A stretch of DNA of 64,000 nt from Chloroflexi bacterium HGW-Chloroflexi-6. Its GTDB lineage: Bacteria > Chloroflexota > Anaerolineae > Anaerolineales > Villigracilaceae. The translations under genes and the position numbers were made by a program. Below are positions 1 through 64,000 of the stretch, one piece after another. The stretch lies in assembly GCA_002840685.1 (NCBI GenBank), contig PHBU01000006.1:62001-126000 (forward strand). The letters are read 5' to 3'. The notes under the pieces were generated by a model. It had not been told where the DNA came from, did not search any database, and worked only from the letters and a program-made list of their open reading frames with translations. Every line of letters starts with the position of its first letter. Position 1 is the stretch's first letter.

Positions 1-400
1 GGGCGTCCATCAGACCAATCACGATCGCGGCTTGCGCTTCGGGGCTGTAGGGGTTTTCACCCGTCCAATCGCCAGGCATGGGGCGCGAGGTCAGGCCAAA
101 GGCCGGGCGGTCGTAGGCAATGACACGTCCCAGTTCGGCAAAAGGCCCCATCACTTCGCGCCACGAGAAGGCCGATGCGCCAAAGCCGTGCAGAAGGATA
201 AAGACCGGCTGGCCTGCGCCCATTTCTTTATAATGCACGCTCAGGCCATTGACTTCGACAAATTTGCTATCCGGGTCGGCCAATTCGCGCTCAGGGCGAG
301 TCCCCTCCAGCGGCGGGATGGGAACCAGGAAGGGGCCGACCAGCAAAGCCAGGAGCAGGATAACAAAAACGGTCAGGATGATTTTCTGCCAGGGTTTCAT
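1..400 (-). CDS. alpha/beta hydrolase, 3' part cut by window edge
   Basis: An open frame reads leftward from an ATG at 400 off the window edge with no stop, so only the first 133 residues are present. It opens with a hydrophobic anchor (about residues 6-24), then reaches the oxyanion-loop motif LLHGFGASAFSW and the strand-turn YDRPAFGLT, both typical of alpha/beta hydrolases. The nucleophile elbow and the rest of the triad lie outside the window. It sits about 30 bases downstream of another hydrolase on the same strand, so the two may be co-transcribed. The substrate cannot be told. The fold assignment is confident; the exact family is not. Confidence 0.85.
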   Translation of the reverse strand, partial: MKPWQKIILTVFVILLLALLVGPFLVPIPPLEGTRPERELADPDSKFVEVNGLSVHYKEMGAGQPVFILLHGFGASAFSWREVMGPFAELGRVIAYDRPAFGLTSRPMPGDWTGENPYSPEAQAAIVIGLMDA

Positions 401-429
401 AGTATCAGGTTCAGATAGGGAGATGGAAA

Positions 430-1167
430 CTACTCAGCCAGCCCCGCCAAAAACGTGACCATCGTTTCGGCTGCTTGGAGCCATTGCGCTTCGGGGCTGA
501 TCTCGGCAGGGTTATCGCCCGATTGAAGGCCGTAATCGGCGAATTGAGCATGGTTGCCGCCTTCGATCGGAGCAAAAATAGCATCGGTCGGCATTAAGGT
601 CTTGTTTTTTTCAACAGTCTCAGAGGTTGCCAGACCATCCAGTGTGCCGTAGATCGAGAGTGTTTTCAGCCCTGAGTTCTTGAGCGTGTTATCGGCAGGA
701 TACGAGGCCCAGTAGGCGATGCCGCGTATCTCGGGGTGATTTGCCGCGAAAATCGAAGCTGCAACCCCACCCAGGGAATGTCCGCTCACAGCCCAGGTCT
801 GGATTTCCGGGAAATCTTTCAAGGCGGGTGCGCCGGCTTCGATTTCGAAAAAGGCCAGGTTCAGGTTTACCGGCACCAGGACAACCAGGTAACCCTGCGC
901 AGCGATTTGATGCAAAACCGGAGCGTAGGCGCGATAGTCCACCCGCCCACCGGGGTAAAAGATCAATCCGGTTGAAGGCTGCATTGCGGAGGGTTGAAAA
1001 GCGATGTAATCAGTAGTTTGGGTAACGGTCACCTGCCCATCTGAAACAAGCGCGGCGAGGGCAGCCTGGCCAGGAGGCGCGGCGTTGAGCGCCCAGGCCA
1101 CAAAACCGGCGCTCAATAGAAAAACGATGACAAAAACAATCAGCAGGAAACGCTTCAGATATTGCAT
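430..1167 (-). CDS. membrane-anchored alpha/beta hydrolase
   Basis: This 245-residue protein begins with an uncleaved-looking hydrophobic anchor (residues about 6-27), which would place the catalytic domain outside the cytoplasm. The nucleophile elbow SGHSLGG puts the serine at 131. D177 in GTLDGLA and H206 in GGNHAQF complete a plausible triad. The closest family is the compact alpha/beta hydrolase_5/dienelactone-hydrolase-like group, whose substrates are mostly unknown. The start is ATG. The gene lies between the uracil-DNA glycosylase gene and the partial hydrolase on the same strand. Esterase or lipase activity is inferred from fold only. Confidence 0.85.
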   Translation of the reverse strand: MQYLKRFLLIVFVIVFLLSAGFVAWALNAAPPGQAALAALVSDGQVTVTQTTDYIAFQPSAMQPSTGLIFYPGGRVDYRAYAPVLHQIAAQGYLVVLVPVNLNLAFFEIEAGAPALKDFPEIQTWAVSGHSLGGVAASIFAANHPEIRGIAYWASYPADNTLKNSGLKTLSIYGTLDGLATSETVEKNKTLMPTDAIFAPIEGGNHAQFADYGLQSGDNPAEISPEAQWLQAAETMVTFLAGLAE

Positions 1168-1183
1168 GGTTTGTCCAAAATCC

Positions 1184-1214
1184 GGAGATTTAGGACGGCA
1201 AGCCCTAGGTCTCC
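1184..1214. repeat. imperfect inverted repeat at the end of the glycosylase gene
   Basis: Thirteen-base arms at 1184-1196 and 1202-1214 pair with a five-base loop, allowing G-U pairs. The stop codon of the uracil-DNA glycosylase gene (1205-1207) lies inside the right arm. There is no T-tract, so it could be a weak attenuator or a copy of a dispersed palindromic repeat. Confidence 0.5.
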
Positions 1215-1885
1215 AATAAGGTACGGGCTTGCGCCCAGATTTGGTCGAACATTTCGACCGTCAGTTTTCCAGTCAGGGTATTTTGCTGGCTGGGATGATA
1301 GGAACAGATCAATGATGAATTCGGAATGCAGAATACAGAATTTGGCAGCGGAAAAAGCGCGCCATGGGCGAACTTCCAACCAGGATTACGAATTGAGAAT
1401 ATGCGCAGGACTCTCTCAAATGCTATCCGACCCAGCGCAACGATCACTTTGGGCTGGATGAGTTCCAGTTCGCGCTCAAGGTAAGGCTGACAGTTGGCAA
1501 GCTCTTCAAGCGTGGGCTTGTTGTCAGGCGGGGCGCAACGCGCGGCGGCGGCCATGTACAGATCGGCAAGTATCAGCCCATCGTCGCGGGAGCGGGCTTC
1601 GGGTTGATTCGCGAATCCCGCACGGTGCAGGGCCGGATAGAGGAAACTGCCCGAGGCATCCCCTGTAAATTGACGCCCGGTGCGGTTCGATCCATGCGCA
1701 CCGGGAGCGAGGCCGATCACAAAAACACGCGCGGCAGGGTCGCCAAATCCAGGGACGGGTTTGCCCCAATACTCCTGATCGCGATAGGCTTTGCGCTTCT
1801 CACGGGCAACCTGCTCACGCCATTCGACAAGGCGTGGGCATTTACGACAACTCATGATCTCTGCATTTAGATTTTTAAGTTCCAT
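1205..1885 (-). CDS. family 5 (UDGb-type) uracil-DNA glycosylase
   Basis: This 226-residue enzyme removes uracil or other deaminated bases from DNA in base-excision repair. The signature GLAPGAHGSNRTGRQFTGD (residues 58-76) and the second motif SYHPSQQNTLTGKLT (about 195-209) are diagnostic of UDGb. Four cysteines (C13, C16, C117, C132) are placed to bind the 4Fe-4S cluster of this family. Between the two motifs, residues about 182-194 are encoded by a degenerate seven-base tandem repeat (1307-1341), which looks like an in-frame intrusion just before the catalytic loop. The start ATG at 1885 diverges from the glycosyltransferase gene. Confidence 0.92.
   Translation of the reverse strand: MELKNLNAEIMSCRKCPRLVEWREQVAREKRKAYRDQEYWGKPVPGFGDPAARVFVIGLAPGAHGSNRTGRQFTGDASGSFLYPALHRAGFANQPEARSRDDGLILADLYMAAAARCAPPDNKPTLEELANCQPYLERELELIQPKVIVALGRIAFERVLRIFSIRNPGWKFAHGALFPLPNSVFCIPNSSLICSYHPSQQNTLTGKLTVEMFDQIWAQARTLLET
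1307..1341. repeat. degenerate heptanucleotide tandem repeat inside a gene
   Basis: Five consecutive seven-base units on the plus strand (GATCAAT, GATGAAT, TCGGAAT, GCAGAAT, ACAGAAT) all end in AAT and stay in perfect seven-base phase. They lie inside the uracil-DNA glycosylase reading frame. Similar arrays occur at 5487-5521 and 39642-39676. Confidence 0.65.
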
Positions 1886-1892
1886 ATGTTTA

Positions 1893-1924
1893 TTGTATCA
1901 ATTCCTGCGCGGGTGATATACAAT
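1893..1924 (+). promoter_or_regulatory. sigma70-like promoter for the glycosyltransferase gene
   Basis: A -35-like TTGTAT (1893-1898) is followed after 18 bases by TATACA, part of the longer TATACAAT. The predicted start of transcription is near 1930, and a strong ribosome site AAGGAG (1931-1936) precedes the ATG at 1942. Confidence 0.5.
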
Positions 1925-1941
1925 CGAAAAAAGGAGACGCC

Positions 1942-3165
1942 ATGCACATCACCATCCTTGCCCTGGGTTCACGTGGCGATGTCCAGCCTTATGCCGCGCT
2001 CGGCATCGGCTTGAAACAGGCCGGGCACCAGGTTCGCCTTATCACCTTTGAAAATTTTGTCCATTTCGCCAAAGACAACGAACTGGAATTTCACCCCATC
2101 CGGGGAGACGCGCAGGCCCTGGTCGCCAAGGGTGGCACGGATATGCTATCCATCATGCGTTCCTTCGGTTCACTAGCAGAAGGCTACGCCCGCGATCTAT
2201 CCGCGCCGCATCTGGGTGAAACCGACCTGATCCTGAACCAACTGCCCGCCGGGTTGTATGGATTTGACCTGGCCGAAAAATATGGCATCAAAATGGTGCA
2301 GGCGGCGGTCATCCCGCTGGCCCGCACCCGCACTTTGCCGCTGATGGGGTTTCCTCGCCTGCCGTTGCCGGGCTACAACAAGGCGACCTATTATTTTGGC
2401 GAACAAATGGCCTGGCAGATGTTTCGCCCGGTCATCAACCGCTGGCGCAGGCAAACCCTGGGTCTGCCCACCCTGCCGATTGGGGGATATTTCGGACAGT
2501 TGGGCACCCGCCGTTACCCGATCCTGAACGGGTTCAGTGAACAGGTTGTCCCGCGCCCAGAGGATTGGAATGAGCACATTACCATCAGCGGGTACTGGTT
2601 CCCACAGGACAGGCAATGGCAGCCCCCCGCCAACCTGCTGGCTTTTCTTGAAAGCGGCAGTCCGCCCGTATTTATCGGATTCGGAAGCATGCCGGTAAAA
2701 GACCCACAAAGAACAACTGCTATCCTCCTCGAGGCTCTGCGACAAAGCGGACAGCGCGCCATCCTGCATGCCGGATGGGGTGGCCTGGGCAGCCAGCCCC
2801 TGCCCGATACGGTGTTGAAAATCGACTATGCCCCTTACGACTGGCTGTTTCCGCGTATGGCGATGGTGATCCATCACGGCGGCTCAGGCACGACCGCCTT
2901 CGGATTCCGCTCTGGCGTGCCGGCCTGTGTGGTTTCTTTTGTCTTCGACCAATTTTATTGGGGCAAGCGAATCGCGGATTTGGGCATAGGGCCTGAGCCG
3001 ATTCGATTCAAGGACCTGAATGTCGAACGCCTGCGCGAAGCCATTCACACAGGCGTTGATAGTTCGGCAATCCACCGGAAAGCGGCAGAACTGGGCGAGA
3101 AAATTCGGGCTGAAGACGGGATTGGCAAAGCCCTGGAGGCGCTGCAAAAAATCAGCCGGGACTGA
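1942..3165 (+). CDS. family 1 glycosyltransferase (sterol/macrolide glucosyltransferase type)
   Basis: This 407-residue GT-B fold enzyme should transfer a sugar from a UDP-sugar to a lipid or small molecule in the cytoplasm. The N-terminus ILALGSRGDVQPYAALG is the typical acceptor-side start of the UGT/sterol 3-beta-glucosyltransferase group. The donor-binding region near residues 310-345 has HHGGSGTTAFGFRSGVP followed by FDQFYWGKRI, as in that family. Start choice is supported by AAGGAG seven bases upstream. It converges with the GH5-like gene, with only five bases between stops. The acceptor cannot be predicted. Confidence 0.9.
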   Translation: MHITILALGSRGDVQPYAALGIGLKQAGHQVRLITFENFVHFAKDNELEFHPIRGDAQALVAKGGTDMLSIMRSFGSLAEGYARDLSAPHLGETDLILNQLPAGLYGFDLAEKYGIKMVQAAVIPLARTRTLPLMGFPRLPLPGYNKATYYFGEQMAWQMFRPVINRWRRQTLGLPTLPIGGYFGQLGTRRYPILNGFSEQVVPRPEDWNEHITISGYWFPQDRQWQPPANLLAFLESGSPPVFIGFGSMPVKDPQRTTAILLEALRQSGQRAILHAGWGGLGSQPLPDTVLKIDYAPYDWLFPRMAMVIHHGGSGTTAFGFRSGVPACVVSFVFDQFYWGKRIADLGIGPEPIRFKDLNVERLREAIHTGVDSSAIHRKAAELGEKIRAEDGIGKALEALQKISRD

Positions 3166-3170
3166 CAGAC

Positions 3171-4412
3171 CTATCCCTTGCGCTTGAGATAACCCTGGTA
3201 CAGCGCGCCGATCTCTTCGTATATTTTCTTCTCGTAATACTGCTCGCCGGTCAGGCCAGGGAATTTGGCGTAGTCGGGAATCGGCTTAACTTCGGGCCGG
3301 GTCGCGGCAAACTGTTTGAGCACTTCGGCGTGGGGTTTGAGGGTGCCATCGGGGCGGACCAGGCCGAAGTGGCGTTCGTGGCGCGATTCGCCGCAAGGCG
3401 GAATATCCCACAGTTCTTCAGCGTAATCGGCAAAGCACCAGATCATCGCCCCGGTTGCGCCAATATCATGAAGGTTCGGCAGCACCTGGCGAATGTACTC
3501 GGCAAAATCTTCTTCAGAGGCCATGAACTGGGTGCGGTCCAGGCCATATGCCTGCCACTCCCAGGTTTCGGAGGGTTTGCCCTTCAGGTTGGTGCAGCCG
3601 CCAAACTCCTCCATCAGGGCGGGCTTGCCCGCCAGGTGGGCAGCCAGAGCCGTCATAAAGGGAACGTGGTCAGGGTCAAGCGGGCCGCGCGTCCATTCGG
3701 TATACATCGGGTAGGCGTGCATTACGGCCAGGTCGGTTTCGGCAAAAACATCGCCAACCCGCAGGCCGGTGTCGCTCTCGAGATCGCCGCTATGCAGGCC
3801 AACGGTCACCGGGGTAGCGGGATCGATCTCGCGGATCAAACCTGTCATTTCGCGCACCCAGGCCCGGCCATGCGCGGCATCTTCGGGCCAGGCAAACAGA
3901 TCGGGTTCGTTGCCGAGATTCCACAGGGCAACGCCTTTGTGGCCCTTCAACTCGCGGACAACGGTCGTCAGCAGCAAACGCTCCGCGCCAAGCGCGATCG
4001 GGTCGCTGAACATATTGTTGTAATTGCCGTCCGGGACGATCTTGCCCTGGCTGACCACCTGACGCATAAAACCAAAATACGGGGAAGAGAACCCTTCGCG
4101 CTCTTGCAGCAACCAGCGCGGAGACCAGTTCGGGCCGCTCATGTGGCCGGTAAAGAAGGTTACATCCAGGCCGAGCTTGTGCTTTTCGGCCAGATCGGCC
4201 ACCCTGACCAGGTTCGCCAGGGCAGTTTGATCGACGCTGTTCGGGTCAGGCTGGAAATCGTCCCAGAGCAGGAAGATGCGCACAATGTTCAGCCCCAGGC
4301 TGGCGATCAGGGAAAAATCATCGTCCACTTCGGCGGCGTCAAACTGCGACCACCAGTACATGGCTTTGCGGCGCGGCCAGTAGTTAACACCGAGGGTGAA
4401 ATAATCGGGCAT
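3171..4412 (-). CDS. GH5-like glycoside hydrolase (cellulase/mannosidase fold)
   Basis: This 413-residue protein has the (beta/alpha)8 glycosidase pattern. E169 in WNLGNEP is the expected acid/base, and E269 in LMEEFGG is the expected nucleophile. W and Y residues early on (NYWPRRKAMYWW) suit a sugar-binding cleft. No signal peptide is visible, so it probably acts inside the cell or leaves by another route. The start ATG follows AGGAG at good spacing. It lies downstream of queA, separated by a perfect palindrome. Mannanase or beta-glucosidase-type activity is possible, but substrate is not decidable from sequence. Confidence 0.85.
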   Translation of the reverse strand: MPDYFTLGVNYWPRRKAMYWWSQFDAAEVDDDFSLIASLGLNIVRIFLLWDDFQPDPNSVDQTALANLVRVADLAEKHKLGLDVTFFTGHMSGPNWSPRWLLQEREGFSSPYFGFMRQVVSQGKIVPDGNYNNMFSDPIALGAERLLLTTVVRELKGHKGVALWNLGNEPDLFAWPEDAAHGRAWVREMTGLIREIDPATPVTVGLHSGDLESDTGLRVGDVFAETDLAVMHAYPMYTEWTRGPLDPDHVPFMTALAAHLAGKPALMEEFGGCTNLKGKPSETWEWQAYGLDRTQFMASEEDFAEYIRQVLPNLHDIGATGAMIWCFADYAEELWDIPPCGESRHERHFGLVRPDGTLKPHAEVLKQFAATRPEVKPIPDYAKFPGLTGEQYYEKKIYEEIGALYQGYLKRKG

Positions 4413-4430
4413 ATCTTTCTCCTGTTAACG

Positions 4431-4459
4431 GTAGGGGCGAAGCAGTGCTTCGCCCCTAC
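4431..4459. repeat. near-perfect palindrome, dispersed-repeat type
   Basis: Arms of 14 bases (4431-4444 and 4446-4459; left arm GTAGGGGCGAAGCA) flank a single-base centre. It lies between queA and the GH5-like gene and supplies the TAG stop of queA (4456-4458). The GTAGGGGCG...CGCCCCTAC form resembles palindromic repeats that recur in many bacterial genomes. It may also fold as a terminator, although no T-run follows. Confidence 0.75.
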
Positions 4460-5466
4460 GAAATAAACATCGCATCGCCAAACGAGAAAAAGCGATAGCC
4501 TTCACGCTTGGCGGTTTCGTAGGCATTCAAAACAGTCTCGCGCCCGGCAAAGGCGCTGATCATCATGATCAGAGTTGATTTTGGCAGGTGGAAGTTGGTG
4601 ATGATGGCATCGACCACTTTATACTGGTAGCCAGGCAGGATGAAGATCGAAGTCGGGCCTGCGTAGGACGAGATAGTATCTCGTCCCACCATTGCGCTCT
4701 CCAGGGTCCGAACGGAGGTTGTCCCAACCCCGATCACCCGCCCCCCGGCCAGCTTCGTGGCGTTAATTTTGGCCGCTGTTTCAGGCGAAAGTTCACACCA
4801 CTCGGTGTGGATCTTGTGCTCAGTCGGGTTGTCTTCAGTGACCGGCGCAAACGTATCCAGCCCGACGTGCAGGGTCACTTCAGCAAACTGGATGCCCTTC
4901 GCGCGCAGTTCATCCATCAGGCGCGGGGTAAAGTGCAGGCCGGCGGTCGGCGCGGCGGCAGAGCCAGGCGTTTTGGCGTAGACCGTCTGATAGCGCTCCG
5001 GGTCGGTCAGCTTTTCGTGGATATACGGGGGCAGGGGCATTTGCCCGTCTAACGAGAGATGATTCTCGACCGGTTCATCGAACCGCACCCGGCGGCGGGA
5101 CCCTTCCAAAACTTCGACAACTTCCGCTTCGAGGCCATCAGCCAGGCTGAGGCGTTTCCCGGCTCCCAGGCCTTTGCCGCCCACCAGGCATTCCCAAACC
5201 CGATCCGATTCGCGGCGCAGGAGCAGGATCTCGGCCTTGCCGCCAGTTTCCTTTCGGGCTGGCAGCCTGGCCGGGATGACGCGCGTCTGGTTGACCACCA
5301 GCAGATCGCCGGGGTTCAGGTAATCAACAATCTCGCGAAAGATGCGATGTTCCAGTTGGCCGGTTTTGCGGTTAAGCACCATCAGCCGCGAAGAATCACG
5401 CGGCTCGACCGGCGTTTGGGCGATGAAAGAGTCGGGGAGTTCGTAGTTAAAATCGGATGTTTTCAT
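4456..5466 (-). CDS. queA: tRNA preQ1(34) S-adenosylmethionine ribosyltransferase-isomerase QueA
   Basis: QueA transfers and isomerises the ribosyl part of SAM onto preQ1 in tRNA to make epoxyqueuosine, the next-to-last step of queuosine synthesis. At 336 residues the length is normal. Typical blocks are visible: the N-terminal YELPDSFIAQTP, PPYIHEK, AAPTAGLHFT, and the C-terminal TNFHLPKSTLIMMISAFAG ending GDAMFIS. The stop codon is contributed by the palindrome at 4431-4459. No clear ribosome site precedes the ATG. A TATTAT box lies only about 12 bases upstream, so the leader may be very short. Confidence 0.97.
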   Translation of the reverse strand: MKTSDFNYELPDSFIAQTPVEPRDSSRLMVLNRKTGQLEHRIFREIVDYLNPGDLLVVNQTRVIPARLPARKETGGKAEILLLRRESDRVWECLVGGKGLGAGKRLSLADGLEAEVVEVLEGSRRRVRFDEPVENHLSLDGQMPLPPYIHEKLTDPERYQTVYAKTPGSAAAPTAGLHFTPRLMDELRAKGIQFAEVTLHVGLDTFAPVTEDNPTEHKIHTEWCELSPETAAKINATKLAGGRVIGVGTTSVRTLESAMVGRDTISSYAGPTSIFILPGYQYKVVDAIITNFHLPKSTLIMMISAFAGRETVLNAYETAKREGYRFFSFGDAMFIS

Positions 5467-5486
5467 GGGCTGGTTGGATAATAGAA

Positions 5487-5521
5487 AGTGGTAACTATTC
5501 TACTGTCTACTTTCTAAAAAT
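5487..5521. repeat. degenerate heptanucleotide tandem repeat
   Basis: Units in seven-base phase on the plus strand include ACTATTC, TACTGTC and TACTTTC. The array spans the 3' end of the downstream hydrolase gene and encodes its last residues (ESRQ) and its stop. It resembles the arrays at 1307-1341 and 39642-39676. Confidence 0.5.
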
Positions 5522-6297
5522 TCCAGCACCGACTGCCAGAACGGCGACTGTGGCCCTTTCTCGATTTCCAGATCATGCCCGGTCTCGAAGCGCATGAACT
5601 GAAACTGCGGGTGCGCCGCCAGCACCGGCTGGATTTCGACATCCTGCAGCAAGCCGCCTTTTTCGGGGCTGGCCTGGGTCAGCAGCAGCGGGCAGCGGAT
5701 TTTGGCGAAATCAACATCGTCCACATCGGCAAAGAAACCTTCGACGCGGCCCTCGGCGTGATAATTCATCACCGCCGGGTCAAGCTGGGACATTTCGACG
5801 GCCCCTTCGGGCAGCAATCCACGCCGCAACAATTCATCGACAGGCCGACCGGCCAGTTTGCGGCGCAGGCCAAACAGCTTGGTCTGGCGGCGGCTGTTCA
5901 TCATCGCGATGTGCGTGGCAAGATCGAAGGAAGTGTCCCCGGTCACAACAGCGCGCACCCGCTCCGGGTAATTCTGGGCCAGGTGCAGGGCGATCGACCC
6001 GCCCATCGAATGTCCGATCAAAACGGCGGGGCTGCGCGAGGCAAAATGGAACAGCACCGCCTCGGCGTCCCGGTAAAAAAAATCCGCCGTGTATCCGCCG
6101 GAAGCGCGGTCTGACTTGCCATGCCCGCGGAAATCAAACGCAACGACATGCCATTTTTCGGCCAGAACCGGCAAAATAGGCTGGAAGACCTGCCAACGGT
6201 TGCTAAATCCGTGCAGCAACAGGAGCAAAGGTCCGTTTGCCGGGCCTTCGGCAATATTTAAGGTCAGGTTGTCCGCCTGTAAAGGAAATTCTCGCAT
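5500..6297 (-). CDS. alpha/beta hydrolase
   Basis: From the ATG at 6297 this is 265 residues. It has the oxyanion motif LLLHGFSNRW, the turn FDFRGHGKSDR and the nucleophile elbow IGHSMGG (S97). A histidine near the end (FETGHDLEIEKG) can complete the triad. This is the proline-iminopeptidase/haloalkane-dehalogenase-like class, and the substrate is unknown. The frame is open further upstream (other ATGs at 6351 and 6456), but homology-like sequence starts at MREFPLQ and the longer starts would overlap the promoter of the divergent gene. The last codons and stop come from a heptamer repeat. Start choice is moderately sure. Confidence 0.85.
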   Translation of the reverse strand: MREFPLQADNLTLNIAEGPANGPLLLLLHGFSNRWQVFQPILPVLAEKWHVVAFDFRGHGKSDRASGGYTADFFYRDAEAVLFHFASRSPAVLIGHSMGGSIALHLAQNYPERVRAVVTGDTSFDLATHIAMMNSRRQTKLFGLRRKLAGRPVDELLRRGLLPEGAVEMSQLDPAVMNYHAEGRVEGFFADVDDVDFAKIRCPLLLTQASPEKGGLLQDVEIQPVLAAHPQFQFMRFETGHDLEIEKGPQSPFWQSVLEFLESRQ

Positions 6298-6387
6298 CAG
6301 TTCAACTTTCAAATTTCGGCTCAGGGTATCGCTTATCCCCAGCCTTACCATAATGTTGGGTGTACCAATATGATTTTGCCAGGTTAT

Positions 6388-6406
6388 CGTGTTGGAAATC
6401 AACACG
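6388..6406. promoter_or_regulatory. candidate operator, inverted repeat over a -35 box
   Basis: CGTGTT (6388-6393) and AACACG (6401-6406) form a perfect inverted repeat with a seven-base centre. It covers the -35 element of the promoter at 6392-6419, which is where a repressor would bind. Confidence 0.45.
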
Positions 6407-6419
6407 AAGCAAGTATAAT
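6392..6419 (+). promoter_or_regulatory. sigma70-like promoter for the binding protein-cyclase pair
   Basis: TTGGAA (6392-6397), a 16-base spacer and a consensus TATAAT (6414-6419) place transcription start near 6426. This gives a leader of about 50 bases before the ATG at 6477. Confidence 0.65.
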
Positions 6420-6476
6420 TTACAAAAATCGGTTGCAATCGCTTTTGTTCAAACAATTATCAACTTAAAGGGTATC

Positions 6477-7445
6477 ATGAAAACAAGGTTTATTTTCACA
6501 TGCATTCTCATCCTGCTTGTCAGTTCAGCCTGCGCTCCTCAGGCCACCCCACAACCAGTCGTAAACACTGAAATCCCCGCGCCAACAGCGACCACCGCCG
6601 CAATCGTAGAAAACCCAATCGTTCTCGGAGACATCTCTGACGACCCTGCTGAAGTGATCGAAGGCGCACAACCTGTTGCGGACTATCTCGCCAGCCAATT
6701 GAAAGATTACGGCATCACCAGCGGACAGGTTCGCGTGGCATCATCGATTGAAGAAATGACAGAGCTGCTCAGAAGCGGGGAAGTCGATCTGTATTTCGAC
6801 AGCACCTACCCGGCCACGCTGATCAGCGATGAAACCGGAGCGCAGATCATCCTGCGTCGCTGGAAGTTCGGTGTTGAAAAATACAATGCCGTCATTTTTG
6901 CCAGCAAAGACAGTGGCATCACCTCCGTGGACCAACTGGCGGGTCACATTGTTGTGATGGATGCGCCGTATTCCACATCCGGATACCTGCTCCCGGCAGT
7001 TCACTTGATGGAGAACGGCCTGATGCTAAGCGGAAAAAAGGATTACAACCAGCCGGTAGCCAGCGATGAAGTCGGTTTTGTTTTCAGCTATGACGATGAA
7101 AATACCCTGCAGTGGGTTTTGAACGGGTTTGCCTCCGCCGGCGTGGTGGATGACTATCGCTTCGATGTTGCCTTCCCGGCCGACGTTACCGCCAACCTGG
7201 TTGTGCTGGCCCGCACCGAGACCACTCCCCGCCAGATCGTAATCGCCAGCCCGACCCTCGACCAACCGCTGGTCGAGGCCATCAAAACCGCCCTGATCGG
7301 CATGGACGAATCCGAAACCGGGCAGGTTGCGCTTGAAAGCTTCCTGACCACCAAATTTGATGAATTTCCCGAAGGCATCGATGTCGCCATTAAAAGAATG
7401 CGCGAAATGATGGAAATCGTCCAGAGCATTCAACTTCCAGAATAA
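6477..7445 (+). CDS. PhnD-like phosphate/phosphonate-type substrate-binding lipoprotein
   Basis: This 322-residue protein has a lipoprotein signal ending in LVSSAC (C19). A short Pro/Thr-rich linker follows, then a periplasmic-binding domain of the PhnD/phosphonate group: early PVADYLASQL, the DLYFDSTYPATLI stretch and VDQLAGHIVVMD. No permease or ATPase gene is adjacent. The next gene, nine bases downstream, is a membrane adenylate cyclase with an extracytoplasmic domain. The protein may therefore present a ligand to that sensor rather than feed a transporter, which is inference from context. The ATG at 6477 follows AAAGGG; earlier in-frame ATGs would precede the promoter. Confidence 0.88.
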   Translation: MKTRFIFTCILILLVSSACAPQATPQPVVNTEIPAPTATTAAIVENPIVLGDISDDPAEVIEGAQPVADYLASQLKDYGITSGQVRVASSIEEMTELLRSGEVDLYFDSTYPATLISDETGAQIILRRWKFGVEKYNAVIFASKDSGITSVDQLAGHIVVMDAPYSTSGYLLPAVHLMENGLMLSGKKDYNQPVASDEVGFVFSYDDENTLQWVLNGFASAGVVDDYRFDVAFPADVTANLVVLARTETTPRQIVIASPTLDQPLVEAIKTALIGMDESETGQVALESFLTTKFDEFPEGIDVAIKRMREMMEIVQSIQLPE

Positions 7446-7454
7446 TGGTGATCA

Positions 7455-8855
7455 ATGCAATTTAGCAGTTACCTGAACAACCTGTCCTTGCGTACTAAAA
7501 TCGCCAGCCTGACAAGCCTGCTTGTCATTGGTACGGTTTTGGCTTTAACGGCACTGTCGATCGAACGCGAACGGGATAATTTCAAACAAGAATTACTGGA
7601 ACAGGCCAACCTGTTTCTGAAAACCACCACTCTCAGTATTCGAGACTCCTTATACAGCCTTGAACTCGACGAATTGATCGATCTGGCGCGCGTTTTGCGC
7701 GACGATCCAGACGTCACCTTTTTTGTAGTCTATGACAGCAACGGCCGGACACTGGTCGATTCAAATACCGAACAAATTGCAACCTTCTCGCTTGAAATCG
7801 ACCCGCTCGGTCAAAAAATGATCGCCATCCCCAGGGAAGAAGTCTACAGCGAGTGGCAGGATGGACAGCTGCTGACCGGCAGTTCGATCTGGCTTGGCAA
7901 CCAGAGTATTGGCGCCATCGCAACCGGCATGTCAACCGCGGCTCTCGATGAAAAAATTCGTTCGATCACCATTCAGGGCGTTATCCTGGCCCTGGTAGCC
8001 CTGATCATCGGGGGTGGATTGATCGTCATCCTGTCACGGGATCTGACCAGACCCCTCCAGGAATTGGCCCATGCCGCAGAACAAATGGCTGACGGCAAGC
8101 TGGATGTTCAGGTTAAACCGCGCACGCGCGATGAAATTGGGCGCCTTGGCGAAGCCTTCAATCACATGGCGATCGGCCTGCAAGAACGCGAATGGCTGCG
8201 CGATATGTTCGGGCGTTTTGTCAGCCAGGAAGTTGCGGAAGCCATCCGCACCGGGCAAGTCCAGCTCGAAGGTGAGAACCGGGTCGTCTCGGTTCTGTTC
8301 TGTGACATCCGCGAATTTACCGATTTTTCAGAACAACACACACCGCAAGAAGTGGTTGCCATGTTGAACGAGTTTTTGCCGCTGGTGGTGCAGGCTGCCC
8401 AAAAACACGGCGGGATGGTTAATAAATTTGGCGGGGACAGCACCCTGATCATCTACGGCGCGCCGCACGAACTGGACGACAGCGCTTACCACGCAATCCT
8501 GACGGCGCTGGACATTCAAACCGGTTTAAAAAGCCTGAACCAGCGCCTGGCAGCAAAAGGCGAGCAGCCCTTGCGGGTCGGGGTCGGGATCAACACCGGC
8601 AGCGCACTGGCCGGAGCCGTTGGCCCGCGCGAACGGCAGGAATACACCGTCGTCGGCAATACCGTCAACCTGGCTGCGCGCATCGATGGCCTGAATAAGC
8701 AATTCCCGGAACACAACATCCTGATCAGCGAACGCACCCGCTTCGCGCTCGGAAACCACATCGGCGAATTCAACATGATCAACCTCGGGCCGGTCTCCAT
8801 CCGCGGGAAAAATGAACAAGTTGAAATTTGGGCCGTCAAAGAGCTAAAAAAGTAA
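7455..8855 (+). CDS. membrane adenylate/guanylate cyclase with HAMP domain
   Basis: This 466-residue sensor has one TM helix (about 15-35), an extracytoplasmic region of about 140 residues and a second TM helix (about 175-195). A HAMP domain (starting near SRDLTRPLQELAHAAEQMA) precedes a class III cyclase domain (about 265-460). The metal-binding aspartates are in LFCDIREFT and NKFGGDSTLIIYGAP, and the NTVNLAAR helix carries the transition-state Asn and Arg. The Lys in NKFGGD favours ATP as substrate. The gene is nine bases after the binding-protein gene. Its likely product is cAMP in response to a bound ligand. Confidence 0.92.
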   Translation: MQFSSYLNNLSLRTKIASLTSLLVIGTVLALTALSIERERDNFKQELLEQANLFLKTTTLSIRDSLYSLELDELIDLARVLRDDPDVTFFVVYDSNGRTLVDSNTEQIATFSLEIDPLGQKMIAIPREEVYSEWQDGQLLTGSSIWLGNQSIGAIATGMSTAALDEKIRSITIQGVILALVALIIGGGLIVILSRDLTRPLQELAHAAEQMADGKLDVQVKPRTRDEIGRLGEAFNHMAIGLQEREWLRDMFGRFVSQEVAEAIRTGQVQLEGENRVVSVLFCDIREFTDFSEQHTPQEVVAMLNEFLPLVVQAAQKHGGMVNKFGGDSTLIIYGAPHELDDSAYHAILTALDIQTGLKSLNQRLAAKGEQPLRVGVGINTGSALAGAVGPRERQEYTVVGNTVNLAARIDGLNKQFPEHNILISERTRFALGNHIGEFNMINLGPVSIRGKNEQVEIWAVKELKK

Positions 8856-8892
8856 GCCAGTCATCCAACAGTCTGCGAAAAGAGGGAATTTC

Positions 8893-9624
8893 ATGGAATT
8901 TTTCTTCGCAAAAGACTTCAGCGGAAGTCCGTTCACTCTCATGGGCAGGGAACACCTGCTTGCGATGGCAATTCTGATTGCGTTGAATATTGCCCTGTTG
9001 CGGCTCAGAAATTCATCTCCGGCATTAAGAAAACAGACTGCCCTGGTCATGGCTCTGGTCTTGTGGGCGAATGAAATCGGCTGGCATGTGTGGAACGCCT
9101 CGATCGGAAAGTGGGATCTTCAAACCATGCTGCCGCTGCATGTTTGCAGCATCCTGGTCTGGCTGGGCGGCTGGATGCTGGTTCGCCGCGATAAAACCAT
9201 TTATGAATACATGTACTTTTTGGGGATTGGCGGGGCCCTGCAAGCCATTCTGACCCCCGACCTGGGAATTTATGGCTACCCGCATTATCGTTTCTTTCAG
9301 ACCTTCATCTCACACGGACTGATCGTGACCGCCGCCATTTACATGACCACGGTCGAAGGTTTCCGCCCGACCTGGGGCTCCATGAAACGAGTCATTATTG
9401 GCGGCAATATTTACATGCTGATCGTGACCGGCATCAACTGGCTGGTTGGCGGTAATTACATGTTCACAATGCATAAACCCGAAACCGCCAGCCTGTTCGA
9501 TATTATGCCCGCCTGGCCCTGGTACCTGTTGGTGGTTCAATTGATCGGATTGGTCATGTTCCTGATCTTATACCTGCCCTTCATCATCAAGGACTGGCGG
9601 GCCGGAAAACAAGAAACCGCCTGA
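8893..9624 (+). CDS. YwaF-family (TIGR02206) integral membrane protein
   Basis: The protein has 243 residues and about six to seven TM helices. The pattern GREHLLAMAIL, NEIGWHVWN, LPLHVCSILVWLGG, followed later by NYMFTMHKP and PWPWYLL, matches the YwaF/TIGR02206 family. The function of that family is not established. The start ATG follows a GAGGGAATTTC ribosome site. It could be the last gene of the binding protein-cyclase transcript, because only 37 bases separate it from the cyclase gene and a terminator follows. Confidence 0.85.
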   Translation: MEFFFAKDFSGSPFTLMGREHLLAMAILIALNIALLRLRNSSPALRKQTALVMALVLWANEIGWHVWNASIGKWDLQTMLPLHVCSILVWLGGWMLVRRDKTIYEYMYFLGIGGALQAILTPDLGIYGYPHYRFFQTFISHGLIVTAAIYMTTVEGFRPTWGSMKRVIIGGNIYMLIVTGINWLVGGNYMFTMHKPETASLFDIMPAWPWYLLVVQLIGLVMFLILYLPFIIKDWRAGKQETA

Positions 9625-9646
9625 TCTGCAGCTTCTGTTTTAAACG

Positions 9647-9681
9647 AAAAACGCCGGGGTTGCATACAAACCGGCGTTTTT
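9647..9681. terminator. bidirectional rho-independent terminator
   Basis: AAAAACGCCGG and CCGGCGTTTTT form a perfect 11-base stem with A and T tails on both sides. It lies between the convergent YwaF-family and DUF3592 genes. Confidence 0.9.
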
Positions 9682-9698
9682 GATTCTGAAAAACAAAC

Positions 9699-10313
9699 TC
9701 AGGGGTGCGGGTAAATGACATTGTTTTCAGGCGCATCCGGCAGGTAGAGTACGTAAACTGCATTACCGGCCTGAATGGCGCTGTCAAGCGTATTCAAGGT
9801 TGAAACCTGGCCTTGATAACCCTGTCCGTTGGCCTGAAAGCGGTAAACGATCTGCCAGGGGTGGCGCTGATTGACCCGGACATTATAGTTTTGTTCCACG
9901 CTGACAATTTCTCCGCGCGCGGCCTGCCCGACCTGCAAAACCCGGACGGTGGTGCGGGCTTTCTGGTAGCGCCAGTAGATGGCAGCGCCGCCGCCTACCA
10001 GGAAGGCAAATCCCAGCAGGGCAAAGGGGATTCCAATCAGCAAGGTAACCAGCGCCAAAGACATCCCCAGCCCAACACAGGTGAATGTGCCGCCGAGGAT
10101 GGCAAAAACCATCCCGGCAATGAACCAGCCATCGCTGAAGACCAACTTCCAGGCAAAGCTGTCGGCGATCGGGCGGGGAGCAGGCGGAGGCGCAAGCAGC
10201 GGCTCTTCGCGCGCAACGCCAGGCCGCGGGGGGATCGGCAGCGGACCGCCGCAATTTCGGCAGTTGGATTGAAATTCCGTATAGTTGGTTCCACACCAGG
10301 GGCAGGTGATCAT
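9699..10313 (-). CDS. zinc-ribbon DUF3592 membrane protein
   Basis: This 204-residue protein starts with a small zinc ribbon (C4, C7, C18, C21). A proline-rich linker and two TM helices (about residues 60-85 and 88-115) come next. The C-terminal beta-rich region with VNQRHPWQIVYRF and AVYVLYLPDAPENNVIYP matches the DUF3592 pattern. The function is unknown. Such proteins often carry an extracytoplasmic beta-domain, but here this is only inferred from order. The ATG at 10313 has an AAAGGA site and a consensus TATAAT about 25 bases upstream. Confidence 0.8.
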   Translation of the reverse strand: MITCPWCGTNYTEFQSNCRNCGGPLPIPPRPGVAREEPLLAPPPAPRPIADSFAWKLVFSDGWFIAGMVFAILGGTFTCVGLGMSLALVTLLIGIPFALLGFAFLVGGGAAIYWRYQKARTTVRVLQVGQAARGEIVSVEQNYNVRVNQRHPWQIVYRFQANGQGYQGQVSTLNTLDSAIQAGNAVYVLYLPDAPENNVIYPHP

Positions 10314-10335
10314 CTTGTAAATCCTTTCTGCCTGT

Positions 10336-10341
10336 ATTATA
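10336..10341 (-). promoter_or_regulatory. -10 box for the DUF3592 gene
   Basis: A perfect TATAAT reads on the minus strand 22 bases before the ATG at 10313. No good -35 is visible, because the upstream DNA is the gltA terminator. Confidence 0.4.
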
Positions 10342-10343
10342 CG

Positions 10344-10383
10344 AAAAAAGGGACTTCCGGGTGCTACCCGAAAGTCCCTTTTA
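10344..10383 (-). terminator. rho-independent terminator after gltA
   Basis: A long stem (GGGACTTTCGGGT against ACCCGGAAGTCCC, one mismatch) is followed on the minus strand by a T-run. It lies downstream of gltA. Confidence 0.85.
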
Positions 10384-10385
10384 GA

Positions 10386-10462
10386 ATCGCCCTTCGACTT
10401 CAGGTCTCGATACGCCCTTCGTTGTCACTCCGGGCTACTCGACCCTCCGCTCAGGGACTGAA
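10386..10462. repeat. CCCTTCGAC...GCTCAGGG-type intergenic element
   Basis: The spacer between gltA and its terminator contains CGCCCTTCGACT, GGGCTACTCGACC and CCGCTCAGGG. A related block occurs at 12957-12985, also beside a terminator. The resemblance suggests a dispersed non-coding repeat, but two copies are weak support. Confidence 0.35.
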
Positions 10463-10470
10463 TTCTGGCA

Positions 10471-11778
10471 CTACCCAGCCTTGGCAACAATATCCTCGAG
10501 CATTTTGGTGCTCAATGATTTGGGACGCTCGAGCGGCTGGCCAAGGGCGCGCGCCCAGACCAGGTTGGCCATCACACCCAAACCGCGCCCAACCCCAAAC
10601 AGGACAGTGTAAAAGTCGAATTCGCGCACGCCGTAGTAATACTGGAGCGTGCCCGAGATCGCATCCACGTTCGGAGCGGGATTTTTGGCCTTGCCCTGCT
10701 CCTTTAAAACAGCCGGGACAACATCGAAAACCATATCCGCCAAACGGACAAGTTCATCCTGCGGGAAGTGAGCCTTGGCATAGCTCATCTGGGCCGTAAA
10801 ACGCGGGTCAGGCACACGCAGCACGGCATGACCGTAACCGGGGATGACTTTGCCGCCGTTGAGCGTGTCCCAGGCGAACTGGTAAAGCTGCTCACGGGAC
10901 GGGACGCCGCCAAGTTTTTTGTGAACATCGATCAGCCAGCCCAGGCATTCCTGGTTGGCAAGGCCATGCAACGGACCGGCCAGGCCGTTCAGGCCGGCAG
11001 AGAAGGCATAGTAGGCATCCGAAAGCGTCGAACCGACCAGGTGGGTGGCGTGGGCCGAAACATTGCCCGACTCATGGTCAGAGTGCAGAATGAAATACAG
11101 GCGCGCTAGGTCGGCATAACCTTTTTCATCTTCAACGCCCATCATGCGGGCAAAGTTCGCACCATAATCGAGCTTGCGGTCATATTTGGGAACGCCGCCA
11201 TCCTTGTATTTCAGGCGATAAATGAAGGCTGCGATGACCGGCAATTTGGCGGTCAGGTTCATTGCATCTTCAAGGGTCGGCTCCCAGTAAGCATCCTTTT
11301 TGATGCCTTCGTGATATTGTTTGGCAAAAAGAGAATCATTTTGCAGCGCCAACACCGCCTGCGAGAGCAGGGTCATCGGGTGGGTGTCTTTGGGCATGGC
11401 CTTGAGCATCTTGAAGACATAGGCCGGCACCTTGGCGCGTTTGGCCCATTCCTTCTCGACCGCTTCAGCCTGACGCTTGGTCGGGACTGCCCCGATCAAG
11501 AGCAGGTAAAACAGACCGCCAACGTAGGGCATTTCGGCCCCATCCGGCTTGGGCAGGGCGGCCAACACTTCAGGGATGGACATGCCGCGAAAACGGATGC
11601 CCTCTGCCGGGTCGACGTAGGAAATATCGGTCACCAGGCTCTTGATGTCGCGCATCCCGCCCACGACCTGTCCGACCGTGACCTGGTCGACCACCACATC
11701 CGCATGTTCCTTGGCCAGGCTTTTCATGCGTTCACGCCACGCAGGCAATTGTGCAGAAATCTTGTCGTGCAGAATCAT
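10471..11778 (-). CDS. gltA: citrate synthase, mitochondrial (type I) subgroup
   Basis: This 435-residue enzyme condenses acetyl-CoA with oxaloacetate at the entry to the TCA cycle. H271 (HGLANQ), H317 (GYGHAVLR) and D372 (NVDAISG) occupy the catalytic positions, each exactly three residues before pig H274, H320 and D375. Blocks such as HSDHESGNVSAHATHLVGS and GQPLERPKS are those of the mitochondrial type rather than the usual bacterial GltA. The frame is open upstream to 12042, but the ATG at 11778 has AAGGAG and starts where the family starts. It is downstream of mdh on the same strand. Confidence 0.95.
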   Translation of the reverse strand: MILHDKISAQLPAWRERMKSLAKEHADVVVDQVTVGQVVGGMRDIKSLVTDISYVDPAEGIRFRGMSIPEVLAALPKPDGAEMPYVGGLFYLLLIGAVPTKRQAEAVEKEWAKRAKVPAYVFKMLKAMPKDTHPMTLLSQAVLALQNDSLFAKQYHEGIKKDAYWEPTLEDAMNLTAKLPVIAAFIYRLKYKDGGVPKYDRKLDYGANFARMMGVEDEKGYADLARLYFILHSDHESGNVSAHATHLVGSTLSDAYYAFSAGLNGLAGPLHGLANQECLGWLIDVHKKLGGVPSREQLYQFAWDTLNGGKVIPGYGHAVLRVPDPRFTAQMSYAKAHFPQDELVRLADMVFDVVPAVLKEQGKAKNPAPNVDAISGTLQYYYGVREFDFYTVLFGVGRGLGVMANLVWARALGQPLERPKSLSTKMLEDIVAKAG

Positions 11779-11896
11779 CTTTGGCTCCTTTGGTAGGAAA
11801 TTGGGTTTTCCTAAATCATATTGCGCGTGCCGAGCCCTGAACGGAACCACGCGAAACTTGCCTGGCACAGAAGGGCTGGATTGATGGGCCGAAAAA

Positions 11897-12835
11897 TTAA
11901 AGAGAAACGATGTTCTTGAGCGCTTCGTGGGTTTCCTTGACCGCCGCCGCAGAAGTATCGAAGGCAGCCTTTTCATTCTCATCCAGGCTGTACTCGACAA
12001 TTTTCTCGAGGCCTTTGCGGCCCAACATGACAGGCACGCCAAAGAACATATCGTTCAGGCCATACTCGCCTTGCATATAAGCTGCGCAAGGTACGATCAG
12101 GTGCTTGTCTTTCAAGATGGCTTCGGCCATCTGGGCGCAGGCCGCCGCCGGAGCATAGTAGGCCGAACCGGTCTTAAGCAGGTTGATCACCTCCGCACCG
12201 CCCTTGCGGGTGCGGGTGACGATGGCTTCGAGCCGGTCAGCGGGCAGGTAATCGCGCAGCGGCACGCCGGCAATGTTCGAATGGCGCGTTAGCGGAACCA
12301 TCTCATCGCCATGGCCTCCCAGCACATAACAATTGATGTTCTCGACGCTCACGCCGGTTTCAAGGGCCACAAAGGCGCGCATGCGGGCCGAATCCAAAAT
12401 CCCGGCCTGGCCAATGACACGCTCGCGCGGCAGGTTGCCAACCTTCATCGCCAGATACGCCATGGTATCGAGCGGGTTGGTCAAAATAATATAAATCGCA
12501 TTCGGGGAATATTTCAGGGTTTCTGTGACCGCTTTGCCAACGATCTCGGCATTGACCTTGAGCAGATCATCGCGGCTCATGCCCGGTTTGCGCGCCAGGC
12601 CAGCGGTCACGATGACAATATCCGAGCCGGCGGTATCGGCATAATCATTCGTGCCTAAAATGCTGGCATCGCTGCCGATGATCGGCATCGCTTCAAGCAT
12701 ATCCAGACCCTTGCCCTGTGGCATGCCCTCGACTACATCCACAAGTACAATGTCGGCAATTTCGCGCTCGGAAAGCCAGTGCGCAGTGGTAGCGCCGGTC
12801 ATGCCGGCGCCAATGATGGAAATCTTGGCAGTCAT
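11897..12835 (-). CDS. mdh: NAD-dependent malate dehydrogenase (LDH-like type)
   Basis: This 312-residue enzyme interconverts malate and oxaloacetate. It has the nucleotide loop GAGMTGATTA, the substrate arginine loop ARKPGMSR (R82 and R88, favouring malate over lactate), and the catalytic histidine H175 in LGGHGDEMVPL. The ATG follows GGAGG. It has its own promoter (12895-12924) and precedes gltA by about 118 bases. Its product oxaloacetate is the substrate of the next enzyme, and the two are probably co-expressed. Confidence 0.96.
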   Translation of the reverse strand: MTAKISIIGAGMTGATTAHWLSEREIADIVLVDVVEGMPQGKGLDMLEAMPIIGSDASILGTNDYADTAGSDIVIVTAGLARKPGMSRDDLLKVNAEIVGKAVTETLKYSPNAIYIILTNPLDTMAYLAMKVGNLPRERVIGQAGILDSARMRAFVALETGVSVENINCYVLGGHGDEMVPLTRHSNIAGVPLRDYLPADRLEAIVTRTRKGGAEVINLLKTGSAYYAPAAACAQMAEAILKDKHLIVPCAAYMQGEYGLNDMFFGVPVMLGRKGLEKIVEYSLDENEKAAFDTSAAAVKETHEALKNIVSL

Positions 12836-12894
12836 TATTCCTCCGTGAAACTTTTTGGCGAATTTTTTGGAATTTGGGACTCAAATTCCCCTTC

Positions 12895-12924
12895 ATTGTA
12901 ACAAAAAAAGGAGACTTGTCGCAA
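12895..12924 (-). promoter_or_regulatory. mdh: promoter of mdh
   Basis: On the minus strand TTGCGA (12924-12919), an 18-base spacer and TACAAT (12900-12895) are seen. The -35 lies inside the trxB terminator hairpin, so terminator and promoter overlap. Confidence 0.6.
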
Positions 12925-12943
12925 CCTTTTGCGCAAGTCTCCT
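12903..12943 (-). terminator. rho-independent terminator after trxB
   Basis: GGAGACTTG...CAAGTCTCC with an additional inner CGCA/TGCG pairing is followed on the minus strand by seven T residues. Confidence 0.9.
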
Positions 12944-12956
12944 CTGGAGCGTGCTA

Positions 12957-12985
12957 CCCTTCGACTGGGCGCTCAGGGCGAGACC
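12957..12985. repeat. CCCTTCGAC...GCTCAGGG-type intergenic element, second copy
   Basis: CCCTTCGACTGGGCGCTCAGGG sits between the trxB stop and its terminator. It shares its ends with the element at 10386-10462. Confidence 0.35.
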
Positions 12986-13028
12986 CGACGCCTGCCTGGC
13001 CGTTAAACATAATTCTCAAACCCGGTCC

Positions 13029-14009
13029 CTACTCCGCGGCTGACACTTTTTCCAAAAAATGAGTGGCCTGGATCGCAGCCGCAGCGCCCATTCCTGCCGA
13101 AGTGATCACCTGGCGGAAGTGGTTATCAGCCACTTCGCCGGCCACAAAAACACCCGGCACATTCGTTTCCATCAAATGGTTCGAAACGATATAACCGCCG
13201 TCGCGCATTTCCAACTGGCCTTCGAACATCTGGGTATTGGGGGTATGGCCAATGAAGATGAACAAACCATCGGTTTCAAGGGTTGATTCTTCGCCGGTGA
13301 CAACATTCTTGAGCTTGAGGTGCTTCAGTTTGTCAGGGCCAACTGCCTCAGTCACAACTGTGTTCCAGACAAAATTAACCTTGGGATTATTAAGCGCCCG
13401 GTTCTGGAGCACTTTGCCCGCCCGCAAACTGTCACGGCGGTGGATGATGGTCACAGACGAGGCAAAACGAGTCAGGAACAGGCCTTCTTCGAGGGCCGAA
13501 TCGCCGCCACCCACCACGACAACCTTTTTATCCTTGAAGAACCAGCCATCGCAGGTTGCGCAGTACGAAACGCCTTTCCCGGTAAATTCATATTCGCCAG
13601 GGATCTCCAAATGATTGGGACGCGCCCCGGTGCCGATGATCAACGTCTCAGCCAGGTATTCGCCGTTCTCGGTGGTTACCTTGAAGGGCCGCGCCGAAAG
13701 ATCAACAGACACGGCAGTGTCAAACTCAACCTTTGCACCGAAGCGTTCGGCCTGTTTCTGGAATAACTCACCCAACTCCGGACCGCCAACACCATCTGGA
13801 AAGCCGGGATAATTCTCGATGGTATGGGTCAAACCAGCCTGGCCACCCAGTTCCATACCGGTTAAAACCACCGGTTCCAACTCGGCGCGAGCTGCATATA
13901 AGGCCGCAGATAAACCGGCCGGGCCGGAACCCAACACCAGCACTTTGACATGCCGCTTTTCGCCCTGTTGCGCTGAAGATGGCACGGAAACATTACCCAA
14001 ATTGAACAT
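13029..14009 (-). CDS. trxB: thioredoxin-disulfide reductase
   Basis: This 326-residue FAD/NADPH flavoenzyme reduces thioredoxin. The FAD-binding GSGPAGLSAALYAARA is near residues 27-42. The redox pair is C150/C153 in SYCATCDGWF. The NADPH motif GGGDSALEEG follows, and the FAD ribityl motif GVFVAGEV appears near the end. About 20 residues precede the Rossmann start, slightly longer than usual. The ATG at 14009 has AGAGGTGAT upstream, which supports the longer start. No thioredoxin gene is adjacent. Confidence 0.96.
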   Translation of the reverse strand: MFNLGNVSVPSSAQQGEKRHVKVLVLGSGPAGLSAALYAARAELEPVVLTGMELGGQAGLTHTIENYPGFPDGVGGPELGELFQKQAERFGAKVEFDTAVSVDLSARPFKVTTENGEYLAETLIIGTGARPNHLEIPGEYEFTGKGVSYCATCDGWFFKDKKVVVVGGGDSALEEGLFLTRFASSVTIIHRRDSLRAGKVLQNRALNNPKVNFVWNTVVTEAVGPDKLKHLKLKNVVTGEESTLETDGLFIFIGHTPNTQMFEGQLEMRDGGYIVSNHLMETNVPGVFVAGEVADNHFRQVITSAGMGAAAAIQATHFLEKVSAAE

Positions 14010-14128
14010 AGATCACCTCTAGGGAGCAAAATTTCGGAACGAACCTATTTTAACTTATCAGATGCTTCGCCCCCCGAAAAAGTTGCGTTAATGATTTGTA
14101 TGAAAGTAAGAACGGGCAGTTCAGGCAA

Positions 14129-15319
14129 TCAACTAAGATATTTCAGTCCCGACCCTGTATTAAATAGAACGATACGCTCGTCGGGCTTGACCCATTTTAG
14201 CTGCTTCAATTTGATCAAAGCGGCCAGGGTGGCGGCCCCTTCTGGCGCGGCAAAAACACCTTCATCCTCGCCCATCTGATGCTGTGCGGCCAGAATGGCC
14301 TCGTCGCTGACCGAGACGGCCGTGCCCTGGCTTTCGTACAAGTCGCGCAAGATGAGATGGTCAGCAAAACTCTTGGGAACGCGCAAACCGGCGGCAATTG
14401 TATGGGCATTAATCCAGAAATCGCAAAAAGAGGCTCCGGCTTTAAAAGCCTTTACCAGCGGGGCGCAGCCTTTGGCCTGCACGGCCACCAGGCGCGGGCG
14501 TTGAGCATTCTCCAGCCAGCCCAGGGCTTCCAGTTCGGCAAAAGCCTTCCATAGCCCGACCAGGCCCGTTCCGCCGCCAGCGGGGTAGATGATCACGTCC
14601 GGCAGGGTCCAGCCAAAGGCTTCGGCCAGTTCGTATCCCATAGTTTTTTTGCCTTCGACCCGGTAGGGTTCTTTAAAAGTGGAAAGATCGAACCAGCCCT
14701 CGGCGCGGGCCTTTTCACCAGCCATGCCCGCCGCTTCGCTGATCAACCCATCGACAAGAACAACCTCCGCTCCGGCCATGCGGCTTTCCTGAACGTTGGC
14801 CACCGGGGTATCTTTCGGCATGAAAATGTGGGCTTTCAGGCCTGCCCGGGCAGCATAAGCAGCCATTGCGCCACCCGCATTGCCGGCAGTCGGAATGATC
14901 ACCCTGCGGACACCCAATTCACGGGCTTTTGAGATGGCGACAGCAATCCCGCGCGCCTTGAACGAACCGGTCGGGTTGCCGCTTTCATCTTTAAGAAAAA
15001 GGTTGGTCAGACCCAGCTTTTCTCCAATTTTCGGCAGGCGCAAAAGCGGCGCATCGCCCTCGCCGAGCGTGATGCAATGCGAAGCAGCCCGGACAGGCAA
15101 AAGTTCGTGCCAGCGCCACATGCCCCAGGGACGGGTGGCAAAATCTTCCCGACGCAGGCTCTTTCGCAGGCCGTCCAGATCGTAATGAGCAAGCAGCGGC
15201 GACTGGCAGTCGAGGCAATAGGTGTTGAGTTCGCTTGCCGAATAAACCTTGCCGCAATCAGAGCAGGCAAGGTGGCTTATATAAGAAAAATCTGTGCCGG
15301 ATTTCGGGGAAGTTATCAT
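14129..15319 (-). CDS. thrC: threonine synthase-like PLP enzyme with zinc ribbon
   Basis: This 396-residue fold-type II PLP enzyme probably converts O-phosphohomoserine to threonine. An N-terminal zinc ribbon (C19, C22, C35, C38) matches the archaeal/plant-like threonine synthase group. PLP would bind K121 in NPTGSFKARG, and the glycine loops TAGNAGG and AGGGTGLVG are present. The lysine motif is SFKAR rather than SFKDR, which some threonine synthase-annotated proteins and threonine deaminases share, so a related lyase activity cannot be excluded. It is the last gene of the sensory operon, 35 bases after a receiver gene. A second enzyme of the family, fused to a receiver, lies two genes upstream. 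Confidence 0.82.
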   Translation of the reverse strand: MITSPKSGTDFSYISHLACSDCGKVYSASELNTYCLDCQSPLLAHYDLDGLRKSLRREDFATRPWGMWRWHELLPVRAASHCITLGEGDAPLLRLPKIGEKLGLTNLFLKDESGNPTGSFKARGIAVAISKARELGVRRVIIPTAGNAGGAMAAYAARAGLKAHIFMPKDTPVANVQESRMAGAEVVLVDGLISEAAGMAGEKARAEGWFDLSTFKEPYRVEGKKTMGYELAEAFGWTLPDVIIYPAGGGTGLVGLWKAFAELEALGWLENAQRPRLVAVQAKGCAPLVKAFKAGASFCDFWINAHTIAAGLRVPKSFADHLILRDLYESQGTAVSVSDEAILAAQHQMGEDEGVFAAPEGAATLAALIKLKQLKWVKPDERIVLFNTGSGLKYLS

Positions 15320-15354
15320 GGCCGCATGGATATTTCTATGATAACCGAGTATTT

Positions 15355-15735
15355 TTATTTTGGCGAAGGCACAAACGCTTCAACCCGCGCCCACAACTCG
15401 CGAATGTTGATCGGCTTAGACATATACACATCGCAGCCTGCCTCGAGCGCGTGTTCGGCATCGCCTTTTAAGGCGTTGGCAGTAACGGCAATAATAGGAA
15501 CATGGGCCAACTCGTGTTTGCTGCTGGCGCGCAAACGGCGCGCAACCTCGTAGCCGTCAATGTCAGGCAAGTTAATATCCAGCAAGATCAAATTGACATC
15601 TTCACGTTCCGCAACAGCAATGCCATCCAAACCGTTTTCAGCGCACAAAAGAAAATAGCCGCGAGATTCAAGCGCCCGCCTGACAAGGGTCATATTGTCT
15701 GGATTATCTTCAACATAAAGGATTCTGTTATCCAT
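15355..15735 (-). CDS. single-domain response regulator (DivK/CheY-like)
   Basis: This 126-residue protein is only a receiver domain. The acidic pocket is E9/D10, the phosphorylation site is D53 (LLDINLPDIDG), and T85 and K107 (MSKP) complete the switch. It starts two bases after the stop of the PLP enzyme-receiver gene, with AGAGG inside that gene's end, so the two are translationally coupled. It has no output domain. It may carry phosphate between the nearby kinase and the fused receiver or act by protein binding; this is inference. Confidence 0.93.
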   Translation of the reverse strand: MDNRILYVEDNPDNMTLVRRALESRGYFLLCAENGLDGIAVAEREDVNLILLDINLPDIDGYEVARRLRASSKHELAHVPIIAVTANALKGDAEHALEAGCDVYMSKPINIRELWARVEAFVPSPK

Positions 15736-15737
15736 GG

Positions 15738-17393
15738 CTAACCTCTTTTGTCTTCGCTTTTTTCATCTTCAATGGTATGAACAACTTGTTCGACAAATTT
15801 GCGGGGCGGCAAGGAACCTTTTTGGTAAACGGCCTGGATGTGTCCATTCAAGCGCTTGCGCTCTTCGTTGGTAATGTCTTTGGCGCTGACCACGACAATT
15901 GGAATGTTACGAGTACGCGGGTCGAGTTTCAGCTCTTCGACAAGACCAAATCCGTCGATGCCCGGCATGGTCAAATCGGTAACGATCAAATCGGGCAGTT
16001 TTTGGCGGGCCTGTGAAAGCCCCTCCCAACCATCCCTGGCGTGGTAAACGCGATAGGCCTTGCGCGCCTCCAACAAACGGCGGATCAGCAAGGCATCATC
16101 GTCATTGTCGTCGATCAAGAGAACGGTGGTGGCCTTTTCGTCCAGATTCTCGAGAGCGGCCTGCAGACCTTCGTGCGGAGCGGCCGCCTGGCCTTCGCTC
16201 AAGTGAACATCCACTGCCCACTGGTCGCCAAGGACATGCTTTTCGACCGGGAAAGTGTGGCCGGTGCAATTAACAACAACTGTTTCATCGGGAGAAATAA
16301 TGCCTTCGCGCAGCATTTTCTCCAGCCCAGCAAAAGCGACCGCGGTGGCTGGTTCGACGGCCATGCCTTCGCTTTTTGCCAGAGAACGCATGGCAGAAAA
16401 GGCTTCGGCATCCGTTACCGATTCCATCGTCCCGCCAAACTGGCTGGTCAGGTTCCACAGATAGGTATAAATTTTGCCAGGGTCGCCGGTCGATAGGATA
16501 ATGATGCAGGTATCGGGGATAACCGGTTCAGCAGTATCCTTACCGGCTTTGAAGGCTTTGACCATCGGCGAACAGCCCTCAGCCTGAATGATGGCCAGCT
16601 TCGGCACACGGTCGATAAGCCCCATGGCAAGCATTTCCTTGAATCCCTGGTAAACACCCAGAGGGCCAAGTCCGCCGCTGACCGCCTGGATGTACCAATC
16701 GGGCGCGCGCCAGCCAAGTTGTTCGACCATTTCATAGGCGATGGTTTTCATCGACTCACGGGCCGGGACGGAACCCGCGCCGCGATCCAGCAGAAGGTGG
16801 CGACGCTGGGCAAACTGGGCGGCAATCTGCTTGGTCTGATCGTAGTTACCGCTGACGCGGATCACTTCCGCGCCGAAAAGGGCCGCTTCGCGCAGCTTTT
16901 CCTGCGGCACGAGGCTGGTCATAAAAACCCACAACTTAATCCCGGCCCGAGCGCAGGCTGCCGCGTAGGCAACTGCTGCGTTACCGGTCGAGGCGATCAC
17001 GGCTTCTTTAACGCCGCCTTCGAGCATGGCCGCAACCGCGACCGCCGCCTGGCGATCCTTGAAAGAGCTGGTCGGTCCGTAGCGCTCATCCTTGATGTAA
17101 ACATTGTTATTGCCAAGCGGCGGGGCAAAACGCTGGGAAAGCCAGAGCGGGGTGCCGCCTGCCGGGTATAAATCGAGGGCAGAAGGGTTGTCGATGGGCA
17201 AAATATCCTGATAGCGCCAAAGGTTGAACTGTCTGCCCGGCATTCCACGCAAAATTTGACGCTTGAAAGCATCAAAATCATACTGAGCTTCAAGCCACTG
17301 CGAACCACACTGACTGCAAATTGCCGGGACAAAGGGTTCATAAGGCTGCTGGTGACTACAAACAGCACATTCTAAGAATTTTGGAATAGACAT
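15738..17393 (-). CDS. threonine synthase-like PLP enzyme fused to a receiver domain
   Basis: This 551-residue protein joins two complete modules. Residues 1-395 are a threonine-synthase-type PLP enzyme: zinc ribbon C9, C12, C26, C29; PLP lysine K112 in GPTSSFKDR; STGNAAVAYAAA; SGGLGPLGV. After a linker of about 25 residues, a full receiver domain (about 422-545) has D428/D429, phospho-acceptor D473 (VTDLTMPGIDG), S503 and K525. Nothing appears degenerate. The start lies one base after the histidine kinase stop. Phosphorylation by that kinase could regulate the enzyme. The reaction is probably threonine synthesis or a beta-replacement/elimination, but the substrate is not proven. Confidence 0.9.
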   Translation of the reverse strand: MSIPKFLECAVCSHQQPYEPFVPAICSQCGSQWLEAQYDFDAFKRQILRGMPGRQFNLWRYQDILPIDNPSALDLYPAGGTPLWLSQRFAPPLGNNNVYIKDERYGPTSSFKDRQAAVAVAAMLEGGVKEAVIASTGNAAVAYAAACARAGIKLWVFMTSLVPQEKLREAALFGAEVIRVSGNYDQTKQIAAQFAQRRHLLLDRGAGSVPARESMKTIAYEMVEQLGWRAPDWYIQAVSGGLGPLGVYQGFKEMLAMGLIDRVPKLAIIQAEGCSPMVKAFKAGKDTAEPVIPDTCIIILSTGDPGKIYTYLWNLTSQFGGTMESVTDAEAFSAMRSLAKSEGMAVEPATAVAFAGLEKMLREGIISPDETVVVNCTGHTFPVEKHVLGDQWAVDVHLSEGQAAAPHEGLQAALENLDEKATTVLLIDDNDDDALLIRRLLEARKAYRVYHARDGWEGLSQARQKLPDLIVTDLTMPGIDGFGLVEELKLDPRTRNIPIVVVSAKDITNEERKRLNGHIQAVYQKGSLPPRKFVEQVVHTIEDEKSEDKRG

Positions 17394-17394
17394 G

Positions 17395-19266
17395 CTACTT
17401 TACCATTTTCTCGAGGTCTTGACTGCTTTTTGCTTCAAGCAGCATTTCAACAAAGAAAGTTGAACCTTCACCTGCAATACCGCTGCTTTCAGCCCACATT
17501 CGACCGCCATGCATCTCAACCAAACGGCGGCTGATGGGCAAGCCCAGGCCAGTGCCACCGGCCTTGCGAGTGGTGGAGGTGTCAACCTGTGAGAATTCCT
17601 GAAAAACAGATTCGAGGTGGTCCGCCGGGATACCAATGCCGGTATCCTTGACACGGATCATAATCTTATCAGTATCCACCCGGTCAACACGCATGGTCAC
17701 CTGGCCTTTCTCGGTGAATTTGAGCGAATTATTGACCAGATTGATCATCACCTGGCGAACGCGGGTGACATCCGCAAAAATTTCCACACTTTCATCCGAG
17801 TCCGGCTCAACGAACAGGCCCAGGTTCTTATCATTGGCCAGGGTGGATGTGATGCTGGCAACTTCGTCGAAGACTTCATGAATCCGGACTTTCTCAAAGT
17901 GCAGGTTCATGCGTCCGGATTCGATCTTGGCCATATCCAGAACATCATTGATCAGGTGCAAAAGATGCTGTCCATTTTTCTGGATCAGCCGCAGATCGTT
18001 ATCCATGTACTCGGTCAACGGACCGTCAATGCCTTCCAGCATGACATCAGAGAAGCCAAGGATGGAGTTAAGCGGGGTGCGTAACTCATGGCTCATGTTC
18101 GCCAGGAAAGCCGATTTCAAACGATCGAGTTCCTGTAGTTCGGCAGCGCGCTTTTGCAGTTCTTCTGTCAGACGCAGGGCTTCGAGGTGGACGCTGGTTT
18201 GGGCCGCGATCGCAGCCAACAACTCTTCGACTTCAGGTGAAATTTCGGCAAGACCGGCCACTGAGATCTGGCCGATCGTCTCGCCCCGCACCATCAGCGC
18301 ATGAGACAGGCTGATGTCGGCAGGCGTTTCGGTCAGCGGCAAAACCTGGTTCGAATCATAGATAAAGCCCAGGGCCGATTCTTCCTTGCCTTCCGCATAG
18401 GCTTTCCAACTGTCATGCGCCATGCGGCGCGTGGCTTCTTCGGCTTCAGCACGGGCACGCGAGGCATCGGCCAAAAGGCGCAAGTTTTCAACCTGCTGGC
18501 CCAACTGGCGCGCTACAGCCGAAACCATGGATTTGTCTTCATCGGTCAGCGGGCTGCCCGGGCTGGATTTCAGGGATAGCTTCCCGATATGTTCTTCCAT
18601 GACAGACACGCTAGCGTCATAGTCAGCATCTGCCGGGGATAAGTCTGTGTAAGGCTCAACGCCATTCTGGTCATAAACATAGCCAACCCGTTCGCTTTGC
18701 TGAATGCCATCCAGAAACGATTCCCAGCTCTCATGGGCAAAACGCCGGGTGGCTGCCTGGGCTTCTGCGCGCGAGCGCTCGGCAGCAGACAGAAGCCGCA
18801 GGTTCTGAATTTGGAGCGACATCTGGCGCGCTACAGCTTTGGCAAGTTCAGCCTCGTCGGTTGTCCAGGTGCGGTCAGATGGAGGTTCCACCAGCACTGT
18901 ACCGATCGGTTTATCGGTTTCGGTCAATTGAGCCAGCAAAGCATCGCGCACATCCAGCCCTGGCAAGATCGAATCCTTTATCGGCTCTAGATCTTCTCCC
19001 GTATAAGCAAAGCCAACCTGCTCTTTTTCATAAAGAATGGGCGCGACGGGTCGGGCATGAACAGGCAAGGATTCATCCTGCGCAGGCTGAACCGACTCAC
19101 CAACAAAGCCACTGGACTGAACCTGGTTTTCCATCTCGGCAACCCGCAGCTTGAGCTGTTCCAACTCGCGGCGCATGACAGCCACATCGAGCTGCGGGTG
19201 GGTCGCAAGATGCTCGATATCCGAGAACAGCGCATCAATCCGTTTTTGGAATTGGTGGTTGGGCAT
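17395..19266 (-). CDS. soluble multi-GAF-like sensor histidine kinase
   Basis: This 623-residue kinase has no TM helices. It has an N-terminal coiled coil (about 28-50), three successive divergent GAF-like modules (about 70-165, 180-280, 285-385) joined by A-RRxAHxSW linkers, and a HisKA domain with H393 ([11 protein letters not shown]). The HATPase domain contains the N box [13 protein letters not shown]1 DTGIGIP and G2 GTGLGLPIS. It is the only complete kinase in the eight-gene operon. The following gene, a PLP enzyme with a receiver, starts one base later. The ATG has AGGAG seven bases upstream. The input is probably protein-protein contact with the three kinase-less sensors, which is inference. 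Confidence 0.93.
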
Positions 19267-19292
19267 GCAAATTCTCCTGGCCTGTTATCCGG

Positions 19293-22200
19293 TTACTTGT
19301 TTTCTTTCATGCTCAACTGGGCAATCGTGCGAGGCGCACCCAGGGCATGACCCAATTCACGAGCCGCGATTTGCAAAACGGCTTCAACTGAAGTGGCGCT
19401 TTGAATCTTTTGGCTGATGGCGTTGAGCATTGCTTCGCGATCGGCCTGACGTTGAGCGCGGGCAAAAGAGCGCGCATTCTGCAGGGCTGTCGCAACCTGC
19501 GCCGCCAGGGTGGATTGAATACTGACATCTTCATCGCTGAAAGCATTCAAGCGGTCCGATTGAACATCGAGCACGCCCAAGATTTCATCACCGATCACCA
19601 GCGGGACGGCCAACTCTGACTTTGTATCTGGCAGGAGTGGGTTGGGCAACCAATCCGGGCTGGAATGGACATCATTGACCACCACCGGGGCGCGGTTACG
19701 GGCAGCTCGCGCAACCAGCGATTGTTCCTGATCAAGCGGGATGGTGGTTGTGCCATGCGTACCTTCATGCTCATCGCCTTCCTTATAACCGCAAGCTACA
19801 ATCTCGAGCATTTTGCTGTTTTCATTGTAGGTAAAGACATGTGCATGATATAGACCAAAACGGCGCTGCGTAAGGTGCACCACCGTGGCGAGCATTTTTT
19901 CAATGTCCAGTTCGCGGGAGGAGATCGTACTGATCTCAGATACAGCCGCAAGCTGACGAGCGCGCTTGGTCAATTCCACCTGGCCAAGCTGGGTTTCTTC
20001 GAGCAGGCGCAAGCCTTCAATATGCTCGCTCAAACGCTCCGAAACCGCATTGATAAGAGCAAGCGTTTCGGCGTCCGGAGATTCTTCAAGCCCAGCCACG
20101 GCCAAATTGCCAATGGTCTCATCGCGCACTTTGATCGGGGTGGAAAATGCGGTAGAAGTGTCAAAAGAATCGCCCGGTTCGTGCGCTTTAACTTCTTTCA
20201 AATCATATAAATAACTCAGGTTCTGTCCAGACTTGGCCTTGAAGTACTCTTCCCAACCTTCACGAGTCAGGCGGCGGGTGGATTCTTCAGCTTCAAAACG
20301 GTAGCGCTCGGCAGTGTCCAACAAGCGCAGGTTTTCGATTTGTTGGGCAACCTGGCGGGCAACGATATTAACCAACTCAACAGTTTGAGGGGTCTGACGT
20401 TCCTGTTCCATATCAACAACCAGGGAACCGATCTTCTGGCCAGTCAGCGAAATCGGCACAGCCAGCGAATCAGCCTGGTTTTCAGCGGGCAAGGCTTCCG
20501 AATTTTCAAGCGGAACGATCTCATTTTTCTCAAAAGCAAAGCCGGCTTGTTCAGGCTTATTAATGGCGTTCAAATAATCCTGCCAACCAGCGCGCACCAG
20601 GCGGCGGGCCTGGATCTCAACCTCGGCGCGGGCTTGCTCAGCTTGTTCAAGCAGGTTGGCATTTTGAATGGCAACCGCAATCTGCCCGGCCAGGGCTTCA
20701 AAAGCCGGCAGGTTGTCCAGATTAAGCGCGTTGGCTTCGGCACTTTGCAGGTCGAGCACACCCACTACTTGATCTCCGAGCGATAGGGGCACCGCCATTT
20801 CTGAACGAGTCTCAGGCAAGAGTGGGTTGGGCCGGAATGAAGGACTGTCAGCGGTATCGGACACAACCACCGAACGCTTTTCGATCGCAGCACGCCCGTT
20901 AATGGAAGCTGTGTTCAGCGGCAGGCGGTGACCACGCCCAACGAGTTCCTCACCAACCTTGCCTGTGCCAGATTGCAAAACAAGGTTCGTTCGGCTGGCG
21001 TCTGTAAGATATACCTGAACATAGTAAAGGTCAAATTGGGTACGGACAATTTCAGCAGCATCGCGCAGCATCTCATCCAGCGCGCGTACCCGAGAAACCG
21101 AACGGCCTACTTCAGCGGCCAACTCCAAACCGCGCGTGCGGTGTGCAATACGTTGTTCAAGCGTCCCGAACAAGTTTTGCAACTGGGAAATCATCAAATT
21201 GAAAGCATTTGCCAATACGCCGGTTTCATCTTTCGCCTGTACGTCGGCCGTAACATTCAAGTTACCTTGAGAAACCGCAAACGCCACTTCGGTCAGGGAG
21301 CGCATTGGGCGAACAATTTGGCCGCTCAAGAACCAGAGCAGAGCCAGGGCCAACAAAACCAGAATAGCGCTGATCGCTGCTTCACGCGCAGCCAGCGCAG
21401 TTGCTTCAGCCGTGATCTTTGATACCGGGATGATCAGGCTAAATGACCAATGAGTGCCCGTACGTCCCAGGTCCACTGGCGCAAAAACGCGCAGGTACTG
21501 CCCATCAGGAGTATTGTTAAAGAAAGACTCGCCTGCTGCAATACGATCTTGAAACTCTGCAAAATCAGGATAGATTTGATCCACCGATTGGGTTACCAGT
21601 TCAGGCTGGCCACTGACACCAAGCAACGTTCCGGAAGAAGTGAACAAAACAGCACGAGCTGTTCCATCGTAGAGATCGATCGAGTCAACAAGTTCCTGAA
21701 CAAAAGAGATCGGAGAATCGATCCCGGCAATGCCATAGAACTTGCCCTGATAAACCACCGGCGCTACAAACGAGGCCATCACAGTGTCGACACCCTGAAT
21801 TGGGTAGATAAGCGGGGCAACAACAACTTCATTTTTTGACAAGCGCGGGAACAAGTACCAGTCACCAATACCAGGGGTTTCATACTGCTCAAGGGCAATA
21901 ACACTGAGACTTCCATCGTCGCCGCGAACCCAATAGGGGATAAAGCGGCCGGTCTCATCGTGCGCAGGTTTTCCGGCATAGGCGGCATCCCGCCCGTCAA
22001 AAGCATTCGGCTCCCAAAGGGTGTAAGTGCCCAGAAAAGTCGGGTTTTCGATCAAAACCTGGCGCAGCATGGCATTGACCTGGGTGCGGCTCAAGGAAGC
22101 GTTGGCCCCCGAATCGGCAACAGCGGTAAAGGCCTGCGCCAGGGCGCGGGCTGTATCCAACGGGATTTCCGCTTCCGCGCGAATGAACCCTGCCTGCGCT

Positions 22201-22907
22201 TCTGCATCAGACAAAACATCGCTTTCAGCAAAACGAATGGCTTCCTGGCGGGAGGTGATCACCGAATAAGCAACCAGAATGGTAGAAACTACCGCCAGGG
22301 TCAGGCCCATCCAAATTGTGATCTTTAATTGCAGGCTGGATTCAATGGTTTCGCGATATTGGAAATACAGAAAGACGATCATCACCAATAGAATAACCAC
22401 GGTAATGACCGGCAAGAATATCTGAATTTCAGGCACAAATAAACGATATTCCAACCCTATAAAGTCGAGCGCTGCGGCCAAAACTCCCAGGGCAATGCTG
22501 GCGATCACCGCATTTCTCGCCTGGGCAGGAGGCAGGGTTTGCCCGGCAACAGTGATTGTCAGCAAAATCAGCGCGCCGCCAAAAATAATACCGATATTTG
22601 AGATCAGGGCACCCGCGGCAGGGAATACGATCAACATACCCACAATCATCAGCCAACTGCCAGTCTCCACATGTCCCTGCCGAATCAGGGGAAGCGCAAC
22701 AATGTTTGCGAGGCAAAAGAACGCGATCACACCGGCCAGGGCGTACATCTGCCACGCGCCCATTTGCACAGCAAGGAACAAGTAAAATGCTTCGACCGTG
22801 AATGCCGCAACCAGCATAATGATCGCCACGCGAAACACGCTGTTTACCTTTTTGGTGTTTTGGGCAGCAAGCTCTTCAGGGGTTAATATTGGATTGGATT
22901 GAGTCAT
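19293..22907 (-). CDS. polytopic Cache-HAMP-GAF sensor lacking an output kinase
   Basis: The protein has 1204 residues. Roughly six TM helices (about 25-190) precede a further TM helix (about 200-220) and an extracytoplasmic double-Cache region (about 230-500). Another TM helix and a HAMP (about 505-580) follow, then a GAF domain (about 600-750, RPNPLLPETRSEMAVP), two divergent GAF-like modules (about 765-990), a canonical GAF (about 1000-1150, GLYHAHVF and WLPNPLLPDTKSELAVP), and a 55-residue tail resembling the start of another GAF. No HisKA, cyclase, GGDEF or methyl-accepting domain is present. GGGAG and TTTCAAA precede the ATG, as in its paralogue at 24898-27867. Confidence 0.88.
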   Translation of the reverse strand: MTQSNPILTPEELAAQNTKKVNSVFRVAIIMLVAAFTVEAFYLFLAVQMGAWQMYALAGVIAFFCLANIVALPLIRQGHVETGSWLMIVGMLIVFPAAGALISNIGIIFGGALILLTITVAGQTLPPAQARNAVIASIALGVLAAALDFIGLEYRLFVPEIQIFLPVITVVILLVMIVFLYFQYRETIESSLQLKITIWMGLTLAVVSTILVAYSVITSRQEAIRFAESDVLSDAEAQAGFIRAEAEIPLDTARALAQAFTAVADSGANASLSRTQVNAMLRQVLIENPTFLGTYTLWEPNAFDGRDAAYAGKPAHDETGRFIPYWVRGDDGSLSVIALEQYETPGIGDWYLFPRLSKNEVVVAPLIYPIQGVDTVMASFVAPVVYQGKFYGIAGIDSPISFVQELVDSIDLYDGTARAVLFTSSGTLLGVSGQPELVTQSVDQIYPDFAEFQDRIAAGESFFNNTPDGQYLRVFAPVDLGRTGTHWSFSLIIPVSKITAEATALAAREAAISAILVLLALALLWFLSGQIVRPMRSLTEVAFAVSQGNLNVTADVQAKDETGVLANAFNLMISQLQNLFGTLEQRIAHRTRGLELAAEVGRSVSRVRALDEMLRDAAEIVRTQFDLYYVQVYLTDASRTNLVLQSGTGKVGEELVGRGHRLPLNTASINGRAAIEKRSVVVSDTADSPSFRPNPLLPETRSEMAVPLSLGDQVVGVLDLQSAEANALNLDNLPAFEALAGQIAVAIQNANLLEQAEQARAEVEIQARRLVRAGWQDYLNAINKPEQAGFAFEKNEIVPLENSEALPAENQADSLAVPISLTGQKIGSLVVDMEQERQTPQTVELVNIVARQVAQQIENLRLLDTAERYRFEAEESTRRLTREGWEEYFKAKSGQNLSYLYDLKEVKAHEPGDSFDTSTAFSTPIKVRDETIGNLAVAGLEESPDAETLALINAVSERLSEHIEGLRLLEETQLGQVELTKRARQLAAVSEISTISSRELDIEKMLATVVHLTQRRFGLYHAHVFTYNENSKMLEIVACGYKEGDEHEGTHGTTTIPLDQEQSLVARAARNRAPVVVNDVHSSPDWLPNPLLPDTKSELAVPLVIGDEILGVLDVQSDRLNAFSDEDVSIQSTLAAQVATALQNARSFARAQRQADREAMLNAISQKIQSATSVEAVLQIAARELGHALGAPRTIAQLSMKENK

Positions 22908-22934
22908 TTTGAAACTCCCATTCTCACGATCGAA

Positions 22935-24839
22935 TTAATTCTGGTTGGCTTGATCAGCCGGGTTGGTATCCAGGCCAATACTGGCGCGCACACTTGTAGC
23001 ACCAAGCGCCAAACCAACTTCGCGAATAGCTGTTTGCAAGGCTTCTTCCATCGAAGCAGTACGCTGAATCTTTTGCCCAATAACGTTTACGAGAGCTTCC
23101 AACTCCGCCTTAGAGCGCGATTGCTCAAAAGAGATGGCATTTTGCAAAGAAATCGCAACCTGGCCAGAGAGTGATTGCAGCAGGGCAATATCGTTTTCAT
23201 CGAGGCCGTTGACCACATTATGCTGCACATCCAGAACGCCCAGAACCTTGTTACCCATCGAAATCGGGACAGCTGCTTCTGATAGCGTTTCTGGCAAAAG
23301 TGGGTTGGGCAGCCAACCAATCGACTGGGATACATCCGCAACAAGCACCGGTGCATTGGTTTCAGCAGCCCGTCCAACCAGGCCGCGGCCTCTTGGAATT
23401 CTATGTCCACTGGCCAGCATCGCTGCACCAGCCTCTCCAGTCCCCCCGGCCATCACCAAATTTTCATTGTCATCATCAAAAAAGTAGATGTGAGCATGAT
23501 AATAATTGAAAGCGGATTGAACTTGTTCCACCACTTCTCTTGCAAGCGTTGGCTTATCCAAAATAGTGGAGAGACGGCGGCTAACATCGGAAGAAGTTGC
23601 AAGGGCTTTGGTACGATCTGCAACACGTTGTTCAAGGGAAATCTGGGTATCCTGTAATTCCTTGTTGCTCAGCACAAGTTGTTCCTGGGCAATGCGGCGC
23701 TGGTTGTTATTGACGAGCAAAAAAGCGATGACAAATAACATGAGCACAAAACCAATGATAATCGTCCAGATAAGACCCGTGTTTTGCTCATAAAAGGAAA
23801 TCGGGCGATCAATCACCAAGCTGCCTTCTGGCAAACGAGATATGTTAATGTTCCATTTTTCCAGAGTGTTGTAGTCAAACATGTACTGACTTTGAGTTTG
23901 TTTTTCCACGGGAATAGTTCGCGGAGACTCGCCATTCAAGATGCGAATCGCCATTTTTGCAGCCCGTTGCCCTTCTGTATAACCGCTGGTCAGTTTACCT
24001 CCTACAATCCCATACCCCAGGCTAAAATCCCAGGTGCCATAAACCGGCACAGCGCTACTTTGAGCAACAAGGGTAGTGTATTGATCATATTCAAAGAATG
24101 TCCCAGCTTTATCTCGAGAAAAAATTGTTAATAACACGAGCGTGTCTGATGTTAAAGAGCCAGTACGACTCTGAACTTCTTGAATCGTAACATCCTCAAG
24201 GAGTTCAAAAGTGATTTGAGGATACTGAGGAATCACATCTTCCAAGATTTCATGAACTATCTTCCCTGTAGTAGTTGTGTCATTGACAACCACAACTTTT
24301 CTAACGTTAGGATGAATACTTAGAGCAACATCCAGCGTTCCGGAGATATCTGCCTCTTCACTGACACCAGTGAAACGCTCATAACCAGCCAGGCGAGAAT
24401 TATCAAAAAAGTTGGCACCGACAAAAACCACAGGCACATCCGGAAACAGGCTATCTGCATTTTTGAACAAAAAGTTCAAAGCAGCATCGTCCGATGACAA
24501 AATCAAATCAAGTCGAGCATCTTTATATTTAGTTTGATAAAGTTTTTTAACCTGATCTAAATATTGGGCATTATCAACACGCTTCGTATCCAGATATTCG
24601 ATACGCAAATCAATGTTGCCTTGCTCAGCAAAAGTCTCTGACAGCGCACGCGTAATATCATCTGAAAATTTATAACCCGGATGATAGGAATTTATAAACA
24701 AAACTTGTTTACGCGCAGACTGGGCTACAGCTGGGGATGGATGTATAGCGCCAAAAGCAAGCAAAGCCAAAACTGTTGCAAAAAGTAATGAGCGAAGACA
24801 GCTTGAGATGCTTGTGATCCTTGATTTTTTTGTCATCAT
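22935..24839 (-). CDS. periplasmic-binding-domain/TM/GAF sensor lacking an output kinase
   Basis: This 634-residue protein has a signal peptide (about 1-40, ending near PAVAQS). A periplasmic domain (about 45-335) of the ABC_sub_bind type follows, containing INSYHPGYKFSDDI and DVPVVFVGANFFDN. Next come one TM helix (about 350-372), a coiled coil, a GAF domain (about 425-575; AFNYYHAHIYFF, WLPNPLLPETLSEAAVP) and a tail shared with the flanking sensors. No transmitter domain is present. The ATG at 24839 has GAGGA upstream; an open frame to 24893 has no such support. The gene is more AT-rich than its neighbours at its 5' end. It should sense a small ligand outside the cell. Confidence 0.85.
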   Translation of the reverse strand: MMTKKSRITSISSCLRSLLFATVLALLAFGAIHPSPAVAQSARKQVLFINSYHPGYKFSDDITRALSETFAEQGNIDLRIEYLDTKRVDNAQYLDQVKKLYQTKYKDARLDLILSSDDAALNFLFKNADSLFPDVPVVFVGANFFDNSRLAGYERFTGVSEEADISGTLDVALSIHPNVRKVVVVNDTTTTGKIVHEILEDVIPQYPQITFELLEDVTIQEVQSRTGSLTSDTLVLLTIFSRDKAGTFFEYDQYTTLVAQSSAVPVYGTWDFSLGYGIVGGKLTSGYTEGQRAAKMAIRILNGESPRTIPVEKQTQSQYMFDYNTLEKWNINISRLPEGSLVIDRPISFYEQNTGLIWTIIIGFVLMLFVIAFLLVNNNQRRIAQEQLVLSNKELQDTQISLEQRVADRTKALATSSDVSRRLSTILDKPTLAREVVEQVQSAFNYYHAHIYFFDDDNENLVMAGGTGEAGAAMLASGHRIPRGRGLVGRAAETNAPVLVADVSQSIGWLPNPLLPETLSEAAVPISMGNKVLGVLDVQHNVVNGLDENDIALLQSLSGQVAISLQNAISFEQSRSKAELEALVNVIGQKIQRTASMEEALQTAIREVGLALGATSVRASIGLDTNPADQANQN

Positions 24840-24897
24840 TTTTTTATCCTCGAATGAAATGCTGTACAGTTCACAAAATTGCCAATCACCCATATTT

Positions 24898-27867
24898 CTA
24901 TGATGGGTTTTCCACTGTACCTACAACATTCTTATCGTTTGTCTTCAAGCCTGTAGATTCCAAATTCACAACCGTTTTTGCATTCAACAAGTGACCAAGT
25001 TCGCGTGCAGCGATCTTTAATGCTTCTTCCATCGAAGTTGTACCCTGAATTCTTTGCGTAAGCATATTCAACGCAGCTTCACGTTCAGCCTGATGCCTGG
25101 TTTGGGCAAATGAACGGGCATTTTGTAGGGCAACCGCAACCTGGGAAGCCAGGGTAGTTTGAATGCTGGCATCTTCTTCAGTGAAGACATTGATATTTTC
25201 TGACTGCACATCCAGCACGCCCAATAATTGGCCACCTACGATCATCGGCACAGCCAACTCCGCCGAGGTATCTGGCAGGAGCGGGTTGGGCAACCAACCC
25301 GGGTCGCTGCGCACATCATTGACGATAACCGGCTGTCGGGTACGGGCAGCGCGCGCTACCAGCGATTGTTCTTGCGCAAGCGGGATAACCGTGGTGCCAT
25401 GCGTGCCCTCGTGCTCATCGCCTTCTTTATAACCGCAGGCAGTAATCGCAAGTTCGTCGGCAGCCTGATCATAAAGAAATACATGGGCGTGGTACAAACC
25501 GAACCGGCGCTGGGTCAGGTGCACAACCGTTTGAAGCATTTCTTCCACATTCTGGATGGTCGAGATCGAGGTACTGATGGCTGCCACCGTTTGCAGTTCT
25601 GCAGCACGCTTGGCAACCGCTTCTGACGAGCGGATATTCTGCAACGCAATGGCCACCTGGTCGGCAATGGTGCGGATCAGGTCAGCATCCTGCTGCCCAA
25701 GGCTACCGGTCACATCATTTTGAACATCCAAAACACCCAGCACTTGTTCACCCAGCAAAATGGGGACCGCAATTTCAGATTTTGTATCCGGCAGTAGTGG
25801 GTTGGGCAGCCACTCGGCTTCTCGAAGAGTATCAGGGACCAGGACGACAGCTTTTGATTCGGCAGCGCGGCCAACCAGACCACGCCCTAACGGAAGAGCG
25901 TGCTTGCGGGCCAACAAAATCTTACCCGCTTCGCCGGTACCGCCCGCCAGATTAAGCGTCTGCCCATCTTCTGAAAGCAGGTAGATGTGAGCATGGTAAT
26001 AATTGAAACCGGACTTCAACTGTTCAACCACTTCTGACACCAGTTTGTCCTGATCGAGCAGGGTTGAGAGCCGCCGGCTGATCTCGCCTGAGATCGCCAG
26101 GGCCCGGGTACGATCGGATACGCGCTGTTCAAGCGTGCCAATGAACTCACGCAGCCGCGAAGTCATTATGTTGAAGGCGGTTGCCAAAGTACCAATCTCA
26201 TCAGAAGAGGTCACTTCAGCACGGGTTTCATAGTTGCCCGCCGAAATTTGCTGGGCAGTCGCCGTCAGTTGAACGATTGGGCGGATGACGATCAGCGAAA
26301 CCCCAAACGCGGCCAGAACAGCCAGGATCAAAACCACCACGATGAAGACGATGATGCCGCGCAGTTCCTGGTCCACAGGAGCAAAGGCTTCCTGCTGCGT
26401 CTGATGGAAAACCACGATCCAGCCCAGGCCATCAATCGCCGGGTTCGTTTCTGATGCCTGAAGAGGCGCCCTGGCAAGAACACTCTGCAAACCACCATAA
26501 ACCGACTCTGTGATTCCCTCGCTGGCAATCGCCTGAACTTGCTCAAACTCCTCGGGCGTCACTTCAGCATACTCACCGCTACTGAGTTGATAGATTGCTT
26601 CGCCTGGAAAGAAGAGATCGGTCTCGCCTGTTTCCCCGATCTTTTCGGAAAGAATATCGGTTACAACCGACAAAAGATAGGTTGTGCGCAAAATGCCTAT
26701 TACTTCGCCGGTATCGCGATTGCGCATCGGTAACGCGATCAACAGGCTTAGTTCGCCTGCACTTTGGTCAAAGCTCGGGGAGCTGATGTAAATCGCACCC
26801 TGCCCATTGTTATAAGCTGCCTGCCACCAGGCTTCGTCAGCCTGGTAATAATCAGAAGTACGCCTGGATGTACCCACCAGGCCGCCGTAAAGATCGGTAA
26901 TAAAAACTTCGAGGTTGGCCGGGTAAACAGCCTGGAATTCAGCCAGGTCCAACGCTGTCGCACTCGTCATATGTTCGCGTACCAGGGGGTCTGCATTGTT
27001 GCCGGCAGCATCCGCGGCCTGCCACTGCTCATCCTTGGCGGCCAGTTCGGCCTGGATTGCAGCCGCGCCGCCTTGATAGGCTGCATTGGATGCCTGGATA
27101 TCCTGTTGTAAAACTTCGTTAAGAGTCAGAACGGTCAGCAGGTTAATCTGCTTATCCAACAAGTCGCCGATTTGGAAGGCAATACCATCAGCATGCTGCT
27201 TGAGCTCGCGTTCCAAGCCATTCTGCAAAATTTCTGTGGTTGAGTTATAAGAATAAAGGCCCAGCGCGCCAGTTGCCAGCACGGTAACACCAATGAACGT
27301 AACCAGCAATTTGCTGCGCAGGCTATAGGTTGGAAAGCGTCGCAAAACAATAATGGCATAAACCAGAACAACGCCACCGGTAATGATCCAGGTAGCCAGT
27401 ACATTTGGGTTCGGAATGCGTTTAAAAGGCTCGAATAAATCTAAGTACAAAAGCGAGACAGCCGTGGCAATGCTAAAAACAACCGCAAAGTTTGCCAAAC
27501 GACGAGATTTTAGCAGTTGGGAAAAACTAAAGGTTGTGATCAAGCCGATCGCCGCAAATCCGATGGCCAATCCGCTGTTTTCAAATGAGGGCATTAAGAT
27601 ACCCAGTTGAATGGATCCGATCAAAAGCCCAAGCCCCAGATCTGTCTGCCCGCGCCGGTTAAGCCATATGCAGACAAGCGCTGTCACAGAAACCAGGGCG
27701 GCCCAATAGGTAGCACTATAAATAGAATCGGGGATGCCATAAGAATAGATGATGGCAACCGTTGCTACCGCCATCAAACCAGCAGTGATCAGCGCATAGC
27801 GATCCACATCTCGTTGCTGGTTGCCGCCCGGCATATTTCCAGAGTAAGAATTTTTCGATTCGGTCAT
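24898..27867 (-). CDS. polytopic Cache-HAMP-GAF sensor lacking an output kinase
   Basis: The protein has 989 residues. Six predicted TM helices (about 25-180) lead to a TM helix (about 185-210), an extracytoplasmic Cache-type domain (about 215-500; PSFDQSAGELSLLIALPM), a TM helix (about 505-530) and a HAMP (about 530-585). A first GAF (about 605-750), a second GAF (about 775-930) and the same tail as the other two sensors follow (REAALNMLTQRIQ...TSMEEALKIAARELG). No catalytic output is visible. The layout closely matches the 1204-residue paralogue minus its two divergent modules. The identical ribosome-site context supports the chosen start. Confidence 0.88.
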   Translation of the reverse strand: MTESKNSYSGNMPGGNQQRDVDRYALITAGLMAVATVAIIYSYGIPDSIYSATYWAALVSVTALVCIWLNRRGQTDLGLGLLIGSIQLGILMPSFENSGLAIGFAAIGLITTFSFSQLLKSRRLANFAVVFSIATAVSLLYLDLFEPFKRIPNPNVLATWIITGGVVLVYAIIVLRRFPTYSLRSKLLVTFIGVTVLATGALGLYSYNSTTEILQNGLERELKQHADGIAFQIGDLLDKQINLLTVLTLNEVLQQDIQASNAAYQGGAAAIQAELAAKDEQWQAADAAGNNADPLVREHMTSATALDLAEFQAVYPANLEVFITDLYGGLVGTSRRTSDYYQADEAWWQAAYNNGQGAIYISSPSFDQSAGELSLLIALPMRNRDTGEVIGILRTTYLLSVVTDILSEKIGETGETDLFFPGEAIYQLSSGEYAEVTPEEFEQVQAIASEGITESVYGGLQSVLARAPLQASETNPAIDGLGWIVVFHQTQQEAFAPVDQELRGIIVFIVVVLILAVLAAFGVSLIVIRPIVQLTATAQQISAGNYETRAEVTSSDEIGTLATAFNIMTSRLREFIGTLEQRVSDRTRALAISGEISRRLSTLLDQDKLVSEVVEQLKSGFNYYHAHIYLLSEDGQTLNLAGGTGEAGKILLARKHALPLGRGLVGRAAESKAVVLVPDTLREAEWLPNPLLPDTKSEIAVPILLGEQVLGVLDVQNDVTGSLGQQDADLIRTIADQVAIALQNIRSSEAVAKRAAELQTVAAISTSISTIQNVEEMLQTVVHLTQRRFGLYHAHVFLYDQAADELAITACGYKEGDEHEGTHGTTVIPLAQEQSLVARAARTRQPVIVNDVRSDPGWLPNPLLPDTSAELAVPMIVGGQLLGVLDVQSENINVFTEEDASIQTTLASQVAVALQNARSFAQTRHQAEREAALNMLTQRIQGTTSMEEALKIAARELGHLLNAKTVVNLESTGLKTNDKNVVGTVENPS

Positions 27868-27987
27868 CTTGAAACTCCAGTTCTCATCTTTTTAAGTTCT
27901 ACCCAATGATTGGTTTAACTAACATAACTGACATAAACAAAAATTGATGCCTGCTACGGGATGATAAAAAAACAGCTTTGATATGAA

Positions 27988-29571
27988 TCACGCTGCTTTC
28001 TGTTTTGGGGCAGGGGTTGCGGCGAATGTCGCCAAATCATGCTTTGCCACATCGAGTAATTTTGTTACCTGGCCATCGATTGTGTTTGTGGCGGCAAGAA
28101 TACTTTTCATGTACATCTTTTGGTTGTCACTGAGCGGGCCAACCTGCTCAACCAATTTTCCCAGGTTCTTGATGATAGCCAGCGGTTCTGACATATCTTG
28201 CGAAATACCAGAGACCAATTCCGCCTGCATTTTTTCAAACCGGGCAACCATGCGCGCATTTTCCATGGCAATCGCTGCCTGACTGGCCAGAGCTTGCAAG
28301 AGCAACATGTGTTCGAGAGAGAAATAACCGGCGCTTTCGTGCGCCAGAATCAGCAAACCAAGCAAGCCAAAACGGCCAAGCATCGGCGCCACAACCACCG
28401 ATCGGGTTAAATCACCCGCAGAAACAGGCCAACGGGAATCTTTGTGCACATCGCCAATCACAAACCCCTGATTGGTATCTTTGATCTGGGCCAGAATGGG
28501 TTTGAGATCAGGGAGTTCCAATTCACCCCCGGCCTGCCGTTTTGCGCTTGAAACATGATGTGTTTTACGCACCGAGCCACGCTCTTCCATCAGGATGAGA
28601 TGCCCCATCAGCGCACCCAGCGTTTCAACGGTACGGCGCAGGATCACCTCGGTCAGTTCGTTGACATCCAGGCGGGCGCTCAGTTCGCGTCCAATTTCGG
28701 GCAGCAGATTAAGTTCCTTGTTGCGGCGGCGGATGACGTCCTCAGCTTCCTTGACCCGCAAACGGGTGCGGATGCGCGCCAGCAGTTCGCGGCGGTCGAA
28801 GGGCTTCGTCACGTAGTCATCCGCGCCCATGTTGAGAGCCGATTGCATATCCATCGCTTCAAGCCGGGCCGCAGTCAGGATGATGACCGGGATGTGCCCA
28901 ATCGCCGGGTCGGAGCGGATCTCCTGCAAGGTTTGGAAACCGTCTTTCACGGGCATGTTCATGTCGAGCAAAACCATATCAGGCAACTCAGTACGCGCCT
29001 TGACAAGCGCTTCAGCCCCGTCAGCGGCTGAAATGCATGCATAGCCCTCGTTTGTCAGGTAACGCGTCAGCAGGGAAACGTTATCCGGCAAATCATCGGC
29101 CACCAGTATCTTCAAAACCGTTTTTGTCTCTGGAATCTGTGAGGGAGCTTCTCCCCCGAGATCTTCCATGGCTTTTGCGACAAGCTGACAAACCCGCTCA
29201 GGCCGAACCGGCTTGATGATGATCTCATTGACATGCAAGCGGCGGGCAGTGATTTTCAGACCTGGAACATCGTAGGCTGTCACAAGCATGACATAAGCTG
29301 GCCGGCCAGCCGGGTGAGACTGCATTTTTTCGACCAGTTCCAGGCCGTTCATGCCAGTCATCATCATGTCTGTGATCAGCATATCGACAGGCTTGTCGTG
29401 CACCAGGCTAAGCGCATTTTCTGCGCTGATCGCCGAGATCACCTCAAGCCGGGGGCTGAGTTGCGAGATAGCGCGCGCCAGGGTGACAGCCGTGCTGGGA
29501 TGGTCGTCCACAACCAGGATGCGCAATAGGCCAGAATTAGAGGGTATCGTTTGAGTTTCCATCTCTCTCAT
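27988..29571 (-). CDS. dual-receiver/GAF protein with degenerate DHp helix
   Basis: The protein has 527 residues. The first receiver (about 16-135) has phospho-site D68 (ITDMMMTGMNG) and the second (about 153-270) has D203 (LLDMNMPVKDG). A coiled linker and a GAF domain (about 310-440) follow. The C-terminus (about 450-505) resembles a HisKA dimerisation hairpin, but the phospho-histidine position is Q458 in ISQDMSEPLAII, and no ATPase domain follows. It therefore cannot autophosphorylate in the usual way. It is the first gene of the sensory operon. An alternative start nine bases later (29562) is equally possible because neither has a strong ribosome site. Confidence 0.88.
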   Translation of the reverse strand: MREMETQTIPSNSGLLRILVVDDHPSTAVTLARAISQLSPRLEVISAISAENALSLVHDKPVDMLITDMMMTGMNGLELVEKMQSHPAGRPAYVMLVTAYDVPGLKITARRLHVNEIIIKPVRPERVCQLVAKAMEDLGGEAPSQIPETKTVLKILVADDLPDNVSLLTRYLTNEGYACISAADGAEALVKARTELPDMVLLDMNMPVKDGFQTLQEIRSDPAIGHIPVIILTAARLEAMDMQSALNMGADDYVTKPFDRRELLARIRTRLRVKEAEDVIRRRNKELNLLPEIGRELSARLDVNELTEVILRRTVETLGALMGHLILMEERGSVRKTHHVSSAKRQAGGELELPDLKPILAQIKDTNQGFVIGDVHKDSRWPVSAGDLTRSVVVAPMLGRFGLLGLLILAHESAGYFSLEHMLLLQALASQAAIAMENARMVARFEKMQAELVSGISQDMSEPLAIIKNLGKLVEQVGPLSDNQKMYMKSILAATNTIDGQVTKLLDVAKHDLATFAATPAPKQKAA

Positions 29572-29685
29572 TTTGACCGACTTTCTTTAATTTGTGCGAT
29601 TGGCATTTGCGCAAAAGAGTTGGTAAAAGTTGGCATCCCCGTAATCACACAAGCACACTGTTGCGATCACGAGCAGAATAGAAAC

Positions 29686-29717
29686 AAAAAACTGCTTCCG
29701 GGTTGAAAGCAGTTTTT
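29686..29717 (-). terminator. rho-independent terminator after the OmpR-type regulator
   Basis: AAAAACTGCTT and AAGCAGTTTTT pair around a ten-base loop. It separates the regulator gene from the downstream sensory operon. Confidence 0.88.
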
Positions 29718-29747
29718 CGAAAAAATAAACAACGATTATGATGACGA

Positions 29748-30551
29748 TCAATCTGCAACAAGGCGATACCCAACACCGCGCACATTAAATAAATACACCG
29801 GGTTGCGAGGATCAGTCTCGATCGCCTGACGAATATGGTGGATGTGCCACTTGATCAACTCCTGTGCTTCACGAGCATCGATCTGGTAGCCCTGAGCCTC
29901 GGTAACCAGCGTCTGATAATCGACCACATCCGGCGCATGACGCGCCAAAACAAGCAGGAAATCGAACGCTGTCGGCGTCAGGCTGATGCTGTTTTCCCCA
30001 AGCGAAAGCCGGCGGGTAAAAGTGTCCAAAACAAGTGGGCCGCGTTTAAGGTAACGCTCAGAGGATTGTGCAATTTGCAAGGCTGCGGGCTGTGGATCAC
30101 GCTCTTCGCTATCGAGGCTTTTCAACTCCGCCTGGAGCGCTTCGATCTGGAGCTGGATCTCGCGGCGGCGGCGTTCTTTTTGCTGGGTGGTAAGAATAGC
30201 GCGGGTGCGTTCAATAATAGCTTCAGGCTTAAGCGGTTTCAGAAGGTAATCGGTCGCCCCACGCCGCAGGGCTTCAACCGCAGAGTTCAAATCAGGTTGA
30301 GCGGTAAACAAGACAACCGCCATGCCTGGGTGACGGGTGCGCATAACGTCAAGCACATCCAGACCTGGCAGGCCCGGCATACGAATATCCAGGTAAACCA
30401 GGTCAAATTCGTTTGCTTGTAGAAAAGCCAACCCTTGTTCGCCGTGTTCCGCCGTTGTGACTTCAAACCCGGCCTGTTGCAAAACACGCGCCAAAGTCTG
30501 ACGCAAAGCCTGTTCATCGTCAATGATCAGAATTTTTCCGGTGCTGGTCAT
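29748..30551 (-). CDS. response regulator, receiver plus OmpR-type winged helix
   Basis: The protein has 267 residues. The receiver (about 5-120) carries D11/D12, phospho-site D55 (VYLDIRMPGLPG) and the KPLKPE lysine. A charged coiled linker (about 128-165) and a Trans_reg_C winged helix (about 172-265; ISLTPTAFDFLLVLARH and NPVYLFNVRGVGYRL) follow. It should bind DNA when phosphorylated. Its ATG overlaps the stop of the histidine kinase gene by four bases (ATGA), so the kinase at 30548-33424 is the obvious partner. A terminator follows. The target genes are not known. Confidence 0.95.
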   Translation of the reverse strand: MTSTGKILIIDDEQALRQTLARVLQQAGFEVTTAEHGEQGLAFLQANEFDLVYLDIRMPGLPGLDVLDVMRTRHPGMAVVLFTAQPDLNSAVEALRRGATDYLLKPLKPEAIIERTRAILTTQQKERRRREIQLQIEALQAELKSLDSEERDPQPAALQIAQSSERYLKRGPLVLDTFTRRLSLGENSISLTPTAFDFLLVLARHAPDVVDYQTLVTEAQGYQIDAREAQELIKWHIHHIRQAIETDPRNPVYLFNVRGVGYRLVAD

Positions 30552-33424
30552 AAGCTTTGCCCTTCGTCAATCGGCAGCCAGATGCAAAAAGTTGCCCCGT
30601 GGTCAGGGTTATTTTCGGCGGTCAGGCGGCCGCCATGTTTTTGGATGATCTCTTGCGAAATGGTTAATCCCAAGCCAGTGCCCAGTTCTTTATTGGTTAC
30701 AAAAGCATCAAAAATGGTGGGGAAGATCGCCTGTTCAATGCCTGGGCCGGTATCCGAAACAGTGATCAGCGCCTGCCTGGTTTCAGCCAGATGTTGGGTG
30801 GCAACAATCAACCGACCTCCGGATGGCATGGCATCGACCGCATTCAAAAATAAATTGAGAAAAACCTGCCTGAGTTGGTCTTGTAACCCAAGAACCATCG
30901 GAAGATCAGTTTCCGCGAGAAACTCAAAAACGATCCCATTATGTCTCAAATGAGTGCAAACCAGGCTTGAAATATCATTAATAACATCGTTCAATTGAAC
31001 CAGTCTAAAATCTTCAAAGCTGGCTGGCTGGTATGTTGTTCTAAGTCTTTCCAACAACGAAGCCATGCGTTCTGCTTCTGAAAGGACGATCTCCAAATCC
31101 TGCTTTCCCTGCGGAGAAATGCCACGTTCCTCTTTGAGCAAGAACAGTGCATTTTGAATGGCCTGGATCGGGTTGTTCAATTCATGCGACACCGAAGCCA
31201 GCAAACGACCAGAAACTGTCAACTTTTCGCTGTGAATTAATTGGGAACGAATCGCCTTCTCATGGCTCAAGGATTCTTGTAAATCGTTATACAGGTTTGC
31301 CTTTTGCAAAGCCAATGCCAGTTGGTCGGCAACAGCCGAAACCAATTGCAAATCATTCTCAGTCAGAAAACCGGGAGGAACCTGGTAAACAGCGATCAAC
31401 CCCAAAAATTCGCTGCCGATCTTGATTGGCACTGCCAGCTCAGATTTTGTCTCAGGCAAAAACGGAGCGCGCACAAAAGAAATCACCTCGTCAACATCGT
31501 TGGTAAAAAAGGGTTTACCAATTTCAGCCGTAAAACCAACAATACCTTCTCCGGCGGGCAAACGATAGCCCTTGCTTTTGAGTTCCCTGCCCAGTGCACC
31601 GCTGCCGGCACGCACAACAAAATCACCCGTTGCCGATTCAGCTACAAAAATTTGAACGTAATGATATCCAAAATTCTCCTGAAGCAGGTCAACCACATTT
31701 TGCATCAACTCGTCTGCATTAACCGTTGCAATTAAATCCTGATTGATGCGAAAAAGCGCATTGGCCTCTTTCAGCTTCTGGCGGGTCATTTCAAGCAAAC
31801 GGGCATTATCGATCGAGATAGCCGCCTGGTCAGCCAACGCCTCAAGGAAAGTCAACCAATCCGGGTCTGGCGTTAGCGCTGAACGATGAAAGATTTCAAC
31901 AACCCCGTGAAGGGTATCGTTTGCGATCAATGGAATGCCATAATAGGTAACAAAGTTTTCGCGCGCGATCGCCTGTGACAGAACAGGGGTCTCTGCCAGG
32001 TTGACATCATGCACAATTCTTCGTTCCAAAGCGGCTTTGCCTGCCAAGCCCTTACCAAGAGCCAGTCTGGTAAATTGCAACGCTTCGGTGCTAAAGCCTT
32101 GCTTGGCGGCAAAACCAAGAGTCTGTGTATGCGGATCAAACAATAAAACAGAAGCAGCATCCACCTGAAGTTGCTCGACGATTTCCTGCACCAGCAAGTT
32201 TAGCACCTGCTCAAGTTCGAGGCTGCTAATAACAGCCTGCTGGATGCGATACAGGGCATGGATACGAGCCGACTGACGGGCCAACTTCTCTTCTGATCGT
32301 TTGCGCACGGTAATATCAGAAAAGATGGCGGCAAATTGGCCCGGCGCATAACGTAACGAGGTAACAAGAAAATATTTTTTTAGAGGGGCTGAATAATTCT
32401 CAAAAGTAACAGACTCTCCGGTGATTGCCACCCGGCCAAAGGTTTCGATCCAATATTTTTCTGTCCCGGGCAAAGCTTCTAAAACGGTTTTACCTATAAT
32501 TTGACTGGCCTTCAAACCGGTCAACTTCTCAAAGGCCGGGTTCACTGCCAAAAAGCGATAATTAACCGGCTGACCATCTTCATCCAGAATGATCTCGTGC
32601 AAGGAAAAACCTTCCTCCATGCCTTGGAATACCATCCTGTAATCTTTTTCTGCCTGGCGTTGCCTGGTAATATCCCGGCTAATTGTAAAAACAGTTTCAA
32701 CTTGACCTTGTTGGTTAAATTCAGGGATCAGGCGCCAATCAAAAATAATCTCGCCGCCTCGCCCTTCAAAAGAAAACTCGATGGCGCAGGCAGCGCGGGT
32801 CTCGAACACAGACTGAAGAGCATCTCCCCACTGTTTGCAGTGTTCTGCAGAAAAGCCCATCTCTTGGTGCGTTTTACCAATATACGCTGAAGCAGCCAGC
32901 CCCGACACTTGTTCAACATTCTCTGATACGAAGATGTGACGAAAATCGGCATCAAAGCGAATAACAATATCAGGAAGGGCCTCAACCAGGTTTCGATAAC
33001 TTTTCTCTGCCTCCAGGTGCTTTGCCTGGCTGAGTACCAGTTCCTGTTCGGCTTGTTTGCGTGCTGTAATGTCTACAACGGAACATAAAAACGCCGGGTG
33101 ACCTTCAAACTCAAGAGATCGTGCTGAAACGATCACCCAGAGCAGCGCACCATCGTCGGCACGCGCTTTTAGTTCGAAGTCATCCAAAAAGCCTCTCTCG
33201 CTGATTTTTTCCAGAAGTTGTTCATATTCTTGCGGATCTTCGTAATATTTGACAATATTATTCCCCGTGTTCAGTCCAAGCTGGTTCTGGGCGCGCTGAT
33301 TCGCGCATACAACTTCACCGTCGGGGCGGATGACCAGCGCAGCAACGGGGAAGGAATCCAAGAGTAACAAATCTTTCATTTTCTCTGGCCTGTTCTTTGG
33401 GGCTCGTTTTTCTGGATTTTCCAT
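30548..33424 (-). CDS. soluble PAS/GAF sensor histidine kinase
   Basis: This 958-residue kinase has no TM helices. Three PAS domains (about 20-130, 140-255, 260-375) with PAC-type ends (VVDITARKQAE, ISRDITRQRQAE, FSDITVRKRSEE) precede two GAF domains (about 395-540 and 560-715). A HisKA with H747 (SHELNNPIQAIQN) and a HATPase with NLFLNAVDAM, DTGPGIE and GTGLGLTIS end the protein. The SHELNNP box is of the NtrB/HPK4 type. It overlaps the next regulator by four bases. The start ATG has GAGG seven bases upstream. The signal is probably cytoplasmic, such as redox or a small molecule. Confidence 0.95.
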   Translation of the reverse strand: MENPEKRAPKNRPEKMKDLLLLDSFPVAALVIRPDGEVVCANQRAQNQLGLNTGNNIVKYYEDPQEYEQLLEKISERGFLDDFELKARADDGALLWVIVSARSLEFEGHPAFLCSVVDITARKQAEQELVLSQAKHLEAEKSYRNLVEALPDIVIRFDADFRHIFVSENVEQVSGLAASAYIGKTHQEMGFSAEHCKQWGDALQSVFETRAACAIEFSFEGRGGEIIFDWRLIPEFNQQGQVETVFTISRDITRQRQAEKDYRMVFQGMEEGFSLHEIILDEDGQPVNYRFLAVNPAFEKLTGLKASQIIGKTVLEALPGTEKYWIETFGRVAITGESVTFENYSAPLKKYFLVTSLRYAPGQFAAIFSDITVRKRSEEKLARQSARIHALYRIQQAVISSLELEQVLNLLVQEIVEQLQVDAASVLLFDPHTQTLGFAAKQGFSTEALQFTRLALGKGLAGKAALERRIVHDVNLAETPVLSQAIARENFVTYYGIPLIANDTLHGVVEIFHRSALTPDPDWLTFLEALADQAAISIDNARLLEMTRQKLKEANALFRINQDLIATVNADELMQNVVDLLQENFGYHYVQIFVAESATGDFVVRAGSGALGRELKSKGYRLPAGEGIVGFTAEIGKPFFTNDVDEVISFVRAPFLPETKSELAVPIKIGSEFLGLIAVYQVPPGFLTENDLQLVSAVADQLALALQKANLYNDLQESLSHEKAIRSQLIHSEKLTVSGRLLASVSHELNNPIQAIQNALFLLKEERGISPQGKQDLEIVLSEAERMASLLERLRTTYQPASFEDFRLVQLNDVINDISSLVCTHLRHNGIVFEFLAETDLPMVLGLQDQLRQVFLNLFLNAVDAMPSGGRLIVATQHLAETRQALITVSDTGPGIEQAIFPTIFDAFVTNKELGTGLGLTISQEIIQKHGGRLTAENNPDHGATFCIWLPIDEGQSL

Positions 33425-33490
33425 GATTGGGCCTCATGAGAATGGGGATTGATGAATTTTAACTGTTAGCGATGCTGCAGAGCCATCTTG

Positions 33491-34402
33491 TTATGAAGTC
33501 TTAACTCGTTGGCCAGATTGGGGCTTTTCCCGCAGGCTGGCAGGCGGCTCACCACGCCACATTTCGATACGCCGAAAGGATTCAACATAACCCATTTGAA
33601 AAAAGGCCGGCAGGTGTGGGTCATTAACCTGAATATTTTCAAGTTGGGTATCGAGACGCAGGTACTGGTGATGCAGGTGCGAGAGAAATGCGCAGGCCAA
33701 CATCACCGGGTCACCCACTTCAGTTTTATAGGCAAAACGGGTCAGTGTGAATTTCTGGCGCTGATAAACCAACCAGCCACGACTGCCATCGATCAGGGTT
33801 AAGCGCAGACCAGAAACATCCTGGGCATTGAACAGCGATTCTGACTGATTCGTCCAGGGTTGGGTGCCGCGATCGCGCCCGACCAGGTCGAGGGCTTCGG
33901 CACGCTCCAATCGTTCGGCATCTGCCACAATCGGCTGCGGCGGAGGAAGGTTGGGCGAGCGGCGCAGAACCAGCAGTTCACCAACTTCGTAAAATCCCAG
34001 TTTCAAAAACAATTGATGGGCCGGCTCATTGTGTTTGATAACTTCAAGCATCGTAAACCCAACCCCAAGCGCTTCCGCCTGCTCGAGCAACCCGGCGGTA
34101 AGGGCCTGGCCCGTGCCACGTCGGCGCGTATCGGGGATCACTCCCAAGCGCGTGACCCAGGCCCGGTCTTTGCGAACGCCCAACATCGCCACGCCGAGCA
34201 TGTCATCACCATGCGTAGCCACCAACGAATGCTCCAGATCTACATCATAGGTATAAATGTATTCTTCGAGACGGGCCGCATTCATGGGCATGGGGACCAT
34301 GTAATCAACGCGAGTCCGGTTGTAGATATCGGTCAATTCTTGAATGGTATATTGGCTGGCCGGAGTCAGCACGATTGTATTGTCTGGCATAGTTAGATGC
34401 AT
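33491..34402 (-). CDS. GNAT-family N-acetyltransferase with extra C-terminal domain
   Basis: From the ATG at 34402 this is 303 residues. The first half (about 10-155) is a GNAT domain with the acetyl-CoA loop VIPDTRRRGTGQAL and the closing HNEPAHQLFLKLGFYEVGEL. The second half has a GNAT-like end (HLPAFFQMGYVESFRRIEMWRGE) but no clear CoA loop, so it is probably a degenerate second copy. The substrate is unknown. The gene starts six bases after a receiver gene ends. ATG at 34390 is an alternative start. The frame is open further upstream, but that would overlap the receiver gene. Confidence 0.82.
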   Translation of the reverse strand: MHLTMPDNTIVLTPASQYTIQELTDIYNRTRVDYMVPMPMNAARLEEYIYTYDVDLEHSLVATHGDDMLGVAMLGVRKDRAWVTRLGVIPDTRRRGTGQALTAGLLEQAEALGVGFTMLEVIKHNEPAHQLFLKLGFYEVGELLVLRRSPNLPPPQPIVADAERLERAEALDLVGRDRGTQPWTNQSESLFNAQDVSGLRLTLIDGSRGWLVYQRQKFTLTRFAYKTEVGDPVMLACAFLSHLHHQYLRLDTQLENIQVNDPHLPAFFQMGYVESFRRIEMWRGEPPASLREKPQSGQRVKTS

Positions 34403-34407
34403 ATGGA

Positions 34408-34773
34408 TTATTTGATAAACGAGGCAATTTGAGCGATGAAATGATTGACTTTGACAAGCGGCTTCCCGATGTAACCGTCGAAACCGTAACTTTCCACCAT
34501 TTTTCGGGCAGTCTCTTCGGGCCAGGCCGTGAAAGCAACCATCGGGGTTTGAGCCGTTTCGGGCGCGGCGCGCAGCCAACCCGCCAGGGTTTGACCGTCA
34601 TAATCAGGCAGGCCAAGATCGAGCAGGATCAGGTCGGGGTGTACATCCAGCGCCATTTGCAGGCCGGTTTCAGCATCGGGAGCGTGAAAAACCTCGTAAC
34701 CGGCTGTAACCAGCATCCTGCGGGCCAGTTCGGCGTTATCTGGAATATCTTCGACCATCAGAATCTTTTTCAT
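34408..34773 (-). CDS. single-domain response regulator
   Basis: This 121-residue receiver-only protein has E8/D9, phospho-site D52 (LILLDLGLPDYDG), a threonine in VAFTAW and the switch lysine in IGKP. The ATG at 34773 has GGAG seven bases upstream, and an upstream in-frame start at 34818 lacks support. It lies between the YeiH-type exporter and the acetyltransferase on the same strand, with gaps of 29 and 5 bases. Its kinase is not adjacent; the PAS/GAF kinase two genes downstream is the nearest candidate. Confidence 0.92.
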   Translation of the reverse strand: MKKILMVEDIPDNAELARRMLVTAGYEVFHAPDAETGLQMALDVHPDLILLDLGLPDYDGQTLAGWLRAAPETAQTPMVAFTAWPEETARKMVESYGFDGYIGKPLVKVNHFIAQIASFIK

Positions 34774-34802
34774 CAGCGCGCTCCATTCCTGATCCGGGCA
34801 AA

Positions 34803-35894
34803 CTAACCCAGAGGCCATAAAATCCCAAAAATAACCCAGGCGACAGCCAGCGCCAGTGCTGTATTAAACAAGGTCACCAGCAAGAAAACGATCACCGGCG
34901 ACCAGCCCATTTCTTTCAGTTGCCCGGTTGAAATTTCCAGCCCCATACAAACAAAAGCCAGCAGGAAAGACCAGTTCTTGATGGCTTCGATGACTGTGCC
35001 CTTGCCCCCGTCGATCCAGCCCAGGGTGTATAAAACGGAAGCCAACACAAACCCGAGCACGAATTTCGGGAAACGCTGCCACACCAGGCTGATGCTGGGG
35101 CGCTCGTCCGGTTTGCGCTCGACAACCACCACAAAATACAGGGCCAGAAAAAATGTTACCAGGCCGATGAAGGCATTTTGAGTTGCTTTGATGATCGAGG
35201 CCACAGTCTGGGCTTCTTCGCCATAAATTGTGCCCGCGCCAACCACGGCCGCGGTTGTGTCGATATTCCCGCCAAACCAGGCCCCCGCCACATCCTGCGG
35301 CAGGCCAAGCCAGGAGGCCAGCAACGGAGCGATAACCATCAACGGCAAGGCAAACAGGATGATCAGGGTGGTGACATATGCGACCTGTTCCTTCTTGGCC
35401 ACGACCGAGCCGGCTGCCGCAATCGCCGCTGAAACGCCGCAAACCGCCAGGGCGGTGGCCATCACAGCCCGCAATTTATCATCGAGATGGAATTTTCCGC
35501 CCAGCCACCAGGCAAAAAAGAAAACGCTGGTGATCATGATCACACCCTGCAACACTGCGCCGCCCGCGGCGGCAGCCAGGGTTGTGAAACTGATGCTCGC
35601 GCCAAGCAAGATCAAGCCGATCTTCAGGAACAGCTCGCTGCGGATACCGGGGCGCACATACTCGTGAATTTTAAATGTTTTCAACAGGAAGTTGCCAACC
35701 ACCCCCAGGGCAGCTGCCCAGAGTGGATATTCCAGGGCCTTGCCGGGAATTCCAAAAGGCAACTGAATCGTATAGACCCTTGTAGTTACCTGCCAGGCCA
35801 GCCAGGCCAGCAGCAGAACGATTGCCAGCCCGGCAAAAAAACCCGGCAGTTGGCTGGGCTGGGAAAATGTCGCATGTTTATTTACCGGAGCCAT
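34803..35894 (-). CDS. yeiH: YeiH-family putative sulfate exporter
   Basis: This 363-residue integral membrane protein has about ten TM helices. It carries family blocks such as ALEYPLWAAALGVVGNFL, GASISFTTLAAAAGG, AVCGVSAAIAAAGS and AWFGGNIDTTAAVVGAG. The family is called putative sulfate exporter (UPF0324), but transport substrates are poorly proven. Many larger family members begin with a short hydrophobic segment that here appears to be a separate 47-residue gene directly upstream. The start ATG follows GAGGGAT. Confidence 0.9.
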   Translation of the reverse strand: MAPVNKHATFSQPSQLPGFFAGLAIVLLLAWLAWQVTTRVYTIQLPFGIPGKALEYPLWAAALGVVGNFLLKTFKIHEYVRPGIRSELFLKIGLILLGASISFTTLAAAAGGAVLQGVIMITSVFFFAWWLGGKFHLDDKLRAVMATALAVCGVSAAIAAAGSVVAKKEQVAYVTTLIILFALPLMVIAPLLASWLGLPQDVAGAWFGGNIDTTAAVVGAGTIYGEEAQTVASIIKATQNAFIGLVTFFLALYFVVVVERKPDERPSISLVWQRFPKFVLGFVLASVLYTLGWIDGGKGTVIEAIKNWSFLLAFVCMGLEISTGQLKEMGWSPVIVFLLVTLFNTALALAVAWVIFGILWPLG

Positions 35895-35910
35895 GTTTAT
35901 CCCATCCCTC

Positions 35911-36054
35911 TCAAAATGTAATATTTAAGCCGTTGGGGCCGAGCAGCCCCAAACCTGCCAGGAGGAAGATCAGAAAAGCCAGAAAAACTGCCAGCCAATC
36001 CTCGTTGATCAGGCGGGGTGATGTTTCGCGTTTTTTGGGATGGCGCTTTCGCAT
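35911..36054 (-). CDS. small single-TM protein upstream of the YeiH-type exporter
   Basis: This 47-residue protein has a basic start (MRKRHPKKRE), then EDWLAVFLAF and a single hydrophobic helix ending LGLLGPNGLNITF. The ATG at 36054 follows AAGGA at normal spacing, and its stop is 16 bases before the exporter's start. The EDWLAV-type segment resembles, from memory, the N-terminus of longer sulfate-exporter homologues, so it may be a split-off subunit or accessory segment. Codon-level support is limited by its size. Confidence 0.6.
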   Translation of the reverse strand: MRKRHPKKRETSPRLINEDWLAVFLAFLIFLLAGLGLLGPNGLNITF

Positions 36055-36141
36055 GACAGGCATCCTTTCCAAGCAATCAAACCGGTGTGTGTTTTGATTA
36101 AAAGTATACAACAAATACAGAAATGGCCATGCCAAAACAAA

Positions 36142-36164
36142 TGCGCCAGTCAAAGAACTGGCGC
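36142..36164 (-). terminator. hairpin terminator after the steroid-reductase-like gene
   Basis: TGCGCCAGT and ACTGGCGCA pair around a five-base loop. On the minus strand it is followed by a T-rich tail. Confidence 0.65.
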
Positions 36165-36192
36165 ACGGGAAGATCAATCTTTCATAGCAACA

Positions 36193-36939
36193 TTAGAAGA
36201 CGAAGGGGATCATATTCTTGCGTTCCTTGGGATAATCCGGGAAGCGCTTCTGATACCACTGGCGGGTCTTGAAGCTGCGGGCGCTCAGGTAGCCAAGCAT
36301 GGCGACAAAGGCCAACAGGGTAAAGAAGTGGCGCGAGAGCAATAAAATGCCGAGCCAGGCCAACAACTCAAAGAAGTAATGCGGGCAGGTGGCCTGCTCG
36401 AACCAGCCACCGCGCGGGATGTGATAGCCTTCTGCATTTTTGCGCAGATCGGCCAGCAATTTGTGATGGTAAAAATTGCCAATTTGACCGATCACAAATA
36501 GTACGATCCCAATGATCGAGAGCGCGTCCACCGTGGCAACGGCCTGAGCGTTAAGGGAGCTGATCAGCCCGGCGATCAGGGCATAGGTCACAACAATGAT
36601 CACAAATGTGAACGGCTGCATCGTGCCGGAATAATTGTGCACAAACAGAACCTCATAGGTCCGTTTGGCAAAGTGGATGAACACCGCGGCAAAAACCAGC
36701 CACTGGGGCAGGCTGGCCGAGCCCAGGTAGGGCAGGGCAAAAACGGTGGTGGTGATGACCGGCAAAAAGTACAGGATGAACATCCCCAAGCGGGACGGCA
36801 CGCCTTTTCCGGTGGAGAACTTGCTGTAGCGCATGGCCAATACCTCAAAATAATCCAAAAAGCCAAGCAACACAGCAAAAATGCCAAAAACGCTATAAAA
36901 AAGGATATTGATCAGATTCCAATCAGTAGGGAAAAACAT
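36193..36939 (-). CDS. steroid 5-alpha-reductase/isoprenylcysteine methyltransferase-like membrane protein
   Basis: This 248-residue protein has about six to seven TM helices. The C-terminal signature YHIPRGGWFEQATCPHYFFE followed by ELLAWLGI, and the final RFPDYPKERKNMIPFVF, are typical of the 3-oxo-5-alpha-steroid 4-dehydrogenase family, which reduces enone double bonds with NADPH. In bacteria the substrate is usually unknown; sterol-like, polyprenol or fatty enones are possible. The ATG follows AGGAG, and a promoter lies at 36963-36991. It is a single-gene transcript by layout. Confidence 0.88.
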   Translation of the reverse strand: MFFPTDWNLINILFYSVFGIFAVLLGFLDYFEVLAMRYSKFSTGKGVPSRLGMFILYFLPVITTTVFALPYLGSASLPQWLVFAAVFIHFAKRTYEVLFVHNYSGTMQPFTFVIIVVTYALIAGLISSLNAQAVATVDALSIIGIVLFVIGQIGNFYHHKLLADLRKNAEGYHIPRGGWFEQATCPHYFFELLAWLGILLLSRHFFTLLAFVAMLGYLSARSFKTRQWYQKRFPDYPKERKNMIPFVF

Positions 36940-36962
36940 AAAAATATTCTCCTTGTATCAAA

Positions 36963-36991
36963 ATGTTATAGCATATTTTTTCACAAGTCAA
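36963..36991 (-). promoter_or_regulatory. promoter of the steroid-reductase-like gene
   Basis: On the minus strand TTGACT, a 17-base A/T-rich spacer and TAACAT are seen. The leader to the ATG at 36939 is about 17 bases. Confidence 0.6.
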
Positions 36992-37005
36992 AACCGACAA
37001 AATTG

Positions 37006-37470
37006 TTACGTCAGAAAGTCATCCGGGATCTGGACAGCAACCACTTCTCCGCGCACGGTGGCGATGCCAGCCGCGTAAACGATCGATTCGATGATCACCT
37101 TGCGGCCTCGAACTTCTTTAACACGCCCACGCACTTCGAGCGGGATATTTAATGGAGTCGGCTTAAGATAATCGACATGCAGCGAGGCGGTCACACAACG
37201 AATCGCGGGCAGTGTATCCATTTCGCGGCCCGCGGCGCGGTATAAGGCCGCAGCGGCGGTCCCGGTGCTGTGGCAGTCGATCAATGAGGCCAGCAATCCG
37301 CCATAAACGTAACCGGGCACGGCGGTGTGATGGGCATCGGGCGTGTAGAGAGTCAGCGATTCGTCGCCATCCCAAAAAGTTTGGAAGTGGTGGCCGTGTT
37401 CATTCAAGCGGCCACAACCATAACATTGGGCAGTGCTTTCGGGGTAGTAATCCTGGAAGGCTTTCGGCAT
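37006..37470 (-). CDS. PaaI-type hotdog-fold thioesterase
   Basis: This 154-residue protein probably hydrolyses acyl-CoA thioesters. It has an opening QCYGCGRLNEHG and the hotdog helix GYVYGGLLASLIDCHSTGTA, with the acidic residue typical of the PaaI group. The strand ASLHVDYLKPTPL follows. The ATG at 37470 has AGGAG seven bases upstream. A longer open frame to 37563 would run into the divergent aspA gene and is rejected. The substrate is unknown. Such proteins commonly occur without pathway context, as here. Confidence 0.88.
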   Translation of the reverse strand: MPKAFQDYYPESTAQCYGCGRLNEHGHHFQTFWDGDESLTLYTPDAHHTAVPGYVYGGLLASLIDCHSTGTAAAALYRAAGREMDTLPAIRCVTASLHVDYLKPTPLNIPLEVRGRVKEVRGRKVIIESIVYAAGIATVRGEVVAVQIPDDFLT

Positions 37471-37541
37471 CTCGGCGCTCCTGTCTGGAATGAAAATAGT
37501 ATAGCAGAAAACCCAATCCTGTAAATTTGGGTCGGAACGTG

Positions 37542-37547
37542 TACAAT
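37542..37547 (+). promoter_or_regulatory. aspA: -10 box giving a leaderless aspA transcript
   Basis: TACAAT ends six bases before the aspA ATG, so transcription should start at the initiator codon itself. No ribosome site exists upstream. No good -35 is seen. Confidence 0.5.
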
Positions 37548-37553
37548 TTGGGC

Positions 37554-38981
37554 ATGAACACATCCCCTTCTGCCACCCGAATTGAACACGACCTGCTCGG
37601 CGAACGCCAGGTTCCTGCCGAGGCTTATTACGGCATCCACACCCTGCGCGCGATCGAGAATTTCCCGATCAGCGGCACAACCATCCAGTCTTCGCCCAGC
37701 CTGGTGACGGCGCTGGCCTGCGTCAAACAGGCTTGCGCCCTGGCCAACAACGAGCTGGGTGAACTGGACGATGAGCGCACCAGCGCGATTGTGCAAGCCT
37801 GTCAGGATATCCGGCGCGGGAATTATCACGATCAATTCGTGGTGGATGTTATTCAGGGCGGGGCCGGGACCTCGACCAACATGAACGCCAACGAGGTCAT
37901 CGCCAATCGCGCATTGGAAATTTTGGGGCACGGGCGCGGCGAGTACGGATTCCTGCACCCGCTCGAACACGTCAACCTGAGCCAGAGCACCAACGATGTC
38001 TACCCAACAGCGGTTAAACTGGCGCTGCGCTTTGAGATCGAACGCCTGGCCGATGCGATGGAAGCGCTGCGCGTCGATTTTGCAAAAAAAGCGGATGAGT
38101 TTACCAATGTTTTGAAAATGGGACGCACCCAACTGCAGGATGCCGTTCCGATGACGCTCGGACAAGAATTCAGCACATATGCCGTCATGCTCGAAGAAGA
38201 CCGCGAGCGGCTACGCGAAGCGGCCCTGCTGATCCAGGAGATCAACCTGGGGGCAACGGCCATCGGCACGGGCATCAACGCCCCGCCCGAGTATGCGCCC
38301 CTGGCCGCCAAGTATCTGGCTGAAATCAGCGGGATCGCCTTCAGCACCGCCAAAAATCTGGTTGAAGCCACCCAGGACGCCGGGGCCTTTGTCCAGCTTT
38401 CGGGTGTGCTGAAACGGATCGCGGTCAAACTCTCGAAGATCTGCAACGACCTGCGCCTGCTCTCCTCCGGGCCGCGGGCCGGATTCGGCGAGATCAACCT
38501 GCCGGCCGTCCAGGCCGGTTCGAGCATCATGCCAGGCAAGGTCAACCCGGTCATCCCCGAAGTGGTCAACCAGATTGCCTTTGAAGTGATCGGCAACGAT
38601 ATCACGGTCAGTTTTGCGGCGGAAGGCGGGCAGATGCAACTGAATGCCTTCGAACCGATCATTGCCCATAACCTCTTCAACTCCCTGGTCTACCTGCGCC
38701 AGGGATGCCTGACCCTGGCCGAGCGCTGCGTGCGCGGGATCACCGCCAACGAGGCCCACCTGCGCGCCATGGTCGCCAACTCGATCGGGCTGGTGACCGC
38801 GCTCAACCCGTATATCGGCTACGAAAACGCCAGCGCCATCGCCAAGGAGGCCCACGCCAGCGGGCGCGGCGTGGCTGAGATCGCGCTCGAGAAGGGTCTG
38901 TTAACTCAGGAACAACTCGACGATATCCTGCGCCCCGAAGTGCTGACCCAGCCGAGGTATTTGGCGAAGAATAACAAGTAA
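37554..38981 (+). CDS. aspA: aspartate ammonia-lyase
   Basis: This 475-residue enzyme interconverts aspartate with fumarate and ammonia. The N-terminus RIEHDLLGERQVPAEAYYG with HTLRAIENF is aspartase-like rather than fumarase-like. The active-site regions TSTNMNANEV, VNLSQSTNDVYPTA and the mobile loop GSSIMPGKVNPVIPE (catalytic serine) are intact. The ATG at 37554 is chosen because homology begins there and a TACAAT promoter box ends six bases before it. It is divergent from the thioesterase gene. It supplies fumarate to, or drains it from, the TCA cycle represented by mdh and gltA. Confidence 0.95.
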   Translation: MNTSPSATRIEHDLLGERQVPAEAYYGIHTLRAIENFPISGTTIQSSPSLVTALACVKQACALANNELGELDDERTSAIVQACQDIRRGNYHDQFVVDVIQGGAGTSTNMNANEVIANRALEILGHGRGEYGFLHPLEHVNLSQSTNDVYPTAVKLALRFEIERLADAMEALRVDFAKKADEFTNVLKMGRTQLQDAVPMTLGQEFSTYAVMLEEDRERLREAALLIQEINLGATAIGTGINAPPEYAPLAAKYLAEISGIAFSTAKNLVEATQDAGAFVQLSGVLKRIAVKLSKICNDLRLLSSGPRAGFGEINLPAVQAGSSIMPGKVNPVIPEVVNQIAFEVIGNDITVSFAAEGGQMQLNAFEPIIAHNLFNSLVYLRQGCLTLAERCVRGITANEAHLRAMVANSIGLVTALNPYIGYENASAIAKEAHASGRGVAEIALEKGLLTQEQLDDILRPEVLTQPRYLAKNNK

Positions 38982-39067
38982 ACTTTTCTTGCTGAATAGG
39001 GTAGGCCCAGGGCCAAAACGGCTTTCGGCAGACTAATGCAGGCTAAGGTGATTTAGAAGGAAAAATT

Positions 39068-39580
39068 ATGTACTCACACCAAAAAAGCATATTTTCTGGC
39101 TTCGTATGGCTATTGGGTTGCTACTCGATTCTTGCGCCGGTTTACGGAATTGTTGTACTACCAGACATTATTTTTGAAGCAAAAAAACAGCCCGATCTGC
39201 TAATGATGGTAAGTTTTGTTTTCAGGTTCCTGGCTAATTGGTTGTTGTTTTTTGGGTTTGGGGTATATGTATCATCGTTTTGTTTCAAACTGTTCCCTTC
39301 GTTAAAAATAACCACGGAAGGAATACACTCCAAATACATGTTTGGAATACGAAAAGATTTCTTCAAGTGGGATGAAATACAAAAAATTACAACTCGCGGC
39401 AACTATACTTTCTTAATACTGCACAGACCTGGATTGAATTTACTAAATGGCTTACATATCAACGCTTTACACGGGAAGATGTTCGGAATAATGAGACCAG
39501 TGTTAATATTGTCGCCATATCTGGAAAACCGGGATGAAATCACAGCAAAAATTCGTAAAGAAACGAACATTTTTGATTAA
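39068..39580 (+). CDS. two-TM protein with PH-like soluble domain, function unknown
   Basis: This 170-residue protein has TM helices at about 10-32 and 43-70. A cytoplasmic domain follows with the strand pattern SLKITTEGIHSKYMFG and FFKWDEIQKIT, reminiscent of bacterial PH-like domains. I do not recognise a named family. The gene is visibly more AT-rich than everything around it, including third codon positions, suggesting recent acquisition. A GAAGG site precedes the ATG, and a bidirectional terminator follows. No role can be assigned. Confidence 0.7.
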   Translation: MYSHQKSIFSGFVWLLGCYSILAPVYGIVVLPDIIFEAKKQPDLLMMVSFVFRFLANWLLFFGFGVYVSSFCFKLFPSLKITTEGIHSKYMFGIRKDFFKWDEIQKITTRGNYTFLILHRPGLNLLNGLHINALHGKMFGIMRPVLILSPYLENRDEITAKIRKETNIFD

Positions 39581-39602
39581 TACCAGCAAAGGAAAGCCAA
39601 AA

Positions 39603-39642
39603 AACGAGGCTTCTGGCAATCATTCACCAGAAGCCTCGTTTA
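39603..39642. terminator. bidirectional terminator between convergent genes
   Basis: A perfect 14-base stem (AACGAGGCTTCTGG against its complement) with a ten-base loop has A residues before and T residues after. Confidence 0.85.
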
Positions 39643-39676
39643 CTACTGAATACTAAAAACGGATCACTGATTACTG
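39642..39676. repeat. degenerate heptanucleotide tandem repeat
   Basis: Five seven-base units (ACTACTG, AATACTA, AAAACGG, ATCACTG, ATTACTG) run without a break from the terminator into the pullulanase stop codon. The length and phase equal those of the array at 1307-1341. Confidence 0.6.
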
Positions 39677-42600
39677 CTTTTTCATCTTCATCCCAAAAAA
39701 CAGAGCCGCTGCGCCGCCGAGCAGGGCGAGAAAAGCCCCGGCCACAAGAGCCAGCGTGTTCGAGGGCGCGGCTCCCGTTTTCTCAACAGCCTCAGATGGG
39801 TCCCAATCAGGATTATCAACCACAAAGACGGCCGTCGTGCGCGGCGGAACGTTGAAGCGGCCGGTCGCGTTTTCGAAAACTGCGTTCTTGACCATCTCAT
39901 CCGCGCTGTTTTGCAATTCAGGATGGAGCATGAACGACTGGCCCTTGACAGCTTCCAGCGCGATCGCCTGGGCTTCGCCCGTGGCGTTGAAAACTACAAC
40001 AATATGCTTGAAGGGATCATTGATGCTGTCTGCGCCATCGTTCTTCAGCCAGTAAGCGATCAGGCCGGGAGTCTGCTCCTTGCCCATGCCGAAGAAGGTC
40101 AGGTGGGCCTTGACCTCATCCGCAGTTTGCAGGCGGAAGAGCCGCGAACTCTTGCGGATTTTCAGGAAGGTTTCAAAATTCGCCAGCGAGAACTGGATGT
40201 CGTCCGGGCTGACTTGCAGATCGGGGTTGGCCAGCAGCGGGCGGATAATGTCCCATTTATCGGCATTATCGCCGGAAGGCGGCAGGCCGACTGCCCAGTT
40301 ATTCGTCTGGTAAGTGAAATCGAGTTTGTTGAACCAATCGCCAGAGTTGTACGAGTTGCGGTCGAGCGATTTCGAGCGCAGCAGTTCATCACCGGCATGG
40401 AAGAACGGCACCCCCTGCGAAAGCATCACCAGGCTGACGCCCAGGTTTTGCATGCGCACCCGCTCCGAGATCGTCCACGCGGCAGGCGATTTGACCTGGA
40501 TGATATCCCACAAGGTTTCGTTGTCGTGCGCTGAAATATAGACGATGTTTTCCTGCGGATCGCGGGCATAACCAGCCGGGCTGCCGTTGTAACCGATCGA
40601 TCTGCCCAGCACTTCATAGCCATCGGCATTGACCAGGGTGTAATCGGCCAGGTTGCCCGCCAGGCCCAGCCGCAGCCAGTCGGTGTACTCATTCAGTTTG
40701 GCGCGTTGGCTGGCCGGATCACGACTCTCATACTGATTGGGGGAGAGCAGCAAACCGGTCAGGATGCCCTGCTCAGGCAACGCCCCGAAAGGCCCCCCGC
40801 CGCGCGCAGCATCGCGAAACCGATCGTTGAAGACCCCGATCCCCGTCCCGCCGATGTTCATCTGGGTGGCGTTCGTCCCGCGTGCATTCTTGGAAACTTC
40901 GCCAAAGTCCCAGCCTTCACCGTAAACATAAACGACCCTGCCATCCACGCCATTCTGAGCCACAGTCAGGCTATCCAGCGTGGCGCGCAGGTTGGTCATA
41001 TTCGAGAGCATATGATGACCCATCAGGTCGAAACGGTAGCCATCCACTTTGTAGGCCGTTGTCCAGGTCAGCACCGAGTCGATCATCAGCTTTTCCATCA
41101 TATAGTGCTCGCTGGCCGTGTTTTCACAGCAGGTGCTGCGCTCGATGCTGCCTTCAGCATTCAAACGATGGTAATAACCCGGCACAACCTTGTCCAAAAC
41201 CGAGTTGGCGCTCAGGCCGCTGGCATTGGTATGGTTGTAGACCACATCCATGACCACGCGCAACCCAGCCTGATTAAGCGCCTGGACCATCTCGCGGAAC
41301 TCAAGCACACGGGTTGCGCCATCCGGATTGGTGGCATAACTGCCTTCGGGGGCGGTGTAATGATGCGGATCGTAGCCCCAGTTGAAACCATCCTGGCCGA
41401 CTGCCGCGCCAGCCGCCGCCTGCTGGGCGTCCGAAGCGCCGGGCAGGGCTGAAAGTGCAGCCTGGTCGACACTCTTCCAGGTGCTTTTATCTTCGTTAAT
41501 GCTGGCAACGTCAAAGGCCGGCAGCAGGTGGATATGCGTCAGCCCGGCCTCCGCCAGCCGCTTGAGGTGCTTCATGCCGTTCGAGTCAGAAACGGTAAAG
41601 GCTTTGAACGTTCCGCGCAGTTCATCCGGCACGCCCGGGTCGGAAATGCTAAAGTCGCGCACATGCAGCTCGTACAGAACAATATCCTCGGGCGCATTCA
41701 AAGGCGGTTTCACCAATTTGTCCCAGCCGGCAGGCTTCAGGGCCGGGTCGTTCAGGTCAACGATCTGGCTGCGGCGTCCGTTGGTCGAAAGGCTGAGCGA
41801 GTACGGGTCGGTCACCAGGTTTTTCTCGACAACTCCGGTCGCAGGAACGTAGACCTGGACTTCGAACAAATAAAACTGGTTCTTCCAATCTGCCTCACCG
41901 GTGGCGCTCCAGACACCGGTCTCTTTTTCATAGGACATCGAGAGGGTCTCAGCGGCATCTGACGATGAATCCACAAAGCGGATCAGACTCACCTTTTGCG
42001 CGGTCGGCGCCCAGACGCGGATCACAGGCCGGGACTTTTCCCAGCTTACCCCGAGCGCTCCATCGTAGCGATACAGGTCATCCAACACCCCGGGGATCTG
42101 CAGCCCGGCGGCATCGACCAGTTTACCGTCCTGGTCCCAGGCTGAGACGGCCACCTGGCCCTTGAGCATTTCAGGGACAAGCGCCTGGTCGGCGTCGGAT
42201 AAGGTCAGGGTCGTCAAGCCCGTCAGGTGCGGGAAACGCTCGAAAATCTCATCTCCCGGCCCACCCTGCTGGTAGGTCAGCGCGAGTTCATCGGCGCCTT
42301 GAATGCCATTTACCCCCAGGGTGATGCCGCCCTGGGGCGCATAATGCAGCTTGTAGCTATATTTCGGGGAACCAGGCACATTCCAAAGAATGGCCCCCTG
42401 ACTGACCCAGTAGGCCCGTAAAGTGCTGATGTTGCCGCGCGGCGCGCCCTCATTGCTCACAAGTAACTCTCCTTTGATAGAATCGAAGCCAAAATATATT
42501 TCATCGCCATCGTTTTTGACCGTAAATTCACTCGGTTGTACGGCCACCTGCTGGTTGTCTTCATACAGGGCAATTGCCACCGAATAAGCGCCGGCAGGTA

Positions 42601-43132
42601 ATTGGCGGGTTGAAAAAGTGAGCAGCCCGTCGCCATCCGGGTCTTGCAGCCAGGAGCGCAGGCAGGTGGCGTCATTGTCCTTTGTACAGCCCAAAGCTTG
42701 CTGGAAATCTCCCACCGCGACCGCGATGACGCTGTTGAAGCTGTCGGTCACCCAGTGAGATTTATGATCATAATAAAACTTGACTTCGGTGGCCTGCTCA
42801 ACCACCAGCGGAATATCCGCCCCGCCGGCGGTGGCGTTCAAACCGTAATTCTCACCCCAGCCACCGTTCATGGCAGCTTTATAGCGCGGACCTTTCTCGT
42901 CCTGGTCGTTGCCCGGTTCGATCAGGAAAGTCCCCTGCCAGACATCATCTTCGGCATCATAAACCAGAGCAGTATTCTCGCAATCGGGCAGCCAGTCGCT
43001 CGCGCAGCCCAACTCCGACTGAATGGTTCCGGGAATAACGACCCTCTCGGGGTTGGCAGAATCCTGGGCCTGGGCCGCGCTGAACGGCAGCAACAGGGCC
43101 AGCAACAGTAAGAAATTCATCACCTTTTTCAT
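39671..43132 (-). CDS. pulA: secreted, membrane-anchored pullulanase-type debranching enzyme
   Basis: This 1153-residue GH13 enzyme should cleave alpha-1,6 bonds of pullulan, starch or glycogen outside the cell. A signal peptide (about 1-22, AAQAQ) is followed by N-terminal starch-binding or accessory beta-domains (about 30-360) and a CBM48-like domain (about 365-470). The catalytic barrel contains FNWGYDPHHY, VVMDVVYNH, VDGYRFDLMG (nucleophile Asp), VYGEGWDFG (acid Glu) and SAHDNETLWD. The C-terminus has a hydrophobic helix and a KMKKQ tail, which would anchor the enzyme to the membrane. GGAGG precedes the ATG. No sugar transporter is adjacent, although an MFS gene lies about 6.5 kb upstream. 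Confidence 0.94.
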   Translation of the reverse strand: MKKVMNFLLLLALLLPFSAAQAQDSANPERVVIPGTIQSELGCASDWLPDCENTALVYDAEDDVWQGTFLIEPGNDQDEKGPRYKAAMNGGWGENYGLNATAGGADIPLVVEQATEVKFYYDHKSHWVTDSFNSVIAVAVGDFQQALGCTKDNDATCLRSWLQDPDGDGLLTFSTRQLPAGAYSVAIALYEDNQQVAVQPSEFTVKNDGDEIYFGFDSIKGELLVSNEGAPRGNISTLRAYWVSQGAILWNVPGSPKYSYKLHYAPQGGITLGVNGIQGADELALTYQQGGPGDEIFERFPHLTGLTTLTLSDADQALVPEMLKGQVAVSAWDQDGKLVDAAGLQIPGVLDDLYRYDGALGVSWEKSRPVIRVWAPTAQKVSLIRFVDSSSDAAETLSMSYEKETGVWSATGEADWKNQFYLFEVQVYVPATGVVEKNLVTDPYSLSLSTNGRRSQIVDLNDPALKPAGWDKLVKPPLNAPEDIVLYELHVRDFSISDPGVPDELRGTFKAFTVSDSNGMKHLKRLAEAGLTHIHLLPAFDVASINEDKSTWKSVDQAALSALPGASDAQQAAAGAAVGQDGFNWGYDPHHYTAPEGSYATNPDGATRVLEFREMVQALNQAGLRVVMDVVYNHTNASGLSANSVLDKVVPGYYHRLNAEGSIERSTCCENTASEHYMMEKLMIDSVLTWTTAYKVDGYRFDLMGHHMLSNMTNLRATLDSLTVAQNGVDGRVVYVYGEGWDFGEVSKNARGTNATQMNIGGTGIGVFNDRFRDAARGGGPFGALPEQGILTGLLLSPNQYESRDPASQRAKLNEYTDWLRLGLAGNLADYTLVNADGYEVLGRSIGYNGSPAGYARDPQENIVYISAHDNETLWDIIQVKSPAAWTISERVRMQNLGVSLVMLSQGVPFFHAGDELLRSKSLDRNSYNSGDWFNKLDFTYQTNNWAVGLPPSGDNADKWDIIRPLLANPDLQVSPDDIQFSLANFETFLKIRKSSRLFRLQTADEVKAHLTFFGMGKEQTPGLIAYWLKNDGADSINDPFKHIVVVFNATGEAQAIALEAVKGQSFMLHPELQNSADEMVKNAVFENATGRFNVPPRTTAVFVVDNPDWDPSEAVEKTGAAPSNTLALVAGAFLALLGGAAALFFGMKMKKQ

Positions 43133-43159
43133 AACCTGCCTCCATAATCGTTAGCGGTC

Positions 43160-43190
43160 ATTATAACCAAACTCCCCGGCGCATCAGCAA
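43160..43190 (-). promoter_or_regulatory. pulA: promoter of pulA
   Basis: A consensus TATAAT (43165-43160) lies 27 bases before the ATG. The best -35, TTGCTG (43190-43185), has a 19-base spacer and sits in the loop of the upstream terminator. Confidence 0.55.
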
Positions 43191-43201
43191 ACCGGGGAGT
43201 T
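43170..43201 (-). terminator. hairpin terminator after the ABC importer operon
   Basis: AACTCCCCGG and CCGGGGAGTT form a perfect ten-base stem. The minus-strand tail TTTGGTT is only moderately T-rich. Confidence 0.7.
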
Positions 43202-43221
43202 ATTTCAAAAAATGAAATTAC

Positions 43222-44487
43222 TTATTTTTCGTAAGGGTCGCCATCTGCTGCGGGCGGTGTGGAGCGACCGATGACACCTGTCAAAACGATCATGGTCACG
43301 ATGTAAGGCGCCATCAGCAGGAAGGCCGACGGGATGGGCACACTCAAAATTTGCAGCTTGACCTGCAGAGAATCGGCAAAACCGAAAATCATCGAGGAGA
43401 AAAAGGCTCCCAATGGGTTCCAGTTCCCGAAAATCATCGCCGCCAGGCCGATAAAGCCCTTGCCGGCGGTCATGCCCTCGTCAAATCGCCCAACCGCACC
43501 GATCGTGAAATAGGCGCCGCCCAGGCCGGCGATCATGCCGCCGATGATGACATTGACATAGCGCATGAAATAAACGTTGATGCCGAGCGTATCCGCAGCC
43601 TTGGGGTGTTCGCCGACAGCGCGAGTCCGCAGGCCCCAGGGGGTATAGAACAGGACAACATGCATGACGACCACGATCACCAGCATCAGGTAAACGACAA
43701 TGTTATTTTCGAAGAGCGCCGGACCAAGGATCGGGATTTGGGAAAGGATCGGGATCGGCACAATCGGGAAGGTTCCAGCATTATTGAGATTGGTGAAGGC
43801 TTTCTCTAGGAAGCGGGACGAAATGAACGAAGTGATGCCCACCCCAAAGATATTGATCGCCACGCCGCTCACGATCTGGTCAACCTTGAACTTGATCACC
43901 AGGAAAGCATGAGCAGCGGCAACCAGTCCGCCGGTCAGGATGGCAACCAGCAGGCCAACGTACAAATTGCCCGACAAACTGGCCGAGACAACCGCAGTCT
44001 GGGCAGCGATCAGCATGATCCCTTCGATACCGATGTTGACGACCGCCGTGCGTTCGCTAATCACCCCGCACAACGCGGCCAGGGCGATCGGCGTGGCGCG
44101 CACGATCGAGCTGTTCAACATGCCAACCAGGTTGAAAGAGTTGCCCTGCGAGGCCCAGGTCAGGAAGGCGAAAACAAAGGTAAAGGCGAGCACGCCGATC
44201 AGCGTGCCCGTCGAACGGATGCCGCGCGCCAGTTGGAACGCTCCCAAAAAGACGGTGATCATCGCCAGCGCGTAAACCATCGCCTGGGCCGGCAAAACAA
44301 TATCCGGGATGATAATGGCCTGCGCAGCAGACAGGTTCATGCCAAAAGTGGCGTCAAGACCGGCCCGGGTGTTCAGCCCAAACAGCAGAAAAATGAGCAG
44401 GCCAGCCACGAGCAAGGCGATCCCGTAGCCAATGCGAAGGCGGCGGAAGGCGATTTCTTCCAGAGCTTTGTTCTGTTCTTTTGTCAT
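43222..44487 (-). CDS. nucleoside-type ABC importer permease (second permease)
   Basis: This 421-residue permease has about nine to ten TM helices. The blocks NIGIEGIMLIAA, VDQIVSGVAINIFG, GEHPKAADTLGINV, GGMIAGLGGAYFTIG and GKGFIGLAAMIFGNWNP are those of the BmpC/NupQ and RbsC-like permeases that work with BMP-type binding proteins. The ATG follows GGAGGTGAT, one of the strongest ribosome sites in the window. It is the last gene of the importer operon, 12 bases after the first permease. It should transport nucleosides or a related ligand. Confidence 0.92.
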   Translation of the reverse strand: MTKEQNKALEEIAFRRLRIGYGIALLVAGLLIFLLFGLNTRAGLDATFGMNLSAAQAIIIPDIVLPAQAMVYALAMITVFLGAFQLARGIRSTGTLIGVLAFTFVFAFLTWASQGNSFNLVGMLNSSIVRATPIALAALCGVISERTAVVNIGIEGIMLIAAQTAVVSASLSGNLYVGLLVAILTGGLVAAAHAFLVIKFKVDQIVSGVAINIFGVGITSFISSRFLEKAFTNLNNAGTFPIVPIPILSQIPILGPALFENNIVVYLMLVIVVVMHVVLFYTPWGLRTRAVGEHPKAADTLGINVYFMRYVNVIIGGMIAGLGGAYFTIGAVGRFDEGMTAGKGFIGLAAMIFGNWNPLGAFFSSMIFGFADSLQVKLQILSVPIPSAFLLMAPYIVTMIVLTGVIGRSTPPAADGDPYEK

Positions 44488-44499
44488 CAGATCACCTCC

Positions 44500-45750
44500 C
44501 TATTTGCCCCAACCGCGCGTCAGCACGGTGGCATCGGAATCTGCATCTTTTACTTTGATGCGGTAAATCCAGCGGATGATGGCCGGAGCGGCAACAAAAA
44601 TGATCACCAGCCCCTGGATGACCGAAATAATATCGATCGGTATGCCCGCCATCGACTGCATACGGGTTGCGCCGCTGCGCAGGAAGCCGAACAATAAGGC
44701 CGCCACCACCACGCCCAACGGGTGGCTCTTGCCAAGCAAAGCCAGCGCAATCGAGTCAAAACCATATCCGGCAGAAAATCCCTGTCCCACCCAGTGGTCC
44801 ACGCCCAGCACCTGGGCCGAACCGGCCAGCCCTGCCAGGCCACCCGCCAGCGTCATCACCAGCACGATATTGCGGGTGATGCTCATCCCGGCGTATTTGG
44901 CGCCATCCGGGTTGTTACCCACCGAACGCAGCTCAAAACCGATCGTGGTTTTGAAGAGCAGCCACCAGACCAGGGCCGCGACCACCAAAGCCAGGATAAA
45001 GCCCCAGTTGAAACGCAGCGGATCGGCGAACAGTCTCGGCAACTCGGCAGTATGCTCCACATTAGGGGTTACCGGCCGAAAACCGGAGGCCTTCATCGGA
45101 CCAGTCAAGAGCCAATCGCTCAAGCGGAAAGCAATCCAGTTCATCATGATGGTATTGACCACTTCATGCGCGCCAAATTTGGCCTTCAAATAGCCGGGGA
45201 TGGCACCCCAAAACGCTCCGCCCGCAGCGCCTGCCAGCAAAGCCAGCGGCAGGTGGATGAAAGCCGGCAGACCGACAATGCTGTAGCCCACATAAGCCGA
45301 GCACAGCGCGCCGATGAAGAACTGCCCCTCCGCGCCGATATTGAACAAGCCCGCGCGGAAACCGATCGCCACCGATAGGCCGGTGAAAATATAAGGCGTC
45401 GCCGTGACCAGGCTCTCCGTAAACGGATAAATCGCACGCAAGAGTTCGCGAGTTTCGCCAGTGGAGAAGAAAACGCTTATCCCTTCCACCAGGCGGTCAA
45501 AACTGCCAAACGAGCCAACAAAAAGCGCGCCATAAGCAGTTGCTATGCTATTCCAGGTCAGCGCCAGCGCCTTAAGCGGATCGCTGAAAAAATTTCCGTA
45601 GGCGGCGATCACATCCGCATCGCTGACGATAATTACAATCGCACCGATCAACAGGCCGGTAAAAACTGCCAGCGCAGGCACAAGCGCAGCCTCGCGCACT
45701 TTGGCAAGCCAGCCTCGTTTTGCCGTGGGTTGTTGCTTCGTTTCGCTCAC
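44500..45750 (-). CDS. nucleoside-type ABC importer permease (first permease)
   Basis: This 416-residue permease has an N-terminal cytoplasmic start, a long extracytoplasmic loop after the first TM helix, and about eight to nine TM helices in all. The blocks FNIGAEGQFFIGAL, GAHEVVNTIMMNWIA, SVGNNPDGAKYAGM and GYGFDSIALALLGKSHP match the NupP/YufP type. Translation starts at GTG (45750) with AGGAGG five bases upstream. It lies nine bases after the ATPase gene and pairs with the following permease to form the channel. Confidence 0.92.
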   Translation of the reverse strand: MSETKQQPTAKRGWLAKVREAALVPALAVFTGLLIGAIVIIVSDADVIAAYGNFFSDPLKALALTWNSIATAYGALFVGSFGSFDRLVEGISVFFSTGETRELLRAIYPFTESLVTATPYIFTGLSVAIGFRAGLFNIGAEGQFFIGALCSAYVGYSIVGLPAFIHLPLALLAGAAGGAFWGAIPGYLKAKFGAHEVVNTIMMNWIAFRLSDWLLTGPMKASGFRPVTPNVEHTAELPRLFADPLRFNWGFILALVVAALVWWLLFKTTIGFELRSVGNNPDGAKYAGMSITRNIVLVMTLAGGLAGLAGSAQVLGVDHWVGQGFSAGYGFDSIALALLGKSHPLGVVVAALLFGFLRSGATRMQSMAGIPIDIISVIQGLVIIFVAAPAIIRWIYRIKVKDADSDATVLTRGWGK

Positions 45751-45759
45751 ACATGCCTC

Positions 45760-47325
45760 CTAAAAGACGCGTTCCACTACTTTTTCGCCCGGTTTCGCCT
45801 TACTGGCCGCATCGGAGGGTTTCATGCCAGCCATTAACAAGCCCAAATATTCTTTGTTAACGCTGTCAGCATCCAAAATATCAACAATCTGGCCCTTGTA
45901 CATCACTGCAATCCGGTCGGAAAGAGCCAAGATCTCATCCAGTTCAGATGAAACCAGCAAAACTGCGACACCGTCATCGCGTTTTTCGATGATACGGCTG
46001 TGGATGTATTCGATCGAACCGACATCCAGGCCGCGGGTGGGCTGTGAAGCGATCAACAGCTTGATCGGGCGGGACAGTTCGCGCGCAATAATAACTTTTT
46101 GCTGGTTGCCCCCCGATAAAGTAGAGACCGCCACATTAATACTCGGGGTGCGCACATCAAATTGCCCGGTCAGTTTGGTCGCGGTATCCAGGATGACTTT
46201 TTCCTGTAAAACGATACCCTTCGAAAAAGGCGGCTGGTAATAGGTGCAGAGCATCATGTTGTCGTAAATCGGGAAAGAAAGCACCAACCCGTGCCGCTGG
46301 CGATCTTCAGGGACGTGGGCCACTCCTTTTTCGAGGATCTGGCGCGGGGTAGCGTGCGCAAGAGATTGTCCGTCAAGCATAATCTGGCCTGTTTCCATCG
46401 GCAAAAGCCCGGTCAGGGCATAGACCAATTCCGTCTGCCCGTTGCCCTGCACCCCGGCCACGCCCAAGACTTCACCGGCGCGCACATCGAAGCTGACCCC
46501 GTTCACCACCAGGTGCTCACGCTCGTCTTTGACATACAGATCCTTGACATTGAGCATCACCTCTTTGGGTTGGGCTTTTTCCTTATCGACGATCAATGTG
46601 ACATCGCGCCCGACCATCAACGAGGCCAGTTGTTCAGGTGTAACCTGGTCAGGAATTGCAGCGCCCGCCACCCGACCGCCGCGTAAAACAACGATCCGGT
46701 CGGCCATTGCCAATACTTCTTTGAGTTTATGGGTAATAAAAATGATCGATTTTCCGCTATCGATCAGAGCGCGTAAAATTCTGAACAGGCCTTCCACTTC
46801 CTGCGGGGTCAAGACAGCGGTTGGTTCATCCAGGATCAGAATGTCTGCATGGCGATATAAAACTTTGATGATTTCTACCCGTTGCTGGGTGCCTACCGGC
46901 AGATCTTTAATATAAGCATCGGGATCAACTTCCAGGCCATATTGTTCCGAAATTTCGCGAATACGTTTCGCCGCCTGAGACTTGTCCAAGAAAATACCGT
47001 TTTTGGTGGTCTCTACCCCAAGCATGACATTTTCAGTGACGGTCATGACAGGCACAAGCATAAAATGTTGGTGTACCATGCCAATTCCACGCGCAATGGC
47101 ATCACTGGGATCTTTGATTTCTACTTCCTGGCCGTTAACCAAAACTTGCCCCTCATCGGGCTGGTACAGGCCATATAAAATATTCATCAGGGTCGTTTTG
47201 CCAGCGCCGTTTTCGCCCAGCAGGGCTAAAATTTCTCCCTTATTAAGCGAAATGTCAACATGATCGTTGGCCAGTACGCCTGGAAAACGCTTGGTAATGC
47301 CGCGCAACTCCAAAACAGTGGTCAT
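45760..47325 (-). CDS. double-domain ATPase of the nucleoside-type ABC importer
   Basis: This 521-residue protein has two ABC domains. The first (about 5-235) has Walker A GENGAGKTT, signature-like LPVGTQQRVEI and Walker B LILDEPTAVLTP. The second (about 255-505) has a degenerate Walker A (GVQGNGQTEL), signature LSGGNQQKVIIARE and a region ASQPTRGLDVG where the usual Walker B glutamate is not present. One intact and one degenerate site is the rule in sugar/nucleoside importers of the RbsA/NupO type. It is the first gene of the permease operon and has its own promoter. Confidence 0.94.
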   Translation of the reverse strand: MTTVLELRGITKRFPGVLANDHVDISLNKGEILALLGENGAGKTTLMNILYGLYQPDEGQVLVNGQEVEIKDPSDAIARGIGMVHQHFMLVPVMTVTENVMLGVETTKNGIFLDKSQAAKRIREISEQYGLEVDPDAYIKDLPVGTQQRVEIIKVLYRHADILILDEPTAVLTPQEVEGLFRILRALIDSGKSIIFITHKLKEVLAMADRIVVLRGGRVAGAAIPDQVTPEQLASLMVGRDVTLIVDKEKAQPKEVMLNVKDLYVKDEREHLVVNGVSFDVRAGEVLGVAGVQGNGQTELVYALTGLLPMETGQIMLDGQSLAHATPRQILEKGVAHVPEDRQRHGLVLSFPIYDNMMLCTYYQPPFSKGIVLQEKVILDTATKLTGQFDVRTPSINVAVSTLSGGNQQKVIIARELSRPIKLLIASQPTRGLDVGSIEYIHSRIIEKRDDGVAVLLVSSELDEILALSDRIAVMYKGQIVDILDADSVNKEYLGLLMAGMKPSDAASKAKPGEKVVERVF

Positions 47326-47363
47326 AAAGGCACGCTCCTTCGTGTGTTGATGACTGCCAGGCT

Positions 47364-47393
47364 ATTTTAGCCGATGGTTGAAAAAACAACCAA
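47364..47393 (-). promoter_or_regulatory. promoter of the ABC importer genes
   Basis: TTGGTT, an 18-base spacer and TAAAAT read on the minus strand. It lies between the terminator of the binding-protein gene and the ATPase gene. Confidence 0.5.
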
Positions 47394-47414
47394 CCGCCAG
47401 ACCAGATTTTAAGC

Positions 47415-47445
47415 AAAAAAGCCGGGGACTTTCATCCCCGGCTTT
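47415..47445 (-). terminator. rho-independent terminator after the BMP lipoprotein gene
   Basis: AAAGCCGGGGA and TCCCCGGCTTT form an 11-base stem followed on the minus strand by a T-run. It lets the binding protein be made in excess over the permease genes. Confidence 0.88.
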
Positions 47446-47465
47446 AACGTACCGGACTGTATTGT

Positions 47466-48554
47466 TTATTGGGCCAAAACGCCGTCAACGGTCAGGGAGC
47501 CGTCGATCAGGGCCTTCTTGATGGCATCGAGTTCAGCCTTCATTTCGGCAGAAACCTGGGCATCCAGTTCATGGAAGGGGGCCAGATCCACGCCGCCATC
47601 AGCGATGGTGTAGGTCACGTTGCCACCGGTGAAGGTGCCAGCCTGGGCATCTTTGATGGTGTCAAAGACAGCCACGTTGATCTTCTTCAAGACGCTGGTC
47701 AGCAGAACTTCCTTGTATTCGGGGGCGGTGTCGAACCAGTCCGCATCCACGCCGATGATCAGGCAGGATTTGGTTTCCTGGCAATAGGCAGCGGAGCCGA
47801 GGCCAACGGGGCCAGCGACGGGCAGGATGATGTCAGCGCCTTCCTGGACAAAGTTAGTCGCGAAGTTGCGGCCGTCGTCGGTGGATTCGAAGTTGCCGGT
47901 GAACGCGCCGTCATTGGCAGCAGAGTCCCAGCCTAAAACTTCCACAGCGGTGCCCTTCTGGGCATTGTAATACTTGACGCCGGCTTCGAAACCCTTCATG
48001 AAGATGGTGACGGTCGGGATCGGAATACCACCATAGGTGGCGACTTTGCCGGTCTTGGTCATGCCAGCGGCCAGGTAACCAGCCATGAAAGCGGCCTGGT
48101 CGGTTTGGAAGCCGAGACCACGAACATTTGTCAGTTCGACATCGGAACCGCAGTCTTTACCAACCACAGCGCCTTCCCAGCAGTCAGGATAGCCATAGTC
48201 AACAATGGCGAAATTGACATCGGGATTGGCCTTGGCGGAAGCAGCGGTATCCACACCAAGCAAGAAGCCAACGGTCACAATCAGGTCAGAATCTTCATCA
48301 AGATACTGTTGAATGTTCTTGACATAATCAGACTGACCCTGTGATTCCAGGTACTTGCCTTCGATGCCGAGTTCTGTTACAGCCTGTTCGATACCGGCAT
48401 AAGCACTCGCATTGAAGGACTTGTCATCAATACCGCCCAGGTCGGTCACCTGACCGACTTTGAACTTTACTTCTTGTGTGGCGGCGGGGGCACATGCAGC
48501 AAGCAAAACCGAAGCGAGCATGAGCACAACCAAAATACGGGACATGAGTTTCAT
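47466..48554 (-). CDS. BMP-family nucleoside-binding lipoprotein
   Basis: This 362-residue lipoprotein has a signal ending LLAAC (C21). The BMP/PnrA domain shows VGQVTDLGGIDDKSFN, NVRGLGFQTDQAAFMAGYLAAGM and DGGVDLAPFHEL. It should capture nucleosides at the cell surface and hand them to the permeases encoded downstream. The ATG at 48554 has GGAGG at eight bases; an upstream TTG in frame lacks support. A promoter lies at 48618-48646, and the leader contains a small hairpin. Confidence 0.93.
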   Translation of the reverse strand: MKLMSRILVVLMLASVLLAACAPAATQEVKFKVGQVTDLGGIDDKSFNASAYAGIEQAVTELGIEGKYLESQGQSDYVKNIQQYLDEDSDLIVTVGFLLGVDTAASAKANPDVNFAIVDYGYPDCWEGAVVGKDCGSDVELTNVRGLGFQTDQAAFMAGYLAAGMTKTGKVATYGGIPIPTVTIFMKGFEAGVKYYNAQKGTAVEVLGWDSAANDGAFTGNFESTDDGRNFATNFVQEGADIILPVAGPVGLGSAAYCQETKSCLIIGVDADWFDTAPEYKEVLLTSVLKKINVAVFDTIKDAQAGTFTGGNVTYTIADGGVDLAPFHELDAQVSAEMKAELDAIKKALIDGSLTVDGVLAQ

Positions 48555-48590
48555 TGTTTTCTCCTCCAAGAGAAAGAAAGGTTAAAAATC

Positions 48591-48609
48591 CGGGTTTAAT
48601 AGCAACCCG
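48591..48609 (-). promoter_or_regulatory. hairpin in the BMP gene leader
   Basis: CGGGTT and AACCCG pair around a seven-base loop within the predicted leader of about 57 bases. It may stabilise the mRNA or regulate it. It is too small to match a known purine riboswitch. Confidence 0.35.
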
Positions 48610-48617
48610 ATACTGCC

Positions 48618-48646
48618 AGTATATATCCAATCCAAACTCTAATCAA
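48618..48646 (-). promoter_or_regulatory. promoter of the BMP lipoprotein gene
   Basis: TTGATT, a spacer of exactly 17 bases and TATACT read on the minus strand upstream of the 48554 start. Confidence 0.65.
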
Positions 48647-48713
48647 GCGAATCCCGTCACGACATTTGTCACAACATCATTACAGGGATCCTAAAGACAG
48701 CCTGAATTTGGCT

Positions 48714-49640
48714 TTATTCTCCAACTTCAGGTGTGGGAATGTCTCCCCAGATCACCTGGTAGCCCGCCTCGTACAGCGGCTGGCTGACCTGCCCCTCCGG
48801 CACAATTTCCTTTAAAACGGACAGATCAAACACGATGCTGGCGATAACCTGGTGCTGAAAATAAGGGAAACGCCGCGCCAGATCAACTTCGACACCGATC
48901 ACACGCCCGCGGGTTTGCTCCAGCGCCGAAATGGCGGTTTGACCGCCGTAAGCGAACAAAACATCTGCTCCGGCCTGTTCGAGGAAAAAGGCCTGGTCTG
49001 CCCCCCAAGTCGGAGCATCGAGTGAACTGGCAAAATCCTCATCCTCGTGATACACCATCTCGACCTGAGCCCCTTGCGCACCAGCTTCAAACCCGCGCGC
49101 ATACGCAGCTACAGATGGGATCTCAGGGTGGGCAAATACAGCGCCGACAATCCCTGTCTCACTGAAAGATGCTGCAAAAGAGCCGGCTAAAAACCCGGCC
49201 TGCTCCTCAGGGAAAATAACCCCCGCCAGGTTGGGCGGGGCTTCTTCTTCAGGCGGGGCCTGCCCGAGCATCAGAAAAGACAGGTTGGGGTATTCATCTG
49301 CCATGACAAGCGTGATTTTTGCCAGATCGTATCCGCTGGTGATGATCAGGTCATAATCAAGATTCGCAAAATAAGCAATATTTTTGCGGTAATCGCGCAC
49401 TTCCACACTTTCGATGACATCGATGACGATCCCATCTGCGCGCGCATCCTGCAGGGTTTTCCAGGTCTGCTCGTTCAGCCCATAATCCTGCAATCCGCCA
49501 ACATCTGTTACGAACCCAACGCAAATCACTTCGCCCGCCTGGCAATCAGGCAGGGATGCAACAGGAGCAGCGCAGCCGGAAAGAAGCACGGCCAGCACAA
49601 TCCCCGCAAGGTGCAGAGAAAAGCCCGGCAACCTGGTCAT
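48714..49640 (-). CDS. second BMP-like lipoprotein, divergent
   Basis: This 308-residue protein has a lipoprotein signal ending LLSGC (C23). A BMP-like domain follows: VGFVTDVGGLQDYGLNEQTW, YDLIITSGYDLAKI, GVIFPEEQAGFLAGSFA and AYARGFEAGAQGA. The C-terminal region is shorter and less conserved than in the BMP protein encoded downstream. Its ATG overlaps the stop of the MFS gene by four bases (ATGA), so it is coupled to that transporter rather than to the ABC system. It may bind a different ligand. Confidence 0.87.
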   Translation of the reverse strand: MTRLPGFSLHLAGIVLAVLLSGCAAPVASLPDCQAGEVICVGFVTDVGGLQDYGLNEQTWKTLQDARADGIVIDVIESVEVRDYRKNIAYFANLDYDLIITSGYDLAKITLVMADEYPNLSFLMLGQAPPEEEAPPNLAGVIFPEEQAGFLAGSFAASFSETGIVGAVFAHPEIPSVAAYARGFEAGAQGAQVEMVYHEDEDFASSLDAPTWGADQAFFLEQAGADVLFAYGGQTAISALEQTRGRVIGVEVDLARRFPYFQHQVIASIVFDLSVLKEIVPEGQVSQPLYEAGYQVIWGDIPTPEVGE

Positions 49641-50884
49641 GCCGCTAGCTGAGCCTCGCCGCGCCGAACGCCCCACATCAAGAGCAGGGCGATCAGCATA
49701 AAGAAAGGAGCAACCAGCATCACAACGCTGTAATCGCGTCCGCTCAGTTCCACAATCCAGCCGTTGATGTTCGGACCGGCAATCGCCGCCAGGGTGGAAA
49801 AAAGATAATACAGGCCGGTAAAAGTTCCGGTGCGGGCATTCTCAACCATATCCACCACCATCGGCAGAGAATTGATATTGATCAGCGCCCAGGCAAAGCC
49901 CGAGCCCATCAGGAACAGGCTCACGACACGCACCGTTCCCAAAACAGGCAAGGTCGCGAGCTGGGTGATCAATGTTTCAGCGGGCAACAAGTAGATGGAA
50001 GCGATCATACTACCCAGCACAATCAAACCGGCCGAGATGGTTACACGCCGCCCGAGTCGTGAGCCGATAAAGCCCGCCCCAAAAGCCGAGAGAACAAACA
50101 GGATCGAGAGATGACCAAGCAGGCGCGAAGCATCCGATTCGGCCAGTTTAAGATGGTTAACCGTGTACAGGCTAAAAAAAGCCTCGATCGCGTTGTAGCC
50201 CACAAACCACGCAAAAATAGCCAGGAAAAGCCGCAAAGCACTTTTATCCTTGTCTTGCAGCACTTCGCGTAGGCTGGTGAACAGATTGGGTTTGACGCCA
50301 GAGGCTTCGTATTCCTTCGGTTCCTTGATAAAGATAAAAACCAGCACGGCCGCCAGGATGACCAGCCCGGAACCCAGCCAAAACGGATAAGCAGGATCGA
50401 TATCGTAAAGCATGCCACCAACCAGAAAGGCGATGATGGCGCCGATGCCGCCCATGAAGTTGATGATACCGTTCGCCTGAGAACGGAACTGCGAAGGGGT
50501 CACATCGGGCATAAGTGCGACAACCGGGGTGCGCCAAAAAGCCATGCTAAGCAAGAGCGTGGTTGTGCAAGCCACAAACAGCGGCAAAACCTGTACAAGC
50601 GGGATGAAGCCGAAAACAATCGCCCCAACAGGCGCTCCGATCAGAATGAACGGAATACGCCGCCCGAGCGGGGTACGTAGCCGGTCGCTCCACGCGCCAA
50701 CCGGCGGCTGAATGAGCAGGGCGGCAATATTGTCGAGCGTCATAAAAAAACCAATCCATACCGGCGACAAACCGAAGCGCGACTCAAGAAAAAGCGGCAC
50801 AAAAGCGTTGTACACGCTCCAGATAACGCTGACACCGAAAAAACCAAAACCGAGCAGGAAAATCTTACCGTAATTGAATTTCAT
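49637..50884 (-). CDS. MFS transporter, sugar/cation symporter-like
   Basis: This 415-residue protein has 12 predicted TM helices. The loop 2-3 motif GAWSDRLRTPLGRRIPFILIG is of the GPH/SLC45 type (sugar:cation symporters). A shorter variant of the same signal follows helix 8 (GSRLGRRVTIS). The ATG follows AGGAG. It is coupled to a lipoprotein gene by a four-base overlap. An oligosaccharide or glycoside is a reasonable guess for the substrate but is not proven. Confidence 0.88.
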   Translation of the reverse strand: MKFNYGKIFLLGFGFFGVSVIWSVYNAFVPLFLESRFGLSPVWIGFFMTLDNIAALLIQPPVGAWSDRLRTPLGRRIPFILIGAPVGAIVFGFIPLVQVLPLFVACTTTLLLSMAFWRTPVVALMPDVTPSQFRSQANGIINFMGGIGAIIAFLVGGMLYDIDPAYPFWLGSGLVILAAVLVFIFIKEPKEYEASGVKPNLFTSLREVLQDKDKSALRLFLAIFAWFVGYNAIEAFFSLYTVNHLKLAESDASRLLGHLSILFVLSAFGAGFIGSRLGRRVTISAGLIVLGSMIASIYLLPAETLITQLATLPVLGTVRVVSLFLMGSGFAWALININSLPMVVDMVENARTGTFTGLYYLFSTLAAIAGPNINGWIVELSGRDYSVVMLVAPFFMLIALLLMWGVRRGEAQLAA

Positions 50885-50963
50885 AGAGGTCTCCTGTAAA
50901 TAGGTTCAAGCATTTCAAGTCGTGCAAAGAAAGAAGAAAGATGAAAGGATTACCAGGCCTCTT

Positions 50964-51698
50964 TCATCTTTCTTCTTGTCTGATCTTTTGAAGGATTTTT
51001 TTATCCGCCGCGGTCAGCTCGGCCTTCTCGAGCATATCAGGACGCTTGGCCAGGGTCCGCCGCAAAGACTGTTCACGCCGCCAGGCTTCGATTTTGGCAT
51101 GGTCGCCCGAAAGCAAGACTTCTGGCACACGCTGACCGCGAAACTCTGTCGGGCGGGTGTAGTGCGGATACTCGAGCAGCCCCAGGCCGTGAGAATCATC
51201 CACAGCCCCGGTTGGGTCGCCCAACACCCCCGGAAGCAGGCGCGAGACAGCATCGATCAAGATCAACGCGGGCAGTTCGCCCCCCGTCAGCACATAATCC
51301 CCAATCGAAATCTCATCCGTCACAAGATTCTGGCGAATACGCTCGTCAAAACCCTCATAACGCCCCGAAATCAAAGCGATCTGTGGGTGGGAAGCCAGTT
51401 CTATCGCAATTTTCTGATCGAAAAGCCGTCCCTGCGGGGTGAGCAGGATGACGGGACACACAGGCGGACTCCCGAGGACCGTTTCGACCGCTTCGAAGAC
51501 CGGTTCAGGCTTCATCACCATCCCACCCCCGCCCCCGTAGGGGGTATCATCGGTGGTGTGGTGGCGGTCATGGGTGTAATCGCGAATATTGTGCAGGTGG
51601 ACTTCGATCAATCCACGCGCAGAGGCCTTTTCAAGGATACTGGCGCTCAGGTAAGGGTTGAGAGTCTCGGGCAGAAGAGTAAAAACATCAAAACGCAT
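50964..51698 (-). CDS. trmD: tRNA (guanine(37)-N1)-methyltransferase
   Basis: This 244-residue SPOUT-class enzyme methylates G37 of tRNAs to keep the reading frame. Typical blocks are [40 protein letters not shown] and the knotted SAM site [13 protein letters not shown]. The length is normal. It stands alone rather than in the usual rpsP-rimM-trmD-rplS cluster. A promoter box ends six bases before its ATG, predicting a leaderless mRNA. It is divergent from the first TPR gene. Confidence 0.97.
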
Positions 51699-51704
51699 GC
51701 CTTC

Positions 51705-51733
51705 ATTCTATATGCAAGCAGCCTTTTGGGCAA
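51705..51733 (-). promoter_or_regulatory. trmD: promoter giving a leaderless trmD transcript
   Basis: TTGCCC, 17 bases and TAGAAT read on the minus strand. The -10 box ends six bases before the ATG. Confidence 0.55.
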
Positions 51734-51795
51734 GAAACTGGTGCTTTTCGACCGACATTTTCGATAAGAATGCGGTTAATCTTGCCGCTCTTGGC

Positions 51796-51825
51796 TTGAC
51801 GGGGCTTAATTCGCAATGGTATGAT
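51796..51825 (+). promoter_or_regulatory. promoter of the first TPR gene
   Basis: TTGACG, 18 bases and TATGAT end six bases before the ATG at 51832. CTTGACGGGGCTTA is identical in the groES promoter at 54570-54583. Confidence 0.65.
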
Positions 51826-51831
51826 GAATTT

Positions 51832-53103
51832 ATGTATCTACGTGGAAGCAAATGGTCTATGCAAAAACGGCGCAAGCCGATCAATTGGTTTCGTGTCATT
51901 ATGCTGGTTGCGCTGATCGGCGCGGCTTTCTATTTCGAGCGCATGATCGTTCCAACCATCCCGGTGCCCGGTTCGATGACGCCCACCCCCACCCGCAACC
52001 CGGAATCTTACATCTCCGAGGCTGAACAACTCTATCGGGATGGAAAATTGGCCCAGGCAGCCGAAGCCTACCAGGCGGCGCTGCAAGCCAACCCGTCTGA
52101 TGCGGTCACCTACCTGACCCTGGCGCGCATCCAGGTTTTTCTCGGGCGCTATGCGGAGGCCCAGGTCAGCGCAGAAAATGCGCTGCTGCTCAACCCGAAC
52201 AACGCTACCGCTCATGCAGTGCGCGGCTGGGCGCTGGCCTCGCAAGGAGATTTCCTGGCCGGCGAAGCCTCGATCACGCGCGCCCTTGAACTCGACCCGA
52301 ACAACGCTCTGGCGCATGCCTATTATGCCGAATTGCTGGCCGATCAATACGTTAATGGAACCGGCCCAATCAATGTTATTGAAAAAATGTCTGAAGAATC
52401 AAATGTGGCGCGCAGCCTGGGCGCAGGCACCGTGGAAGCGCACCGCGCGCGTGGTTATGTTTTGGAAGTAACCGGCAACTACCCCGAAGCCATCGCTGAG
52501 TATGAAGCCGCAGTTGCAATTAACAAAAATCTTGCCGACCTGCACCTGGCCCTGGGACGCACCTACCGTCTGCTGGGTGTCTATGATAAAGCCTTCGATG
52601 CGCTCAACCGCGCCAATGCCCTCAACCCCTCAGACCCCGTCCCTGATTCGATCATTGCACGCATCTACCTGACGACAGGTGAGTACGTCAAAGCCGAACA
52701 ATACGCCGAACAAGCCATCAAGGACGCGCCCCAAACAACAGCCTACTTTGGCAACCTGGGCATCATCCAATACCGCAACGTTAAGTGGCCTGAAGCGCTT
52801 GAAAGTCTGAGCTACGTTATAAATGGCGGCATATATAACGAAGAAATACAGGTTGAGCCAATCCCGTTGGAAGCCGGCCGGGTTGCGGAATACTATTACA
52901 TCTATGCGTTTACTCTGCTGAGGCTCGAACGCTGCGGCGAAGCGGTTCCCATCTTCCAACAAATCGTTGCCTCGATCCCCGGAGACGCTGACGCGGTCTT
53001 TAACGCCACCGAGGGCTTGCGCCTGTGTTCGGAAAGTCTCTCAGGCGTATCTCCGACGGAAGCCCCGGTCAGCGAAACTCCCGAGAGTTCCCCCACCCCT
53101 TGA
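51832..53103 (+). CDS. membrane-anchored TPR protein
   Basis: This 423-residue protein has a short basic start (QKRRKPINWFR), one TM helix (about 19-36) and a Pro/Thr linker (TPTPTRNPE). A series of TPR units (about 58-400; for example YRDGKLAQAAEAYQAALQAN) then faces outward by the positive-inside rule. A Ser/Pro/Thr tail ends the protein. The function is probably scaffolding of a protein complex at the cell surface. The ATG at 51832 is set by the promoter just upstream; ATG 51859 is an alternative. It is followed seven bases later by a paralogue. Confidence 0.85.
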   Translation: MYLRGSKWSMQKRRKPINWFRVIMLVALIGAAFYFERMIVPTIPVPGSMTPTPTRNPESYISEAEQLYRDGKLAQAAEAYQAALQANPSDAVTYLTLARIQVFLGRYAEAQVSAENALLLNPNNATAHAVRGWALASQGDFLAGEASITRALELDPNNALAHAYYAELLADQYVNGTGPINVIEKMSEESNVARSLGAGTVEAHRARGYVLEVTGNYPEAIAEYEAAVAINKNLADLHLALGRTYRLLGVYDKAFDALNRANALNPSDPVPDSIIARIYLTTGEYVKAEQYAEQAIKDAPQTTAYFGNLGIIQYRNVKWPEALESLSYVINGGIYNEEIQVEPIPLEAGRVAEYYYIYAFTLLRLERCGEAVPIFQQIVASIPGDADAVFNATEGLRLCSESLSGVSPTEAPVSETPESSPTP

Positions 53104-53110
53104 GTTTGAT

Positions 53111-54523
53111 ATGAATATCCCATCCAGGCGTCCGCTGTTTCGGCGCCAAACCAATACCAATATTTACCGCATCTTCTTCTGGGCGCTGATGTTGCTCTGG
53201 GCAATCTGGCTCTTACGCAGCATTGAAGCAGGCGCAATTCAACAGGCCGGCGCCCCGACCCCAACCGCAACACGCTCGGCCCTCTCACTCACTGAAGAGG
53301 GAGATGCCTATTTCACAACCGGCGATCTGGATAACGCGATCGAAGCCTACCGCGAAGCCACACGGGTTGACCCGCAAAATGCCGATGTCTGGGCAAAAAT
53401 GGCGCGCATTCAGGCTTACTCATCCGCCCTGCTCGTTGGCGGCGAACGCCTGGCGCTGCTGCAGGAGGCGCTGATCTCCATCAACCGCGCCAAAGAGATC
53501 GCTCCTGAAAACAGCACGGTGGCCGCCATCCGCGCTTTTGTGCTGACCTGGAACGCCAATCAATACTTTTACACGGACACTGAACGTTATGACCGCCTGC
53601 TGGTCGAAGCCGAGCAGGAAGTGACCCGTGCCCTGCAATTGGATCCCACCAACACCCAGGCCCTGGTTTTTTATGTCGAAATTTTAACCAACCAGTACCG
53701 CCTGGCCGAGGCCGAACAGTACATGGCCCAGGCCCTTGACCGCGGTGAAGATCTCATGGACCTGCACCGCGTTTATGCTTTTCTGCTTGAAACACAGGCT
53801 CTTTATAATCGCGCCATCCAGGAATACGACCAGGCCATCGAAATTAACCCAAACCTGACCTTCCTGATGCTGCGCGCCGGAGCGATTTACCGCCACCTGG
53901 CGTCTGAGGCCCCCCCAGAAAGCGACCAACAAAAATTGCTCTTTGAAAAATCGCTCGAATATTTTGCGCGCGCCGCAGACACAAACGAACAAATCGATGT
54001 GCAAGACCCCACACCATATCTGTCGATCTCCAAAACCTACTCACAAATGGGTGAATACTTTGCAGCCTCGCGTAACGTGCTAAAAGCGCTCAGCTTCGAC
54101 CCAAGCAATGCAGATGTCTACGGCCAGTTGGGGATCGTGTTCTTCAAATCGCGCAACTACGAAGGTTCCATCCCCGCCCTGGAATGCGCTATCAAGGGCT
54201 GCACCGCCGCCCAGTCTTGCGAAGCCCGCAATGGCTGCGCCGAAGGCGACCCCGGAACAGCGGTCACCGGCATGGCGCTTTCTTCGGATACGCTGGTCTA
54301 TTACTACACTTACGGGTCCGTACTGGCCGCGATCAGCCGTCCGCAAGAAAACTATTGCCCGAGAGCGCGCGAGATTTTCAGCGAAATCCGCAATTCACCT
54401 TTCGGCAGCGACTCAACCGTTCTGAGCATCATCCAGGATGGCGAATCCATTTGCCAATCCGTTGCTGATGCCACCCCGATCGTACGCGCAACAGCAACGC
54501 CAATCCCCACCCCCGAACCCTAA
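53111..54523 (+). CDS. membrane-anchored TPR protein, paralogue of the preceding gene
   Basis: This 470-residue protein has the same plan: basic start, TM helix (about 19-37), PTPTATR linker and TPR units from about residue 58 (SLTEEGDAYFTTGDLDNAI) to about 400. A cysteine-bearing segment (CAIKGCTAAQSCEARNGC) may form disulfides outside the cell. The tail is again Pro/Thr-rich (ATPIPTPEP). It starts seven bases after its neighbour ends, so the two are translated from one mRNA. The tandem pair may form one assembly. No partner can be named. Confidence 0.85.
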   Translation: MNIPSRRPLFRRQTNTNIYRIFFWALMLLWAIWLLRSIEAGAIQQAGAPTPTATRSALSLTEEGDAYFTTGDLDNAIEAYREATRVDPQNADVWAKMARIQAYSSALLVGGERLALLQEALISINRAKEIAPENSTVAAIRAFVLTWNANQYFYTDTERYDRLLVEAEQEVTRALQLDPTNTQALVFYVEILTNQYRLAEAEQYMAQALDRGEDLMDLHRVYAFLLETQALYNRAIQEYDQAIEINPNLTFLMLRAGAIYRHLASEAPPESDQQKLLFEKSLEYFARAADTNEQIDVQDPTPYLSISKTYSQMGEYFAASRNVLKALSFDPSNADVYGQLGIVFFKSRNYEGSIPALECAIKGCTAAQSCEARNGCAEGDPGTAVTGMALSSDTLVYYYTYGSVLAAISRPQENYCPRAREIFSEIRNSPFGSDSTVLSIIQDGESICQSVADATPIVRATATPIPTPEP

Positions 54524-54570
54524 AGCAATTCTGTGTATGTCAGAATTTCGTAAGAATTAAAACCTTCCTC

Positions 54571-54599
54571 TTGACGGGGCTTATCAGGGAGAGTATCAT
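54571..54599 (+). promoter_or_regulatory. groES: promoter of groES-groEL
   Basis: TTGACG (54571-54576), exactly 17 bases and TATCAT (54594-54599) place the transcription start inside the CIRCE element. Confidence 0.8.
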
Positions 54600-54604
54600 T
54601 TGTT

Positions 54605-54631
54605 TTAGCACTCGAGCTAAATGAGTGCTAA
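54605..54631. promoter_or_regulatory. CIRCE element (HrcA operator)
   Basis: TTAGCACTC-N9-GAGTGCTAA is a perfect match to the CIRCE consensus. It covers the predicted transcription start of groES, so HrcA should repress the operon until heat stress. The hrcA gene is not in this window. Confidence 0.96.
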
Positions 54632-54681
54632 AAAATTGTCGAAATTCATTCTCTAAACCAAAATTTTGTCTGGAGGTACGC

Positions 54682-54981
54682 ATGAGCATTTCAATCAAGC
54701 CCCTTGGCAACCGTGTCGTCGTTGAACCTGCCGAGCAGGAAGAAACAACCGCGAGCGGCCTGGTGTTACCCGACACCGCCAAAGAAAAACCCCAACAAGG
54801 AGTTATCCTTGCCGCCGGTCCCGGCGAGCGTGATGAAGATGGCGACCGCATCGCCATGGATGTAAAAGTTGGAGATAAAGTCCTGTTTGCCAAATATGCC
54901 GGGACCGAACTCAAGATAGATGGCAAGAAATTGCTCATCTTGCGTGAAACTGATCTGCTCGGAATTGTCGAAGGCAAGTAA
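54682..54981 (+). CDS. groES: co-chaperonin GroES
   Basis: This 99-residue protein is the lid of the GroEL folding chamber. [11 protein letters not shown] opens the chain, the mobile loop is [20 protein letters not shown], and the end is [13 protein letters not shown], all standard. The ATG at 54682 follows TGGAGG. It is transcribed from the CIRCE-controlled promoter and lies 23 bases before groEL. Confidence 0.98.
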
Positions 54982-55004
54982 TCCCCCTAAGGAGGACATA
55001 ATCT

Positions 55005-56651
55005 ATGGCTGCTAAACAACTCGTATTTACCGAAGAAGCTCGCCGCAAGCTCAAGAACGGCATGGATGTGGTTGCCAACGCTGTTGCGACCACCCTCGGC
55101 CCCAAGGGCCGCAATGTAGCAATCGATCGCAAATTTGGCTCCCCCACCATCACCCATGATGGCGTCTCGGTTGCCAAAGAAATCGAACTCGAAGACCCCT
55201 TTGAAAACATGGGCGCTCAGCTTCTCAAGGAAGCTGCCCAGAAAACCAATGATATCGCCGGTGACGGCACCACCACCAGCACCGTCCTGGCCCACGCCAT
55301 CGTGACCGAAGGCCTGAAGGCTCTGGCCGCTGGTTACAACCCGATGTTGCTCAAACGCGGTATCGAAAAAGCCGCCGACACCGTTGTTGCCGGCCTGCGC
55401 GAAATGGCCGTCTCAATCAACACCAAGGAAGAAATCGCCTCGGTTGCGACCAACTCCGCGGCTGATGTCGAAATCGGCGGCCTGATCGCCGACGTGATGG
55501 ACAAAGTCGGTAAAGACGGCGTCATCACCGTTGAAGAATCCAAATCGATGCAGTTCGAAACCGAGTACGTTGAAGGTATGCAGTTCGACCGTGGCTACCT
55601 GTCACCCTACTTCATCACCGATGCCGAGCACATGGAATCTGTGATTGCAGATGCTTACATTCTCATCAACGAGAAGAAAATCTCTGCCGCCCAGGACATC
55701 GTCCCCATTCTCGAAAAACTCGTCCAGCTTGGCAAGCGCGAACTGGTCATCATCGCCGAAGATGTCGATGGTGAAGCCCTCGCTACCCTGGTTCTGAACA
55801 AGCTGCGCGGTATGCTGAACGTGCTCGCCATCAAAGCCCCCGGCTTTGGCGACCGCCGCAAGGCCATGCTGCAAGATATCGCCATCCTGACCGGTGGTAC
55901 CGTCATCAGCGAAGAAACCGGCCGCAAGCTCGAAACTGCCACCATCGCCGACCTTGGTCGCGCTGAAAAGGTTGTTTCTGACAAAGACAACACCACCATC
56001 ATCGGTGGCAAGGGCGATGCCGCCCTCATCAAGGGCCGTGTCGACCAGATCCGCGTTGAGATCGACAAGAGCACCAGTGATTACGATCGCGAAAAACTTC
56101 AGGAACGTGTTGCCAAGCTGGCCGGTGGCGTTGCCATCATCCGCGTCGGCGCCGCGACTGAAACCGAACTCAAAGAGAAGAAGCACCGCGTCGAAGACGC
56201 TCTCTCCGCTGCGCGCGCCGCTGTCGAAGAAGGCATCGTCCCCGGTGGTGAAATCTCCCTGATCAATGCTTCCGGCTCCCTCGATAACCTGAAGATGGAC
56301 AATGAAGATGCCCAGGTTGGTGTCAGCATCGTCCGCAAGGCACTCGAAGCCCCGATCCGCAGACTGGCCGCCAACGCTGGCCAGGACGGCTCCGTCATCA
56401 TCGATGGCGTCCGCCGCACGGCTGTTGAGAAGAAGAACAAGAACATTGGCTACAATGTTCTGACCGGTGAATACACCGACATGATCAAAGCCGGCGTTAT
56501 CGACCCCGTCAAAGTGGTGCGCGGCGCTCTCGAAAATGCCGCATCCATCGCTGCGATGATGCTGACCACCGAAGTCTTGATCACCGATGTCCCTGAAAAG
56601 GACAAAGCTCCTTCCATGCCCCCTGGCGGCATGGGTGGGATGGACTACTAA
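55005..56651 (+). CDS. groEL: chaperonin GroEL
   Basis: This 548-residue ATP-driven folding chaperone has family landmarks such as [16 protein letters not shown], the ATPase motif [16 protein letters not shown] and the C-terminal [10 protein letters not shown] tail (the Gly/Met repeats that line the cavity). The ATG follows AAGGAGGA. It is the second gene of the CIRCE operon and is closed by a terminator. Codon use is more C-rich than in the neighbours, as expected of a highly expressed gene. Confidence 0.99.
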
Positions 56652-56658
56652 AAAGACA

Positions 56659-56689
56659 AAAAGGGCTGCCCAAAAGGCAGTCCTTTTTT
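56659..56689 (+). terminator. rho-independent terminator after groEL
   Basis: AAGGGCTGCC and GGCAGTCCTT pair with one G-T wobble and are followed by a run of T. Confidence 0.88.
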
Positions 56690-56705
56690 ATTGTCTTGAT
56701 CTCTT

Positions 56706-56736
56706 TTGAAAAATTCATCGATCTGGCAGGTATAAT
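56706..56736 (+). promoter_or_regulatory. lgt: promoter of lgt
   Basis: TTGAAA (56706-56711), a 19-base spacer and consensus TATAAT (56731-56736) precede the GGAGG site and start codon. Confidence 0.5.
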
Positions 56737-56766
56737 TCAGGCCAATTCCCATTACGGAGGCAAATC

Positions 56767-57693
56767 TTGGATCCTGTACTCTTTTCTTTTGAAGTTTTTG
56801 GCCGCGTGATCGAGTTACGCTGGTACGGTTTACTGGTAGCGCTGGGCGTGGCGGTCGCCGCCTGGCTGGCCGAGCGCGAGATCAAACGCCGCGGCGAAAA
56901 CCCGGAGCACGTCTGGAATGCCCTGCTGTGGCTGCTGCCGATCGGCGTGCTTGGCGCGCGCCTGTGGTATGTTGTCAATGCAACCCTGGGTGGCAACCCG
57001 GTTTATCTCGAAAATCCCGGCAAGATACTCGCGGTTTGGGAAGGCGGCCTGCACTTCTTTGGCGGATTGCTTTTTGGTGTCATCACGCTTTATTTCTACG
57101 CCCGGCACTACAAACTCGATATGTGGCTCTTTCTGGATGCAATCGCCCCGGTCACCCTGATTGGCCAAGCCGTGGCCCGACCGGCCAACTTCATCAACCA
57201 GGAGTTGTATGGCCAGCCAACCACCCTGCCCTGGGGGATTTCGATCGACGCTTTCCACCGTATTAACGTTTTCAGCGACCTGGTTAAATATCCGGTCGAA
57301 ACGACCCGCTTCCACCCGACGTTTGCTTATGAAATGATCTACAATTTCGTGGTGGGCGGATTGTTGTTGTGGGCCGCCCAGCGCTGGCCCGAAAAGTTCA
57401 AACCGGGCGCTGTGCTGGCCTGGTGGCTGGTGCTGGCCGGTTCAGGTCGGACCTTCATCGAGTTCTTCAGGCCCGATCAACCAGTGATCGCTGGAACGTT
57501 CCTGACGACCTCGCAGCTGGTTTCAGCGCTGATGGGCCTGGCCGGGCTGATAATGTTGATGGCCCGCAACAACACAATCACCATCCCCGGACTGAAATTT
57601 CCCGATGCATATCAGATCGCTCCTGCACCCGCAGCGACGGCCCCGGCAGCCAAAACCACCAAAAAGGCTTTACGACGCAAGCGCAGAGTGTGA
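56767..57693 (+). CDS. lgt: prolipoprotein diacylglyceryl transferase
   Basis: This 308-residue integral membrane enzyme adds diacylglycerol to the lipobox cysteine of prolipoproteins. It has about seven TM helices with IRWYGLL-type RWYGLLVALG, WEGGLHFFGGLLFG and the catalytic stretch VARPANFINQELYG. The start is TTG with GGAGG six bases upstream. A basic Ala/Lys-rich tail (KTTKKALRRKRRV) extends beyond the usual end and overlaps the convergent nucleosidase gene by 24 bases. It would modify the lipoproteins encoded at 6477, 47466 and 48714. Confidence 0.96.
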   Translation: MDPVLFSFEVFGRVIELRWYGLLVALGVAVAAWLAEREIKRRGENPEHVWNALLWLLPIGVLGARLWYVVNATLGGNPVYLENPGKILAVWEGGLHFFGGLLFGVITLYFYARHYKLDMWLFLDAIAPVTLIGQAVARPANFINQELYGQPTTLPWGISIDAFHRINVFSDLVKYPVETTRFHPTFAYEMIYNFVVGGLLLWAAQRWPEKFKPGAVLAWWLVLAGSGRTFIEFFRPDQPVIAGTFLTTSQLVSALMGLAGLIMLMARNNTITIPGLKFPDAYQIAPAPAATAPAAKTTKKALRRKRRV

Positions 57694-58365
57694 TAAAAAC
57701 CCGGGCAGGATCTCAAGCAGACGGGCCATGGTGCTCGTGGTGCGCTGGTGGAACAGGTCGATATTGCCATAAGCCTCGCCCCCGTCCGGGCTGACAATAT
57801 CGGTCACCCCGCGCAAGATCAGACAGCGCACCCGGTTTTTTGCGGCAACCCAGGCGATCGCGCCGCTTTCCCAATCTCCGGCGGGGGCCTGGTAGCGCGC
57901 GATCAGCATGGCAACATCTTCGGACAGGATGTCGCGATCGGCGGAAACCAACAGTCCGCGCCGAACATCGGCGGGCAAGGGGAAACCTGCCAGCCAGGAC
58001 AGATCCAATTCGGTAGTGTAATGCTCAAGGGCGGCCTGCGGGTCGCCCATTTGCTCGATAATGTCGTAGACAATGGTCCGCTCAACGAGCAGGATATCGC
58101 CCGAGGAGATGCATCCATCCAACCCACCGCAGGTGCCCAGGTTGACGAGCAAATCTGGCCTGAAGCGGTCGATGGCGTATTGAGCAGTTGCCGCAGCCGA
58201 GATCTTGCCCCAGCCACCATGCACGAAAACCAGTTGAAAGTTTTCCTGTTGAAGATCGAAGCTTTCGCCATAAGGGGTCGAGCTGATCTGAAGTTCGCGC
58301 CCGAGCAGAATTTGCTTGAGGGCGCGCCATTCGCTGTTGGCAGAGATCAGAACAAGCGTTTTCAT
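57670..58365 (-). CDS. MTA/SAH nucleosidase-like protein (PNP/UDP phosphorylase family)
   Basis: This 231-residue protein has the nucleoside phosphorylase fold: NLGTCGGLDGCISSGDILL, the purine-side ESGAIAWVAAK, and RGVTDIVSPDGGEA with the catalytic-type aspartate. It probably cleaves the glycosidic bond of a purine nucleoside such as methylthioadenosine or S-adenosylhomocysteine. The start ATG overlaps the stop of the CinA-type gene by four bases. The 3' end overlaps the lgt coding region tail to tail. The substrate assignment is tentative. Confidence 0.85.
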   Translation of the reverse strand: MKTLVLISANSEWRALKQILLGRELQISSTPYGESFDLQQENFQLVFVHGGWGKISAAATAQYAIDRFRPDLLVNLGTCGGLDGCISSGDILLVERTIVYDIIEQMGDPQAALEHYTTELDLSWLAGFPLPADVRRGLLVSADRDILSEDVAMLIARYQAPAGDWESGAIAWVAAKNRVRCLILRGVTDIVSPDGGEAYGNIDLFHQRTTSTMARLLEILPGFLSHSALAS

Positions 58366-58841
58366 GCGGATTTTTTCAGGTAGTCAAGCAGAAATTGCAA
58401 AGCTGCATCAGCCGAAGCGGCCTTATTGGCAATCCGGTCGCCGGTCCAGGTGAAGTTGCGCGCCCAGTCGCCTTCGGAGGTGGACAGGCCCAACCAGGTA
58501 TAGCCAACCGGTTTGCCCGGCAAGCCGCCGCCCGGCCCGGCGATCCCGCTCACGGAGAGAGCCAGATCGGCGCCAAGAACGATGCGCGCACCTTGCGCCA
58601 TTTCGATGACGGTTTCGCGGCTGACAGCGCCATGTTCATGCAGGGTATCCCACGAAACGCCCAGCAGGGCCACCTTGGCCTCATAAGCGTAAGCAACGAT
58701 CCCGCCCAAAAAGTAATCCGATGAACCAGAAATGTTCGTGATACGGTCCGCGACCAGGCCGCCGGTGCAAGATTCGGCCAGGGCCAGTTTCAGGCCCCAG
58801 TGGCGTAAATATTTCCCAATGGTAATTTCCAAAGGTTCCAA
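58362..58841 (-). CDS. pncC: CinA C-terminal-type nicotinamide-nucleotide amidase (PncC)
   Basis: This 159-residue stand-alone CinA C-terminal domain probably deamidates NMN to nicotinic acid mononucleotide in pyridine-nucleotide recycling. The active-site start LALAESCTGGLVADRIT and the SVSGIAGPGGGLPGKPVG loop are conserved. It starts at TTG with AGGAG eight bases upstream. It is coupled to the nucleosidase gene by a four-base overlap, linking two nucleotide-salvage activities. Confidence 0.92.
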   Translation of the reverse strand: MEPLEITIGKYLRHWGLKLALAESCTGGLVADRITNISGSSDYFLGGIVAYAYEAKVALLGVSWDTLHEHGAVSRETVIEMAQGARIVLGADLALSVSGIAGPGGGLPGKPVGYTWLGLSTSEGDWARNFTWTGDRIANKAASADAALQFLLDYLKKSA

Positions 58842-58856
58842 AAAATTTCTCCTGAT

Positions 58857-61800
58857 TTATGATGTTGTGAGGATTGCATTCAGGGTGGCGTCCCAATCCA
58901 GCGCTTGTCCGCGCTGCATGGCAGATTGAGCCGCTTCGGCCTGCAAAGTTGCTTCGCCCAGGTAGATGTTCATCTCTCGTTCGTTCTCGCTGTCCCAGGC
59001 CGGGTGCGTTTTCGCCAGACCAAGCAGTTCGAAGGCCTGCTCGGGATCACCCTGCGCCAATTTCAAAATGCCCAGGTAAAGCATTACCGAAACGAGTACC
59101 GGTTGCGCGCCAATTTCGAGGGCCAGCCTTGCGCCGTCGCGCAGGTATGCAAAAGCATCCTGGTGCCGCCCCAACTGGATCGCAGCCAGACCCAAGTTGA
59201 TCAGATGCAAGGCTTCACCGTGCTTCGCGCCGGTTTCCTGCGAAATTGCCTGGGCGCGCAAGTAATAATTGAATGATTTTTGCCATTCGTTTTGTTCACC
59301 TGCAAGCGCGCCCAGATTGTTAAGAGCCGTAGCCGCCCGCTCGCGATTGCCGACTGAGATGGCCAAACTTAATGCCTGCTGATAGTATTTTTCCTCATCA
59401 GCGGGCCTGCCCAAAGCGCCCATGATGACTCCCAATCGATTGAGAGCACTCAGCAGGGTGGTGGTATCACCGGTCTGGCTCGCAAGCTGATAACTTTCCT
59501 CGCAATGCAGGCGGGCGCTCTCAATTTCGCCCAAGCGCCATTCGACACTGCCCAGGCCAACCAGCACGCGAGCCATGGTGGATTGATTGCCTTCCTCACG
59601 GGCCAGGTAGAGCGCCCCGGTCAAATAGGAATAGGCATCTTGATAATTGCCTAAATAGGAAGCAACCTGGCCTAACTGCACCAGCGCCTCAGCAACCAAA
59701 ATGTCGATTTGCATGTCGCTGGCCAGGGACGCGGCAGTTTCGGCATGTTGACGGGCCTGGAGATGTTCGCCAAGCTGCAAACAGGCATCGGCCAGCCCGA
59801 TCTGCATTTCGATGATGTCGCGCACCGGCTGGTCGGGATGCTCTAGCAGTCTGATGGCATGCTCAAAGAATCCGCGGGCCTCCGCAAGGGCAGAAAGACT
59901 CAGGGCGCGTTCGGCGGCCTGCGAAAATATTTCAGCGGCGCGGTTAAAATCACCGCCTTTTTCATAGTGTTCGCCGATCTGAGCCAGGTATTCGCCGCGT
60001 CTTTCTCCGCTGGCCTGATCGAGCCAACGCGCAACCAGCATGTGAAGCCCGGTGCGCTGGCGTTTTAGCAGGGTCTCATAGGTCACTTCTTGAAAAAGAC
60101 TGTGCTTGAAAGTGTACTCTCGCGTTCCCGAAAAAACTGCCGGACGGCGCTCATAGATCAACTCCTTGCGGCGCAAAGTCTGCAAGGCTTCCAAAATCTC
60201 GTAGTCGGGCACATCAGGGCTGGAATTTAAAATAGCCTGATCCCAAAATATTCGTCCGACCACCGCTGCACGCTGGATGGTGAGCCGCTCGGGGATGGTC
60301 AGACTGTCTAGACGGGCCTGCAAAACTTCGCTCAGCGTGGACGGCACGTTGACCGAGGCCAGGCGTCCGGGCTCGACCCGCCATTGGTCATCGCCGGTGT
60401 AGATGACCCGCTGATCGATCAGCATCTTGATCAGTTCTTCCACGTAAAAGGGATTACCCTCAGCGCCGCCAACCACCAATTCACGCACGGCATCTGGCAG
60501 GTCTGGCACTTTACGCAAAATTTCGTTGACCAATAAACGGCTGTCGTTTTTGCTGAGCGGATGCAGGTGGATGCGGGTCAGGTTTTTGATATCCCTGCCC
60601 AGGTTTGGGTAACGTTCAAACAAAGTTGGGCGGGTGATCACCAGCGCCATGAGCGGCGTGGACTCAGGCAGGTTGGTAAACAAATATTGCAGAGCATCCA
60701 GTGAGCCGCTGTCGGCCCATTGCAGGTCATCCAGCATCATTAAGGCCGGGCTTTGCAAACAGATCGATTGAAAAAAACGGGTCAGGTAAAAGAGGGCCTG
60801 CTGGCGCAACTGGCGAGGGTCATTCAACAAACCGCGCAAATGCGGGCTTTCAGAGAAATTCAAACCGATCAAATGACCGATGACATGGGCCTTCTCACGC
60901 CAATCAGGTACATCTAATAGGAATTCTTCGAAGCCTCGTTCCAATTTGAGATGGGCAGTTGTCAGGGAATCGCTGTCCTGAATTTCAAAACGGGTCGAGA
61001 AAATATCCCGCAGCAGGGCATAAGGCGTATTCTGCATGGACTGGCTGGCGCGGCCCTTGAAAACCCACCACGAAACCTTCTGGACCTCGGCCCAGGTATT
61101 GAACTCATACAACAGGCGGCTTTTGCCGATCCCGGCATCGCCGGTAACCGTGGCCACCGTCAGGTTGCCATCGACAAGCGCATCTTCAAAGGCAAATTTC
61201 AGACGCGCGAACGAATCGTCCCGGCCGATCATACGGGTTTCGACCCCTTCAACGCCGCGCGTATACAACCGAAAGGCGCGCGGTTTGAGCGCAGTCACCA
61301 GGTAAGTCTGGAGCGGCTCCGATTTTCCCTTAACATCAAGCGGTGGTTGGAACTCGACTTCAAATACGCCGCGCACATGCCGGTAAGAATCGTGCGAAAT
61401 TAGAATGGAGCCGGCCGGGCAGGTCTGTTCAAGGCGCGCGGCCACATTGACCGTATCACCGATGGCAGTCATCTCACCGCGTGAACCGATCGAGCCTAGC
61501 AAGACCGGTCCGGTATTTAAACCGATGCGCATTTTCAAACCACTGGCGGTTGGCATCTCGGGCTTAAAATCGTTCAGGGCATTTTGCATCAGCAGCGCGG
61601 CATGGATCGCCCGCTCAGGATCGTCTTCGCGGGTTTCTTCTGTGCCCCACAGGGCCATAACGCCATCGCCCATGTGCTTGTCGATTTTTCCACCCAGGTT
61701 CAAGATAACGCCATCCAATTTTTGCCAGAGGGCATTCATCGTATCGCGCACATCTTCAGCGTCCATGTGCTCAGACATGGCGGTATAGCCACTGACATCT

Positions 61801-61988
61801 GCAAACAGGATCGTGACAATTCGCCGCTGTTGGGTGGCTTGCTGTGACGGGCCGGGCTGAGGCGTCTCCAACTTTAAAAGACGCTCGCGCAAGGGGCCGA
61901 GCGCAGCCTCGACCACGTCATCCCCAAGGATGGCGCGTTGAGAATCGAGGGCCTGGATGGCTTGTTGTAGTTTTAGGGCTTCTTCCAT
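58857..61988 (-). CDS. class III adenylate cyclase/AAA-type ATPase/TPR signalling protein
   Basis: This 1043-residue cytoplasmic protein has a coiled N-terminus (about 1-45) and a class III cyclase domain (about 55-230). Metal aspartates are D64 and D108, K104 suits adenine, and N181/R185 are in NVAARLEQ. An STAND/MalT-like ATPase follows, with Walker A GDAGIGKS (K289) and Walker B LMMLDDLQWAD. Many TPR units (about 650-1020) end the protein. Such proteins link ligand or protein binding by the repeats to cAMP production. The ATG is weakly supported by a ribosome site. It lies nine bases downstream of a close paralogue. Confidence 0.93.
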   Translation of the reverse strand: MEEALKLQQAIQALDSQRAILGDDVVEAALGPLRERLLKLETPQPGPSQQATQQRRIVTILFADVSGYTAMSEHMDAEDVRDTMNALWQKLDGVILNLGGKIDKHMGDGVMALWGTEETREDDPERAIHAALLMQNALNDFKPEMPTASGLKMRIGLNTGPVLLGSIGSRGEMTAIGDTVNVAARLEQTCPAGSILISHDSYRHVRGVFEVEFQPPLDVKGKSEPLQTYLVTALKPRAFRLYTRGVEGVETRMIGRDDSFARLKFAFEDALVDGNLTVATVTGDAGIGKSRLLYEFNTWAEVQKVSWWVFKGRASQSMQNTPYALLRDIFSTRFEIQDSDSLTTAHLKLERGFEEFLLDVPDWREKAHVIGHLIGLNFSESPHLRGLLNDPRQLRQQALFYLTRFFQSICLQSPALMMLDDLQWADSGSLDALQYLFTNLPESTPLMALVITRPTLFERYPNLGRDIKNLTRIHLHPLSKNDSRLLVNEILRKVPDLPDAVRELVVGGAEGNPFYVEELIKMLIDQRVIYTGDDQWRVEPGRLASVNVPSTLSEVLQARLDSLTIPERLTIQRAAVVGRIFWDQAILNSSPDVPDYEILEALQTLRRKELIYERRPAVFSGTREYTFKHSLFQEVTYETLLKRQRTGLHMLVARWLDQASGERRGEYLAQIGEHYEKGGDFNRAAEIFSQAAERALSLSALAEARGFFEHAIRLLEHPDQPVRDIIEMQIGLADACLQLGEHLQARQHAETAASLASDMQIDILVAEALVQLGQVASYLGNYQDAYSYLTGALYLAREEGNQSTMARVLVGLGSVEWRLGEIESARLHCEESYQLASQTGDTTTLLSALNRLGVIMGALGRPADEEKYYQQALSLAISVGNRERAATALNNLGALAGEQNEWQKSFNYYLRAQAISQETGAKHGEALHLINLGLAAIQLGRHQDAFAYLRDGARLALEIGAQPVLVSVMLYLGILKLAQGDPEQAFELLGLAKTHPAWDSENEREMNIYLGEATLQAEAAQSAMQRGQALDWDATLNAILTTS

Positions 61989-61997
61989 AGTGATCTT

Positions 61998-64000
61998 CTA
62001 GGTCATCAGCAATTGCATCAGACTGGCTTGCCAATCCAGGGCCGCGCCGCGGGCCATTCCTGTAATAATTTCAGTCTCATCCAGATTCCATTCATTAAGC
62101 ATTTGCTCGGCCAGGCGTTGATGGTCCAGGCTGTGAGCCGGATGATGCTCGGCCAAACCAAGCAACTCAAGCGCCCGCGGAAGATTGCCCTGGGCAGCCT
62201 CCAGGCGGGCATAAAAAATGATCCCAATCAGCGTCCAGGGAGCGGCACCGATATGACCCGCAAGCGCCAACCCTTCGCGCAGGTTCTCGCGGCCATTTTC
62301 CAATTCGCCGGCGCGGATCTGGCTGTTGGCAAGATTGAGCAAATATAAAGCCATCGATTGTTGTGAACCGATTTCGCGAGCCATCGGGATGGCTCGCCGG
62401 TAATATTCCATCGCGCCGGTATAGTTGCCCTTCTCATCGGCCAGGGCACCCAGGTTGTTAAGGATCACCGCTGCGCGCTCTCGATTCCCAACCGAGAGAG
62501 CCAGGCTCAGAGCCTGTCGATAAAGAGACTCCTCGCGAACCGCATCGCCCGAAAGACCAGCCAGCACCCCGAGCCGGTTCAGCGCCAGCAGCAGCGTGTT
62601 GATATCCTGAGTTTTTTCAGCCAGGGCGCGGCTTTCTTCGCAATATTGGTTGGCCGATTGCAGTTTACCCAAACGCCAGTGAACGTTGCCCAGTCCATAC
62701 AAAACCTGGGCCATCAGTGCGCCTCCCGTGCCGCGCGCCATCATCAGCGCAGCTTCATAGGATTGCTCAGCTTCAGCATATGCCCCGGTTTCAACTTTGA
62801 TCTGTCCATGCTGCATCATTGCCCGCAAAAGCAGACTGCCCATCGTCAGTTTCTGGAAATGCTCCATCGCGATGTCGGTATGTTTGATGGCATCCGGAAA
62901 TTCGCCGGAACGAAAGAAAACTTCACCTATTTTCAGGTGGATGAAAGCATCATCCTTTTCGCGGGCGGGTGACAGAAGCGACTGGGCGCGCTGCAAGAAG
63001 CGAAATGCTTCGGGGAAAGCGCTCAACCCGAGCGCTTTTTCAGCGGCTTCGATCAGAATGTCTGCCGCCTTGTCATTCAGGCCTGAGCTTTCATAATGAT
63101 CGGCAATGATCGGAAGATACTCGCTGCGACGCTCGCCGCTCATCTGATCCAGCCACTCGGCAACCCGTTGATGGTACTGGGTGCGCTGGCGTTTCAAAAC
63201 GGTTTCGTAGGTTACATCGCGCAACAAGGCATGCTTGAAAACATACTCGGTGGTATCTGAAAAAGCCGAGACCGGATGGCTAAAGATCAATTCCTTTGAG
63301 CGCAGAGTGGCCAGTGAGGCCTGCAAACGCTCCCGTTCGCTGCCCACCTCGGGGCTGAGCGCCTCCAGGGCGCGGTCCCAAAAGATGCGTCCAACGACCG
63401 AAGCGCGCTGCAAGGCTGTCCGCTCCATGGAATCGAGGGCATCCAGGCGGGCTTCCAAGACCCCGGCCAGGGTCGGCGGAATATTGAGTTTGTCGAGCCG
63501 GGCCAGGTCCACGCGCCAGGGTTCCTGGTCGATCTCGATCACCCGGCCTTCGATCAGCATCTTGACCAGCTCTTCAATATAAAACGGATTGCCCTCACCG
63601 CCGCCAACCACCAGTTCGCGCAAAGCCGAGGGCAGCGGATCGGCTTTTTTGAGAATCTGGCGCACGAGGGTGCGGCTGTCTTCGCGGCTGAGCGGCTCAA
63701 GCTGCAAAACCACGGTATTCGGGAGTCCGCTGCCCCAGTTCGGGTAACGCTCATAAAGCTCGGGGCGGGCCGCACAAATTGCCAGAACGGGCACATCCTG
63801 GCCTAGATTTTTGAAAAGATAAGAAATGGCATCCAGGGAGGCGTTGTCGGCCCACTGAATATCATCCAGAACGAAGATAAGCGGATGAACCTGCGCCGCG
63901 CTCTTGACCAGCCGCAACAGGCTGGCAAAACCAAGGTTACGCAATTGGACCGGGTCGGCCAGCAGCCCGCGTAAATGCTTGCTTTCGCTAAAGTTATAGC
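61998..64000 (-). CDS. ATPase/TPR signalling protein, 5' end cut by window edge
   Basis: The open frame continues to the window edge without a start. The visible 667 residues match the later two-thirds of the neighbour at 58857-61988. NFSESKHLRGLLADP at the edge aligns with NFSESPHLRGLLNDP there, followed by Walker B FVLDDIQWADNAS, the DAL/RRAS-type winged region and TPR units to the C-terminus. By analogy a Walker A and probably a cyclase domain lie beyond the edge. The two paralogues are tandem and nine bases apart, so they are co-transcribed. Confidence 0.9.
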   Translation of the reverse strand, partial: YNFSESKHLRGLLADPVQLRNLGFASLLRLVKSAAQVHPLIFVLDDIQWADNASLDAISYLFKNLGQDVPVLAICAARPELYERYPNWGSGLPNTVVLQLEPLSREDSRTLVRQILKKADPLPSALRELVVGGGEGNPFYIEELVKMLIEGRVIEIDQEPWRVDLARLDKLNIPPTLAGVLEARLDALDSMERTALQRASVVGRIFWDRALEALSPEVGSERERLQASLATLRSKELIFSHPVSAFSDTTEYVFKHALLRDVTYETVLKRQRTQYHQRVAEWLDQMSGERRSEYLPIIADHYESSGLNDKAADILIEAAEKALGLSAFPEAFRFLQRAQSLLSPAREKDDAFIHLKIGEVFFRSGEFPDAIKHTDIAMEHFQKLTMGSLLLRAMMQHGQIKVETGAYAEAEQSYEAALMMARGTGGALMAQVLYGLGNVHWRLGKLQSANQYCEESRALAEKTQDINTLLLALNRLGVLAGLSGDAVREESLYRQALSLALSVGNRERAAVILNNLGALADEKGNYTGAMEYYRRAIPMAREIGSQQSMALYLLNLANSQIRAGELENGRENLREGLALAGHIGAAPWTLIGIIFYARLEAAQGNLPRALELLGLAEHHPAHSLDHQRLAEQMLNEWNLDETEIITGMARGAALDWQASLMQLLMT

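Follow-up and report, generated by a model that had tools for sequence, protein, structure and literature searches.

The window analysed here, i.e. the whole stretch of 64,000 nucleotides, contains a run of minus-strand genes which, read in the direction of transcription, encode an ABC_sub_bind + GAF protein, a PDC/Cache + HAMP + GAF protein, a histidine kinase, a fusion of a PLP enzyme with a receiver domain, a receiver-only protein and an unfused threonine synthase, ThrC (Table 1). A preliminary description of this DNA had placed the fused gene at 15738..17393, which is correct, and had left its strand unstated; the open reading frame runs on the minus strand, from 17393 to 15738, and the plus-strand reading of the same segment has four internal stops. 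The spacing given there was accurate as well: the kinase stop (17395) lies 1 base before the ATG of the fusion, and 2 bases separate the fusion stop (15738) from the receiver-only gene, which starts at 15735. Such tight spacing suggests that the kinase, fusion and receiver-only genes may be co-transcribed and translationally coupled.

Table 1. Genes and protein features at the locus, with positions in the window (residue numbers refer to the encoded proteins)
Feature	Position	Strand	Basis
Putative sensor, ABC_sub_bind + GAF, 652 aa	22935..24893	minus	Pfam
Putative sensor, PDC/Cache + HAMP + GAF, 1204 aa	19293..22907	minus	Pfam
Histidine kinase, 623 aa, without a membrane sensor of its own	17395..19266	minus	HisKA 384-451 and HATPase_c 499-609 complete (Pfam)
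PLP enzyme-receiver fusion, 551 aa, made up of zinc ribbon, PALP (fold of threonine synthase) and receiver	15738..17393	minus	ORF, ATG start; Pfam
N-terminal zinc-ribbon pattern, residues 1-40, C9 C12 C26 C29	17274..17393	minus	57/57 sequences
PALP domain, residues 78-380	16254..17162	minus	Pfam PALP match 78-378, 238.7 bits
PLP lysine K112, within SSFKDR	17060-17058	minus	Alignment of relatives, 57/57
Linker, residues 381-420, with E-G-L-x-x-A-L at 408-414	16134..16253	minus	Alignment
Receiver, residues 421-540	15774..16133	minus	Pfam Response_reg match 424-515, 58.6 bits
Phospho-acceptor D473, in TDLTMPGIDG	15977-15975	minus	Sequence
Receiver S503, in VVSAKD	15887-15885	minus	Sequence
Receiver K525, in YQKGS	15821-15819	minus	Sequence
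Receiver-only protein, 126 aa, D53 T85 K107	15355..15735	minus	Pfam Response_reg 91.8 bits
ThrC (unfused), 396 aa, at the end of the gene run	14129..15319	minus	PRK08197, 575 bits (cut-off 303)

The kinase carries the motif SHELR at residue 392, which places the histidine at position 393, and no kinase domain was found in either of the two upstream putative sensors (Pfam, E<=0.001). Taken with the soluble kinase, the sensor pair (19293-24893, minus strand) looks as though one membrane sensor kinase had been split over three genes.

Conservation was assessed in two alignments, the first consisting of the window protein and 56 relatives (57 sequences), the second of 100 family rows from loci partly overlapping those of the first. 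In the first alignment the PLP lysine K112, the loop S135-T136-G137-N138 and the four cysteines C9, C12, C26 and C29 are present in 57/57 sequences, and so are D429, D473, A504 and K525 of the receiver; at receiver position 503, 32 of them have T and 25 have S. The second alignment gave the same picture, with K112, D429, D473 and K525 in 100/100 rows and, among the rows extending over the zinc-ribbon region, C9 and C12 in 62/62 and C26 and C29 in 64/64. The enzyme half thus has the PLP lysine and the GN loop in a PALP fold, which are the marks of a threonine synthase, and the receiver half has the acidic pocket, phospho-acceptor aspartate, T/S and lysine that mark an enzymatic-output response regulator. 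A pseudo-receiver is ruled out by these intact residues (57/57 and 100/100), a dead enzyme is disfavoured by the intact PLP residues, and both halves of the fusion look functional. Conservation extends into the linker, where E408 is kept in 94, G409 in 99, L410 in 99, A413 in 97 and L414 in 98 of the 100 rows. The mean entropy over residues 407-417 is 0.98 bits, as against 0.91 in the PALP core and 2.03 in the adjoining residues 393-406, i.e. this stretch of the linker is conserved to the same degree as the PALP core.

The in-frame joining of a PLP enzyme to a receiver, as the preliminary description had it, is therefore real, with catalytic and phospho-acceptor residues intact in 57/57 sequences, and it is widespread. 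A homolog search (E<=0.001, 8000 candidates scored) yielded 7229 matches, and both PF00291 and PF00072 are found in all of the 120 that were listed, window protein included. We sampled 400 genomes across the phylum Chloroflexota and found a full-length match (E<=1e-80) in 42 of them, 25 of which belong to the family of the window's genome. Two such matches per genome occur in 15 of the 42, and the window's own genome has a second copy of the fusion with about 50% identity (G000:C37). Of 529 stretches confirmed in named genomes the best 80 were kept; their titles belong to various Chloroflexi groups, Anaerolineae among them, and four are records of cultured Herpetosiphon, including H. aurantiacus DSM 785. 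A fusion unique to one assembly, which the preliminary description had named as grounds for doubt, is excluded, since the fusion occurs in many independent assemblies; an assembly artefact or a frameshift is ruled out on the same basis, Herpetosiphon being among these assemblies. Many members of Chloroflexota thus have a PALP-receiver fusion, usually with a kinase adjoining it.

A search for unfused members of the family was limited by protein length, so that fusions longer than about 530 aa fell outside its candidate range, and 18 of the 120 proteins that it listed have no Pfam receiver. The tails of seven of these 18 were viewed (P0138, P0144, P0170, P0180, P0188, P0214 and P0229); all of them end in the linker or early in the receiver, several with unrelated terminal residues, and the seven look like truncation or frameshift products. 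A quickly built tree with 48 PALP rows places P0138, P0144, P0170, P0188 and P0214 within the fused group, and in it the fused PALP domains together with these five truncated proteins lie on one side of a branch with SH-aLRT 100, opposite the unfused PALP proteins included. The window protein's clade is likewise a single clade (SH-aLRT 100). Because the fused proteins group together, the tree fits one ancient fusion, a reading limited by the long outgroup branches and a warning issued by the program. A partial family protein, P0217, stands under the name Nitrospiraceae, which points either to mis-binning or to transfer to another phylum.

To describe the gene neighbourhood we collected 136 loci (56 unnamed and 80 named, the latter the best of the 529 stretches), which after removal of repeats represent 122 distinct fusions. 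Those scoring at least 650 bits by BLAST against the window protein were assigned to the window clade (A, 62 loci) and the others to B (60 loci). A kinase core adjoins the fusion, and a partner kinase is thereby found, in 102 of the 111 distinct loci in which both flanks are readable: 55/55 in A, 35/39 among the B loci with the plain PALP-REC architecture and 12/17 among those with a PALP-REC-REC protein. In A the kinase core is found no more than 100 nt upstream in 58/58 loci with at least 1.5 kb of upstream sequence. The B PALP-REC kinases lie upstream in 32 loci, four loci have a downstream REC-kinase, and one locus has both. The rule used found no adjoining kinase in nine of the 111 (L066, L067, L086, L098, L159, L160, L162, L163 and L171); one of these, L086, has its kinase divided between two ORFs. 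A kinase invariably upstream is ruled out by these nine loci and by the four B loci with a downstream REC-kinase. The question raised in the preliminary description, whether the fusion is always next to the kinase, is answered positively for the window-clade loci with both flanks readable but not for the family as a whole. In L066 and L067, where no kinase is nearby, a gene of the IF-2B family (MtnA-like; 7574-8650 in L066) precedes the fusion, and PNPase is found further upstream.

We lean, with moderate confidence, towards the reading that the adjoining kinase phosphorylates D473 of the fusion and by doing so likely switches the activity of the enzyme. Since the kinase adjoins the fusion, an outside signal would likely tune the amino-acid enzyme directly and not via its genes. 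It needs to be mentioned that shared regulation alone could also conserve the gene order. Another explanation is that the receiver serves as an assembly module and its phosphorylation is unimportant. There is a direct precedent for this among the extended AAT-fold decarboxylases, PLP enzymes whose N-terminal receiver-like domain is required for assembly of decamers (PMC8503589). However, an assembly wing would need neither the two aspartates, T/S and lysine kept in 57/57 sequences, nor a kinase adjoining in 102/111 loci, and we thus find such a role improbable.

The receiver of the fusion is usually accompanied by a second one. In A the receiver-only gene is the next gene in 54/55 loci, the exception being L054, where an overlapping longer ORF has the receiver at its end. 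In the B PALP-REC loci it is probably the kinase tail that carries the second receiver: counted by length, kinases whose tail extends 110 aa or more beyond the core are present in 31/39, and the one tail checked with Pfam, that of L062, contains two receivers. Downstream REC-kinases (L161 was checked) occur in 4 of these 39 loci. In the 17 PALP-REC-REC loci the second receiver is part of the fusion itself, which is then about 690-718 aa long; this architecture was called by a length of at least 680 aa and confirmed with Pfam in 3/17 (L158, L160 and L162). Aspartate, T/S and lysine are intact in both receivers of 17/17 such proteins, and 16/17 of the second receivers also have the acidic residue that corresponds to D10. 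By our counting rule a second receiver in some form (next gene, kinase tail, REC-kinase or fused) accompanies 105/111 loci, and because of this the receiver-only gene of the window likely does belong to the system.

Several receivers per kinase, with two in the L062 kinase alone, would also suit a phosphate sink or relay, in which the fused receiver drains or forwards the phosphoryl group and a constitutive enzyme is simply attached to it. The conserved linker and the long-kept fusion of two separable genes suggest instead that the two halves influence one another, and we give the sink or relay little probability.

What the enzyme half does is a separate matter. The fusion passes TIGR00260 (thrC; 173.1 against a cut-off of 167.1), which counts against a reading as something other than a threonine synthase. 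It stays below the other threonine synthase cut-offs (PRK08197, 246.2 against 303; PRK05638, 183 against 421; also PRK08329 and PRK06450). D102, R104, D113-R114-Q115, G205, E213, M215, K216 and T217 are present in 100/100 rows of the second alignment. The arginine of the motif R-x-E-G-Q-K-T is, we presume, a ligand of the substrate phosphate. As R-[LI]-E-G-Q-K-T the motif is common to five solved threonine synthases, and the unfused neighbour ThrC has R-V-E-G-K-K-T. At the corresponding family position, 211, arginine occurs in 0/100 rows of the second alignment (A 51, S 40, C 6, N 1, G 1, P 1), a count to be read with the fact that position 212 is arginine in 44/100, so that the alignment at the motif may be one off.

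The window's genome contains four unfused ThrC-like genes, and housekeeping threonine synthesis is therefore probably covered by genes other than the fusion. Two of the four pass a threonine synthase cut-off (L001, 298.3 against 167.1, and the window neighbour, 575 against 303), and the other two (L004 and L007) are below the cut-offs compared. Because of these four genes and the missing motif arginine, we consider it improbable that the fusion is the housekeeping threonine synthase, and a special or conditional role is likely. We infer a substrate that is an amino acid handled like O-phosphohomoserine, in a PLP-dependent elimination or replacement, and it is probably not O-phosphohomoserine itself. 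Of the name threonine synthase used in the preliminary description, the fold and the TIGR00260 match stand, but the activity is doubtful given the motif arginine (0/100). ThrC-like proteins can have other activities (PMC12172450), and, prompted by that work, we considered a MetM-type homocysteine synthase as a candidate activity.

In the window and in 27/62 A loci, as against 1/60 B loci, a ThrC-type gene on the strand of the fusion follows downstream; these counts are limited by contig ends. As enzymes of the threonine-synthase fold are dimers, the fusion might pair with the unfused ThrC encoded nearby into mixed dimers and, as a regulatory partner, control the synthesis of threonine in trans. 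We regard this as very improbable: there is no ThrC nearby in 35/62 A loci (some of them cut by contig ends) and in 59/60 B loci, identity to the neighbour is about 31%, and the fusion has retained its PLP lysine.

The departure of the substrate site from that of threonine synthase leads to a different thought, namely that the PLP domain is a sensor, so that an amino-acid substrate or product sets the phosphorylation or dephosphorylation of the receiver and metabolism feeds into the two-component system. Each system has two receivers, of which the receiver-only protein or the kinase-tail receiver could carry the output, and REC-associated domains may serve as input (PMC5847659). On the other hand, 57/57 sequences have the full set of catalytic PLP residues, which exceeds the needs of binding, and dedicated sensor proteins and GAF domains are already present upstream. 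A sensor role of the PLP domain is thus unlikely in our judgement.

For the reading that we favour, in which the kinase acts on D473, the following course of events can be proposed. Two kinase-less upstream sensors would hand the signal to the soluble kinase, which would autophosphorylate on His393. The phosphoryl group would then pass to D473 of the fusion and to D53 of the receiver-only protein, and the phosphorylated receiver, acting through the E-G-L-x-x-A-L linker, may alter the PLP-domain dimer or the closure of the active site; the second receiver would be a sink or a competing branch. A structure prediction from 102 sequences (pLDDT 82.4, pTM 0.70), which replaced an earlier one from 15 sequences (76.8), has solved threonine synthases as the best fold matches of its PALP part (Foldseek; 1uin_B, for example, at 2.7 A with a target-length TM of 0.82). 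We looked in this model for the arrangement of the receiver relative to the active site and found no confident domain placement; residues 381-388 and 398-420 of the linker are below pLDDT 50, and because of this low confidence the docking of the receiver is not readable from the model.

If this reading is true, a histidine kinase would govern how fast an amino-acid enzyme works through phosphorylation in cis, i.e. post-translationally and bypassing gene expression. The family is old, multi-copy and present in cultured Herpetosiphon, and its natural variants (PALP-REC, PALP-REC-REC, and kinases with or without tail receivers) are material for studying receiver control of enzymes. The altered substrate site hints at an unassigned PLP reaction.

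Some B loci have further neighbours. A transporter cluster lies downstream in 35/60 of them (a count limited by contig ends), and the two members checked are EamA; the EamA-type gene is directly downstream of the fusion in L062 (5034-5978), L073 (5020-5973) and 33 other B loci. It scores 57.8 against the NCBIfam amino-acid/amine transporter cut-off of 230.2, and we regard it as a candidate exporter of the product of the fusion enzyme. In 24/60 B loci (contig ends again limit the count) the kinase is preceded upstream by a gene for a ParA/MinD-like ATPase, of which one was checked; in L082 this gene is at 10934-11722, just upstream of the kinase. A bolder idea, to which we give a rather small chance, is that the immediate output of the two-component system is the synthesis of an unassigned metabolite of the amino-acid type: a phosphorylation-gated PLP synthase, with an EamA-type transporter in one branch as the possible exporter, would let Chloroflexota convert an outside signal to a flux of small molecules, or to a messenger, with no transcription involved.

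A full-text literature search returned no characterised example of the PALP-receiver architecture, in agreement with what the preliminary description had said; subscription papers, among them censuses of response-regulator outputs, lie outside the scope of that search, and the architecture may be listed in those censuses. Its further claim of a new output type does not hold in the broad sense, as REC domains on standard metabolic enzymes are reported in multiple bacterial instances (PMC5847659) and a receiver-like domain is reported on PLP decarboxylases (PMC8503589). Because of these precedents, pairing a receiver with a PLP enzyme does not appear to be new as a kind.

The fusion is close to several known systems and differs from each. 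Cysteate synthase (TIGR03844; PDB 9k3c) is ThrC-derived and matches residues 8-380 of the fusion, but the latter scores 125.8 bits against the TIGR03844 cut-off of 324.9, and this activity was ruled out. ThrC itself (PDB 1uim, 2zsj, 2d1f, 6cgq and 1e5x) shares the fold and the PLP-binding motifs and provides the best PDB matches by both sequence and fold; in contrast to it, the fusion carries a receiver, has the motif arginine replaced and falls short of the PRK08197 cut-off. The Arabidopsis threonine synthase solved together with S-adenosylmethionine (PDB 2c2b) is an example of the threonine-synthase fold with a regulatory ligand, although its control is by ligand and it has no receiver. The extended AAT-fold decarboxylases (LdcI, AdiA and SpeC type; PMC8503589) resemble the fusion as PLP enzymes with an amino-acid substrate that were fused once to a receiver-like domain, but their PLP fold is another one, the receiver is N-terminal and its role is in oligomer assembly; we found no mention of a kinase link in PMC8503589, whose main text has the word "phosphorylation" 0 times. 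With its PALP domain, C-terminal receiver and threonine synthase fold matches, the fusion falls outside that class. Enzymatic-output response regulators (PMC5847659) are similar in joining a receiver to a metabolic-type enzyme and in their narrow spread within one lineage (the fusion having been surveyed in Chloroflexota), while the enzyme of the fusion differs from theirs in being a PLP protein of the threonine-synthase fold.
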